Source of the DNA: Rhododendron vialii
Lineage: Eukaryota; Streptophyta; Magnoliopsida; Ericales; Ericaceae
NCBI RefSeq assembly: GCF_030253575.1
Contig: NC_080560.1
Span: forward strand, 35,639,501 to 35,703,500
DNA: 64,000 bases
Reading direction: 5' to 3'
The position numbers were made by a program, and so were the translations under genes. Position 1 is the first letter of the stretch; the number at the start of each line of letters is the position of its first letter. The notes below the pieces were generated by a model. That model had not been told where the DNA came from and ran no database searches. It saw only the letters and a list, made by a program, of their open reading frames with translations. Of this stretch, positions 1 through 64,000 are shown one piece after another.

Positions 1-2232
1 CCCCACCCATGCTCATTCTATGGTGGAGCATGCCTCCACCACGTCCGTTCAGTACACATTGGCTTTCCTAGGCAGCTCTCACTGAGCAATGCCATTATCC
101 CTTCCAAGATAAGAAGCACCACTGTACAAGCCAAGGTTCAGAGCACAAGACCTCATAGGATTACCAGAAGGTGGGTGGCCCAGATCACGAGTTAAGAGAG
201 TCGGCCAAATTCCCTTAGGAGGGTACTGTCATGCTGATCATTGACCACGTTAGAGAGAGGGCTAGACACAGAAGAGAAGACCATCTTTGACTTAAGGCGC
301 AAGAAGCATGGGTACTTCTAAAAGGCTGTTGTACTTGTTATGTAACGGGTACCGGTATTTTTCATGGTACTTCTAAGTTCTGAATATGTACCAGGTACAC
401 GAAATTATGTACCAACATCTTTCTCTCTCACTTTTGTTGTAGTCCAGAAGTACCCCAATAAGCCATTCCCAACATAGAGATGAAGCTAAGTTGATAAGAC
501 TTCCTTTTCCCATGCTTAGCACTATTGTAAGATAATGATGGTGGTCCATAATATCTCCAGCATAATGGCATTAAAAGCTGATTTGTACTTTGACTTTAGT
601 GTTAAACTGTTATTTGTTATTGGATCCAAAATCGCCCACGTCATTCAGCTATTTCCTTTATTTGAGTGTAATCATTCCGTGTAATATATTGCTCTAAGAA
701 TACTACGTTCATTTTGTTATAGTAGTACCCCACGTGTACCCGTACTGACCATACATTTTTTAATGGCATTAAACGTGACTGTTTGGTATGGTACACATTC
801 TCATACCTATTACTGCTGGTCCTTCACAGAACTGCTGATCCGACTCTCAAGACTCAACTACCTACTTCCTGACATACGATAAGAGCATCCCATCGAGCAA
901 TGGAAAAAAGTAAAACAAAAGAGCATCTCTAGTGGGCTTCCCAAACCCTTTGTTTCGGGAGATTCCTACCTGACCCAATCCAGTTAGCAAAGCCACACCC
1001 ATTTTTCTCCTTCAATAGGCTCCTTGAATGCATTATTTGGCAACAAAAGACATTTTCAGATGCTAGATGGCTCCCAAGTCCCAACTATGGAAACCCCTGG
1101 AGAGGGCTCCTGACATAATCTCATTTCTATGTGTATACTTTGTACACTTTTTAACTACAGCACTGCAGCGCCCACTCTCAATGTATATTCACACCCCGTT
1201 ACAGTACAAAAATGGATCCCACTTTTCACACCATTCAACATATTATATGCATTTAAACTTAATTTTAGCCTCCCCCTTAGGGCTACTATGCAAACCCTGA
1301 AATGCACAGGTGAGAAAACTCTGGATGGTTAAACCAAGGGGGGTTGAATTACATGTCCGTGAGCATGGCGCATTGTGCTCAGTAAAAGGCGGCCACCATT
1401 GAATGACCCACCCACTAAAGAGGTTTTCGATGCATGTACGAGGATCTTTCTCTCTGCCACCCTTTTGCGCTAGCCGCTAGTTGACTTTAGACTCTAAAGT
1501 ACTACTGTCTCTATCCAATGTATCCATTAAGGGTTGCCTCAACTCTCACCTTCACCTCTGTCCAGCTAAATGCCTACAATCTTCACAAAGAGCATAACAT
1601 CGACAAACTCGCTCTATACCTCCTTATGCCAGCAAATCTAGGAGATTCTTTTTACTCTACGAAAAAGAGCAAGAGGAACATAAAAAAAAGTAAGTTCTAT
1701 CTAAAAGTCTACAGTAATATAGCTCAATAAGTAAGAAAAGAAAAGAATTACACCCAACAATAACAACCTATGTTATATGGACCCGGGTGCCAGTACATGC
1801 CTATCAGATTCATCTATTGTTAAAATGGTATTTACTAGTTGTCTTAGACCCTTTCTTGCACATATAGAATTTCTATGCATAGCTCATGTGAAAATTGAAT
1901 TAGAAAATTTGCTTGCTAAGTCATTGTCCAACTAAACATGTCAGATAAAGATCCCATACCCTTATTCGAGTGCTGAGTGTTCGAGCATGTAAAATAGATA
2001 GCAACCATAAATCAATACATGAGAAAGTTGAAACTCACTAAGGTAACCAGCGCTATTAAGAATAAGAGAGAGTGAAAGCGCTTCTAAAGACTATTCAAAG
2101 AATGACCAATAACAAGCCTGAATCTGACTTAAGTATTGACAGCAAATAAGCAGCGCAATGAAAGCCGTGACCAATGAGAATTTGAAACTAATCCAAATGT
2201 TCGGTGAATTGGCAATTTACAAAGAATATTAC
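1..2232. other. No recognised gene; probably downstream intron or flank of the XBAT-like gene
   Basis: I find no convincing coding exon here. The XBAT-like gene reads leftward on the minus strand, and its last exon that I can place ends at 2233 in phase 0, so this stretch should be intron or contain later exons I could not recognise. The short open frames lack splice-compatible boundaries or family motifs. Around 320-420 there are several near-repeats of GGTAC/GTACC, and 720-790 has similar text, which may be old repeat DNA. Confidence 0.4.
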
Positions 2233-4749
2233 CTGCAGAGTAGAATATATGGCAAGCTCCAACTTGAAAGGCTTTGCAAGATTACGGGATCCGCATGGTA
2301 AAACAGCCACCCATCTGCCAACGCAGAATAATAAATAGTAACAAATTATCAATATCCAGTGGTTTGTGAGAAATACTTGTTCTACAAGAGAACAAAATGC
2401 AACATGTTAGCATGTTTGTAGAATGCATCGATAAGAATCTAGCTGTATAACAAGCCGGAAAAGATATAAGAAATTGAACAAGCACGAAAAACTTTGCCCG
2501 ACACACCAGGCCCATGTGGCATGTCATCCATAACACATAGAATGCTTGCAATCAATTGAAGTGAATGAAAAAAAAAAAGTGCAACCGTGTGAGTACAACT
2601 TTAATGCAGCTAAATGCCCAAATACTAAGCTGTTGCCAAACATGTCATGCCAGTATTCTTTTATTCTCCCTTGTAGAGTAACTTCATATAAGGGGCATCA
2701 TACTCACACTCTTCTTGAAAGCAGTTGGGGAGCTAGTACTTCAAGAAAGCCAGGACCGTAAAGTTCTCGCAGCCAACCGGAGAACAAGCAGATATGACTC
2801 TAACAAACATTGAAAAGAAAAAAGTCAAAAGACAAAATCGCATTGAAGATGGGAAAAGAGAAAACACAGTATCCTTGCAACTTCACACCCGCCCAAAACA
2901 TTGTGAATACCTCAATTGCACGTACAACATTGGTGCACCCTTTAGCTCTTGCAACATCAAGTGGAGTTTGGCAATCATCATTCATCAGTAATGTGTTTGC
3001 TGAAATTTACATAAAGTTAAACAGTTAAACTAGTTCAGATAGTGGAGGAGGATTGTTTGTTGTAGCGAAAAACTCAAGCAGTAACCAAGTCGCTGTCTGA
3101 AATCTTTGACCATCAAGATAACATACACACCTCCATGTGAAAGAAGTAACTTAACAGTTTGTTCAAGGCCTCGTTTAGCTGCATGATGCAATGGAGTCCC
3201 AGCATTTCGACCTATAAGAACATAATAAACTCTTACAAATGGTAAAAGCTTGCAATGGCTTGCTTTACAAAATAAGCATGACAATAAAACGCAGAAAATT
3301 CAAACACAAACCAGATTCATCACAAGTGTCAGCACTTCTGATTGCTATTGTAATATCCACAATACAATTCAGTCAATGTCTTCCACTATAAAAAAGTTGG
3401 GCCAATAGACATCATAGACTAAGGTTCATCTTCATTATGCAATTCTTACTGATATGGCAGCTCAAAAATTTTAGACTAATCTTTGTACCACAGTTCAAAA
3501 GTATGGCAATCAACATCACCAACTCCTTAGATAACCCGGTTAAAATTCTTCCTTACTTATCACCAACTTTTAAGCAGCGTTTTGGGTCACTAGCCTGATA
3601 TTCAAAAGAATTTTTCAATCTGGAAATGCTCATTCTGACATATAATTTGCCTTAACATGACAGAATGTTCTTTACAAGTGGAATCCTCAAGCAATTCGAC
3701 TAAATGGCCATTCGGCTATGGTTTGCTTTAAAATGACAAGAATACACATTGCAAACAGAATCATTCACCAGGTGAATGGCCATTCCACCGAAAAATCATG
3801 TCATTACTTCCTCACATGTCGCAGTGGCTCCTTACATTCTAGGTAACACCTGAGTAAAACTTGGGAATAGAACACCGAGTATGCTAGAAGCTCAGATGCA
3901 TTTTCTTTTATTTTCAACTCAATTGTAGACAACCAAACAAAACAATCGGGGAGACAATGATTACATGCATATAACCTATAATAAGTATAAAAAGCATATT
4001 TTCCAATTTTCAGAGACAAATTGTAGACACATACCGGGACGATACGCATTTACATTAGCACCCAGTTCAATCAAAGCTTTAGCAACATTGTACAGCTCCG
4101 AATTCATGCTAGCCAAAATCAATGGAGTCTTCCCTTCTCTATCAATCCACTGCGCGCGCACGCACACACACACACAAAAACCACATCAAAAATAATTCCA
4201 CCTAATTCCAATCAAACAATCCATTTCAGCAGCCAATAACTTTGTGCACTAACCGCGAAGGGTTTGGCCAAGTGGGACAGCAACTAAAGGGCTTACCCCC
4301 ATGAGGTCGCAAGGTCAAATCTCACGAAGACCAAAAATTTTGAATCGGTACGACCCTGAGATTAGTCGGGGTGTGCGCGAGCTGGCCCAGAAATCCGGTT
4401 ATAAAAAGAAAAAACTTTGTGCACGAAGTTATTCACCCAAAAAAGTGATCAAAAGAAGGTGAAAAACAAACATATTTTCTTGAATGTGCTCATTTGACAA
4501 TAACTTTACAAAAAGAATCCAAAATAAAGATGTCGACTTTATTAGTGTGTGGGAAACTAGTTGGAAAGCTATAATTTTCTGGTTTCCTTCATACACACAA
4601 ACATACATATGTTAAAACAAACATATACACACACACAGATGGGGTACCTCGAGACCTGCGCCCTGGGCGCGAAGAGCTTTGATTCCCTCCACGTTACCAT
4701 AACTGACTTGCTGGTACAACAATTCCTCTCTGGATTGTTGTTGCCCCAT
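2233..4749 (-). CDS. XBAT35: XBAT34/35-like ankyrin-repeat RING-type E3 ubiquitin ligase, 5' half (six exons, 3' part not seen)
   Basis: Minus-strand exons: 4648-4749, 4035-4149, 3131-3211, 2911-2999, 2708-2799 and 2233-2314. All have GT donors and AG acceptors, and the phases join into one 187-codon frame. The start is the ATG at 4747-4749; the product begins MGQQQS, a plausible N-myristoylation context. Three ankyrin units follow: about residues 37-70 (REGKTPLILAS, ELGANVNAY), 75-105 (AGTPLHHAAKRG, VKLLLSHGAN) and 106-129 (DDCQTPLDVARAKG, VVRAIE). Next come SHICLFSGWLRELYGPGFLE and VWVAVLPCGSRN, segments characteristic of Arabidopsis XBAT34/XBAT35. In that family a C-terminal RING finger recruits the E2 and ubiquitinates substrates; XBAT35 is linked to ethylene and defence responses. 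The RING exon is not visible, so the gene either continues beyond position 1 with a long intron or is truncated. Intron 1 hosts a SINE. Confidence 0.88.
4250..4412 (+). mobile_element. tRNA-derived SINE (Au-like) in XBAT-like intron 1
   Basis: A pol-III A-box-like stretch (GTTTGGCCAAGTGGG) and a B-box-like stretch (GGTCAAATCTC) near the left end are followed by the tail block GATTAGTCGGGGTGTGCGCG and an A-rich end (TTATAAAAAGAAAA). The same 12-bp sequence AACTTTGTGCAC flanks it at 4238-4249 and 4413-4424, a target site duplication. The body matches the Au-type plant SINE pattern as I remember it. It lies antisense to the host gene. Confidence 0.8.
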
Positions 4750-5053
4750 CTGAAAAGAAATCAACTACAGGGTTTCTGGAGATGATTACAGATCAAGACG
4801 GGTAGATGGGCTGTCCTCGAGAAAATTGGGGGAATTTTCTGTAGGGTTATGGATTTCAGGAATGATGTTATATGATGGATTATGAGGAATGTTTTAGGGC
4901 CTGGGGGTGGAAAGTGGGATTAATGGAAAATTGGAGGAGTTGGTTTTTGTGGCTGGAGGTTACAGTTGGCAGGAGGGGGGAATTATTGGGTGGTGCTAGC
5001 GGACCGCGAGGTGTTGTTCCAATCATATCCTCAACTGCACATCATTAAATATG

Positions 5054-5443
5054 CAGCAATGCTACACACACAGCAAAAGTACACAGATTTTGTGCACAGA
5101 TTTTTTGTGGGGCCCACTACGGGTCCCACAAAAATAATCCGAGCCGTTCATTAAATGTAAAACATTTTTTCAAGGGCTCCCGCGAAAATCAGCTCAATCC
5201 GATACTCATAGGTGCTCGATTCAATCATTTAACTTTTCATTCGAATTTCAGGATAATGAAAAGTTAGCTGATTGAATCGACCAATTATAGGTGTTGGATT
5301 AAGCTGATTTTTTGCGAAGGCCCTTGAAAATATGTTTTACATTTAATGAACTACTTGGATTATTTGTGTGGGACCCGTAGTGGGCCCCACAAAAAATCTG
5401 TGCACAAAATCTGTGCACTTTTGCTGTGTGTGTAACATTTCTG
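5054..5443. mobile_element. Mutator-type MITE, 390 bp, long terminal inverted repeats
   Basis: The ends CAGCAATGCTACACACACAGC and CAGAAATGTTACACACACAGC (right end reverse complemented) face each other. The inverted arms extend over about 160 bp and include AGATTTTGTGCACAGATTTT and the GTGGGGCCCACTACGGGTCC block. Flanking 9-bp repeats TTAAATATG (5045-5053) and TTAAACATG (5444-5452) differ at one base. A 9-bp duplication is typical of the Mutator superfamily. No coding capacity. Confidence 0.8.
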
Positions 5444-5473
5444 TTAAACATGTAGGTCCAACGTGGAAAATAG

Positions 5474-5856
5474 GAGCAATGTACAGCAGAAGTGAGCACA
5501 GACAGCGAGTACAACGCGCGTTTGGGCTCGTCTCAGGTCTAAAAAAAATAATCAGAGCCGTTCATTTTGTTCAATATATTTTTCTTAAGGTCTCCGTAAA
5601 AAATCAGCTGCATCCGATATCGATAAAAGCATTTACGAAGCATCCAAAATTGCTTATAAAAATTTCTAAAGCTATTTTTGACCCTTCGTAAACGACCTTA
5701 TCGATGTCGGATGAGGTTGATTTTTTACGGAGACCTTAAGAAAAATATATTAAACAAAATGAGCGGTTTCGATTATTTTTGTTGGACCCAAAACGGGCCC
5801 AAACGCAGGCTGTACGTGCTATTTGTGTCACTTCTGCTGTACTTGCAACATTTCTG
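5474..5856. mobile_element. Second, related Mutator-type MITE, 383 bp
   Basis: The element starts GAGCAATGTACAGCAGAAG and ends in CATTTCTG, with inverted arms sharing AGCAGAAGTGA and the stretch TAAGGTCTCCGTAAAAAATC with its complement. The 9-bp flanks are GGAAAATAG (5465-5473) and GGAAAATAA (5857-5865). Internal text such as ATAATC.GAGCCGTTCATT is shared with the element 30 bp to the left, so both belong to one family but are not simple duplicates. Confidence 0.78.
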
Positions 5857-5889
5857 GGAAAATAACATATGGCTCATGGGCTCCCTCAG

Positions 5890-5994
5890 AATCACACGTA
5901 AACACCTACACACACATAATAGGGGTGAGACCTATATACACTAGACCTCTAGTATGTGTAGGTCTCACCTAATGTGTAGGTGTTTGTGTGTGAT
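5890..5994. repeat. Short hairpin-forming inverted repeat
   Basis: The left arm (ATCACACGTAAACACCTACA...GGGTGAGACCTA) pairs with the right arm (TAGGTCTCACCTAATGTGTA...GTGTGTGAT) around a small centre near 5938-5950. It looks like a mini-MITE, but I could not define a target duplication. Confidence 0.6.
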
Positions 5995-6142
5995 TATGAC
6001 ATTCTTGTTCCGTCTGTACCGTGGAGTTGGCCAATTGAGGATCTCTACCGAGTTTATTTTCATGATCACAATCGTTCAAGTTGTAGACGTCATCAAGAAC
6101 AATAATCATACCAAAAATTATGTTAAGTATAGAATTGAGCTT

Positions 6143-6555
6143 GCAATTAGGGAGGAAGTTGCACCATGTGCAGTTGGCTATGTTTCAGCCTTTTTTCGAA
6201 CTTAACTCAACAATTGATTCTATTCATATTTTGGATTTTGTTGAAACACTTAATTGTGATTTAAAATCATGTTAATCGTTTGTCAAAGAAAGAATATGTA
6301 ATTGAAAAAAAAAATAACTCAAAAATTGGATATTGTTGGGTTTCGATCCAGTGTGTAGAGAACCCAATTTTGATTTGTTTTTGTTTTTCGATCACATATT
6401 TATTGATATTCGATTACCGTGATTTAAAATCACAATCAAGTATTTTGACGAGATCTACAACATGAACTTGATCGATTGTTGAGTCAAATCCGATAATGCC
6501 AAGAAAATAGTTAAGTAGCCAACTGCATATGGGGTGCAGTTTCCTCCTTAACTGC
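6143..6555. mobile_element. MITE-like inverted repeat, about 413 bp
   Basis: The left end GCAATTAGGGAGGAAGTTGC matches the reverse complement of the right end, GCAGTTAAGGAGGAAACTGC. The match continues through GTGCAGTTGGCTA and into AT-rich arms (GTGATTTAAAATCA on both sides, AACTCAACAATTGAT against its complement). The target duplication is unclear, so the superfamily is open. Confidence 0.65.
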
Positions 6556-6691
6556 CAATATGCTCAATCCATATCTTATTCACATAATCCTACACTTCCG
6601 CTCCCAATTTTTGCATATGCTTTCACGCATTCAATTTTTATTCTTGCAAAATTTTAATAGGTTAAGATGTGTTTTAAAGGCGGATAAAAAA

Positions 6692-6845
6692 AACAGATGT
6701 GTTTCAAAGACAATTTTATTCTCACTTTTTCGCTTCACAAATTATGTGACTTAGATTCGTACAAGTCCAACAGATGTGTTTCAAAGACAATTTTATTCTC
6801 ACTTTTTCGCTTCACAAATTATGTGACTTAGATTCGTACAAGTCC
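6692..6845. repeat. Tandem duplication, 77-bp unit, two identical copies
   Basis: The block beginning ACAGATGTGTTTCAAAGAC and ending in GATTCGTACAAGTCC occurs at about 6692-6768 and again at 6769-6845 with no difference I can see, implying a very recent duplication or an assembly duplication. Confidence 0.85.
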
Positions 6846-7016
6846 TACTACTACATGAATGTGTAATTTAGAAATGGAGTTGGAGTAGCACGTTGTGGTG
6901 TTCAAGGAAGACTGAATAAATACTCATAAATAACTCATATGGATGGATGAAATCAAAATGAAAGATATGGGCAACTGTGCAATTACTGCAATGCAGTTGG
7001 GAAAATCAAACGCGGA

Positions 7017-7047
<31 letters not shown>

Positions 7048-9481
7048 TCTCCCCTCCCTTTCTTAGCACAGAAGGAAAATTCAAATCAACCAAAGATTTT
7101 CATTAAAAAGAATTTATCAATTATTACTTTATTAGGGCCGCGTTATTGACGTCAGGTCAATTCAACTTGACAATTACGGAGTAACTAGATACAGATACTC
7201 CTAGATCTGATATATAGTATTAATCGAACTGTAGTTGTCAGTATAAACTGTACACACGAAATCAAGATGTGGAATAATTTCCAAGGATTTTTTATTTTTA
7301 TTTTTTGTCTTTATTGAAAGAAATTCGCATTTTTTAGTTTTGCGTCATTATTTTGTAGATTATTAATTCATCTTAAGGAGATAAATATAAATAGTCAAAA
7401 CTAATATTCAAAACCAAGTCTCTTTAATAGAGATTAAAAAAAAAATACAAAACATACTGATTTTTTTGATTATTTTTGTCTTTTTAAGTTTTGAACATTT
7501 TATGTTTCTCTAGTCAAGACGAATTAATAATCGACAAAAATTGACGCGAAACTAATAAATATAAAAAAAAAACGTATAATAGATAAACAAATAATCCTCG
7601 AGAATTGTTTAGCCAAAACAGGCCGTACATAATTTTCCGGTCAAATGAAACCCAACTTAAACTAATTAAACAACGTAATACACGTTCAGATTTATAGTTC
7701 ATCTGTGTGAGAGAAGGAGTTCCCACTATATGCTAATGCAGTGGAATGTTTCGGCAGATTCGCTAAGATCTCATCTTTAAACCATTACTAGATGCATGGC
7801 TACGTGCAAAGCACGTCCGTCATGCCCGTTGTGGAGATCTTTTTTCGGGTCTTCCAAATATTATGTATGTAGTCATCATAGTAGAAGTTATATGCATTGG
7901 TTTGACCAAGTGTTTGGTCATAGCAAAAGTTACATGTAGAAGTCATGGTTTAGATATATTCCTGTCTTTGGTAACTAATTACACGACTTTGGCAAAAGGC
8001 ATAGAATTAAAGTCGAGTTCATGCAAATTAGACAAAGCGGAAGTCTTTTGATTGGGAATTCTTCATGCCAGAAGCTTGCAAAGCTCTGGAGGTTATGGAA
8101 GCTGACTATTTGTTCTTGCTGCGGTTGTTGGAAGTTTCTTCAGTTGCCGGAGTATGATTTGTTGGCTTGCTGGCTGCTAGTGTGTTGAAAAAAAAACAAA
8201 AACTGTCTGTTAAATAAAATTTTACAATTTGTTTTTATCAAATCTACTTTTCCAATTGGTAAAAATAAGTCTACTTGACTCAAAATAAGTGAGGTTGGAA
8301 AGGGGGAATTTTTATATGTAATTCACTATACCTCATTCTATCATGTGTTTGGACAGACGATTGCCGATTTGAGGTATCGATGAAACGAACATAGAAACTA
8401 TACGGGGTTCATTGTCATTTCTCATACTTACTCCTAGAAAGGGCTAGCTCCTGCAAATTAAACAAAGCGAACATGTCAATACAGCTACAAATTATAAAAT
8501 AGCCGATCGGTGCAGCATTCTAACAAAAGAATCAGAATATCCATATAAATATATCATCAGAATACCCACTACGTTGGAAAAGGTGAATAGAAGAGTGATA
8601 ATGGCCATGGGCAAGGGCAACAGGTAGTCAATTGTTAAGCAGAAACTCGACATTAATGCCTTGCACTTTGTTCTGAACAATCTTTTACTTATTAATTGCT
8701 AGGTTTATGTTCTCCAAAAGTTGAATCATATCCACTGACTCTAATCTTCTGTTATTCATCATCCAAATATACCAAGGAAGAAATCACAATCAACTCTATT
8801 GACGATTTCACAAGTCACTTAATAGTGTGGTCAATTTATATCCCACATGCATATATGCATATTCCAAGGGCAGCATTGAAAAAGCATTAAGCAACAAAGA
8901 TAAAACTTAAAACAAAGATTTTCATTGCTACAGGTTTTTGTGTGTACGAAGGTGTCGGAGTGCTTGATGAACATCTTATGACAGTGGGCCAAGTGAACTA
9001 TCAACTCGAGTATACTAGAAAAAGTACTGTTAGCACTTTTATCGATCAAAAAATGCTAGAATTGAAAGAAAAGTATCAACCCACAGAAATTTACAATTTC
9101 AAAACGTAATGTTGCGAGCATTCATTCCATACTTTTCTGGCCGCAAGACAAACACAACCCCTTAAAATATATTGACGTTTTTTAAAATGCAAAGGTGACA
9201 TAGCTCAGTAAAAAAACTGCATACAGATTCACAACATGTTTTGCCAGAGATAATTTAAATAAAATAAAACAGCCAAAGGAATAGGGAAGCTTCTTTACAG
9301 AGTGGTCGATCTTGACATCGTACTTCAATACACGATAACATAACATCCAGCCTCTGATGTAGGGAGATTGGCAATTTTTTGAGTTTTATTTTGCCTGCAT
9401 TGACTACACACCTGCAATAGTTCTAAGTGAGATAAAGATGGTAAGCTAAGTAGTTTCTTCTACAGGTAATAGAGCAGTTAC
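6846..9481. other. AT-rich spacer, no gene recognised
   Basis: A (CT)n microsatellite lies at 7017-7051. Open frames here are short and lack start context, splice logic or recognisable motifs. A minus-strand open stretch near 8935-9049 has an acceptor-like CTAG upstream, but no domain was recognised and the opposite strand is open there too. Confidence 0.4.
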
Positions 9482-11076
9482 CATGTCGGCAGTGTAGCTG
9501 CTTCTAGTATAGGTGGGTTGAAGATGAAACTTGATGAGTTGTGTGAGGCAAGCGCTCTTGAGTACAGCTCTAGAAGAAGAAAAATAAACAGGACATAATA
9601 AGATCTAGACATAGATGAGATTTAAGTCAAATATGTACACAAGCAATTCAAAATAAGGCACATGTAAGTGTACTCATGTCCAATACATCGAAGAAAGAGA
9701 CTATTGCAATGAAAAATGGAAACTTTTTTAGACCACTATCAGGAGATACGTCTTGGAGGTGGTATACAACTTGGCTAGTCACTGACCTAGGCCAATTTCC
9801 TGCTACATAAAACATGTATCAAAGGAAAGAAAAACACAAGATTGTGACAGGTATATATGAGGTGAAGGTCAGTCAATGTGAAACGTCATGCTGTGCCTTT
9901 AGGTATGGGCACAAGATTGAGAGCTTTTTTATTATTCGTCAGCTTATAATCCTCGAGGTTAAAGTTGAGAGCCCTACAAATTAAGGGAAGTGTCATTGTT
10001 TCACATAATCCTACAGAAGAGTCATTTTGTTTCACTATGACTTATGATTGAAAGATACACTATCTGCTGTTAGGTGCCTAAGAACAGGGAATCATCACAA
10101 TAGTAGAAGAAGTAATTTAGCAGTTGATAGTGCAGAAGTTTGGGGTAAGTTATAAATTAGCTGGTCTTGCTAAGGAAATTGCTAAGGTTTTTGGAGACAT
10201 TTGGGAAGGAGCAGGGCTTTGAGTTTTGATTCTTGCTACAGATTAGACAGAAGCAACAGTTAAAATACCAACTGCAATAAAATGGAACAAAACATGACAG
10301 AATTCTATCGTTACCGAGCATAACAAAACACTAAAAGAAAATAATGGTATTAAAAAGGAAAGAACAAATAAATCAATCCGACCTTACAAAGGTCTAAATG
10401 CAAAATCTTCTTTTTTGCCCTTTTCCATACACAGTGACCCAACGGCTTTTTTACCCAAACCTTCTCATCCGAAACAGGAAAAACCCGAGGAAAAATTAGG
10501 ATGGAGAAAACCATGGAGAGCAACACATACCAATTAATATCCTCTGATGTAGGAGCAATCAGGTATTGATTGGTACTAAAAACTTCAAAACCTTCATGTT
10601 TCTAATAATCCACACCTGGAAAAATCCAAAAGTACGAAATAATTAATAACGATCAAAGAAACATATCAGAGGCTTTGTCTCTCCCTTGTTATGTGTCAGT
10701 TGATTTCTTTTACTTATATTATTCGTATTCGTTGGATCTATAAAGTTATGCACAATAGAAGAACCACAAACAGTAAAAGAAAAGTGGGGAAAAAGTAATT
10801 GGGAAATATAACCTTTCTTCATTGTCGTCGCTGTTCGGATCAGATCGCATGCCGTGAGACTCCTCAATAGCAAAGAGAGGCCCAAAAAGTTATTCTTTAG
10901 AGAAAAATAAACACAAAAAACCAGCAGAACCTTCGATCGACAACCAATAAATCCTAAAAAAAAATTGCAGCCATAATAGCCAAACCAAACAACATGCAAA
11001 CCACAACAAAGAACATAAATTAGAAAAAGCCAACCAAGAACGGAGCCAAACCTTTTTCAGGAGGAGCACGAGCCAT
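9482..11076 (-). other. Unassigned exon-like segments; possible unidentified gene
   Basis: Several minus-strand pieces look like exons: 11052-11076 (ATG then ARAPPEK, donor GTTTGG), about 10804-10858 (reads ESHGMRSDPNSDDNEE, donor GGTTATAT) and 9482-9569 (acceptor TCTTCTTCTAG, donor GTAACTG, two open frames). The phases of the first two do not join as drawn, and I recognise no family. It may be a real short-exon gene with my boundaries wrong, or chance. Confidence 0.2.
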
Positions 11077-11345
11077 AGATTTGAGCGTTGGATGGAAAGA
11101 TCTGCTCTGCAGGAACCGATGGAACCCCAAAAGGGACAGGAGAGGAGAAAACCACAGGGTAGATTAAACAAAATCAATCTATTAAACTGAAAATAACCCA
11201 TCTGTGCAAATTGAACATGTAATTACGTCGAAACTTGCGAAAACTTAGTATAGTTAAACAAAATCACCTGTCCTTTGCCTTTTCATTGCCGTCCTCTTCG
11301 TCTGCTTTGTCATCGTCGTCGTTATCATCACTGTCTTCATCGTCC

Positions 11346-11381
<36 letters not shown>

Positions 11382-12388
11382 TCTCTAAACCCAAGGAAGA
11401 AAAGAAGAGTGGGAGGCGGAAGAAAAGAAAAAGGGGAGGCGGAGCAAACAAAGTCATATAGTTAAAAAGACGAAATTACCTTGTGAAACAAAACCAATGG
11501 CTTCTCAATTGAAGGGCAAAATTGTCCAAATTAGAAAAATTGGCTAGCGTTTCAATTGCAAAACTGATTCTTCTCGAGGAGAGTTAGGATAAAGTGAGTA
11601 GACAATTAATTCAGTAAAATAATTAAATTGATGATCAGCCTCAGAGCATCTGCATTAAGCTCGCCTCTCCCCTTGTGTCGCTAGACTAGTGATTGAAATA
11701 GACAAAACCCAGGGCATCAATCTCGCTACTGATTGGACCAAATCAATTCTTGCTGCAGTCACTCTCTTGAAGAAGAGAGGCACTATTCATTGGTTACCTA
11801 ATATTTTATTATTTTTTACACCTAATCTATTCGAAACATTAACACCTCTCTCTTGGGTTGTATTATTTTTCATGTACTTTTAAGTAGGGGGGAAATACTT
11901 AATTGAGAAGAAAGTGAGAGTAAAGAGTCTGATGCAGTAAACATTTTAAAAGTGGATAGCCAAAATAATAAAGTGACTTTTAAGGTGTAAATTGGTCCAA
12001 AGGCTGGTGGCCGGTGCGGATGCATAGTCGGACAATACTTGTTATTGTTGTTTTAAAATGTTCGGTGCAAAAACCTGTTTCTGTCATTTCCAAGCTTCTG
12101 TAAATCCCATCCGACGGGGGTGAGAGCCGTCCGAACGGCCTCGGCCTAGTTCGTGAGATGTTGAGATTCTGTGAATCTCCGGTACGCGGAAAACGTATTT
12201 AAAGATTTTGAAATACTCCATTTTTAGGGCTAGAAAATCATAGGGCTTTTTAAATCTAGGTCCATAAACTAGAAAATAATTCCATGTCAAAAAGAAAAAC
12301 TAGAAAATAATTCTCACCAGGTCTCCTCTATTGATGAAATACTGAAATACTATAAAAATGCCTAAAATCCTAAAGCTTAAAAGTGCCT
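11077..12388. other. Spacer with CT microsatellite, no gene recognised
   Basis: A (CT)n tract lies at about 11346-11377 inside a pyrimidine-rich stretch that creates low-complexity Ser/Leu or Arg/Glu open frames on both strands. The rest is AT-rich with no motif I can name. Confidence 0.4.
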
Positions 12389-12479
12389 AACCCCTAGGGC
12401 ACCCTATGAAAGTGCCTAAACCATATGGTAGCTTATAAAAATGCTTAAACCCCTAGGGTATCCTATGAATGTGTTTAAA
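12389..12479. repeat. Degenerate short tandem repeat, about 29-bp unit
   Basis: The motif GTGCCTAAACCCCTAGGG...CCTATGAAA recurs about three times with substitutions (GTGCCTAACCCCTAGGGCA, GTGCCTAAACCATATGGTA, ATGCTTAAACCCCTAGGGT). Confidence 0.6.
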
Positions 12480-12509
12480 CAGCTAAAATCTTATTCTTGA
12501 GGGAAAAAG

Positions 12510-13931
12510 AGGGCTGCTACTCCCCCCCCGACACACACACCCCCCCGGCCCCACCTTCTTTTTCCCAATTTACCCCCCCGCCCTCTCTCTTTCTCTCTCT
12601 TCCTTTTCTTTTTTTCCACTTTCTGCTTCTTTTTTTCCCTTTTCTTTTCCAGTTTTTTTTTTCATTTTCTTTCTTTCCGGTTTGAATTTTTTTTTCTTTT
12701 TAATAATAGGTTCAAGTCTAATTCTAGGCTTTGTAAAGTAATTGAAAGAAAAAAAGTGTTTCAATTGATCATGTTTATCCCACTGTTTTCTTTTTCTTTT
12801 TTTTGTCCTTTATAGATTAAAAAATATAGTTACGAAAATAAGTGTTTCAATTTTCAATCCGTTTGAACTGGTGCAAAGTTGTTATTTTTCTAATCATTTC
12901 ATCCTAAATGGTCATAATAAATTTTTGGCTCCAAGGGTTTTCAATGGACACCATAAGAGAGTCTTAAAACTAAATAATGAGTCTTAGGGAGTTTGTTGAA
13001 AAGTCTTAAACCAAAAAATTCATTATGACCATTTAAAATAAAATAATAAAAAAATGATATTTGCTCTGATTTAATTGAATTGAGAATTAAAGCACTTAAT
13101 TCTTGAATTATATTTTTAAATATACAAATGGTGTATTTATAGAAATTAAATAAATAAGATATAAGTAATTAAATAAAAAAATAAATTAAAAAGTATGGGG
13201 GACCCGGGGGCTCTGCTGCCCCCATTGACATAGTAGCCCCTAAAACGTTTCCGTTTTAGTTATAAAAAAATAGAAACCATCCATTTGCAATCCTATGGAG
13301 TATAAACGTGATTTGAAGCAACATACTACTGAATCAGTTAAGAGGATCTATGCTAAATAATAGTTAACAAATTTATAAAATTGTACTATAGTTAAAAAAA
13401 AGTAATCCTGAATATAATATTTGTATTATGGATTAGTATGTCGTTTGCAAAATACATTTCGTAATTAGTTCCCGAACACTAATTGTAATCTTAATGAATT
13501 TTTTGCTTTACGACCTTTCAACGAGCAACCTAAGACTCATTATTTAGTTTCAGGACTCTCTTAGGGTGTTCATTGAAAGGCCTTGGAGCCAAAAATTTAT
13601 TACGACCATTTAGGATGAAATGATCAGAAAAATAACATCTTTGCACTGGTTCAAACGGATTAAAAATTGAAACACTTATTTTCGTAATTATATTTTTTAA
13701 TCTATAAAGGACAAAAAAAGAAAAAAAAACAGTGGGATAAACATGATCAATTGAAACACTTTTTTTCTCTCAATTACTTTACAAAGCCTAGAATTAGACT
13801 TGAACCTATTATTAAAAAGAAAAAAAAATTCAAACCGGAAAGAAAGAAAATGAAATAAAATGAAAAAAAAACTGGAAAAGAAAAAAAAAAAAAAGGAAGA
13901 AAAGAAGCAGAAAGTGGAAAAAAAGAAAAGG

Positions 13932-13967
<36 letters not shown>

Positions 13968-14084
13968 GGGAGTGGGGGGCGGGAGAGAGAGAGAGAGAGA
14001 GAGGGGGGACGGGGGTAAACTGGGAAAGGGAGGTGGGGTCGGGGGGGGGGGGGGGGTGTCAGGGGGGGGGGAGTAGCAATTTAC
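12510..14084. mobile_element. Large fold-back (Mutator-type) element, 1.58 kb, inverted arms over 500 bp
   Basis: The left arm (12510 to about 13050) and right arm (about 13495 to 14084) are inverted copies. Shared text includes GCTACTCCCCCCCC, the AAAGTGGAAAAAAAGAAAAG tract, CCTAGAATTAGACTTGAACC, AACATGATCAATTGAAACAC and GACTCATTATTTAGTTT. The flanks carry AGGGAAAAAG at 12500-12509 and 14085-14094, a 9-10 bp duplication as expected for Mutator-like insertion. The centre (13051-13494) is AT-rich and codes for nothing recognisable. The 125-residue Pro/Ser/Leu frame at 13830-14207 is a by-product of the purine/pyrimidine tracts. Confidence 0.8.
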
Positions 14085-14162
14085 AGGGAAAAAGTTGTTG
14101 TAACTCACAGAGTTTCCTCCATTAATTCTAATGAACAAGTGTGGCTCCTGATGAGTAGGCAG

Positions 14163-14238
14163 TTGCCAAACCACGTATATACATATGTTCTGTCTTACTC
14201 TTGCCAAACCACGTATATACGTATGTTCTGTCTTACTC
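14163..14238. repeat. Tandem duplication, 38-bp unit
   Basis: TTGCCAAACCACGTATATAC is followed by (A/G)TATGTTCTGTCTTACTC, twice in a row, with one base difference. Confidence 0.8.
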
Positions 14239-15557
14239 TCTCTCCCTCTATTTTTCTGGTTTGTTTTTTCTGCGATCCATATATAACATCCAAGGATCCT
14301 GAGAGTTTTGTCTGCTGATCAGTTTGAGTGCGTAGCTCAATCCGTTATTAATCCCAACAAAAAAAACCGTATGGTCAGTATGATTCAAAAAAATGAAATG
14401 TAATACAAATCTAACATTATTATGTGATTAGCGATGTCCGATTTATTTCGTTTCTAGAACATACGCAGTGTTCATGAAACAATACAAACTCAAATCACAG
14501 AGATGAATCTCTCTAACCCTACCGAACCTGTAGTGCAATCGCACAGTACGAGGATCTCTTTTCCCTTCTCTGTGGGTTTGAAAGTTTCCATGTTCAACTT
14601 GTTTTATTAATGGAAAAAACGAAATTTGCTTGTGTTTTTTAACAAGAAAGTAAAAGCTATCTAATCATATTGTGGAAACTTTATGTTCATCTTAAAATCA
14701 ATTGATAATGAGTGGAGATGTTCCAAATTATGTGCATCTCTTCCGTTCTTCGTTCAAACATGGCGGTCCAGCCCACATGTGGGATCAGTGGCTGAAATGC
14801 CTATATTCAGGTAGTGACGTGAAGACAGGGCCGGCTTTCAATAATGGACATGGGGTCCATGGAACAAATAGACTTAATGGTCCAATTTTGCTAATTTGTA
14901 AGCTCTCTCTTGGCCCACCGATTAGTTCGTGTTTTAAATCTGATCCTGAAACGCAATAAATTATGTTGATCGGATGCCGTTTATTACAATTTTGAAATGC
15001 ATTTATATTTTTTGAAAATAGAGAAACTGTAACAGTGAATCGAAATCCAGGAAGTCAATTTATGTCTAGATAAATGCATTTTGAAATTATTTCAACTAGC
15101 GTATGATCGACTTTGTTTTCGACGTTGTCAATGTTTGGAACGAGCTCTAAAAAGTGAAGGAATCGAATCAGCAAAGTTGGGTCGACCAAAAAGTATCTGC
15201 AAACATGCAAACAAAATTGAACCGTCCAGTCTATTTTCATGTTCTAGGTTCAATTGAACTAGATGGTGGGATTGGTTCTCCAGTGACTACTCAAGATGCA
15301 TGCCCTTAAGCTAATCTGGGCACTATGAGTTATGAAAAACTATGTGCAAATTCTACTGCTGAAGCCATGAAAATACAACTCGGAGGATTACACTAAAGAA
15401 CGAACGAGCGAGCACGTGTACTCATATTAGGTAAATGAGGAAAAGATAAGTAGCCAAGGTAAATGAAGCAACTCGTACAATATGTGTTTATTTCAAATCC
15501 CCTCCGTCGTTGAGAGCATGCGATCTCATTTATTCCGATACTTTTTAGTCACTTATT
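14239..15557. other. 3' flank of GSTU copy 1; no other gene
   Basis: No coding exon is recognised. On the minus strand an AATAAA lies at 15529-15534, 24-29 bases past the stop codon of GSTU copy 1; the same AATAAATGAGA context occurs past the stop codons of the other four copies and is the likely poly(A) signal. An 85-codon plus-strand open frame at 14702-14959 has no recognisable motif. Confidence 0.5.
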
Positions 15558-16682
15558 TTAAGATTTGGTAACAGGGGCCATTTTGGCACGAATTTCCTTG
15601 CTTCGCCACTGGAAATAAACAACCATCTTATCTCTCGGCGGCAACTTGTCCTTGACCACGGGGTGGTTGCGGAAATTTTCCATCCAACTGGCGGTGGCTG
15701 GGAACTGGATTGGGTCTACGATCGTCACGGATCCAATTTCCTCAAAAACAGGAAGCCAGTGAGAGATCACCCCAAGTGCAATGTCCAGGTAACCAATGCT
15801 TTCCCCTCCGAAAAACTTGCATTTCCCTTTGATCAACTCTTGCTCTATCTTCTCCAAGGACTCCAAGGCTTCTTTCAGATGCATTTCTTTGTCTTCTCCC
15901 TCGGTGCACAAAGCCCTCCATGCATTCATCCAAAACTGACACAAACAAGTCACAATAGTATTTTTTTTTATATAGAAAAGGATTCTATTAAAAAAATGGA
16001 TGGAAGCAGGGGGCAAACGCATGATTGTTACTCAACAGAACCCGAGTGGGCCCAATCACATGTATTTCTACATTAGTAACCAAAAATATAATCTATGATA
16101 TATATTGCTACTAATCACTATTTAATAATGTGCCTACGGACTACGACAAAAAATTGATTGATAACTTGAAATTTTAGTGGGGTTTTCCACACATATATAA
16201 AAACTTTATGAAATTTTCGAGAGACTTACAAGGCCGATCCTATAGAGTTTTTTCCAAATTAACTTTAAAAACTTGTTTAGTGGGAGTATTTCGCACATAA
16301 TCAGGGGATACTGATCAAAACTCAAAAGTTCAAAGCAAGGAACTAAGGAAGTAATTTGATAATCACCTTCTCCTCTGCAAATTTGGCCCAAAATCGCGCC
16401 ATGGCTCTGTCGTAAGGATCTTGAGGCAAAAGTGGAAATTGTTTCCACGTCTCATCGATGTACTCAAGAATTACGAACGACTCGGGGATCACTTTTTCTC
16501 CATGAATCAGCACTGGCACCTTCTTGTGAACTGGGTTCAGTTCCAGAAGCAGAGGACTCTTGTTAAAGAGGTCTTCTTCAATGTATTCATACTCTACGCC
16601 CTTCAGTCTCAGAGCCCACTCCACTCTAAAGGGAAATGGGCTTGCCCAGAATCCCAAAAGCTTTACTACTTCCTTGCTTTCC

Positions 16683-16684
<2 letters not shown>
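15558..16684 (-). CDS. GSTU: Tau-class glutathione S-transferase, copy 1 (intact)
   Basis: Exon 1 is 16367-16684 and exon 2 is 15558-15935. The 431-bp GT-AG intron falls between codons 106 and 107 (AEEK / FWMNAW), the usual tau-class position. The product is 231 residues. The N-terminal thioredoxin-fold domain has the catalytic Ser15 in FWASPF and the glutathione-binding set Lys42, Lys55-Val56 (HKKVPVL) and Glu68-Ser69 (PESF). The C-terminal helical domain carries [15 protein letters not shown]. Expected role: cytosolic dimeric enzyme conjugating glutathione to electrophilic xenobiotics and stress products. It differs from the other copies by Pro18 (PFPFR), LLPQDP and a shorter intron without detectable alignment to the others, so it is the most diverged member. 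Its 5' leader is a GA-rich minisatellite. Start chosen as the only ATG giving a complete first strand. Confidence 0.93.
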
Positions 16685-16717
<33 letters not shown>

Positions 16718-16738
16718 GGTGTTAATTAGCCTGAAAGG

Positions 16739-16773
<35 letters not shown>

Positions 16774-16783
16774 GGTGTTAATT

Positions 16784-16823
<40 letters not shown>

Positions 16824-16844
16824 GGTGTTAATTAGCCAGAAAGG

Positions 16845-16881
<37 letters not shown>

Positions 16882-16895
16882 GGTGTTAATTAGCT
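16685..16895. repeat. Compound (GA)n minisatellite touching the GSTU copy 1 start codon
   Basis: Four blocks of (GA)n each end in GTTGGTGTTAATTAGC (16715-16730, 16771-16786, 16821-16836, 16879-16894); three of them continue with a GAAAGGAGTAG-like spacer. In the gene's sense this is a CT-rich 5' leader directly next to the ATG. It looks like expansion of a unit made of leader plus microsatellite. Confidence 0.85.
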
Positions 16896-18159
16896 TGAAA
16901 GGAGTAGGAGTTTGAGTCGAACTTTGCATTCATTAGACGGCAATTTTGACCTGTTGGGTGGTTGTATCGTTCCGCTTTCTTTTTAAACTTTTTTTTATTA
17001 AAAAGAGGGTAATTTAAAATTTAAATATAATGAAAATAAAAAATAATTTTTTAATTTTGTTTGCACCGTTTAAAAGATCTCAATGAGATCTATCAAACAA
17101 GATCCATACTGATAGAAAAATTATTTGCGTAAACACATGATTTTTGAGCTTGAAATTACCTTTTTTTTCTAAAACTTTTTTTTTCTAGAAACCGAAGCGG
17201 CCACGGAGTGGATTCTCCTCCGTTTTTATTTGAACGTGGCAGTCAGATTGTGTTTTTGTAAACTTATAAGTCTGAATCTTATTTCTATTATTTATTTTTT
17301 GTAGCTTTTTGTTTCGCTTTTCGTTGTAATTTTCGAGATTAATCGTTCGTCTTGTCGAGACAAATAAGAAAAATATAAAAATATAGACCGAATTCATAAA
17401 AATTCGAATAAGACGGCCTTTTAAACAAATAGTAATAAATATCAAAAAAATTAACAAATTAGACATGAAATATGTCCTCTAAAAAATCCCTCAAACACCA
17501 AATAATTTAAATTCTCCCTTCAAATTTATGTGGTTACATGAAAAGGGAGCCGGCCTTTAATATTTTAAGTGGAACCCTAATAAGGGATTGGACCCTCTAT
17601 AGTCCCTCTGCACAGACCAATCTAATCCATTTTTAGGCTTACTAGTGGGCATATTTTCATGATCGGAGCCTTTTTCACATTTTATATCTCATCAAGATTA
17701 TTGGGCACGTCAAGAATCATATTGACCGTATATCGATTGACATATTTTTAAAGTACATTTATCTTAAAAAATGCGAGTTTTAGTCCTTCAAAGGAACTAG
17801 AGTGGATCTATTTTTGAACCCTTGCTTCTTCCCCGGCGACGAGGAGCCCCGCTCCGTTCAACAAAACTACATCCCCGCACAGATTTATTAATGGCTGGTA
17901 CCAACCGAGATGATCCGGTACCAACGGGAACATGCATGCCGGTACTCTGAAATAGATTTTGAATGGCCGGAAAGTTAGCTGGAACGGAATCAGATGACAA
18001 GAGTACCGGAATATGGCTAAAACGGGATATATTGACCAGTACAGAACAATATTAACAACCTTACTTGTATTTGGTTACAAAGGAAAAGAGTAATAAACGA
18101 AGCAACTCGTATGGGATCCTAGCATTGAATTAGGTTAGGCGCTCTCTCCCCCACACTCT
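16896..18159. other. Upstream region of GSTU copy 1 with repeat fragment
   Basis: Positions about 17035-17165 carry AAAGATCTCAATGAGATCTA, CAAGATCCATACTGATAG and GCGTAAACACATGATTTTTG, the core of the element seen complete at 25238-25476 and 54720-55362; terminal repeats are not visible here. The remainder is AT-rich without a gene. A 67-codon minus-strand frame at 17797-18000 has no recognisable motif. Confidence 0.5.
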
Positions 18160-18846
18160 CAAAACCCTATTTGCCACAGATATCTTTCTTCTTCCTTCCC
18201 ATCTCCTCTAGGATTTCACATCTTCGTATGACGGTGGGAGAGAAAAGTCATGGTACTAGTTCTAAACATTTTTTTTATAATTTTGTCTTTGTTTTCTTTT
18301 TCTCTCGTCTTTTTAGATCAACGACTTGTCATGATCTGTGAGAGTTTTGTCTCTTGTCTTTTTGAGATTTGTGAGTTTCGTCTTTAGATGATTTTTTTTT
18401 CTACAAATCAAACTTTTTTCAGATGTTACTTCACAATGATATATGTGCCAACATTGTTCTTACAGTACATGGTGTTTTTGGCAGGACAACTTATGGCGGC
18501 TGATCAAATTTGTAGTCTTTCAAAATTTATTGGTGCATTCATACTTGATTGAAGTCTATCTGATCATTTGGATATTTGTTGTCTTTTATCTTTGACCAAC
18601 ACTTTATCTCTTTTGAGACTGCTAAGTCTAGATATGAATATACAGGCGAGTGACGCTGTTTGTGTCAGACTCAACATCTCGGTGGAAATAAAAGGCATCG
18701 ACTACCTTGTGTTTTTCTCGTTTTACAATAGTTAGATGACTATTTTGGCTCTGTCTAAGATATTAGTAATGAAGTCATAAGTACCGCTAGACTATTATTA
18801 ATACGGAGTATAATCTTCTCAATCTTGTCAAAAAAAAAAAAAAAAC
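18160..18846 (+). mobile_element. Poly(A)-tailed non-LTR-like repeat, copy A
   Basis: The repeat begins near CCTCTAGGATTTCACATCTTC, continues through TTTTTCTCTCGTCTTTTTAG and GATATGAATATACAGGCGAG, and ends CTTGTCAAAAAAAAAAAAAAA. Related copies end the same way at 21970 and near 22880, and an inverted copy starts with poly(T) at 26190. A 3' poly(A) with variable 5' extent suggests LINE- or SINE-type retroposition. No reverse transcriptase is encoded here. It lies about 100 bp beyond the GSTU copy 2 stop codon. Confidence 0.6.
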
Positions 18847-18948
18847 GAAGCAACTTGTATGGTACATGTTTATTTTCCCCTCCGAGAACATATAGTCTCA
18901 TTTATTCTGATATACACATAGTTATTCAATTATTTTAAAATCTGGTAA

Positions 18949-20326
18949 TCAACCTTTTCTAGTAGAGGCCATTTGGGCTCCGATTTCCTTTCTTCGCCAC
19001 TGAAAATAAACAACCATCTCATCTCTCGACGGTAACTTGTCCTTGACCATGGGGTGATTGCGGAAATTCTCCGTCCAACCAGCGGTGGCTGGGAATTGGA
19101 TTGGGTCTGCGATCATCATGGACCCAACTTCCTCCAAAACAGGAAGCCAGTAGGAGATCCATCCAAGTGCAATGTCCAGATAACCAATGCTTTCCCCACC
19201 AAAAAACTTGGATTTCCTTTTGATCAACTCTTGCTCTATCTTCTCCAAGGACTCCACGGCTTGTTCCAGATACATTTCTTTGTCTTCCCCTACGGTCCAC
19301 AAAGCCCTCCATGCATTCATCCAGAACTGTCACAAACAAGTCACAAAAGTACATTTACTTCTAAAGACTTCATGCACGCGGTTTTATTTACATCTGAGAC
19401 TTAACGCATTTTGTCATCTCGCTTCCACAAACAAAAAGTTTTAGCATTTTACTATCTCGTTTTCACTAACAAAAAGTTTTTAACAACTTTTTTTTCTCAA
19501 CAACTTTTTCACTGACATATTCATCAATAACATATTTACAACCGGAAACAAATTGACGTTTCTCAACAACTTATTCACTATCGTAACACTTGACAACTTT
19601 TCAACCGAAAATATTTTTCTACAAATATTTCACTAGTGAAAACACCCCTTATTATTAGGTTGGAAACACTAATTAATTGATACATTTACTTTGGAAGTTT
19701 GGATCATAATACTAGTACATCCGCAGTTTAGTTCTCTGGTGCGCTTGGTAACGTTAATAGTTTTTTGTTTTTTTGTTTTTGTTTCCAAAGCATAAACCAG
19801 CTTTGGAATAATCTCACCAATCAATCCATAAAAATAAGCGCTTCTAAATCAATCCATCTGAAATACTACTCGAAATGGACGTCAACAAAGTGGGTAAAAT
19901 TACCGCAAAAAAAAGTGGGTGAACTTAAGTTTAAATGACAAACCAGGGATACTAATCAAAACTCAGCTAAGTTCAAAGCAAGGAACTAAGTAAGTAATTG
20001 AAAATCACCTTCTCCTCTGCAAATTTGGCCCAAAATCGCGCCATGGCTCTGTCATAAGGATCTTTAGGCAAAATCGGAAATTGTTTCCACGTCTCGTCGA
20101 TGTACTCAAGAATTATAAACGACTCAAGGATCACTTTATCTCCATGAATCAGCACTGGCACCTTCTTATGAACTGGGTTCAGTTTCAGAAGCAGGGGACT
20201 CTTGTTGAAGATGTCTTCCTCGATATATTCATACTCCACCCCCTTCAGTCTCAGTGCCCACTCCACTCTAAAGGAAAATGGGCTCACCCAGAATCCCAGT
20301 AGCTTCACTGCTTCCTTGCTTTCCAT
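18949..20326 (-). CDS. GSTU: Tau-class glutathione S-transferase, copy 2 (intact)
   Basis: Exon 1 is 20009-20326 and exon 2 is 18949-19326, with a 682-bp GT-AG phase-0 intron; the product is 231 residues. Ser15 sits in FWVSPF, with Lys42, Lys55-Val56 and Glu68-Ser69 present (HKKVPVL, LESF). The C-terminal domain includes [20 protein letters not shown] and ends ASTRKG. It is closest to copy 3 in coding, intron and upstream sequence. The intron has a single ATTATTAG at 19651-19658, the unoccupied site of the MITE present in copies 4 and 5. AATAAA on the minus strand at 18901-18906 is the likely poly(A) signal. The short (CT)n leader next to the ATG is present but small. Confidence 0.94.
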
Positions 20327-21586
20327 GAGAGACAGAGAGAGATGATTTTAACTTTATTGGTAATGCATGGTTACTCGTATAAACAGCTAGCAACCCAATT
20401 ATATTAGCCAAAAAGGAAGTTGAGTCAAAATTGGCAATCTTTTAGACGGCAATCTTGACTTCTTGGGTAGTTTAGCAAAATTTTCTTTCTTTCTTTCTTT
20501 GTTTTTTTTTTTTTTTGCTAAGCGATTTTCTTTCTTTGTTAGTAGTAGTATATATTTGAACGTGGTAGACTGGCAGAGCAGCCAAAATGTGTGGGACCAA
20601 GTCAGCGGAATTCCGAAACCATTCTACGCTTTTTTTTTTTCTTTTGAATCATAAGTGCTGAATAGAAAAATGAGAATTTTTTTTTAACGGAGGGTTCCGT
20701 GAACAGTTATTTACGGAGTTGAATGGCAACCGTCCAAGAGTATTTTGGATGTTCGATCCGGATGTTAATAAAACTTTTTCAGGAAAAAGTTTAACTCTTT
20801 TCACAGAGTTGAAATTTTTTTATTTAAATTTGAATAATCTAAAGCCAAAATAGATGGCCGAGATCGCGCGGCTCCGTGAATAAGAAATTCATAGAGCCTC
20901 CGTGAATAAGACAAACTATAGAAAAATACAAATATTTGAATTCATAACCTTCCTGGATTGCTCCGTGAATAAGACAAACTCTAAAAAAATACAAGTGTTT
21001 GAATTCATAACCTTCCTCAATTCCTGAAGCAGGTAAAAGAGTGGCTCTTAATCAATAACCACATTCGAGCCTTTCAACAATCAAAGTTAGCAATATTTTG
21101 GCTCGGACAATTTGATCAGTTGTTGAGAGAGAATTGCCTTGTTTAGTTAGGTTTTTGAAATAAAATTTCCAACTCAAGAAATACGAGTACTCATTACCCC
21201 TTCTTCCAATCATTACTCTCCACTCATTACCCATATCTTCAATCATTATTCGTATTTCTCACTCTATCTCTCTGTACTCATTACTTCTATTTTCAATCAT
21301 TACTCTATTTCTTTCTCTACTCATAACCCCAAAAAAATTTTAAAAACATTCTCAAAAACTCATTCAAACACAGCAATATGTTTCTAAACCCTACGTTTTA
21401 GTCTAGTATTTTTTCTTTTTTAATAAGAGAGGAAAATTGTAAGAGCTTAGTCTAATGGTTGCGGCATTTAGACTCCATTTCCATTAAATAGTCGTGAATA
21501 GACAATGGTATTTGCAATGGTGCATTGTATTTGTAGGGTCATTTTTTTCAATAATTTAACTTTGATTATTTTTCTAACAGTGTCTT
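20327..21586. other. Upstream region of GSTU copy 2, shared with copy 3
   Basis: From about 20540 to 21040 this aligns with 24990-25640 upstream of copy 3: GAACGTGGTAGACTGGCAG, CAGCCAAAATGTGTGGGACC, GGAATTCCGAAACCATTCT and CTCCGTGAATAAGACAA. It is therefore duplicated promoter and flank. GGGTTGCTAGCTGTTTATAC (minus strand, near 20380) is kept in similar form before copies 3-5 and may include the core promoter, which I cannot confirm. Confidence 0.6.
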
Positions 21587-21970
21587 ACCCCGGATGATAT
21601 TTTTGGCGGGGCAACTCGTATGGCTTGTCAAATATGTAGTTTTTGGAAGTTCATTGGTGCGTTCATACTTGGTTAGAGTCCATCCGATCGCCTGGGTATT
21701 TTTTGTCTTTTATCTTTGGCTAGCACTTTATCTCTTTTGAGGCTGCTGATTCTAGGTATGAATATACAGCAGATAATTGCGAGTGACGCTGGTTGCGTCA
21801 GGCTACGTCTGGGTCGGGGTGAACGACATCGGCTGCCTTGTGTTTTCTCATTTTACAATAGTTAGATGGTTAGTTTGGCTTTGTCAAATTTTTCGTAATG
21901 AACTCCATTATGTAAGTGCCGCTGGACAATTATTAATACAATCTTCTTAATTTTGTCAAAAAAAAAAAAC
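21587..21970 (+). mobile_element. Poly(A)-tailed non-LTR-like repeat, copy B
   Basis: Starts around GATATTTTTGGCGGGGCAAC and ends in TTTTGTCAAAAAAAAAA. It is about as long as copy C and more diverged from A and C than they are from each other (for example GGCTACGTCTGGGTCGGGGT). The sequence from here to about 22240 is mirrored in inverted order at 25905-26560. Confidence 0.6.
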
Positions 21971-22877
21971 TAGCTTGAAGCCCAACGGGCGCACGGAATA
22001 ATTTTTTTTTGATTGCCCATCGTGAAGAAATTGGGATTGGGCTCCTGTATTGTCTACTTGCATAATTTGCACACTACAACAGCTTTTCACACTCTCCAAA
22101 ACTTATAGAAAGAGGGAAAAAGCTTTCTCTCAAACTTTAGATAAAGCAATTTGCAATGCGTAGTATGCAGCCAAGATCCCATTGTTGGATCTCAATTTCG
22201 CAATCATACAAAGATGGTAGATGGAGAGAAAACAGTAGTTCGTGAAGGCACAGATATCATTATGAAGCAAAATCGAATCTGAAAATATCCGATCTGTAGA
22301 CGAAATATTTGTCCAAAGATGAATCTAAAAACTTTTGAGAAGACGAGAGACAAAACTCTCACATATTACGACAAGTCGTTGATCTGAAGGGACGAGAGAA
22401 AAACAAAACAAAGACAAAACGAAGCCATGGCCTTCCCCTCCCACCACCGTACAAGGGTGTGAAACCCTAGGGGGAGGGGAAGGGAGAAAAATGATATTCG
22501 TTTTTGGCAGGGCAACTTGTGGTAGTTGATCAAATTTGTAGTCTTTTCAAAATTTATTGGTGCGTTCATACTTGATTGAAGACTATCTGATCATCTGGAT
22601 ATTTGTGATCTTTTATCTTTGACTAACACTTTATCTCTTTTGAGACTGCTAAGCCTAGATATGAATATATAACAGGCTAGTGACGCTGTTTGCGTCAAAC
22701 TCAACATCTCGGTGAAAATAAAAGGCATCGACTACCTTGTGTTTTTCTTGTTTTACAATAGTGAGATGACTATTTTGACTTTGCTTAAGATATTTGTAAT
22801 GAAGTCATAAGTACAGCTGGACTATTATTAATATGGAGTATAATCTTCTCTATTTTGTCAAGACAAAAAAAAAAAAA
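21971..22877. mobile_element. Rearranged copy C of the poly(A)-tailed repeat, with inverted 5' part
   Basis: 22490-22877 is in plus orientation and ends in a poly(A) run. About 22245-22485 is the 5' part of the same repeat in the opposite orientation (CCATGGCCTTCCCCTCCCAC, GGGTGTGAAACCCTAGGGG). A 3' end forward joined to a 5' end reversed is the pattern produced by twin priming in LINE insertions, although later inversion is also possible. Confidence 0.5.
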
Positions 22878-22988
22878 ACAATAAAACGAAGCAACTTGTA
22901 TGGTACATGTTTATTTTCCCCATTGAGAACATACCATCTCATTTATTCTGATATATACATAGTTATTTAATTATTTTAAATCTGGTAA

Positions 22989-24491
22989 TCAACCTTTTCT
23001 AGCAGAGGCCATTTGGGCTTCTGCTTCCTTTCTTGCAAACTGATAATAAACAACCATCTCATCTCTCGGCGGTAACTTGTCCTTGACCATGGGGTGGTGG
23101 CTGAAATTCTCCGTCCAACCAGCGGTGGCTGGGAATTGGATTGGGTCTGCGATCGTCATGGACCCAACTTCCTCCAAAACAGGAAGCCAGTAGGAGATCC
23201 ATCCAAGTGCAATGTCCAGATAACCAATGCTTTCCCCACCGAAAAACTTGGATTTCCCTTTGATCAACTCTTGCTCTATCTTCTCCAAGGACTCCACGGC
23301 TTCTTTCAGATGCATTTCTCTGTCTTCCCCTACGGTCCACAAAGCCCTCCTTGCATTCCTCCAAAACTGTCACAAACAAGTCACAAAAGTACATTTACTT
23401 CTAAAGACTTTATGCGCGCGGTTTTACTTACATCCGAGACTTAACGCATTTTGTCATCTTGTTTCCAAAAACAAAAAACTTTTAGCATTTTACTATCTCG
23501 TTTCCACTGGCAAAAAGTTTTTAGCAACAACTTCTTCTCAACAATTTTTTCACTCACATACCCATCAATAACATATTTACTACCGGAAACAACTTGACGT
23601 TTTTCAACAACTTATTCACTAGTGAAAACACTCCTTATTATTAGGTTGGAAAATAACTAATTGATACATTTAATTTGGATCATAATACTAGCACATCCAC
23701 TGTTTAGTTCTCTGGTGCGCATGGTAACGTTTTTTTTTTTTTTGTTTCCGAAGCATAAACCAGCTTTGGAATAATCTCCTAACCAATCAATCCATACAAA
23801 ATAATCGCTTCTAAATCAATCAATCTGAAATACTACTTGAAATGGACGTCACCAAAGTGGCTAAAATTACCGCAAAAAAAAGTGGGTGAACTTCGGTTTA
23901 CATGACAAACCAGGGATACTAATCAAAACTTGAAGCTCTGTTTGGAACTTAGGGAAATAGGAAGAAAATGAAGGAAAGTTGAAAAAAAATTCCTTCCTTT
24001 TGCTTGGAGGTGAAGGAAAGATGAGAGAAAATAATGAATTCAAGTTTTGTGAATAGTGAAAATTTCTCTTTCATTTTCCCTCAATTTTCCTCTCATTTTC
24101 TTTCCCTCACTTTCCCTCACTTTCTCCATGTTCCAAACAAAAGCACGGAACTAAGGAAGTAATTGAAAATCACCTTCTCCTCTGCAAATTTGGCCCAAAA
24201 TCGCGCCATGGCTCTGTCATAAGGATCTTTAGGCAAAATCGGAAATTGTTTCCACGTCTCGTCGATGTACTCAAGAATTATAAACGACTCAAGGATCACT
24301 TTATCTCCATGAATCAGCACTGGCACCTTCTTGTGAACTGGGTTCAGTTTCAGAAACAGAGGACTCTTGTTGAGGATGTCTTCCTCGATATATTCATACT
24401 CGACACCCTTCAGTCTCAGTGCCCACTCCACTCTAAAGGAAAATGGGCTCACCCAGAATCCCAGAAGCTTCACTGCTTCCTTGCTTTCCAT
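22989..24491 (-). CDS. GSTU: Tau-class glutathione S-transferase, copy 3 (intact)
   Basis: Exon 1 is 24174-24491 and exon 2 is 22989-23366, with an 807-bp GT-AG phase-0 intron; the product is 231 residues. Catalytic Ser15 (FWVSPF), Lys42, Lys55-Val56 and Glu68-Ser69 are all present. Exon 2 starts [10 protein letters not shown], where the others have FWMNAW or LLENAW, and the C-terminal helix reads [12 protein letters not shown] instead of [12 protein letters not shown], a small patch of change near the end. The intron is colinear with copy 2 except for a 210-bp insertion at 23935-24144 and has the empty ATTATTAG site at 23637-23644. The (CT)n leader is adjacent to the ATG. Flanked on both sides by copies of the poly(A)-tailed repeat. 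Probably functional; expression cannot be judged. Confidence 0.94.
23935..24144. mobile_element. MITE inserted in the GSTU copy 3 intron, 210 bp
   Basis: The ends GCTCTGTTTGGAAC and GCTTTTGTTTGGAAC (right end reverse complemented) are inverted, and the element has purine-rich then pyrimidine-rich halves that can fold back. The introns of copies 1 and 2 run straight through the equivalent point (CAAAACTCA...GTTCAAAGCAAGGAAC). The target duplication is too short to read with certainty. Confidence 0.65.
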
Positions 24492-25237
24492 GAGAGAGAG
24501 AGAGAGAGAGAGAGAGATGATTTTAACTTTATTGGTAATGCATGTTGCCCGTATAAATAGCTAGCAACCCAATAATTATATTAGCCAAAAAGGAATTTGA
24601 GTCGAAATTGGCAATCTTGACTTCTTGGGTAGTTTACTAGTTTAGCAAGATTTTCTTTCTTTCTTTGTTTTTTTTTTTTTTTGCACAGCAGTACACAACA
24701 GTTAGAAGTTAGTTTGGTAGTTTGTTCAAATTCATTTGAAATTCAGTTTGATCGTATTTCATTTGTGCTTTCTCTGTGAGTTAGTTGAGATGTAAGTTTG
24801 GATTGCCAGCTCATCAATCCAAGCAGTGTACTTGTGGTCCAATTGGAGGTGTTTCATCTCGAGAGATAAATAGGGGTTTCTCTTCTCTGTAAAGACAGAA
24901 AAAAATAGTTGAGAAAATAATAGAACAAGATTCTCTCTCTCTCTCACTTCTATTTCGATTTACTGATTTTGTCAGTTAGTTGTAGTATATACTCCGTATA
25001 TATATTTGAACGTGGTAGACTGGCAGAGCAGCCAAAATGTGTGGGACCAACGTCGGCGGAATTCCGAAACCATTCTCCGTTTTTTTCTTCTTTTGAATCA
25101 CAAGTGCTGAATAGAAAAATGAGAAAATCTTTTTAATGGAGGGTTCTGTGAACAGTTGTTTATGGAGGTGAATGACAACCGTTCAAGAGTATTTTGAACG
25201 TTTTGGATGTTAATAAAACTTTTTTGGAAAAGAGTTA
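24492..25237. other. Upstream region of GSTU copy 3, with a copy-specific insertion
   Basis: Shares its flank with copy 2 except for about 24683-24975, which is absent there. That piece contains GAGATAAATAGGGGTTTCTC and a CT-rich stretch and resembles a small solo LTR, but I could not define TG/CA ends with a clean target duplication. From 24990 the shared flank resumes (TTTGAACGTGGTAGACTGG). Confidence 0.4.
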
Positions 25238-25476
25238 GACCCCGTTCCAGAAACCTTCTTAAAAAATAAATAGCTTATTTCATATTTTTAAACTAAAAAA
25301 TAATGTAAATAAAAAATAATTTTTCAATTTTTTGTGCACCGTATTAAAGATCTCAATGAGATCTATCAAACAAGATCCATAGTGATAGAAAAATTATTTG
25401 CGTAAACATATGATTTTTGAACTTGAAATTACCTACTTAAAAAATGAGTACTTATTTATCGTTCCGAAACGGAGCC
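25238..25476. mobile_element. Short PIF/Harbinger-like MITE, 239 bp
   Basis: The ends GACCCCGTTCCAGAAAC and GGCTCCGTTTCGGAAC (right end reverse complemented) are inverted. The 3-bp flanks are TTA on the left and TAA on the right, so the duplication is ambiguous. The corresponding point upstream of copy 2 is uninterrupted (AAAAAGTTTAACTCTTTT). Core text matches 17035-17165 and 54720-55362. Confidence 0.6.
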
Positions 25477-25904
25477 TAAACTCTTTTCCGAAAAAGTTTC
25501 ATTTAAATTTGGATAGTCTAAAGCCGAGATCGCACGGCTCCGTGAATAAGGAATTCACGGAGCCTCCGTGAATAAGACAAGCTCTAGAAAAATACAAGTA
25601 TTTGAATTCATAACCTTCCTTCATTCCTAAAGCAGCTAAAAGATTTGAGCCTTTCAACAATCAAAGTTAGCACCATTTTGGCTCGGACAAACCATTCAGT
25701 TGCTGAGAGACAATGTGTTTTTGAACCCTACGTTTCAGTCTAGTATTTTTGTTTTTTTAATAAGAGAGTAAAATTGTAAGAGCTTAGTCTAATGGTCGGG
25801 CCATTTAGACATGAATAGACAATGGTATTTGCAATGGTGCATTGCTATTTGCAGGGCCATTTTTTTCAATAATTCTCCTTAAATTATTTTTCTAATTAAC
25901 GTTC

Positions 25905-26800
25905 ACGAACTACTATTTTCACTCCATCTACCATCTTTGTATGATTGCAAAATTGAGATTGCATTTGCGAGTTACCAATAACGGGATCTGGGCTAATACA
26001 TATTACGCATTGCAAACTGCTTTATCTAAAGTTTGAACGAAAGCTTTTCCCCTCATTTTATAAGTTTGGGAGAGTGAAAAGATTTTGTAGTGTGCAAATT
26101 ATGCAAGTAGACAATACAGGAGCCCAACTTCTTCACGATGGGCAATCAAAAAAAAAAAAAAATCCTCGCGCCCATTGGGTTTCAAGGTTTTTTTTTTTTT
26201 TTTGACAAAATTGAGAAGATTGTATTAATAATTGCTCAGCGGCACTTACATAACGGAGTTCATTACGAAAATTTTGGATAAAGCCAAACTAATCATCTAC
26301 CTATTGTAAAACGAGAAAGCACGAGGCAGCTGATGTCTTTCACCCTAACCCAGATGTAACTTGACGCAAATAGCTGCACTCGCAATCTGCTATATATTTA
26401 TATCTAAAATTAGCAATCTCAAAAGAGATAAAGTGCTAGCTAAAGATAAAAGACAATAAATACCGACGATCAGATGAACTCTAATGAACTTCCAAAAATT
26501 ACAGATCTAACAAGCCATATGAGTTGCCTTGGCAAAAACATTATGTAGGGTAAGTCACTGTTGGCACATATATCATTATGAAGCAAAATCGTCTCTGAAA
26601 ATACCCGATCTGTAGATGAAATCTTTGTCCAAAGACGAAACTAAAAACTTTTGAGAAGACAAGAGACTTAACTCTCACAAATTACGACAGGTCGTTGATC
26701 TGAAGAGACGAGAGAAAAACAAAAACAAAGACAAAACTAAGCCATGGCCTTCCCCTCCCACCGTCATACAAGGGTGTGAAACCCTGGGGGGGGGGGGGGG
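25905..26800 (-). mobile_element. Inverted copy D of the poly(A)-tailed repeat and flank
   Basis: The poly(T) at about 26188-26202 followed by GACAAAATTGAGAAG is the reverse complement of the 3' end of copies A-C, and CCATGGCCTTCCCCTCCCAC near 26743 is the reversed 5' part. 25905-26170 is the inverted match of 21975-22240 (ACTACTATTTTCACTCCATC; CAATACAGGAGCCCAA). The whole forms an inverted repeat around GSTU copy 3. A G-run at about 26787-26805 lies at its outer edge. Confidence 0.55.
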
Positions 26801-27406
26801 GGGGGAGGGGAAGTTACAAGAAGGATATTTGTGGCAGCTGAGTAAAAAAGAATCCAATTAATAAAAAACAAACCTAACTTTTTTCCAAGTTGCAAACTTG
26901 CTTTGTGCATTTTACTTATTGATTTTTTAGATTATGGTTAGAATAACAATTTACTATAAATGAATCTTGTGTTCAATCCCCAAGTGTCTCTGATGCTTAT
27001 ATTTTCCTAATTTCCTCTGATAACAAGACATATGTACAAGCTAATATGTCCCTTCAATTTCGATCAATCCTTGCTAGAACCCCCTCAGTATCTAAGCTCT
27101 TCAGCTGGAAAATTTATTACTTCTTTCATGCAAAAAGTGCTATATATGGTAAAGCCTATTTCACCACAATATGCTTAGCATTCTTCCCCTTGCAGTGGTC
27201 AATTAGTTCAAGAAAACGGTAATGCCATGGCTAATCAGGCACTGCTATGCTATTGAGAACACCTTTCTTGTTCAAGTTAAATGCCTTTTAAGTGGATTAC
27301 CTTTTAAAAGACTCCTAGGCAAGTGGTGTGATTAATAATAATCTTTTGTAGTTTTTATTTATCTCACACACAATCTGAAAATTTAATTAAACTGACTTGC
27401 TAGTCC
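26801..27406. other. Spacer; left end of the block that splits the GSTU array
   Basis: 26838-26949 (GAGTAAAAAAGAATCCAATT ... GATTATGGTTAGAAT) matches 60108-60255 upstream of GSTU copy 4. After 26949 the similarity stops and unrelated sequence follows. No gene recognised. Confidence 0.5.
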
Positions 27407-27411
27407 AATGT

Positions 27412-29818
27412 TGATGCAGTAGGTTTAAGGGTATGTATGTCTTTTTAGTCCTTTGTAATAAAGGGGTCTATAAATAGAGGTCTAGAGTGCTCATTAGGTA
27501 GCTTTTATCATTTTGAACAAATATTATCAAGAGCTAGTCTCTTTTGTATCCCATTTGGGAGTTTCTCTCTCTACATTATCTATAGGTATCTTTGGTTGCA
27601 TCACATTTGGTATCAGAGCTTCTAGGCTCGATCCCCACCGTTTATCTCGCCGGAATCCTCCCCGGAAACCTGAACCTCGCCATAAAATCTCGCCGGAACC
27701 CTAAAACGACGCCGGAAAACCTTGCCAGAGCCCCTATTCCACTCAAAACCAACAAATCTACTCAAACCTAGATCTTACATCTCGATTTGGACTCCTAAAC
27801 TTACAGAATCAACCATTTCGCAGCTGATTTTTGCTGTTTTAGGCCTCAAAACCCTATTTCGCACCATTTCGCACCTGACCCAACTCTATTTGCACTCGAT
27901 CTGCCACTTTGGGAGCTTGGAACAATGAACCATAGCTGAAAAAATGCCTCTACAGTGTTCGGAACATTGATTCGACACCAGATCTGTTTGTTTTGGACCT
28001 CACACAGTGATTTCGAGCCTACTTCAGTGATTTCAAGTCAGATCCGTGGGTTTTGAGGGTTTTCGGACTGATTTCAACCCATTTTTGCTGACTTCGGACT
28101 AGATCTATGGTGGGTAAGTGTCAAATCCTTATTTTCTTTGTTGGGTTGTTGCTAGATTGCTCCGTAGTTGTCGATTCGAGCATGATTACTGTTGATTAAG
28201 TGTTTTTGGGGTTGTTCTATTGAAATTGGTGACTGAGTTGACTGGGTTGATTTGCTTGTTTAGAGTTGATTGCTGGTGTTGTAATGGCTTATCGGGTTAA
28301 AGGTAGAAGAGGTAAAGGCTTGGGGGTAAATAATGGTGATGAAATTGATAACTTTGGCAACCAAAATCGTTGTAGGAATGAGATTGAAGAGTGTACACAA
28401 ATTGCTACCTTAAACGATAAGGTGCAATTGTTGATGTTGAAAAGACAAGTTGCTACCTTGATTACGAAGGTGCATCGTTTACTACCTCGTGGAGGTATTG
28501 ATAATTCTCAGTCAATTTAAGGCTAGTTTTAACTATAAGGAGGAAAGCAACATTGATGTTGACCTTGTTGAATCTTATGGAAAGTTTAATCTAAATGAGA
28601 TTGAAGAGGATGTTAGCCTCGATTCGGATGAGTTTGAAGGGGGGAAGGAACTTGGTTATTTCGATGATTTTCCTATCTATGATCAATATCCTAGTGAAGA
28701 CCTTAAAGGTGTTCTTCAAGATGATTGCATCTTTGAGTTTGGAGATTTCTCTATCTTTGATGAGTCTCCAAATGAAGATGATGGAGGTGAATTTGAAAGA
28801 GTTTTCATATTTGACGAGTCTTCAAAGGGGGATACTGATGTGGAAGACGTTCCCATCTATGATGAATATCCAAGTGAGGATATTGATGGTCATGAAGATG
28901 GACTTGAGAATGTTGGAAGCTCCAATGAAGAACAAGAAATGCCCATTCTTATTAGCAATGAACCTCGCTTCTTGCAATGGGACGATAGCAAACAAGTACA
29001 AGAAGGGCATGGAGCAAATGTTGCATTTTGTGTGCTACCCAAGACAAATGAGTTTGCTTTCGAAGTCCTGGCGGGTTTAGAGGACTTCATAGAGCCAAAA
29101 TTTGATGATTGTTCTCCAAACCTGTCTCTTGGATTGTCTTTGGTCCAAGATGTGCAAGTTTGTGATGTTGTGGTGCCCGAACAACTTCTAAAGTGGCCGA
29201 GAGAGAGAAGAAACGACTTGGGACATCTTGAAGATCCTTTGGGAATAATGTTCACTCAAGAAAGTCTTGGGTATGATCTTGGACATGTGGTAAAGTTGAA
29301 TTTTCTCTATGCGAAGGTTGATGATTCTTGTGATATTTTGGAACCAAGTGTAATCACCTATGTTGAGAAAGTGTTGATCCTTTAGAGGTATGGCAAGTGG
29401 GTAATTTCTTGGCACATAAGCAAGGACGCGGTGGATGTACACAAACGAAAGCTCGTATTGAAGATGGGTTATTGCATGAGGGTGACGTGAATTAAGGAAA
29501 TGCAGTCACATACCTAATTCGGAGCTGCATAATAATTAGTTTTATAGTTCTATATTTTCTTTATTTAGTTGTCTCGAGTCTTGTGTCCAACTTGAGGACA
29601 AGTTGTTTTTTTTAAGAGGGTGAGTCTGATGCAGTAAGTTTAAGAGTATGTATGTCTTTCTAGTCCTTTGTAATAGAGGGGTCTATAAATAGGAGTCTAG
29701 AGTGCTCATTAGGTAGCTTTTATCATTTTGAACAAATATTATCAAGAGCTAGTCTCTTTTGTATCCCATTTGGGAGTTTCTCTCTCTACATTATCTATGG
29801 GTATCTTTGGTTGCATCA
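27412..29818 (+). mobile_element. Short non-autonomous LTR retrotransposon, 2.4 kb
   Basis: Two 192-bp LTRs (27412-27603 and 29627-29818) begin TGATGCA and end TGCATCA, differ at about seven positions and contain TCTATAAATAG as a promoter-like box. The target duplication AATGT is perfect (27407-27411, 29819-29823). A primer-binding site TGGTATCAGAGC (27608-27619) matches initiator tRNA-Met. Upstream of the 3' LTR, ACTTGAGGACAAGTTG and a polypurine stretch AAGAGGGTGAG resemble Ty3/gypsy 3' ends. No protease, reverse transcriptase, RNase H or integrase is encoded, so it must be mobilised in trans. Confidence 0.92.
28489..29385 (+). CDS. Acidic 298-residue open frame inside the non-autonomous LTR element
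   Basis: Uncharacterised. The frame is unusually long for this AT-rich region and rich in Asp/Glu. It contains two near-repeats, DFPIYDQYPSED (about residues 60-71) and DVPIYDEYPSED, plus FDES motifs, separated by acidic linkers; the C-terminal third has LSLGLSLVQDVQVCDVVVPE. PIYDEY-type text occurs in the linker between gag and pol of some Ty3/gypsy polyproteins, so this may be a remnant of such a region; that is inference. A separate 84-codon frame (28266-28520, MAYRVKGRRGKG) overlaps its start in another phase, suggesting a frameshift in one ancestral frame. The start codon is uncertain. Confidence 0.5.
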   Translation: MEVLIILSQFKASFNYKEESNIDVDLVESYGKFNLNEIEEDVSLDSDEFEGGKELGYFDDFPIYDQYPSEDLKGVLQDDCIFEFGDFSIFDESPNEDDGGEFERVFIFDESSKGDTDVEDVPIYDEYPSEDIDGHEDGLENVGSSNEEQEMPILISNEPRFLQWDDSKQVQEGHGANVAFCVLPKTNEFAFEVLAGLEDFIEPKFDDCSPNLSLGLSLVQDVQVCDVVVPEQLLKWPRERRNDLGHLEDPLGIMFTQESLGYDLGHVVKLNFLYAKVDDSCDILEPSVITYVEKVLIL

Positions 29819-30016
29819 AATGTGATTGGTCCACTACTAAGTATGTACGACTACTTGAGACTATGGAGGTTGTCACGTACACGAACATGTCGCACAGTAG
29901 TCATGTCGCACAGACTACTGCATTGGTGATCTAGGAACTAATTTGAGTGTAGAAGGAAAATTTGTTAAAGAAGAATATATAAAGCGTGGGATAAAAAAGA
30001 AAATTTCAATGCTTAG

Positions 30017-30484
30017 TCTCATTAGATTTTGTTCTATTTACACTTCCTTAAATACAATTGAAAAAGAAGTACCATTTAAAGTAAGTGCCAACCTAGGAGT
30101 CGTTTTTAAATACTGAAAAAGGGCTTAAATAGTGATTCACCTTGGCACCTTTTTACTTGTGCATAACAGCTCTTGGATGATTATAAACTGACAATAAAAA
30201 TAATGGCAGCCCACTTTGAATGGAACCTATACACAAAAAGAAGCAATGCTTCTCATTAGATTTTGTTCTATTTACACTTCCTTAAATACAATTGAAGAAG
30301 AAGTACCATTTAAAGTAAGTGCCAACCTAGGAGTCATTTTTAAATACTAAAAAAGGGCTTAAATAGTGATTCACCTTGGCACCTTTTTACTTGTGCATAA
30401 CAATTCTTGGATGATTATAAACTGACAATAAAAATAATGGTAGCCCACTTTGAATGGAACCTATACCCAAAAAGAAGCAATGTA
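30017..30484. repeat. Tandem duplication, 234-bp unit
   Basis: TCTCATTAGATTTTGTTCTA starts at 30017 and again at 30251, and both copies run to AAAAAGAAGCAATG with only scattered differences (for example GAAAAAGAA against GAAGAAGAA). Confidence 0.85.
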
Positions 30485-31145
30485 GCAAATTTTATCACAA
30501 TGCTAGCAATATTGTTACTCCTCACCTTGGAAATTATCGCATTCTGATGAAGCAAAAGTGCTTGCAAAACTGACCATACCACAAATGGCCAAAGAGTCCA
30601 CTAGGTTCTCAACAAATACTCATAACAACTACTTTACACCACAAGTGTAATGCTAAACAACGATAAAGAAATTAGCAATCCATGTCTTACCAACCCCAAC
30701 TCTCCCTTTACCCTCGCCCCCCCCCCCCCCCCCCCCAATGCCATTAACGGTGCATTGTGTAAAGAACAATTTTGTTTTCTCATTTGAACGGTTGAACCAT
30801 ATACATTGGTATTTTTCCCTTATGAGACAACATTCATTTATATTTTTTGGCAAGTTGCATGAGCCAATTTCCATGCAAAAACTTCTTTTTTGTTACTGAC
30901 ATTTTGCAATCAAATGACGATCAACATCAAGTAGACTAGGGAGATGTTGACGATAAATTACCTGCATTACTACATAGAGAACACGTTCACAAGACCTTGA
31001 AGAGGCTCCTGTGAGACTTGAGTCAAATATCTTGACTAGCTGCCACAAATGTTTTTGAAGTTAATGAGGATTTTGGCAAGCCAAAATATGACCCAGCATA
31101 GGTTTAAACATGAGACGAGCTTATCAGCATCTTGGAACAGTGTTA
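30485..31145. other. Spacer with C homopolymer, no intact gene
   Basis: A run of about 19 C lies at 30718-30736. DADKLVSCL-like text reads on the minus strand near 31110-31140, next to the MOR1 relic, and may be part of it. Confidence 0.4.
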
Positions 31146-31276
31146 CCTTATTTACTAAGCATGATAAGCCTATCAGCATCTTTCACAATTTTATGCATAG
31201 CACTGCCTTCAGGATCGCTAGTTGCCTGATCCAACTCAACGAATACAAGTTTCATTCCTTCAACAGATTGCAGCAA
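31146..31276 (-). pseudogene. MOR1: Relic exon of MOR1/GEM1 (XMAP215-family microtubule-associated protein)
   Basis: The minus strand reads QSVEGMKLVFVELDQATSD, then PEGSAMHKIVKDADRLI, in one frame and CLVNKV in another. The family sequence known to me from Arabidopsis MOR1 has SPEQSVEGMKVV...DELVKDADGLVSCLANKV, so the order and spacing agree and a small deletion after RLI has shifted the frame to a stop (TAA at 31148-31150). MOR1 is a roughly 2000-residue TOG-domain protein stabilising cortical microtubules; only this one exon is recognisable here. It is a dead fragment, not a gene. Confidence 0.7.
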
Positions 31277-31629
31277 AAATATTTTACTTAGAACTGGATG
31301 TTTGTTGGGAGAGAGAGAGAGAGTAAAAAAGGGAAGAAATGTCAATGAGACCATAAAACGAAAACCAAAAATTAGTGGCTCTAAACTCAATCTAGCAACA
31401 GATATTCTACACAACACATATCTGAAAAATAGATGAGACCAAAGGAGTACACCGTTTATAAAAAAAACCTGTTCAGGGTAACCATATTCAATAATATTTA
31501 GCGCTTCATTCCAGTCTCAATTCTGTGAATAAAATGTCTCTCCATTTGCTTCTCAGAATATCCTAAAAGTAGATATTGTTATAAACCTTGAGCTTGGAAT
31601 ATTTCACATCTCTGCTTCCCATACTTGAT

Positions 31630-32034
31630 TTAGTGTGAGTTTGGCAAATCTTTCATTACAGAAATAGTTTCTATTTGGGGAATTCCATCCAACTTTTTTC
31701 CCTCCAACGCCTTTTTCATGAATTCCGGACTTTTGATGCTTGTAAAAAACTCTACTGGAAAAATCATTGGGAGGAATTGATGCTTGTAAAAAACTCTATT
31801 GGCAAAATCAGTGGGAGGAACTCCGTTTCTCTCCTTTCCCCTAGCATGCTTTAACTTTCTTTTGATTTTAGTAAAAGAAAATTGGAAAGCAATTCTTTTA
31901 GTGCGCACCTTGTGATGAGAAGATTGCCCTGACGAATGCTTCACTTCAGGTTGAGAAATACAAGCATTTGCTGGTCCAAGCTTCAAAAAGACAATCCTAT
32001 TTGATGTTTGACAATTTCCATGTCCCTTCAACAA
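31630..32034 (-). pseudogene. Possible TRM/DUF4378-type gene fragment
   Basis: A 134-codon open frame includes RIVFLKLGPANA and FSFTKIKRKLKHARGKER, which resemble the conserved LKPGP and IKRKLKHAMGKER segments of plant DUF4378 (TON1-recruiting-motif-like) proteins. Those proteins are several hundred residues long; nothing else of one is visible here. The call rests on remembered motif similarity only. Confidence 0.35.
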
Positions 32035-32937
32035 TAATCATCATGTCCACTCCTTCCTACCCACATCTCTAGGGGAAAACTCAAAAAAAAAAAAAAACTA
32101 TTATTCTGATTTGCAAGAGAGGATTACAATCCACTACAGATTCAAGTTACCACTTACCAGCACTAACAAAAAATACTCAAGAGGACCCATTTGGGTTTGT
32201 CAGCTACTGCAATTTACACCAGTAATATCCTAGACCTGTGGAAATGGAAAAGTATATATTAGATGTGGAAAGGCGACGTGGAAAAAAGCTCAAACTCCTT
32301 AAGATATGAATCCATCTCTTTTGATTCAAAGGGAAGGAAATCAGGCTATGGAAAATAAATGAATCAATCGCATTAAAACAAAACTATTAGTGGCAAATGA
32401 GGACTGCTATAATTCAAGAGGAATGAAACACGGTGAGAGAGCGTAGCGATTGAACAGTTCAAAACAAGAAGAAGAGAATGAGAGATGTGATATGAGGAGA
32501 CTGGAGTAGGCATACTTCTCTTCTCGTGCCCTACATGGCAAAAAAGTAAAGATTATGTAAGAGTGGTAGAAAAACTATGCATTTGGATGTAGTAATCCAA
32601 ACCAAGTTAACCGACAGATTAGTTTAAAACCGACGTGCTAGAAAAATAAATAAACAAAAATCAAAGAAAACCCGTATTGTATATGAGTCCATGCTTTCAA
32701 TGGGAGGAAAACAAAAACAACTGACAAAATAGGGCAATACAATTGAGAAACAATAACTGGTTTATATTGCCTTCTGGAGAGTGGTTACTAACCTTTGAGC
32801 AGGAGGATTCAATTGAGAGCTTGAAAGAAGTGAGATTCAGAGGAAATGGAAGCATATCTACAGACAAATAGAGTGATGTAACCTCTTCGTGATCGAAAGA
32901 CACCAATGCTCAATACAGCTGAAAAATCAAACTAATG
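32035..32937. other. AT-rich spacer, no gene recognised
   Basis: Contains a poly(A) run near 32084-32097. There is a minus-strand 69-codon frame (32697-32906) without motifs. Confidence 0.35.
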
Positions 32938-33357
32938 TGTTAGGATTGTCACACACATGCACACAAATCACGAGCATAAAACAGTAAAGAAATCAACACA
33001 AAAATATACGTGGTTCCCCAAAACCGGCTACGTCCACGGGAGCGGCTGTTGTTCTTTATTATCACAGTAACGGAATAGGGTTTACAACATAGAGTATTTA
33101 TACAGACTCTATACTAACCCTAATCTGGTATTTGGTCTGTATCCCAAAAATACCCTTGTACGAAACGTACCATACCGCATTGCCCCCCGCACCCCCTAAT
33201 TACGAAACGTCTGGGCCTTCGGCCCAGCCTACTTTGGCCAGATGCCGTCGCTCCACTACGCTTCGCTCCACTCTTTCCGCTCGGGCACCTGGCCTTCTTT
33301 CTAGAACTCCTTAGTATCTCTTCATACTTAACATATGAGCCATATATAGTTCTAACA
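32938..33357 (-). mobile_element. Solo LTR, 420 bp, probably Ty1/copia-type
   Basis: Begins TGTTAGGATTGTCAC and ends AGTTCTAACA, giving 6-bp inverted ends TGTTAG/CTAACA. It contains ACGTGGTTCCCCAAAACCGG and CTACGTCCACGGG, a combination common in plant copia LTRs, and TATTTATACAGACTCTATAC. No internal retrotransposon sequence follows on either side. The flanking five bases (TAATG, CAGTG) match only partly, so the target duplication is weak. The GC-rich 33190-33290 part creates a false open frame. Confidence 0.65.
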
Positions 33358-35983
33358 CAGTGTTTAATTGTTAGCTACAAAACCAGATCAAATACGCAAA
33401 CATATTTATATGAGCTCAAACACGCCAAAAACAAATCAGACTGGGATGCAATTGCATAAAAACAGAGGATTTAGTTTTCTCGAATTGCTAGTTGTAAGCT
33501 AATCCAGACAGATGCATGGTTTCAAGAGAGACAGATCCATTTCCTCCCTCAAATGAAAGGACTTTTTCTCTTCTCACGCTTTCTCCCTAAAAACTAGGGA
33601 ATTGACAAAGGGAAGATGTGTAGGCAGTGAATTTGGATTTTCGACAGATTTGTAGATATTGAATCCCAGGAAGCACTATTCCAACTACTCTTACTAACTC
33701 TAGTCCATACAAAGTAAGAACAAAACCAACAATATTGGGCAAGAATAAAAAACCTTGTTTTGACCATCTTCTCACGCTTCTCCCTAAAACCCAACCAAAT
33801 CTCAAACTTGACCCCATTTTCGCTGCAATCAATGGGCCATGTCTTTTCAATCAAGAATAACTTTATCTACTCTATACTCCTCTAAATAATCATTAAAAAC
33901 AGTGGCTAGAATCTATAAAGAATAACACAATTTCATTTAAGCAAGAGGAGAAGATGGCACTGCATTGCAGGAAATTTAAGGAAGGATTAAATTTTTTAAC
34001 CTACCAGGCTTTGAAAATCAGCAGCCCATAGTTGCTTGCAGAAGCGCACTTCAACTTCGAGGTCTAGCAAAAAAAATGGCATGTAGGATGTTTTAATTGG
34101 AGCTATCGCACAAAGTAACATGTTTAGATCAGGCCTAGACACATACAAGTCCATGGAAATATTCTGTTGGTTTACAATACTACAACATTTACGTGCTGCT
34201 ATTGGATTCCAATTAGGTTCAGAATTTTCATGGATGATAGGCTTGCTATGCACACCACCACCAATATCTTACTTCCATGCAGTCCCAACCAAAGACATGC
34301 ATATCAAAGATAACATGACCAATGGAGGCAAACAAAACCAGGTAATTTTGGCGAAAGCTATGACCAAATGCAATGCCATCCCAACCCATTCTAAGTTGAT
34401 CACGTTCTACTTTCATATAGTACACATTGTTACAACTATATACAACTGCTATGCCATGAGTTGGGGCAAGAACAAAACGGCAAAATTTTTGAGGTATAGT
34501 CTACAATAAAGAGAGCCTGCCTAAAATTGCAATTATTCTAATTTTTTCCCACTACAAAAATTTTTACTTCGTAGACTATCAACCTATGGATCATTACAAT
34601 GTGAAAGGAAGAGGAGGGATTGAGATTAATCAACTTACTGTAAGCTTCACCGGAAATGATGAAAAAGAGACCCTAGAGATTGATGTGCAAGATCTTCTTC
34701 ACCGGAAATGATGAAAAAGAGGCAAAAATTAATCAACAATCCAGATGAAATAAACAAAAACCTAAACCCAATTCTCATTCTCTTGAATCTCTCGATTCCT
34801 AGCAAACTTCACCTTCTCAAAGGTTAAACCAAAGTTGAAAATCATCCACAAAAGCAACCACGAAGTAAACAAAAATGAATAACCAACAGTTGCCATCCCT
34901 ATCGGCCAACATATAGACTTTAAATTATTTTGGATGCCCTTAACCCTACTACCTCTTCACCCATTGCTGGGCATTCAGTTGAACACCTAGTAGGCACAAT
35001 CGTCTAATGTTTTTCAATTCCCTAACCAATGGGATAGGCCTAAGCATCATACCTCAGTTAAAATATAATAACACCACACAATTAGGAGAGGGAAGCAAAA
35101 AACAAAAGAATTGTTTGCAACCATTTTAGGCTACTCTTTCTAATGGCTCGGTTCTTGCTCTAATATCCTTCCTTTTTTTCTCTTGGTTTCTGTGCTTGTA
35201 TTCTTTATTGACCAATCAAGAAAAGAGGAAAAAGGGGAGAGCGAGAATGAGGGAGATTTACCCCATACCCCTTGAACAAACTAGTCTTCTGTCCATTTAA
35301 ATCCGAAAAAAGAGATCAGTTCTTTCAAAAAATCATTTTTTGCACTATGACAAACTAATGCAAAATTTAGTGCTTGAATTCAAGAGCCTATAACTCATTT
35401 TTACATGAACGGATTTTGTGATTGTTTTGCATGACTTGTCATGTACAAAGGCATTTTTCTAGAATTTTATCTACACAAACAAATTCCCTTACTTTCAAAA
35501 AAAAAAACAAATTCCCTTTAATTTTAGTCAATGAATACCCTATGGACGTACTCATCTAAATTCCTTCTATCATCGACATAAAACTTAAAAGATGAACTTT
35601 GGTAATATGCATCACTACTAACAAAGCGAACATCATTGTATTTCATCACAGGGCCTGCTCAAGCACAAAATCCGAGGGATTCTCGTGGCTAGTGTAAAAA
35701 AGCAAAACCGATTGAGGTCTCTTCATACCTGGAGTGAACACTAAATCTAAAGTACAAAAAATCAAGAACCCACGACTACTTTCAAGATTTGAGGCATTTT
35801 GAAATCAACTTGTCTCGTACTTCCAAAAGGGAATTACAAAAAGCAATTATAGTGAATGCCATGATTTTCCATACCTCACTAACCAATTGACGGGATTCAA
35901 ACATCGCTCGAGATCAATTAGACAGCTTGGTAAAACCGTATTCACTGCACATACAAGATTATCAATTCAATTTTCTCTAATGT

Positions 35984-36029
<46 letters not shown>

Positions 36030-37867
36030 TAATTCCAACCTCATTCACAATATTCACTATGATTCACGACAACATGCTTCTCCTGAAAATTGAAAAAAAA
36101 AAAAATGCATTCGCTGAAGGTATGCACCGCAGTTCTAAAGTGATCAAAATCATATAAAGTTTACCCTGATATACTCAAGAATATTCTTCCCCAAATATCC
36201 ATTTGAGCTATTCAAATTTTACTTCTTCATAAAGCGCAACTCAAAAGTTGTAAGTAATGAGCAAGAAAAAAGAGACGAACGTTCTGAAATTTTGGAGATG
36301 ATATCTAGCATTCTTTTTGCGCAGGCGAATGATAAATAACTCAAATCCACTTAACAAAGCAAAAGTACTACTGATACAAAATAACCACCCTGACAATGCA
36401 AGCTCAAGAACCCAAAACATACAGCAAGAATAGACAATTCGTTGGGAAAAGACCCTATGTAGCTAGATGATTCTATTTGCAACAAGAACTATCACTTTAT
36501 TTTATTTTTTTAATCTTAAACCACCAAGTAAAATGCAAATGTAAGAATTTTCAATTCATAGCCATCATCATTAGGAAGCATCTTGATCCTTTCTGTATAA
36601 CTAGTGTAATGCTCGTGCTTCGTACGTTTTTGCATACTCATTGATTTAATTGACAGTCGGAAAGTTAATATACATATATTTTTTGTTCTTATTTCGGAGA
36701 ATCGGAGGTGAATGAATTTGGGACATTTGGAGGATCTCCCGAGGTAACCGAAAAGTCCCTCCAAAGTTCATCTTATTTGGACATTTAAGCAGTTAATATG
36801 TGACTTTTATCACCCCATGATGTGAGAAATGAGGACTTTGACCTGATTTTGTTTTATTAGTTCTCAAATTTTGTTAGTCATCCATCATGTGGTCATTTTG
36901 GCACCCTTCCTTCAGGCAACTTCACTTTCGAATATTGTCTCATACAAGTAGTGCAAAAAGTTGCAGGCAACTATTGACACGAAAAGCTCACTGAAATCAG
37001 TATCTTCCAAAATATATCAATAGCTTAACTCATTCTGTTCACCAAGAGATGGATTGCAGTAGTCAAACGTATATAAATAAATCATCTGGGATGCAGTGTT
37101 CATAATGTAATTGGATGCCTAATAGATCCAGAAACTCCAAAAATCTCATGCATCATCAAAAGAACATAAGAGCTTTCGAAACTAGTGGGTTTTATTTCGT
37201 GAAGGAGGGCCTACAGAACAGTCTCTAAGGTACCTGCCATTGTCGGGTCCGTCTAGGCCATTATTTTCCGGCTCTTTAGCGGGAAGGGGCTCCTGCAGTC
37301 GAGCCAGGGGTGTTTCCGGTTTCTGAAGCACTGATTGTCCTCTCTTTACCCATTTTGCTCAATAAAAAGAAAACGCTTAGCAAACAGCCAATAAAATGAA
37401 GAGCTTTTCAAAAACCAAACAGATCATTTCCTCCACCTTCAATGTCTGTTCATATAAAGCAAAGAGAAAAAAATTGAGTTGTCGAAGTAGGTCATTCAAA
37501 ATTGGAGAATAATAAATAAATAAAAAAGAAGGGGACAAACTTGTTAATTAACATCTGCGGTCTATTGATGTCCTTAGAGTCGCTTAAAGCACCTCTACAG
37601 ATGGAGTAGTTAGCTCCGCGACCTACATATGCCTGTCATTGTATTCAGTTGCCACTGAAAATGTACCTGTACGTAGTGCAAGAAGGTAACTCAGTGCTAT
37701 GATTGGCTACCTCTACAGATGGAGGGAATAACTCGAGTAACCTGTAATGAACTTTCTTCTGTCAGAGATAGACTTTAGAAACTGTTTAACGTGTCAAATA
37801 GGAATTGAAATTTGAAAAGAACACTACAAAAATATTTCAACCATACGATTCATGCTTACTTGGTATG
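33358..37867. other. Long AT-rich stretch without a recognised gene
   Basis: Holds a (GA)n microsatellite at about 35986-36026 and a partial local duplication near 34650-34720 (CTTCACCGGAAATGATGAAA twice). Open frames such as 34120-34509 (plus) lack motifs and splice support. Confidence 0.4.
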
Positions 37868-38025
37868 TAAAATTTAAGAGAAAATATGCTTGACCTTAAA
37901 ATAGAATAAACCAAACCAAATATACTAAAAACAAACAAGCATATGTTAAAATTTAAGAGAAAACATGCTTGACCTTAAAATAGAATAAACCAAACCAAAT
38001 ATACCAAAAACAAAAAAGCATATGT
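37868..38025. repeat. Tandem duplication, 79-bp unit
   Basis: TAAAATTTAAGAGAAAA followed by (T/C)ATGCTTGACCTTAAAATAG occurs at 37868 and 37947, and the two units are nearly identical through AAGCATATGTTA. Confidence 0.85.
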
Positions 38026-38816
38026 TAGTTTCTTCAAAGTAATGGCAAAAAGCCATTAGAAACCAAAAGATGGAGGAGCACGAAACCAATCCACTAGAAG
38101 ATCCTATCCATCTCAATGACCAGGGTTGCTACATCATATGAAAAGCAAAACGATGGTCTAATTAAAGTCAGCTATGCCATTTCAATAAGATTTTCAAAAA
38201 TTGGAGCAAAACCCGAATTGTAAATTTTTTCTAGATATCCGGGTCTATTTGGCGCACATGGTAGTACATGGACTGTACATCAATTAGCACAGGGATGGAG
38301 TACATTGTTGCAAATCATGCACACCAAAACATTTGCAACGATGTCTACTTTGTTTAGATTCCACAGAGAATTCTGAATAACAGATTTATTCAACACATAT
38401 CAATGACACAAATAGATTAAGTAGCATAATCTAGAACAAAATATGTTTAACATGTAATGAACATGTCTCAAAAAATGAGTATGACAAAAAAAACCTAACA
38501 ATTGTCCTAGATTAAGTCACCCCAAGCATACGAAATTCGATAAAGCTTCAAATATATTAACTCTGAGTGAAGCCACGTTAAAAGAAAAACTGAGAACAAA
38601 CATTTTTGGTATGGTTTGCTTAGTACAGTCTCGAGACCCAGATTACAGTTTAATCAAGTTGGCAAAAGAATCCATAATCTTTCGCAGTATACTTTCCAAA
38701 TAAACGAAGAAATGATGCTTATCAAATATACCTCCAAGATAAACGACCACCACCTCTTCCATCCATTCAACTAAGCCACAAGATTCTCTTGAAAATATGG
38801 TTTATTTATCTGGTAC

Positions 38817-41750
38817 CTGGGATAAGAGACGGGATGAGGTTGGAGGCAAGAGATTCCAATATAAGTGGGTTCTGAACAACACTGTCATTAGCCAGATAGA
38901 GCTTCCGACCTATGAATATATTAAACGCCCCAAAAAAACCACAAACCATGAATAGACTCGAAGAAAATAGAAAAGTAACAAATGACAATAGGTAGCCCCA
39001 TTTTGCTAACTATCAAGTCTAATACGCAATCAAGGAGCTTGTCTGGTTGGGGTTTTCAACTTACTGATTGGGGTTTTCAACGGATTTCGCTGCCTAGTTG
39101 CTCAATCCCCCAATGGTTTCTAATCTATGTGTTCTCCGCATTATTCATTCTCTTTTCCCAGAGGTGTTTGGTTTTAAGATGAGGAAATTGGGGATGGAAA
39201 GCGGCATCTCTAGTACCTGATCTAGGGTGATAAAGAAAGCAATTGTTGCCATTCCTTCGAGGAAAACTTAAACATGAACCCATAAATCTTTTTGTTTTTT
39301 CTTTTTCTTTTTTTTTGAACAGCATGAACTCTTAAAATCTCTACCATTGATTTATGGAAGCGTGAATCCAACCAAAATGAATTGTCCTTTCTTCTTGAAG
39401 AGATAAAGGAGCATTCTTTTTGTATTCAAACAATTAGTGAAACCTTTCCAACCAAACTGATAGCTCATGAAATTACAGACTGCAAAAGTAATAAACATAT
39501 CTCAAGAACCCTTCTGAGTACTTTGCAAGCATGTTGAATTTGGTTATAAGAATCAACAATTACTGACACGATAGTAGTTATAAAATTTTAGTGGAAATGT
39601 TTCATGATACACACCAAAGAAATATGTCTCGGCTAAGACTATATGATTGGTTTCAATTTGAAATCCTTATAACAGAAAGGAATGAGGACTATTCTATTTC
39701 ATTTTGTAAACGGGAAAAGAATAAGAGAATTTACATAGAATAACTCTTAATTCAGACAACTATTTGGTTTCACATTTGGTCCACATCACTCTCCGCAGCA
39801 TAATCAGGAACATTGAATGAGAATCTAAAAAAACAGAGAGAACTTCATGTACCTTCTAAAAGTGCATGAGATTCAACTGATTCCATTTGATAGTGACGTG
39901 AGCTGTGCAATTTTAGAACTGTATGTACATCTCTAACTGCAAAAAAACACAAATCAATAGTATCATATCAAACCTCAAAAAATCGAAAGACATTATGGAC
40001 AATCACCACCCATAATCCACTTCGCAAAAGTTGAAGCATGGAAATAATTGAAAGAAAATATGAGCCATAGAATTTTGAATCAAACTTTAAAATATCAAAA
40101 GACGTAATCACTATCCACAGTCCAATTCACAGAAGTTGAAGCACAGAATTATTGGAAGAAAATAATAGAGTTTTGAGCTTACAAATTACAATTTCTCTGG
40201 CCATAAACATTAGCTAGAATTGTCAATGTAACTTCTGGTGATGGTGGTCCAGCTAGATGGAAACAACTCCATTTGTGCTCATGACCTTCAAAATTAGTGT
40301 CATACATGGATTAAAAACCAAAATAGAAGGCAAAATTAAATCCTTGCCAAAGGAAAATAAAAAATAAAATAAAATAAAAATCAGATGTGTGCGTTTTACT
40401 CACGACGGAAAATGAAAAAAGAATACTTCTCCCATGCCTATTTTTCATCACCACCCATCTCCAATTCAATACTATATCACAATTTTCACATAAAAAAAGT
40501 ATAAAGTATCATTTTTTTTTTTGTTGTCGTCTCAACGAATCACTACTCTAATCCCTTCTTCCATTTTTCTACCAAATCATGCAATCGCAAGCCCAAGAAA
40601 TCCTGCTGTTTGCCTTAAGGACCGTCTCAAACTGATACTTCGTCTTCTACAATTTAAAGCAAGTAGTTAAACCAAGTACAAATAAAGCGAAGTTGATCAA
40701 TGATCAGAGAGTGGTGCATGGAAGAGTTTTATGTACCAAAAAAGGCGCTCACATGACCCACACATACCTTCCTTTCGTTGAACTCGTTAAAATAGCTAAG
40801 GTTGAAAAACTTTCAATCATCACCAGTCTCTCGGGAACCTTGCCCAAGTCAATTGGTCTGACAGGGACACCTAAGGCCCTAGTGTTATAGGGTATATCTC
40901 CAACATCAAACCCCTGTAGGTACATTAAGCAAGGCTACACGATCAGAATTAAAAGGAGAGGGAAATGTCAATTCTTTTAGTAAGTGAGAGGAAAATGATA
41001 ATGGATATGAAAGGTAAAAAAGGGATGTAAGCAGAAAGTGTAAAAGAACATCATGTGTAGTAAATTTACATATCCCACTTTCCTTGACTCTCTTCGTAGA
41101 TTCTTGCGTTAGTGACCATGTCCCGAAATATTTTTAGCTTCCGCATACCAATTTCATGTTGTATTCTCTTCTTTTCATCGTCACCCACCTTTGGCTTTTT
41201 TGCTAATGGCTCCCCTATATAAACAGTGGATCAATCATGCATGTCAATTGTCATGGTGACCCTGTCCTTGTATGCCACAATATTCTTCCATTCGGCATGA
41301 TTCGAAGGGGAACAATATTGATATCATAAAGAATATGGGATACACCTAGTTTTTCTCGAGGTGGAAAGATATTGATATCATTAGGAATATCGGATACGCA
41401 CACATTATTATTAATTAAGTAAAGAGCAAACTCATCCTACCAACAACCACTGAAATCAATCATAGTAGTATCAAAATACAGAAGAGACTAAAAAACTGTT
41501 AGGGCTAGTGTTCCATAAAAATGACTCAATTATGTAATTGTGTGGTTCTATTTAGGTCGTTTGAGTTGGTTATAAAGTGTCGTGCTTTGGTTATTTCAAT
41601 TTGTGGTGAATGGTACCATACACAACTTAAAAAGTGAAGGAGATAAAAGGGGGTAAGAAGATAAAGGAGAATGATATATTACCGCTTTAGTTTCTCTTCA
41701 ATCGTTTCAGCCTTGTCAGAAGAAGAAGAAGAAGAAGAAGAAGAAGACAT
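38817..41750 (-). CDS. Unidentified multi-exon gene or gene relic
   Basis: A candidate first exon, 41683-41750, reads M, ten Ser, then DKAETIEEKLK and a GTAATAT donor. Further exon-like pieces on the minus strand have AG acceptors and GT donors: 41070-41214 (GEPLAKKPKVGDDEKKRI...), 40768-40913 (GFDVGDIPYNTRALGVPVRP..., donor GTATGTG), 40183-40285 (HEHKWSCFHLAGPPSPEV, donor GTAAGC), 39853-39936 (RDVHTVLKLHSSRHYQ) and 38817-38909 (GRKLYLANDSVVQNPLIL). Several neighbouring phases do not join, and the frame upstream of 41214 has a TGA, so either exons are missing from my list or the gene is decaying. I do not recognise the family; the low-complexity Ser start and the clear coding-like composition of the 40768-40913 piece are the best arguments that it is, or was, real. 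Confidence 0.35.
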
Positions 41751-42547
41751 GGTGATCGACAACCCGCAAGAACAAGCACGAAGATCCAAATACAAGGAAA
41801 GGAGGATACAAACAGAGCAATCACAATAGTCATACCCCTGAGCCATGTAGATCAAGTTGTGCGTGAATGTGTTTCAAATACCAGCAGTGAGCAACACCTA
41901 GAAGCAATGCAGAAGCCAATGCACAGAAGGAGGAGTAAATACCAACTTTTTTTTTTTGTTTTTTCTCTCTTTATTTTTTTTTTTGGTTTTTGATAACCAA
42001 GTTAATGCCAACTTGAATTGAATGATATAAGTCTAAAACCAAATACTGATGCATCACCTATATTGCTATAGCGTACGGACGAGTTATGAACCAGAGCATC
42101 TAACCACTCTACCAGCTGAGATGTTTGTATAGTCAGATTAGATTATATGCCAGACCTAAGATGTTTGTATAGTCACGCTTGAAGTCATGGCAGACTTGGT
42201 AAAGCGCATGATCCGTTCCTTGGTGCTCTGCTTGGGCAGCAATTGTCTCATCACATCCATGAGTAATGACGTAGTAATCGCGTTGATTACTATTCAGACA
42301 ACTTGGATGGTCCTTATAAAACCAACGGATGAAGGGAGCATGAATCACCATAATAGTACTGCAGCACAAAAAACACAAAGGCACAAAAACAGAATTTAGA
42401 AATAATTTTGAGTTATTAGTCTAAAAATATTGACTACTGAATTTACCAATAAACCTAAGTGCAGATTGTGAACATTATCAAATATATAAATTATGTACGG
42501 GGAGAATGCTACATTTATAGGGATAGAAACTAATGAAAGGGGTGATC
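41751..42547. other. Spacer; minus-strand open stretch of unknown nature
   Basis: 42133-42384 reads on the minus strand as 83 codons including RWFYKDHPSCLNSN and DHALYQVCHDFKRDYTNI, which looks coding-like but matches no family I can name with confidence. A tRNA-like string near 42080-42125 does not fold into a complete tRNA. Confidence 0.3.
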
Positions 42548-44895
42548 TAATGCATAAGTATTTTATTTTCACAGTGCATTCATAAATCCACCTGTACATT
42601 TCTCATTAGCAGCAGCCTTTGTCAACAAAACACTCAATATACAAACATAAGAACGATAGTAGCACTTGGCGGGAGCCGGATATATTACTGATCCAAATTT
42701 TGGGGCGGACGCATGTACGGAATTTTTCAGCAACAAAAGCCATACCTTAGCGTATGTACAAGGAAGAAAATATATGAGGGAATAGTAAAGTGCAGAGGAT
42801 GCTCAGGAAACCAGCGGGAAACTATTAAATACACCCTCAATGTCAAATATATATTAGAAGCCAAAACTCCACAAACAGGTCTATAAGCTTTTTTTTTGGG
42901 GGGGGGGGGGGGGGGGGGGGGGGAAGGGATTCACAAAATAATACACAATCAACCAAAATTATATTACTCGGCCCAAAGTCGCACCAACAACTTCCAAGAT
43001 TTCACATTTCATTAACTCCTAAACTCCACCACAACACATGCATCAGGGGAATTTGGTACGATAAACTTGCAAACTAAGTACGTAGCACAAACTAAAGAGA
43101 TGAGAAAGCACAATAATAATAAATTCATGAAACTCTTTCTATGTGTGTGTGTGTGTGTGTGTTTGGGAAACATACTACAAACAAGTTCATAATACACAAT
43201 GAATCAAAACTATATTAATGGGTCTAGAGACAGAAGAACAACTTTCAAAATTTCACATTTCATAACTCCTGAACTCCACCACAATTCAAGCTTCATGCAT
43301 TGGCAAATCTGGTTTGGTAAAGTTACAAACTAAGTACACACCACAAACAAAACAAATGAGAAAGCACAATAATAATAAATCCACAAATATGCATACATAT
43401 ATATCCATATCGGAGACAGAACCATAGCCACAGGAGAGATGCCTAAATATTTGTCAGAGGAAGGACTGCAGCCTCCGTCACTATCAAACATCAACGATCT
43501 GCAGCGCACAACAACGACAACCGACTAAAAGATGTCTAAATATATATAAACTAATCATACACAAGAACCGATTTCTCGGAGAAGTTAAGAGAGAAGAAGC
43601 AGGGGGAACCTGTCGGAGCAAGAGCATACACCCCTGAGATTTCAACCAGCAAAAGTTCCAATCACCAAGGGAATCGGCAAATATCGCTCATCAAACCAGG
43701 GATGAGGGCTCTAGAAACATCTGTTTCCCTCCTGGAAGCGTGTACAAGGAATAGCGGTGGACAACCTGCATGGGGAACCATGCACAATGCAATCACGATG
43801 ACGCCAGCATAGTGTTAGAGTTGGGAAGACAAAATTACCCCTAGAGTTATAAGAGGAGGCCGGCCAATTGAGGGGCTCAATTGGAAAATTCGGCCAAAAA
43901 TTGGACAAGCCACTCAAAGCTTCAAGCCTCTTTTACTTAACAGGACAGATAAAGTAATAAAGAAGCAAGGTCTAATGCATTATTATTTTATTTCACAGTG
44001 CATTCATAAATCTAGTTCTACACCACTCATCAGCAGCAGATATTGCCAACAGGAAAAGATCAATGTACAAAGATAAGAACGACTGTACTGTAGTAGTTTG
44101 TGGGAGCCATTTGAACCACTGATCCAAATTGTGGAGCTGAAACATGGACAGAATTCTTCAAGGAGTAAAACCATACTTCACCGTATATATGAGGGAGAAA
44201 GTATGTAAGCATATGGTCGATACCATGCGCAAAGTAAGATCAGAAAAATCAGCAGAAAAGTACTAAATACACTCTCAATATAGCCAATATATATTACTGA
44301 GCCTAGACTAACGCACAACCAACAACTTCCAAAATTCCACATTTTATATCACAACTCCCAAACCCCACAAAAACACATGGAGCACAGAAATCTAATCTGT
44401 TAAACTCACAAACTAAGTACTCGGCACAAACACAATAAATCAGAAAGCAGAATAGTAATAAATTCAGTAAACTCTTTGCCTCTCTCTGGGGGTGTGTGTG
44501 AATGTGTGAGTTTGAGAATCAGCACAAATAGGTTTATAATACACAATCTATCTAAACTATATTATACTGGGCCTAAAGTCACAACAACAATTCCCATAAT
44601 TTTGCATCTCATAAATCCTAAATTCCAGCAAAACACATGCAGTAGCCAGACATAGTATAATCCACTTACGAACTAAGCACGCACCACAAACAAAACAATT
44701 CAGAAGCCAAAATAAACCACAAAACTCTTTAAACTATATTATACTAGGCCTAAAGTCACAACAACAATTCCCATAATTTTGCATCTCATAAATCCTAAAC
44801 TCCAGCAAAACACATGCAGTAGCCAGACCTAGTATGATCCACTTACGAACTAAGCACGCACCACAAACAAAACAATTCAGAAGCCACAATAAACC

Positions 44896-44979
<84 letters not shown>

Positions 44980-45475
44980 GTGTCTGTGTGTATATTTGTT
45001 TTCCCTTGTATGAAAAATATATATACATCTACTATAGCAAAGGGAAAACCATAGCAGCAGAAGAGAACCCAATTGTCGGAGAAATTAAGAGAGAAGAGGT
45101 AGGGAGAACCTGTCGAAGAAAGAGCATAAATCCTAAAGATTTCAACCAGCAGAGATCCCAATCACCATCAACATCACCGAAGATCGTTCACCAAACCATG
45201 GGGGAGGGCTCTAGAAACATCCGTTCCCCTCTTTCAAGCGTGTATAAGAAATAGCGGTGTACTACCTGCATGGGGAACCGTGCACAATATAATATAATAC
45301 ATTCACAACGTCATCATAGTGGTAGACCTGAAAAGACGAAATCACCCTTGGAGTTACAAAGGGATACCAGAAAATTGAGGGGCTCAATTGGAAAAATCAG
45401 CCAAAAATTGGGCGAGCCTCTCAATTGGCATTAAGCCTCTTTTACTTAACAGATAGATTACATATCTGAGAGCAT
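42548..45475. repeat. Segmental tandem duplication, two units of about 1.4-1.5 kb
   Basis: Unit 1 (about 42548-43970) and unit 2 (about 43971-45475) share, in the same order, CACAGTGCATTCATAAATC, TACTGATCCAAATTTTGG-like text, AGAGAGAAG.....GGAACCTGTCG, GAGGGCTCTAGAAACATC, ACCTGCATGGGGAACC and GAGGGGCTCAATTGGAAAA. Inside, a block of roughly 190 bp (CACATTTCAT...AACTAAGTAC...CAAACAAAACAA) recurs five times (near 42995, 43250, 44335, 44600, 44780). The right-hand parts look like a duplicated 5' leader, but I find no coding exon. A G-run lies at 42899-42923. Confidence 0.7.
44902..44975. repeat. (CT)n microsatellite, about 36 units
   Basis: Uninterrupted CT run within unit 2 of the tandem duplication; the matching place in unit 1 (43140-43161) has a (GT)n run instead. 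Confidence 0.9.
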
Positions 45476-45641
45476 CACATTGGCTAAACACTTGCAGATT
45501 GGAGATCTACACAAACTTGCCAATCTTTTCATTAATCCGATAAAGAGCCCATACAGCCTTCATGCATAATTGAAGATCCTCACTGAATGTTGCGAGCATG
45601 TCTGCCTCGAACTCCCATTCCACATTGAGGCCTTTCCTTGC

Positions 45642-45914
45642 TCAAATTCTAGATGGAAGTTCACTAAAGTTCACTCCAAGTATAACTGAAAAACTGAGCT
45701 GCATGTAGGCAGGATTCTGAAAAGAATTTGGATTCCAAATATCAATGAATTTGTACCATTTTACGAGCTTCACCATGGCTGATTTCTCCCATGCATTTGC
45801 CTTGGCTTCTAGACTTCTTTTTGTTGAATTACCCCTTCGGCTTTCGTCTCCACCATTGCGCCTTGCAAATAATGCATGGCTTCCTTTCCTATCCTGCTCC
45901 ATCCTCTCTCTCAT
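45642..45914 (-). pseudogene. Possible remorin-type gene fragment
   Basis: The minus-strand frame includes STKRSLEAKANAWEKSAMVK followed by LVKWYKFIDIW. Remorin C-terminal domains contain a helical ..EAKA.AWE...M.K...RY... pattern leading to AWEN. Only this piece is visible, the AWEN motif is not, and no flanking exon was found. Tentative. Confidence 0.35.
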
Positions 45915-46950
45915 TGAATCCTCAAATGCTCACAAACATCATATTGATCAAGAAATGATTTTGAATAGTTTCATTAGTTGATCCAACTAGATTGCGGGGA
46001 AAATGGATGAATTTGTTGAAATATAAATTGTACTTTTTCTCCCAATTTTCTTTTGTTTTTGCAAGAAAATGAAATCGGGAATGGGTAGGAATTCCTAAAT
46101 CTTCATGGATGAGACTCATAATGACACCTTATGAATAGAAAATTATGACATCAATTCTTGTACTTTTTACTCTTTTTTTCCCGCCAAGCGCCCAGTATCA
46201 ATCTAGCCTACTCCCAAGAGTTGGGCTATGGCCCGCTTTGCTAATCCAAGGCCGACTGACCATTTTGGGCACTACAAGCCTCCACATCAAAGGCTCGACT
46301 TAGCAAAGACTCGAAAGCAAGAACTCTCGTATTTTTATAAAATTCTTTAATTGAAAATATAATTTTCCCCTTTGCTTTTTTTTTTGCCATTCCCCTACTT
46401 AAAGTATTCTAGTAACACCATACATACATACATAATGGGGCTATATGTACATATACCTTAGTGATGAAAAGACAATATGCCAGCATATTCAAGAGTACTT
46501 ATGCCTTAGTGATGAAAAAAGGAAGAATCGAAGATAAAGCTCGAAAAATAGGCGACTACCTCCTGCATTGGATTCTCTAATACTGGGGTGGTATTCTTTC
46601 GAATTCTTTATGCTATCACTCCCTCAATTTTCTCGTTCTCCTATAGAAAATATCACCAAAATGAATTAGCCATTTGTCATCTAGTTTCAACCAAGAGCAA
46701 CGATGAAGGAGAAGTCATAAGTCGAAGTATACCTTGTTTGTTTAGTTGAATACTCCATTCATTGATTCCACTTGCTGCCAATGCATGATCAAAAAGAATT
46801 GCTGCAAATTTTGTTCTCTCTTCCAATTCTAAGGGAAAAACTGTAGGAGAGGGTGAAGAAAGAGAAAATTCTTGCTAGAGCAAATATCAGAGCCACATAT
46901 AGGTTATTATTTTAAAAACTGTCCAGATAGGCTATTTACTAAACAACCAA
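45915..46950. other. Spacer, no gene recognised
   Basis: AT-rich sequence with a 65-codon minus-strand frame (45922-46119) lacking motifs. Confidence 0.35.
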
Positions 46951-46959
46951 TACTCCAGT

Positions 46960-47907
46960 GGAAAATTATTCAGTAGTCCCAGACTACCAGCTCACTCAAC
47001 CCATGTGGTACTCCCCAACAAATCAGAGGGCGCCATCTCATCTTAATGGAAGTGAGCTGTCCTTTTTCCATTGAAGTAACGGAGCCCCTTTAACGCCAGT
47101 TAACGTTTTCCCCAATCCCCAATACTTTCACCGTTTCCCCCGAAAATTTATAACCAGCCCAAATAGAAAACCCCCAATTTCATAACCTGCTCTACTCCAA
47201 TAGTGGTTCCAGCAAACCAAAAACAGAGAGATGGGAGTTGATTGCTCAAAAAACTATATCTGCAAATCCAATTTCAAAAGAGCACATAGAGCAAATGTTG
47301 ACCTATCTGTTAATTAGGTGTTTATCCTATATTCCGAAATCATTTGAATAACCCATCCAGGCACATCAAAGAAGAGCAGCAGCACAATTTCCACTAGCTT
47401 ACAATATTTTGGCAAAAAAATAACAGAGAAACCCTCATTTTTTTTTTTTTGAAATAGTGATCTCCTTCAACCACATTTGGTCACTTGTGCTTCATTTGCT
47501 TGAAAATTATTCGCCTCGTAATGTAGCTGTTTCTTTGACAGAGATGACCCATATGCCGGCAAGGAGTCATCTCGTTTGACCAAATCTGGTCGTCATCATT
47601 CACCACGGATCAATATAGTTGATGACGGTAGCGGATTTCGTGAGAGAAAATGAGGAGATGGGAGGAGAGGAGATTTCGTGGTGTTTGCAGCGAAAACATG
47701 AGAGTTTTCAATTTGGGCTGGTTATGAAATTTTTGGGGAAAGCGGTGAAAGTATTGGGGATTGGAAAAAACGTTAACACCGGGCTCCGTTAATTCGAGGG
47801 AAAAAGGACAGCTCACTGCTATTAAGATGAGATGGCGCCCTCTGATTGTTGGGGAGTACCACATGGGTTGGGTGAGTTGGTAGTCCGGGACTACTGAATA
47901 ATATTCG
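46960..47907. mobile_element. Mutator-type MITE, 948 bp
   Basis: The ends GGAAAATTATTCAGTAGTCC and CGAATATTATTCAGTAGTCC (right end reverse complemented) are inverted, and the arms continue with ACTCACCCAACCCATGTGG, GGGCGCCATCTCATCTTAA and AACGTT....CCCCAATACTTTCACCG over about 230 bp. The 9-bp target duplication TACTCCAGT is perfect (46951-46959, 47908-47916). The centre holds a poly(T) run and no gene. Confidence 0.85.
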
Positions 47908-48120
47908 TACTCCAGTTAAGTTTGAACATGACATTCTTCATCCAAAATCCATGTCTATTGCAAACAGAGCTTAGTCAAATTAGATCCAATGAAATTTAAC
48001 GTCAAATTCACAAATCAATCAACGTGTAAGAAACAAACCAACAACCAAATCTATGGAGCATCATCTAAACCACAACTACTAACCAAAGAACAATTCACGT
48101 AAGCAAGACGCGCCATATTA

Positions 48121-48450
48121 AATGCACCAGAGCAGTTGAATGTGTACAAGTATTTAGTGCTCAAAGTAAGAGAGAATATCATACGTTTGACTCAATCTGA
48201 GAATAGATTACGTACAAAAAATCTGTAAAAGTACGATAGAAATAGATGTATATATATTGTGTCAGATCATAAGTCATATAATTAGCGACAGAAACCAACC
48301 ATCAAAACCTTAATTTCATTGACTGAACGGAAACACAGAAAACCCTAATTTCACCCTCAAATTTTGATTCAAACAAAGACTCCACCAAACCTATCGATCC
48401 CGCAGAAACCTTTCCCAAATTTGAACCAAAAACTATATATCCTCTGTAAA
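48121..48450 (-). repeat. Leader-like repeat, copy 1 of 3
   Basis: Shares GAATGTGTACAAGTATTTAG, GATTACGTACAAAAAATCTG, GGTGTGTC-type spacing and CAAAGACTCCACCAAACCTA with 51272-51745, and the right-hand part again with 52421-52595. On the minus strand it looks like a 5' leader (TTTCGTTCAGTC..., AAATTAGGGTTTT) followed by CT/TA repeats. Confidence 0.7.
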
Positions 48451-48586
<136 letters not shown>

Positions 48587-48587
48587 C

Positions 48588-50010
48588 TCGCATATGCTCG
48601 TAAAGATGCATTGCGTAGCTCAAGTCACAGGCATTCACATTCATGAGGCTGTTGAAGACATAAACGTTTGGGGTGACCTATTTGGCAAGTAACTCCTGCA
48701 GCAAAAATTAAATGTAATGGCAGCATAAATATCTAAGAACGCCTTCATATGCATATATTTGCTCTTAGAATAATCACCCCAAGTGTTGACCGAGATGTAG
48801 AGTACTAAACTTCATGAACCAATCAAAATGCAAGTCAAGTATCTTTTGTGTAGATTGTCACAAGAGAACGGCATATTGTGGGATCATTAATTTAAATTAA
48901 TGAAATTACTGTCACATATTAAAGTAAACAATTCAAAAGGTCACATGTTGTCAGGATTTTATATGGTGGCATAAAAGCAGTTCTATATGAATTAACATGT
49001 ATAGTTATGCAGAGTAAATAAAAGCTTGGAATGGCTCCATCGTGCCCAATTTTTCATTAGGCTTCGGTCCCTCATTTTTAATCTGCGTGTAAGACCTACC
49101 TTCAATTCGTTTATGTTGATCTTGTCAATATCATAGCCAAACACTACTTTAAATTAATCAGCTCTTGATTTTCTATATAGCTAGAAGATTGGGACCAAAA
49201 CAAAAAAATTATCTTCCAAACTACACAGACAACTTTGAAAGAACAACTAAAGATGTACATCTGGATCTCTGCTGATAATGGTTGCAGAAACAGCTCATGC
49301 TCACATCCTATGATTAGTTAACTTATGCACATGGACTGACAATGTTTACATCAAAGCATATAAATGTTAAGCGTCATCAGGATTCATGACCAATTTTCTA
49401 TTTGGTAAGTTTGTCAGAACAACAATATGTGAGGAAAGCCACCCTAAACCCACAATAGTATAGATAGGCAGTTGGCACCTACATAAACACAACGCAATCA
49501 TCTACAGAACACGAGGGACCAAACCGTATGGATCATTATCATTAAGAAACTCTACAATGTGATTGTGAACCAAAATTTGCCCAAGGCCAAATAATTAGGA
49601 GTCAAAAATGACAAAGACTGCAAAAGCAGCAATTTTTGCAGCAATACAAGGACCATTGCCAATACAAACTTCAAATTTCCACATACCAATTACTACACTT
49701 ACACAGTAGTACATGGATCAATAGATTGCAGATAATGCCTAAAAGGAACCCGAAAAAGAAATTTCACGAATGAAATTAATTTTTCGGAAGATTACCAGGT
49801 GAGTATCTCATAGATGGACCTAGATTTGAGGTAGTCCCCACAAAGACCACAAACATCAATTATTGTGCGGTAAGCATACATATTAGGACCACTCAACTTC
49901 TGCTTGGAGGCTTCAAATAGAGTCAATGCAGACATCATATCCCCTTCTTCCCAAACTCATGAAAAATGGTACAGAAAACTATATGACCATGAGGATGAAT
50001 ACGCGCATAC
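48588..50010 (-). pseudogene. Pentatricopeptide repeat (PPR) gene relic, At5g02830-like
   Basis: Two exon remnants. 49796-50010 reads YARIHPHGHIVF, HEFGKKG, then after a one-base loss (AAGGGGATATG) ALTLFEASKQKLSGPNMY, RTIIDVCGLCGDYLKSR and SIYE. 48588-48695 (acceptor TTTGCTGCAG, donor GTAATC, 36 codons) reads ELLAK, a TAG stop, then VTPNVYVFNSLMNVNACDLS and YAMHLYEHMR. This order (HEFGKKGD, GPNMY.RTIID.CGLCGDYLKSR, TPN.YVFNSLMNVN) is that of the Arabidopsis At5g02830 family as I know it. PPR proteins bind organellar RNA. The frameshift and stop make this a pseudogene; the ATG-containing frame at 48369-48644 is an artefact of the microsatellite. Confidence 0.8.
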
Positions 50011-51271
50011 CTACAAAATATGACAAAACACAATAAAGAATGATTAAAATAGTAACTCGAGCTATTGCTTAACAGTTAACACCTTCCTGCAAAAAATAAG
50101 CATATTTAAACAGGTTATAATGAAAGGAAATAGCCTACATTTTAATGAACACCCAACCCTACATTTCTACTACGTACTTTAACAACACATATTAAACTTT
50201 CAAAAAAATACACAATTAGAATAGCAATCCAACAGTGCTTTTGTAGGGGCCAATTACAATTCATGAACAGAAGCAAAATATTTCACTCCATGGATATATG
50301 ACATAGACAGAGCAAAATCATGCGGGCCGGGGATGATTGGTGGTTCGGTAGCTGCACTTCATTGTCCTAAGCCTACAGTTGCCTTGACACAGGTACACCG
50401 CTCTTAAAGAAAAAGGAACTACACTCTTACTTTCTTAGTTTATTTCAGCTTTAAAACAATGACTCAGAGTCTCAGATGTACTCTGTTTAAAATTATGGTA
50501 CATGATATTCATCTATCTTTGACAAAACTCGGTCCTGCAAAATATTGGTTCTACTTAAACAGTGTGTAGCCAGTTAAACCTCCACAAACCTGAAGGACAT
50601 CAGCACAAGTTGGTACTTCGAACTAGTTGAAGAAAAGGAGTATTCCCAAAACTATAACCTAATATTTAAAACTTGTGATGTTGACTTGAAAGACTGAGAA
50701 CAATGAGATTGGGGAAGACATTTGACAAAATCTAGCAGCCTAAATAAGCTAATAACATGAGGGAAGAGTTAACAAGCATGCTTGATAAAACTATTAGGAA
50801 TAAGCCAGGTGGTTTATATTGAAAGCTCTAGTAGGAAGAGCTTGTCAAAAGATAAGAATGACAAGTGAATTTGGAACATACGGCATACTGTGATAGGCCA
50901 GATAAAGAGAAAATTTGAAAGCATTTTTGCTGGTGATGGCAAATACTATCCTAGATTATGTGATCTTACATACCATAGCTGTCTGCAAAATAGCTTGTCC
51001 TAGATTGTGTGCTCTTACATAACCAAATCAGTCTGCAAAATAGCTTCTAAATCCTGATTATCATATCTATTGCTGCATACATTTGATAAAGCCATTGACA
51101 TAGTAATATATATGATGAACATCTGAAAGAAGTTGATCCACATCTCTATGAATTTACCAAAAAGTCAAGTGCTGTTAAGTTATTGCATTTATCTCATGGC
51201 TACAAATTCATTAAACCAAGGAGAAAAACTGACATAAACAATAAGATTATCTAGTTAAGCACACCGGAACC
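50011..51271. other. Spacer, no gene recognised
   Basis: Contains an imperfect tandem repeat at about 50949-51047 (CCTAGATT.TGTG.TCTTACAT...CAGTCTGCAAAATAGCTT twice). Further PPR exons might be expected here, but none was recognised. Confidence 0.35.
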
Positions 51272-51745
51272 AGGAATTGCACCAGAGCAATTGAATGTGT
51301 ACAAGTATTTAGTGCTCAAAGTAAGAGAGAATGGCCTGATAAAAAGTTCAAGTACATGTGAAACAGTAAAAGTAGAAAACAAAATACTTGTATAGACATG
51401 GCGTTCTTCTTGGATTTGAGCTGACTTCCAGCGCACATGGATCAAATCGTTAATCAAAGTCGCATAAACCACAGCTACGTTTGACTCAATTTGAGAATAG
51501 ATTACGTACAAAAAATCTGTAAAAGTACGATAGAAATAGATGTATATATATTGTGTCAGACCATAAGTCATATAATCAGCGGCAGAAACCAACCATAAAA
51601 ACCCTAATTTCATCAACTGAACGGAAACACATAAAACCCTAATTTCACCCCCAAATTTTGATTCAAACAAAGACTCCACCAAACCTATCGATTCTGCAGA
51701 AACCTTTTCCAAATTTGAATTGAAAACTATCTATTCTCTATAAAC
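51272..51745 (-). repeat. Leader-like repeat, copy 2 of 3
   Basis: Same content as 48121-48450 plus an extra stretch of about 130 bp (51340-51470). It gives a 153-codon minus-strand frame (51251-51712, MEKVSAESIGLVESLFESKF) that is not kept open in the other two copies, so I do not treat it as coding. Confidence 0.7.
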
Positions 51746-52139
51746 AGAGAAAGAGAGAGAGAGAGAGGAGAGGAGAGGAGAGCCGAGCTCTCCTGCCCTT
51801 TCTTCGATGACACGCTACAAATACAAAAAATACAAAGGGAATATTCCCCACTCCTGAATGACTGGATGAAGAGTCCAACAATCGTCCACCAATTGCCCGA
51901 AACCCCCTATAACGAGCAGGAGGCCAACTGTTGCAAGAGAGGAGTAATTAGTGTTGGGGCGGAAGGAACCACCAACACAACAGTCAAACTCCCCAAAGAA
52001 CTTTACGTTGCGAACGTCGGGGCCTAGTTACACATGCGGTGCAGCAAGCATTGTAACACCCACGGTCTTCAAAATTATAAAGAGAACACTACACATAAAA
52101 AATAATGCATAAATCAAATCTAAAGAGTCCTAGAAATCA

Positions 52140-52590
52140 GATCCACTAACTCAACCAACATAGAGAGAGGGAGAGAGAGAGAGAGACGGGTTTGTCAACA
52201 GGACTTTACTGGGCTTTATTCATCATCGAAATACGGCACTCCGTCGTGAAAAGAACCCACGAGGCCGCAGTTGCCTACGCCGCCGTGTAGCTGATCGAAG
52301 CTCCTTACCCATCATTCCTCTTCTTCTGTGTAATCAATACCCTTCCACACAACCTCGTTGCGCCGCTGACGGTTTGGCGTTCCGAATTTCATCCTCCTCC
52401 GAGTATAAGCCATCTAATAAGCGATGGAAATCAACCATCAAAACCATAATTTCATCGACTGAACCGAAACACATAAAACCCTAATTTCACCCCAACTTTC
52501 GATTCAAACAGAGACTCCACCAAAACCTCTCGATTCCGCAGAAAACTTTCCTGAATTTGAACCAAAAACTACCTATCCTCTGTAAACGGA

Positions 52591-52634
<44 letters not shown>

Positions 52635-52790
52635 GCGGATGCTACTATGCTTTCTTTGATGAGAGAGAGAAAGAGAGACCGATCGAAAAAAACCAGAGAG
52701 AGCGCTGTGAGAGAGAGATAGAGGAGTCGGACACCGACGCTCCTATGCTTCCTTCGACCGACGACGCTCTACATTGATCCCGCTCATAAT
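52140..52790 (-). repeat. Leader-like repeat, copy 3 of 3, with short conserved-looking open frame
   Basis: 52421-52595 repeats the AACCATCAAAACC...CCTAATTTCACCCC...CAGAGACTCCACCAAA block. Just downstream on the minus strand an ATG at about 52411 opens a 33-codon frame (MAYTRRRMKFGTPNRQ...VWKGIDYTEEEE) ending in TGA near 52310. It is basic then acidic, with no family recognised. GA-rich tracts flank it (52156-52188, 52598-52631). Confidence 0.4.
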
Positions 52791-53320
52791 TGCTATTTAA
52801 GAACCGTTTGGCTTAGATATGGAGTATCTACACAAGTCTAAGCTGCTTGACCATCCATTGATCCAACGGCTGGTATTTAAGAGCCGTTTATCCCATTAAA
52901 CGGGCTCAGATATGGGGAGCATCTACACAATTGACAATGGGATCGCATAATTCAATTTCAAGTTCATTGCTAAAAAAACGGATTTCTTCCTAATCTTTCG
53001 CTCTAGTATTTTTTGGGTATTCCTTCATTTTTAATACTAATATTTTATTTTATTTATTATCGTAATTTGTAGAGTTAAGCATTTTTCTTGACGAGAGTAA
53101 TCAGACAAGAATAAAAACATAAATCGGAGTTGAAAAAAATCATATCGGATGACACAAAAAATGACATTTGTGTTGGTATTCTTTTGTCTTTAGTGAAATC
53201 TTTTTTTCTTTAGGTCATTTTTTTTTTTAATTTTAAACTCTCCTTCTTAATACGAATGACCAACTATAAAAAATTTACCGTGAACCTATTAAAAATTAAA
53301 AACGAAATTACTTGTATACA
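52791..53320. other. Spacer, no gene
   Basis: An imperfect internal duplication lies at about 52794-52940 (TATTTAAGA.CCGTTT ... AGATATGG.G.ATCTACACAA). The rest is AT-rich. Confidence 0.4.
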
Positions 53321-53602
53321 GGGTGCATTCTTTTGACCTTAACTTAAATCTGAAAATTTTGTCCTTAATCGAGTTTTTTTTCGAATTTGTTAGTTTTTAG
53401 CCAAACTTTTTAAAAAATGTTATTTCTCAAAATTCTTAGGTAAAAGTAAAAAAAAAATTCATTTTCTGATTCCTCACGTCGAGACGAATCAATAACTCAA
53501 AAAAAATCGGCTCAAAACTAACAAAAGCAAAAAAAAATTAAAATAATGACAATTTTCATATTTAAATTAAGTTTAAGTTAAAAGTCAAAAGAATGCAGTT
53601 AC
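53321..53602. mobile_element. hAT-like MITE, 282 bp
   Basis: The inner arms GTGCATTCTTTTGACCTTAA and CTGCATTCTTTTGACTTTTA (right end reverse complemented) are inverted. The flanks are TGTATACA (53313-53320) and AGTATACA (53603-53610), an 8-bp duplication with one mismatch, which suits hAT elements. Confidence 0.65.
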
Positions 53603-54394
53603 AGTATACACATGAACAAGTATGACGTAGTCAAGTACTGGCCTTTGAGTTCAGTAGAATGTACGGAAACGGCAGCAAGTAACATCCACAATGTAACATA
53701 AATCTAATGCGGCATTACCTTTGATGAATAGCTTTCTTCTTCTTTTTTTGTCATTCGTTAATTTTAATCTATTCTATCCTAAGAGATTTGGAGAGGAAAA
53801 TGAGTACTTACGGAAATTGAACTCTGCCCATGTGCATGAGAGTACAAGGAATGCACCAACTATTTGAGAAGTGATTTCTTTTGGGAAGGCATACGAGTTG
53901 AGAAGAAATTTGCAATAGTAATAGCTACACGAAGCAAAACGGAAGCAAACATCACGGCAGCAATGCTACGTGAAATTCTAAAATCATCTAATCCGCGCAC
54001 CATGTTTTTTTCTGGTCAATCAAAACCAGATACGCTTCCTATCCCGGAAAAACAAGGGCTTACAAAACAGATTCCAAAGCCGTAAAGAAGACTGGGAAGT
54101 ACTGTGTTATCTTGCCACAAAGTCTTAACTCCAATTTAGTAACATTACCTTCCTTGTCTTTTCCATCCTGCCTGCTGGAAGTGAAGTCTTCCATGTTCTT
54201 ATAAATCCGCAAGGCAGTAAGAGCCGTCTTGCTATTGTCAGTCTATTGGGTTGACAATATGCATACTAAAAGATAAAAAAAAAGTATTTTTGTGAATCTT
54301 TTACACCATTTAATACACATTCACTCACTTACTATTGTGGGCTGATTTTAGAATTTTTCTTCTACATATGCTGAGAATTTTTTAACATCCTTTC
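53603..54394. other. Spacer, right end of the array-splitting block
   Basis: Includes a 73-codon plus-strand frame (53864-54085, FAIVIATRSKTEANITAAML) that reads coding-like but has no recognised family and no intron logic. GSTU-unit similarity resumes at about 54395. Confidence 0.35.
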
Positions 54395-54717
54395 TGAAGA
54401 GTGCTTTGAAATTGACAGAGTATTTGATAAATATGAGCAGAATGCATTTTGCAATAAGGGTGGTGTTTGGGAGTATATGCATAATACAATCCATGAGTCT
54501 TTTGTTATTAACTATATATATAAAATGAGAAATAAAAAAGTTCATCTTATCCAAGGCCCACCCATATCCAGGGTTTTGTTTGGAGCAGCAGTCCTGGATA
54601 AGCTATCTAGGTGGGATAAGCAATCCCCGTGCAAGCGAATAATTGAACCCCAGGGATGAGGGTGTCGTTGGAGGTTTATTCTTTCCCATTTAATGGGGTA
54701 GCGAGGTAAGGGGATTT
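54395..54717. repeat. GSTU-unit flank, duplicated at 60245-60555
   Basis: Shares TTTGAAATTGA.AGAGTATT, AAGTTCATCTTATCC.AGGCC, GCAGTCCTGGATAAGCTAT and GATGAGGGTGTCGTTGGAGG with the region downstream of GSTU copy 5. It marks the 3' boundary of the duplicated unit of copies 4 and 5. Confidence 0.8.
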
Positions 54718-54719
54718 TA

Positions 54720-55362
54720 GGCTCCGTTCCAGAAACCTTTTTAAAAAATAAAAAATAAGTATTTATTTTGGAACTTCTCAAAGAAAAATAAGAAAAGTCA
54801 TTCCACAAAACCAAAATAAAAAGTTTATTTCACATTTTCAAACTCAAAAATAATGTAAATAAAAAAAATTCAATTTTTTTCGCTGTATTAAAGATCTCAA
54901 TGAGATTTATCAAACAAGATCCATATTGATAAGAAAATTATTTGCATAAGCACGTGATTTTTGAGCTTGAAATTGTCTTCTTAAAAAATAAGGAGTTGTG
55001 CTATGAGTAATGGGCGCCGGGGAGGAATATCGTACCGACGGCCTCGCCGGGCCGTCTCGGGCCACCGGACGGCCGATCCAAGCCGACCAAAAATTCTTTA
55101 AAAAAAACCGAGGGGGCTTATCATATGTACACGAAAAAGGGGTGCTCGGATCAAGCACCCTACACACTTCGGATGCCGTTGATTCCCGCGGTGGCCCCCT
55201 TGGTTTTTTTTTTTAAAATTTTTGGACGGCTCGGATCGGCCATCCGGTGGCCGGAGACGGCCCGGCACGGCCGTCGGTATGATTTCCCTCTCCGGCGCCC
55301 ATTGGTACCTATATAAATTCTGAACAAATAAGTACCTTCTTCTTATTTTTGTGGAACAAGCC
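54720..55362. mobile_element. PIF/Harbinger-like element, 643 bp, carrying a nested GC-rich MITE
   Basis: The ends GGCTCCGTTCCAGAAAC and GGCTTGTTCCACAAAAA (right end reverse complemented) are inverted, with TTA on both flanks (54717-54719, 55363-55365). Its core matches the 239-bp element at 25238-25476. The equivalent position beside GSTU copy 5 (about 60550) has no such insertion. Nested within is a GC-rich inverted repeat (about 55001-55312) with arms AATGGGCGCCGG, ACCGACGGCC and CGGATCGGCC-type text. Confidence 0.7.
55001..55312. mobile_element. GC-rich MITE nested in the Harbinger-like element
   Basis: The left arm TAATGGGCGCCGGGGAGG...CGTACCGACGGCC...GGCCGATCC is mirrored by the right arm GGATCGGCCATCC...GGCCGTCGGTATG...CTCCGGCGCCCATTGG. 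Base composition is far more GC-rich than the host element. Target duplication not resolved. Confidence 0.6.
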
Positions 55363-55700
55363 TTATTATTGAAAAAAAGAAGAAGAACTAATGGTCACTA
55401 AATATTCGAGAGACAAATTATGACAAGAGGAGCAAATAATCTGTAGAAAACCCAAACCTCAATGGAGACGAGCGTAAATAAAAGTTATCAATCTCATACC
55501 GGCAAGCATATCGTTTTTCTTGTTTTACAATAGCTAGATAATTGGTTAATTTGGTTTTGTCCAAGATATTTGTCATAAACTCTAATATGTAAGTGTCAAC
55601 TCGTAGGATACATGTTTATTTTAAATCCCCTTTGTTTCTGAGAACATACGATCTCATTTATTCTGATACATAGTTATTCAATTATTTCAAAATCTTGTAA
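55363..55700. other. 3' flank of GSTU copy 4 with remnant of the poly(A)-tailed repeat
   Basis: 55515-55600 (TTTTTCTTGTTTTACAATAG, TTTTGTCCAAGATATTTGTC) is a degraded piece of the repeat found intact next to copy 2. AATAAA on the minus strand at 55657-55662. Confidence 0.55.
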
Positions 55701-57524
55701 TCAACCTTTCCTAGCAGAGGCGATTTGGGCTCCGATTTCCTTGCTTCGCCACTGAAAACAAACGACAATCTTATCTCTCCGCGGTAACTTGTCCTTGACC
55801 GCGGGGTGGCTGCGGAAATTCTCCGTCCAACTGGCGGTGGCTGGGAATCGGGTTGGGTCTGCGATTGTCATGGACCCAACTTCCTCCCAAACGGGAAGCC
55901 AGTAAGAGATAAATCCAAGTGCAATGTCCAGATAACCAATGCTTTGCCCACCGAAAAACTTGGATTTCCCTTTGATCAACTCTTGTTCTATCTTCTCCAA
56001 GGACTCCACGGCTTGTTTCAGATACATTTCTTTTTCTTTTTCATCTCCTTGGGTGCACGTAGCCATCCATGCATTTTCCAAAAGCTGTCACAAACAAAAG
56101 TTACTGTTAAAATTGTTCAACGGAAACACCCCGCAAGAGTATATTTTACCAAAAGTGCTACACACATAACGGTTGTGGAAAACACAACACACAACCAATC
56201 TCTAGCCGTCCATTGCTGCAATACATCTGGACGATTAGAATTACGCACACAATCAACATAACGGTTGTGCAAGTAGCATTTTTGATATTTTACATAGAAA
56301 ACGAAGTACAATTATGGGAAATCTAATGTCAATACGCACAAACAGAATTGTATTTTTTTTTTTATCCGAAACAGAATTGTTGCATACCTTTCTTTTGTAC
56401 AAAATGATGGGTTTTTTAGTTCAACAGAAGTGTTAGGTACCTAGAGAAATATGTAAAGAAAAGTACCCAGAATTCACGAATGGTTTGGTGCATATTCCAC
56501 TTATGGCTCGTTTGTTAGCGGGAAAGGATTTAGAGGGGCGGAGGAGGATATAATAAGCCGGTGATAAAATGGTGGATGTATTTGGAGGGGGAATTATTTT
56601 TGAGGGAGGATATTAAAAGTTATTTGTTTTGTTTAGTTTTTTTTAGAGGGGGGTTGGAATAACGTATGTACAATACCATGAAATTCCTATTTTGGCCCCG
56701 AAGAGAAGCCCCTCATTAATTCTCAGTCGGCGGACACCATGGTGGTGTCCAAAAATAATCCCTCTCCAAGGATCCTCGGATTTCATATCCGGTGCCAAAC
56801 GAACGAAACAAACATCGGATTTCTCTCACCCGGATTTCTATATTCGAAAAAGATTTCTATATGGGTCCGGATCCTCTACAGTCCAATACTTTGGACAGGA
56901 CGAGATAGTCTAAATCAAGACTATCCATTGATATAATCAATGATTTGGATTCACTCATCAATTCTTACCAAATACATTCAAATCGTTGCATGATTGCAGC
57001 GAATGAACAGAAGAGGATCTATTTTCCTTTCTATATCCCCTTGTATATGATGCTGCCAAACAGGCCGTTAGGTGTGGTGCGGGAGAGGATCTATGTCCTT
57101 TCTTTAGATATGCATCATCAGCATAGTACTGTTGGTATTATAAACCAAAACACCAACCTGTGCGTGCCTCATCACAACAAATTGTTGTTGGTCTCTCAAT
57201 CCAAAACATCCACCCATACGAACATACAACTCGAGAGGTCCATCCACAGTTTAGTTTGAAGAACTGTCATAACAAGAATTGCAGAAATTAATGTGATTAT
57301 GAAAGCTATATTCATTTTGGGTATAGTGATCTATGACACTAAGGTTACATCATACATTTACTTCTGAATACGTTATGCGGTTTTATTTACATCTGAGACT
57401 TATTATTAGCAGTGTTCTAGAAGGCGGCCACCTAGGCCGATTAGTCCCCACCTAGGCGCTAGGCGGTGGTCCGACGCCTAAATTAGACAGCCGATTAGTC
57501 GGGCGCCTAGTCCCCGCCAAGGTG

Positions 57525-58815
57525 TAGGGCCGGCTTTGAGATTCTCGGGGCCTAAGAGGAACTTATGAGGGGAAAAAATATTCATATGGGCAAGGGAAAA
57601 AAAGGCCCTAAGACTTGAACCATGTACCGCTGTTTACATCCGTTTTTGGCACCCAGTCCTGAGCTAGCGCTGGGAGGCCATTTAATTAAAATTTAATTAA
57701 ATTGGGCCGAAAAATATATTTATTTAAACCAAAGTTAACGGGCCAAGGCAGGAATAATTAAGCCCGATTGATTTCGGTTTGATTTTGGACTTGAGTTTGA
57801 GAGTTTTGGGCCTATTTGCAGTAAGAATTCAGTTAGTTCATGACTTATTTAAGTTTGTTAAGTGTTAGTGTGGGCTAAATATGTTAGCAGGCTATTTAAT
57901 TTAATTTAATTTAATTTAATGGCCCATTACCTAAATGGCCCACGAAAAGTGGAAGGAGGAGAAATGTTTGTTACCTGGCAAGAGGCCATTTGACTCGGTC
58001 AAATGGCTGGTAGTTGCTAATGACCCACGAAAAGAGGGTACAGGTGGACTATTATCTTGCCCAACTGCCCATGATGGAGAATTAACGTATTGGTAATTGG
58101 TAGTTACTTCCAATAATTCCCCATAATAAGGAAAAACACATGGGCAATATGTGTGTAACTTCTGGTAATTACCCACGATCCCATGATTCCATTAAGTGGA
58201 AGTTATGAAGGACACATGGCGCCACGGGAGGAAGACAACAAGGCCCTTGCATGTAGATAACTGAACACCCTTGCCTATAAAGAGTAGTTCACAAGATGAA
58301 AAAAGGGTCAACACACCAATCAAGCTCAACGCTTAAATCAAAGCCTTCCCAGCGAAGCAATTATCTCATTTCTATCTCTCTTGTACCTCAACTTTATTAT
58401 TACGATATAATAAAGTTATTCTACGTTGCTACTTCTTTTCCTACACGGTTAGAAAATTATTAAGTCCTCGCTCGTAGAACCAAAACCACGAACCAACACT
58501 GCAATCCGGCCCTTAGGTTTGCAGCACTTTCACCCTCACGGTTAAGAAGTCAGAAAAGGGACACTCAGTCCTTTACGTTAGACACGACAAATCCTGGCAC
58601 GCCCGCTCAGTCCTTGAGCCATTTCGGAGCTGAAACAACCGCTCAAATAAAGGAACTAAACTTTTCCACTAAGCTAGCTAGCTTATTTGTCATATAAGTG
58701 CTAAATTAAATATATATTACATATCTGGCTATACCTATCTGGGGCCTTAGTTTTGATTCAAAATTCGGGGGCCTAATTCCGCCGCCTTGTTTGCCTTGGC
58801 TCAGAGCCGGCCCTG
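57525..58815. mobile_element. Second hAT-type MITE nested in the first (interrupted)
   Basis: The ends TAGGGCCGGCTTTGAG and CAGGGCCGGCTCTGAG (right end reverse complemented) are inverted, with an 8-bp duplication CCAAGGTG (57517-57524) and CCGAGGTG (58816-58823), one mismatch. About 279 bp once the LTR and its duplication are removed. Confidence 0.85.
57631..58637 (+). mobile_element. Solo LTR, 1007 bp, nested in the inner MITE
   Basis: Starts TGTTTACATCCG and ends GGAGCTGAAACA, flanked by a perfect 5-bp duplication ACCGC (57626-57630, 58638-58642). Promoter-like CCTATAAAGAG lies near 58275 and GATATAATAAAG near 58405. Copy 5 carries the unoccupied site in the same MITE (CATGTACACCTTAGATAAAGG, about 62690-62710), colinear base for base with the reconstructed pre-insertion site. 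No internal retrotransposon sequence remains, as expected after LTR-LTR recombination. Confidence 0.9.
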
Positions 58816-59567
58816 CCGAGGTGCTAGTCGGCGCCTAGGCGCTAGGCACCTTTTTTCTGCCCAACTAATGTCTAGCGATTTTTAGAACATTGATTATTAG
58901 GTTGGAAAAGAACAAATGGATCCATTTACTTTGTATCATAATACGAGTACATCCATAGTTTAGTTCACCGGTGCGCTTGGTAACGTTAATAGTTTTTTGC
59001 TTTTTTATTTCCGAAGCATAAACCAGCTTTGGCATAATCTCCTAACCAATCAATCCATACAAATTTAGCGCTTCTAATTCAGTCCTTCTGAAGAACGACT
59101 CGAAATGGATGTCGCCAAAGTGGGTAAAATTACCGCACAAAAAAATAGGTCAACAAGTTTACCATGAGAAACAGGGGATACTGAGAATCACTATGATCAA
59201 AACTCAAAAGTTCAAATTAAGCAAGGAACTAAGGGAGTAATTGATAATCACCTTCTCCTCTGCAAATTTGGCCCAAAATCGCGCCATGGCTCTGTCATAA
59301 GGATCTCGGGGCAGGATCGGAAATTGCTTCCAAGTCTCATCGATGTACTCAAGAATCACAAGGGACTCGAGTATCACTTTTTCTCCATGAATCAGCACTG
59401 GCACCTTCTTGCGAATCGGGTTCAGCTCCAGAAGCATAGGACTCTTGTTGAAGATATCTTCCTCGATGTATTCATACTCCACACCCTTCAGTCTCAGTGC
59501 CCACTCCACTCTAACGGAAAATGGGCTCGCCTAGAATCCAAGAAGCTTCACTGCTTCCTTGCTTTCC

Positions 59568-59569
<2 letters not shown>

Positions 59570-59603
<34 letters not shown>

Positions 59604-60807
59604 TGGATTTGTGGCAAGGTATGGTTTGCCCGTATAAATAGCCAGCAACCCAATTAGCCAAAAAGGAATTTGAGTCGAACTTGGCGATCTTTTGGCCGGC
59701 AATCTGAGAAAATACTTATTTTTTAAATTAATGGTAATAAATTATAAGAGAAAGATCTGTCTTATAAAATAAATAATAAATATTTAAAAAATAATAAGTT
59801 TAGCGGAACGAAGCATGATTAGATTTTCTTTTTGATTATACATGGTAGTCCAGCCAAAATGTGTGGGACCAACATCGGCGGACTTTCCGCAACCATTGTC
59901 TATTTTTTTTCTTTTTTAAATTATAAGCATGGAATAGAAAAATACAAGTATTTGAATCCACAACTTTCCAGGATTCCTAAAATCAGTGGATTGCGTCCTC
60001 CCACTGCCGTGCGCACGTGTAACGACTAGGGTTTTAAGAGAGAGAGAGAGTGTGTGTGCGCGCGCGTGCGCACGTGTTTGGGCTTCAAATTCAAGAATGA
60101 AGAATCTGAGTAAAAAAGAAACCAATTAATAAAAAACAAACCTCACTTTTTTCCAAAAGTTGCAAACTTGCAATAACTATAGGGGTGTTTTTGGAAGTCC
60201 AAATTTTTGGCTTTGTGCATTTTACTTATTGATTTTTTAGATTATGGTCAGAATGTGTTTTGAAATTGATAGAGTATTCGATAAATATGTGCAGAATGCA
60301 TTTTCCTATAGGAATGGTGTTCGAGAGATATATGCATAATACAATCCCTGAGTCTTTTTGTCAACTAAAATGAGAAATAAAAAAGTTCATCTTATCCGAG
60401 GCCCACCCATATCCAGGGTTTTGTTGGGAGCAGCAGTCCTGGATAAGCTATCCAGGTGGGATAAGCAATCCCCGTGCAAGGGAATAATTGAAACCCAGGG
60501 ATGAGGGTGTCGTTGGAGGTTATTCTTTCCCATTTAATGGGGTAGAGACGCAAGGGAACTAACGGTCACTACATATTCGATAGACAAATTACTACAAGAG
60601 GAGCAAATAATATGTAGTAAACCCAAACCTCAATGGATACGAGTGTAAATCAAAATTATCAATTCCGTTTTCTCATTTTACAATAACTAGACAATTGGTT
60701 AATTTGGTTTTGTCCAAGATATTTATTTTAAATCCCCTCTGTTTCTGAGAACATACGATCTCATTTATTCTGATACATAGTTATTCAATTATTTCAAAAT
60801 CTTATAA
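59570..60807. other. Upstream region of GSTU copy 4 and 3' flank of copy 5
   Basis: A (TG)n(AG)n microsatellite at 59569-59602 abuts the lost start codon. 59640-59830 matches 63725-63910 upstream of copy 5. 60108-60255 matches 26838-26949. 60245-60555 matches 54395-54717. 60665-60725 is a remnant of the poly(A)-tailed repeat, and AATAAA on the minus strand lies at 60764-60769. No other gene. Confidence 0.6.
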
Positions 60808-63638
<2,831 letters not shown>

Positions 63639-63695
<57 letters not shown>

Positions 63696-64000
63696 TGTAT
63701 TTGTGGCAAGCTATGGTTTGCCCGTGTAAATAGCCAGCAACCCAATTAGTCAAAAAGGAATTTGAGTCCAACTTGGCAATCTTTTGGCCGGCAATCTGAG
63801 AAAATATTTATTTTCTAAATTAAAGGTAATGAATTATAAGAGAAAGGTCTATCTTATAAAATAAAAAATAAATATTTAAAAAATAATAACTTTAGCGGAT
63901 CAAAGCATGATTAAATTTTCTTTCTAATTATACATGGTAGTGCAGCCAAAATGTATGAGATCAACATTGGTGAACTTTCCGCAACCATTGCCCTTTTTTT
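63639..64000. other. Upstream region of GSTU copy 5
   Basis: A (GT)n(GA)n microsatellite lies at about 63638-63697; on the sense strand it is a CT-then-CA leader. GGGTTGCTGGCTATTTACAC (minus strand, near 63740) corresponds to the conserved block seen before copies 2-4. The window ends in shared flank (TGGTAGTGCAGCCAAAATGT). Confidence 0.55.

Follow-up and report, generated by a model that had tools for sequence, protein, structure and literature searches.

Transposable elements that are nested in a readable order within tandemly duplicated plant genes are already known, as maize p1 attests (PMC2686159), and the derivation of temporal order from nested repeats is automated in REANNOTATE (PMC2672092). 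For rice, PMC4423477 treats excision with filler DNA as a known type of event, and its table gives Mutator-type MITEs 9-bp duplications and ends starting with GAG. Here we describe a nest of this kind in a tandem array of tau-class glutathione transferase (GSTU) genes, within a window of 64,000 nucleotides of Rhododendron vialii DNA (the whole stretch that was analysed; GC content 37.5%). A search of the open-licence literature for the locus itself gave no title on it among the matches listed, and a report may exist; a search of paper text for four of the element end sequences gave no plant-transposon title of this kind among the matches listed.

We consider the following history, taken as a whole, highly probable. 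The GSTU array would have grown through tandem duplication, and on the branch leading to copies 4 and 5 an hAT-type MITE would have entered the single intron at ATTATTAG. A second hAT-type MITE would then have entered the first, an order deduced from the nesting, and the gene would afterwards have duplicated into copies 4 and 5. Later, copy 4 alone would have received an LTR retrotransposon, which would have landed in its inner MITE and presumably recombined to a solo LTR; this copy would meanwhile have lost its start codon and gained a stop. Near the insertion site, a segment of 190-244 bp between two CTTA repeats would have been lost in copies 4 and 5 or gained in copies 2 and 3.

The window holds five tandem tau-class genes, all on the minus strand and with one intron apiece (Table 1). 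The frames of copies 1, 2, 3 and 5 are open, and copy 4 is indeed the pseudogene that it had been called, its start codon having changed from ATG to ACG and its codon 13 from TGG to TAG. The protein of copy 5, the only one scanned, matched the GST_N and GST_C domains of Pfam (PF02798, 6.4e-20; PF00043, 1.2e-4), and its best PDB matches include chains named tau-class or GSTU; Pfam matches were absent from two other open reading frames, at 28489-29382 (+) and 31633-32034 (-). Nothing in this evidence shows that the elements serve the gene in any way: copy 5, whose intron contains both MITEs, keeps an open reading frame and GT/AG splice ends.

Table 1. Positions of the gene parts, elements and insertion sites in the window
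Feature	Positions	Strand	Remarks
Copy 1 exon 1	16367-16684	-	
Copy 2 site	19404-19658		244-bp segment 19404-19647, then ATTATTAG at 19651-19658 (CTTATTATTAGG from 19648)
Copy 2 exon 1	20009-20326	-	
Copy 3 site	23444-23644		190-bp segment 23444-23633, then ATTATTAG at 23637-23644
Copy 3 exon 1	24174-24491	-	
Copy 4 exon 2	55701-56084	-	
Copy 4 intron	56085-59251		
Copy 4 fourth insertion, MITE-like	56150-56284		135 bp; 9-bp duplication ATATTTTAC; absent from copy 5
Copy 4 outer element, left target-site duplication	57402-57409		ATTATTAG
Copy 4 outer element, putative hAT-type MITE	57410-58892		184 bp of its own after subtraction of the inner element and one duplication
Copy 4 inner element, putative hAT-type MITE	57525-58815		279 bp without the LTR and one ACCGC
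Copy 4 LTR, left duplication	57626-57630		ACCGC
Copy 4 solo-LTR-like insert	57631-58637	+	1007 bp, TGTT...AACA; one TATAAA at 58276, one AATAAA at 58409
Copy 4 LTR, right duplication	58638-58642		ACCGC
Copy 4 outer element, right target-site duplication	58893-58900		ATTATTAG
Copy 4 exon 1	59252-59569	-	start lost, codon 13 a stop
Copy 5 exon 2	60808-61185	-	
Copy 5 intron	61186-63320		2135 bp
Copy 5 site	62479-62939		outer element 62487-62931 (own sequence 155 bp), holding the inner element and lacking the LTR
Copy 5 inner element	62591-62872		282 bp, LTR-free
Copy 5 exon 1	63321-63638	-	open

The three-level nest that a preliminary description had reported in the intron of copy 4 is real, nearly as claimed there, and lies where it had been placed. 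The introns of copies 4 and 5 were aligned over 1858 shared columns at 91.8% identity, with a largest gap of 1012 bp, and their inner elements are nearly equal in length once the LTR is subtracted. The boundaries given in Table 1 rest mainly on the duplications, on the agreement between copies 4 and 5 and on the gap in copy 5, and to a lesser degree on the outer inverted repeat. In copy 4 as in copy 5 (62479-62486 and 62932-62939), ATTATTAG flanks the outer element on both sides, so that its 8-bp duplication matches at 8/8 positions in both, as had been described; in a chance control, 9 of 135,485 8-mer pairs between the flanks were identical. It begins with CAGTGTTCTA and ends with TAGAACATTG in copy 4. 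Inverted repeats were tested with 1000 shuffles per element: the outer pair of copy 4 (CAGTGTTCTA/CAATGTTCTA) was equalled by 17/1000 shuffles and that of copy 5 by 42/1000, and because the LTR, used as a control, scored 40/1000, the outer inverted repeat is not decisive on its own. Its assignment as a putative hAT-type MITE draws on the 8-bp duplication together with the CA ends. The difference in own length between the two outer elements arises via gaps of 11 and 18 bp that flank the inner element.

The inner element begins with TAGGGCCGGCTTTGAG and terminates in the reverse complement of CAGGGCCGGCTCTGAG, the two ends in copy 4 being TAGGGCCGGCTTTGAG and CTCAGAGCCGGCCCTG. Its presence within the first element stood up as described, whereas its 8-bp duplication is imperfect, at 7/8 in both copies (CCAAGGTG/CCGAGGTG in copy 4, CCTAGGTG/CCTAGGCG in copy 5). 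Between the arms of the outer element, which is rich in CCTAGGCG-like repeats, 34 of 7,560 8-mer pairs matched at 7/8 or better by chance. The terminal inverted repeats match at 14/15 positions in copy 4, where 1/1000 shuffles did as well, and are decayed in copy 5 (118/1000). In both copies the right end starts with CA and the left end with TA; a single C to T change before copies 4 and 5 split would explain the latter. The 18-bp gap in copy 5 adjoins the right duplication of the inner element, so the CCTAGGCG found there may be a fused repeat unit.

Inside the inner MITE lies the solo-LTR-like insert with its 5-bp duplication, as the preliminary description had it: the insert runs from TGTTTACATCCG to GCTGAAACA (TG...CA) and has ACCGC on either side. 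In the chance control, 37 of 17,748 pairs of 5-mers taken from the two arms of the inner element were identical. The copy 5 site is likewise uninterrupted, since the gap against copy 4 measures exactly 1012 bp, the insert plus one duplication. This target is conserved in length (CATGTACACCTTAG against CATGTACCGCTCAA with the LTR removed), with ACACC in place of ACCGC (3/5 matching). LTR elements are not known to depart by clean excision; for this reason, and because the copy 5 site has kept its length, the placement of the LTR insertion after the split of copies 4 and 5 is well supported. A different kind of insertion with TG...CA ends by chance would fit the finding of a single LTR copy by BLAST in the window, where neither a paired LTR nor an internal retroelement region was seen. 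Its 5-bp duplication and TGTT...AACA ends argue against such an insertion, as do a TATAAA and an AATAAA in that order and the absence of the terminal direct repeats that mark a TRIM, and we regard it as very unlikely. The absence of those repeats also led us to reject a TRIM identity for the insert, and we retain the solo LTR as its probable identity.

For none of the three elements did BLAST find a second independent copy in the window, the MITEs occurring in copies 4 and 5 only. The motif CAGGGCC has three sites outside the nest, and CAGTGTT has six that lie outside both the nest and the LTR; compared over 40-41 bases each (about 500 at 14826), none continues as the inner or outer element beyond the first bases. 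At 14826-14838 (CAGGGCCGGCTTT), about 12 bases resemble the end of the inner element and are followed by divergent sequence. The outer end pattern had 0 matches in viral contigs, a longer inner pattern had 0 in prokaryote genome contigs, and the 17 stretches of viral contigs that fit the 16-base inner end pattern were regarded as chance. The statement that all ancestral states are preserved did not hold: the states seen are the unfilled site with an extra segment (copies 2 and 3), outer plus inner element (copy 5) and outer plus inner element plus LTR (copy 4). The outer element by itself is seen in none of the copies in the window, so the order of outer before inner rests on nesting.

Copies 2 and 3 had been described as having a single ATTATTAG and no MITE. 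Each has one ATTATTAG (from 19651 and 23637) and no element, but the site is not clean, being non-colinear on its left side. On the right, homology with copy 4 begins exactly at ATTATTAG (58893 = 19651, 23637). On the left, it ends at 57402 (= 19403, 23443) in a BLAST match of 54 columns (copy 2: 85%, E 1.7e-10; copy 3: 83%, E 2e-9), on which the left anchor rests, the global aligner not having recovered it. A global alignment of the copy 2 and copy 5 introns with the nested block omitted, in which the segment was paired with unrelated DNA, was set aside for the anchor. Where copies 4 and 5 read GAGACTTATTATTAG unbroken, copies 2 and 3 have GAGACTTA, ending at 19403 and 23443, and then, beyond the segment, CTTATTATTAGG, beginning at 19648 and 23634. 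In this CTTATTATTAGG the letters CTT of the left flank directly precede ATTATTAG, the arrangement expected of an unfilled site.

The segments of copies 2 and 3 are akin (89% over 178 bp, with one 55-bp gap); as they are related, the segment difference is older than the split of copies 2 and 3. CTTA stands at both ends of the segment, which suggests either that copies 4 and 5 underwent a deletion between short repeats or that copies 2 and 3 received a CTTA-duplicating insertion, the deletion being slightly favoured. Inverted ends were absent from the segments (657 and 293 of 1000 shuffles did as well), and a MITE identity was rejected on that ground. Copy 1 has no usable site, copies 1 and 2 agreeing at 214 of 418 aligned intron columns. 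Two further differences were noted in these introns. Compared with copies 2 and 3, copies 4 and 5 carry some 1.2 kb of additional sequence that separates exon 2 from the left flank (56098-57352), with no clear end duplication by eye. Against copy 2, the copy 3 intron has a 198-bp insert at an alignment gap (23934-24131; ends by eye GCTCTGTTTGGAAC and GTTCCAAACAAAAGC), which may be Tourist-like.

That the MITEs arrived before the split of copies 4 and 5 and after their separation from copies 2 and 3 is the likeliest reading; it is not, as had been proposed, read directly, since 244 or 190 bp interrupt the site on its left in copies 2 and 3. Alternatively, the ancestor of copies 2-5 might already have had the outer MITE, either empty or containing the inner one, and the lineage of copies 2 and 3 might have lost it by an excision that left 190-244 bp of filler and removed part of the left duplication. 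Unrelated DNA directly adjoins the site in these copies, and rice offers a precedent, with 94 putative excisions, of which 8 were perfect, 58 had filler and 43 had flank deletions (PMC4423477). The filler reported there is, however, shorter, at 1-123 bp (PMC4423477), and CTT is kept directly before ATTATTAG in copies 2 and 3, which filler would match by chance about 1 time in 64 for three bases (a plain estimate); on these two grounds excision with filler is less likely. MITE sequence is moreover absent from the segment, and relatives of the segment were found in the window only in copies 2 and 3 (BLAST, E up to 0.01). We therefore give this excision little credence and prefer insertion of both MITEs in the line that led to copies 4 and 5.

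The branching order of the genes, previously read off the insertions, was recovered from the exons, the tree of which groups copies 4 and 5 (100/100) and copies 2 and 3 (99.5/100). In coding sequence, copies 4 and 5 show 27/693 differences and copies 2 and 3 show 31/693, as against 77 to 83/693 for comparisons across the two pairs. A four-taxon tree of the intron right of the nest also set copies 4 and 5 apart from copies 2 and 3 (support 100), with 12/348 differences between copies 4 and 5 as against 53/333 to 72/331 between either of them and copies 2 and 3. These trees are unrooted, and a root between copies 4 and 5 is unlikely because the distance between the two is short. Given the exon and right-flank trees, the branching order holds independently of the transposons.

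Tandem copies often undergo gene conversion, and if copies 4 and 5 had come to share the MITEs in this way after their split, the shared insertions would not date it. Divergence between the two copies is indeed uneven, the 12/348 of the right flank standing beside 83/1052 left of the MITE. The MITE block (57402-58900 and 62479-62939), however, is more diverged than the remaining intron (57/458 against 95/1400 columns, p = 2.5e-4), which speaks against a recent conversion of the block, and exons and right flank yield identical grouping; we consider sharing by conversion highly improbable and take the MITEs to predate the split. Transitions make up 47 of the 57 differences in MITE columns against 52 of the 95 elsewhere in the intron (p = 4.6e-4). 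In the MITEs and the remaining intron alike, CpG columns change faster, and outside CpG, too, the MITEs are the faster-changing part. Methylation of transposon DNA would account for faster, transition-rich change. We tentatively suggest, with some doubt, that the MITE block is a putative methylated island in a possibly working gene (copy 5) and that since the split of copies 4 and 5 it may have changed almost twice as fast as the surrounding intron, mostly by transitions. If this is true, paired duplicates of this type could serve to measure mutation linked to transposons inside a single intron. With a plant rate near 6.5e-9 per site per year, the intron divergence of 6.8% would place the split roughly 5 million years ago, with large uncertainty, and the LTR insertion is younger than the split.

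Copies 4 and 5 differ in further insertions. The 135-bp element at 56150-56284 in the copy 4 intron has inverted ends CAAAAGTGCTAC/CAAAAATGCTAC that no shuffle equalled (0/1000), and copy 5 carries ATATTTTAC once, at 61242. The aligner gives a net gap of 138 here and not 144, since an additional 6 bases are present in copy 5 immediately past the site. The element carries the 9-bp duplication of Mutator-type elements, but its ends start with CAA, not GAG, and it may be called Mutator-like only by the length of its duplication. Downstream of copy 4, a 673-bp block (54712-55384) is absent at 60555 in copy 5, through gain in copy 4 or loss in copy 5. It contains a fold-back of about 295 bp (55009-55303, 74% self-complementary) within a repeat related to 25235-25448 and 17013-17165, and is possibly a second nest; no clean duplication was seen in the comparison with copy 5. 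Copy 4 has thus received at least two insertions after the split, perhaps more. Conversely, copy 4 lacks a 210-bp stretch of copy 5 (61582-61791) that contains long runs of (CT)n and (AT)n.

The initial observation is correct and careful, and what it describes is ordinary; two of its points, the ancestral states and the empty site, were overstated. The locus is a compact worked example in which gene duplications are ordered by nested insertions and an independent tree serves as a check. It also shows a limit, in that a single copy of the duplication does not guarantee a colinear 'empty site', and only a base-level comparison of both flanks brings this to light. The general picture of plant genomes is unchanged.

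The elements resemble the non-autonomous hAT elements in the table of PMC4423477 in their 8-bp duplications and in their ends starting with CA, the left end of the inner element excepted; neither a transposase nor a named family could be assigned to them. As in REANNOTATE (PMC2672092), a contained element is taken as the younger one, and here paralogous copies also check some of the steps independently. The maize p1/p2 cluster (PMC2686159) is alike in being a tandemly duplicated plant gene with nested elements, one of them now a solo LTR, in taking order from nesting, and in having an hAT-like insertion in only some of the repeats. It differs in that LTR elements there were dated in years, whereas the MITEs and solo LTR here give order only, and in that here sister gene copies provide the element-free sites (PMC2686159).
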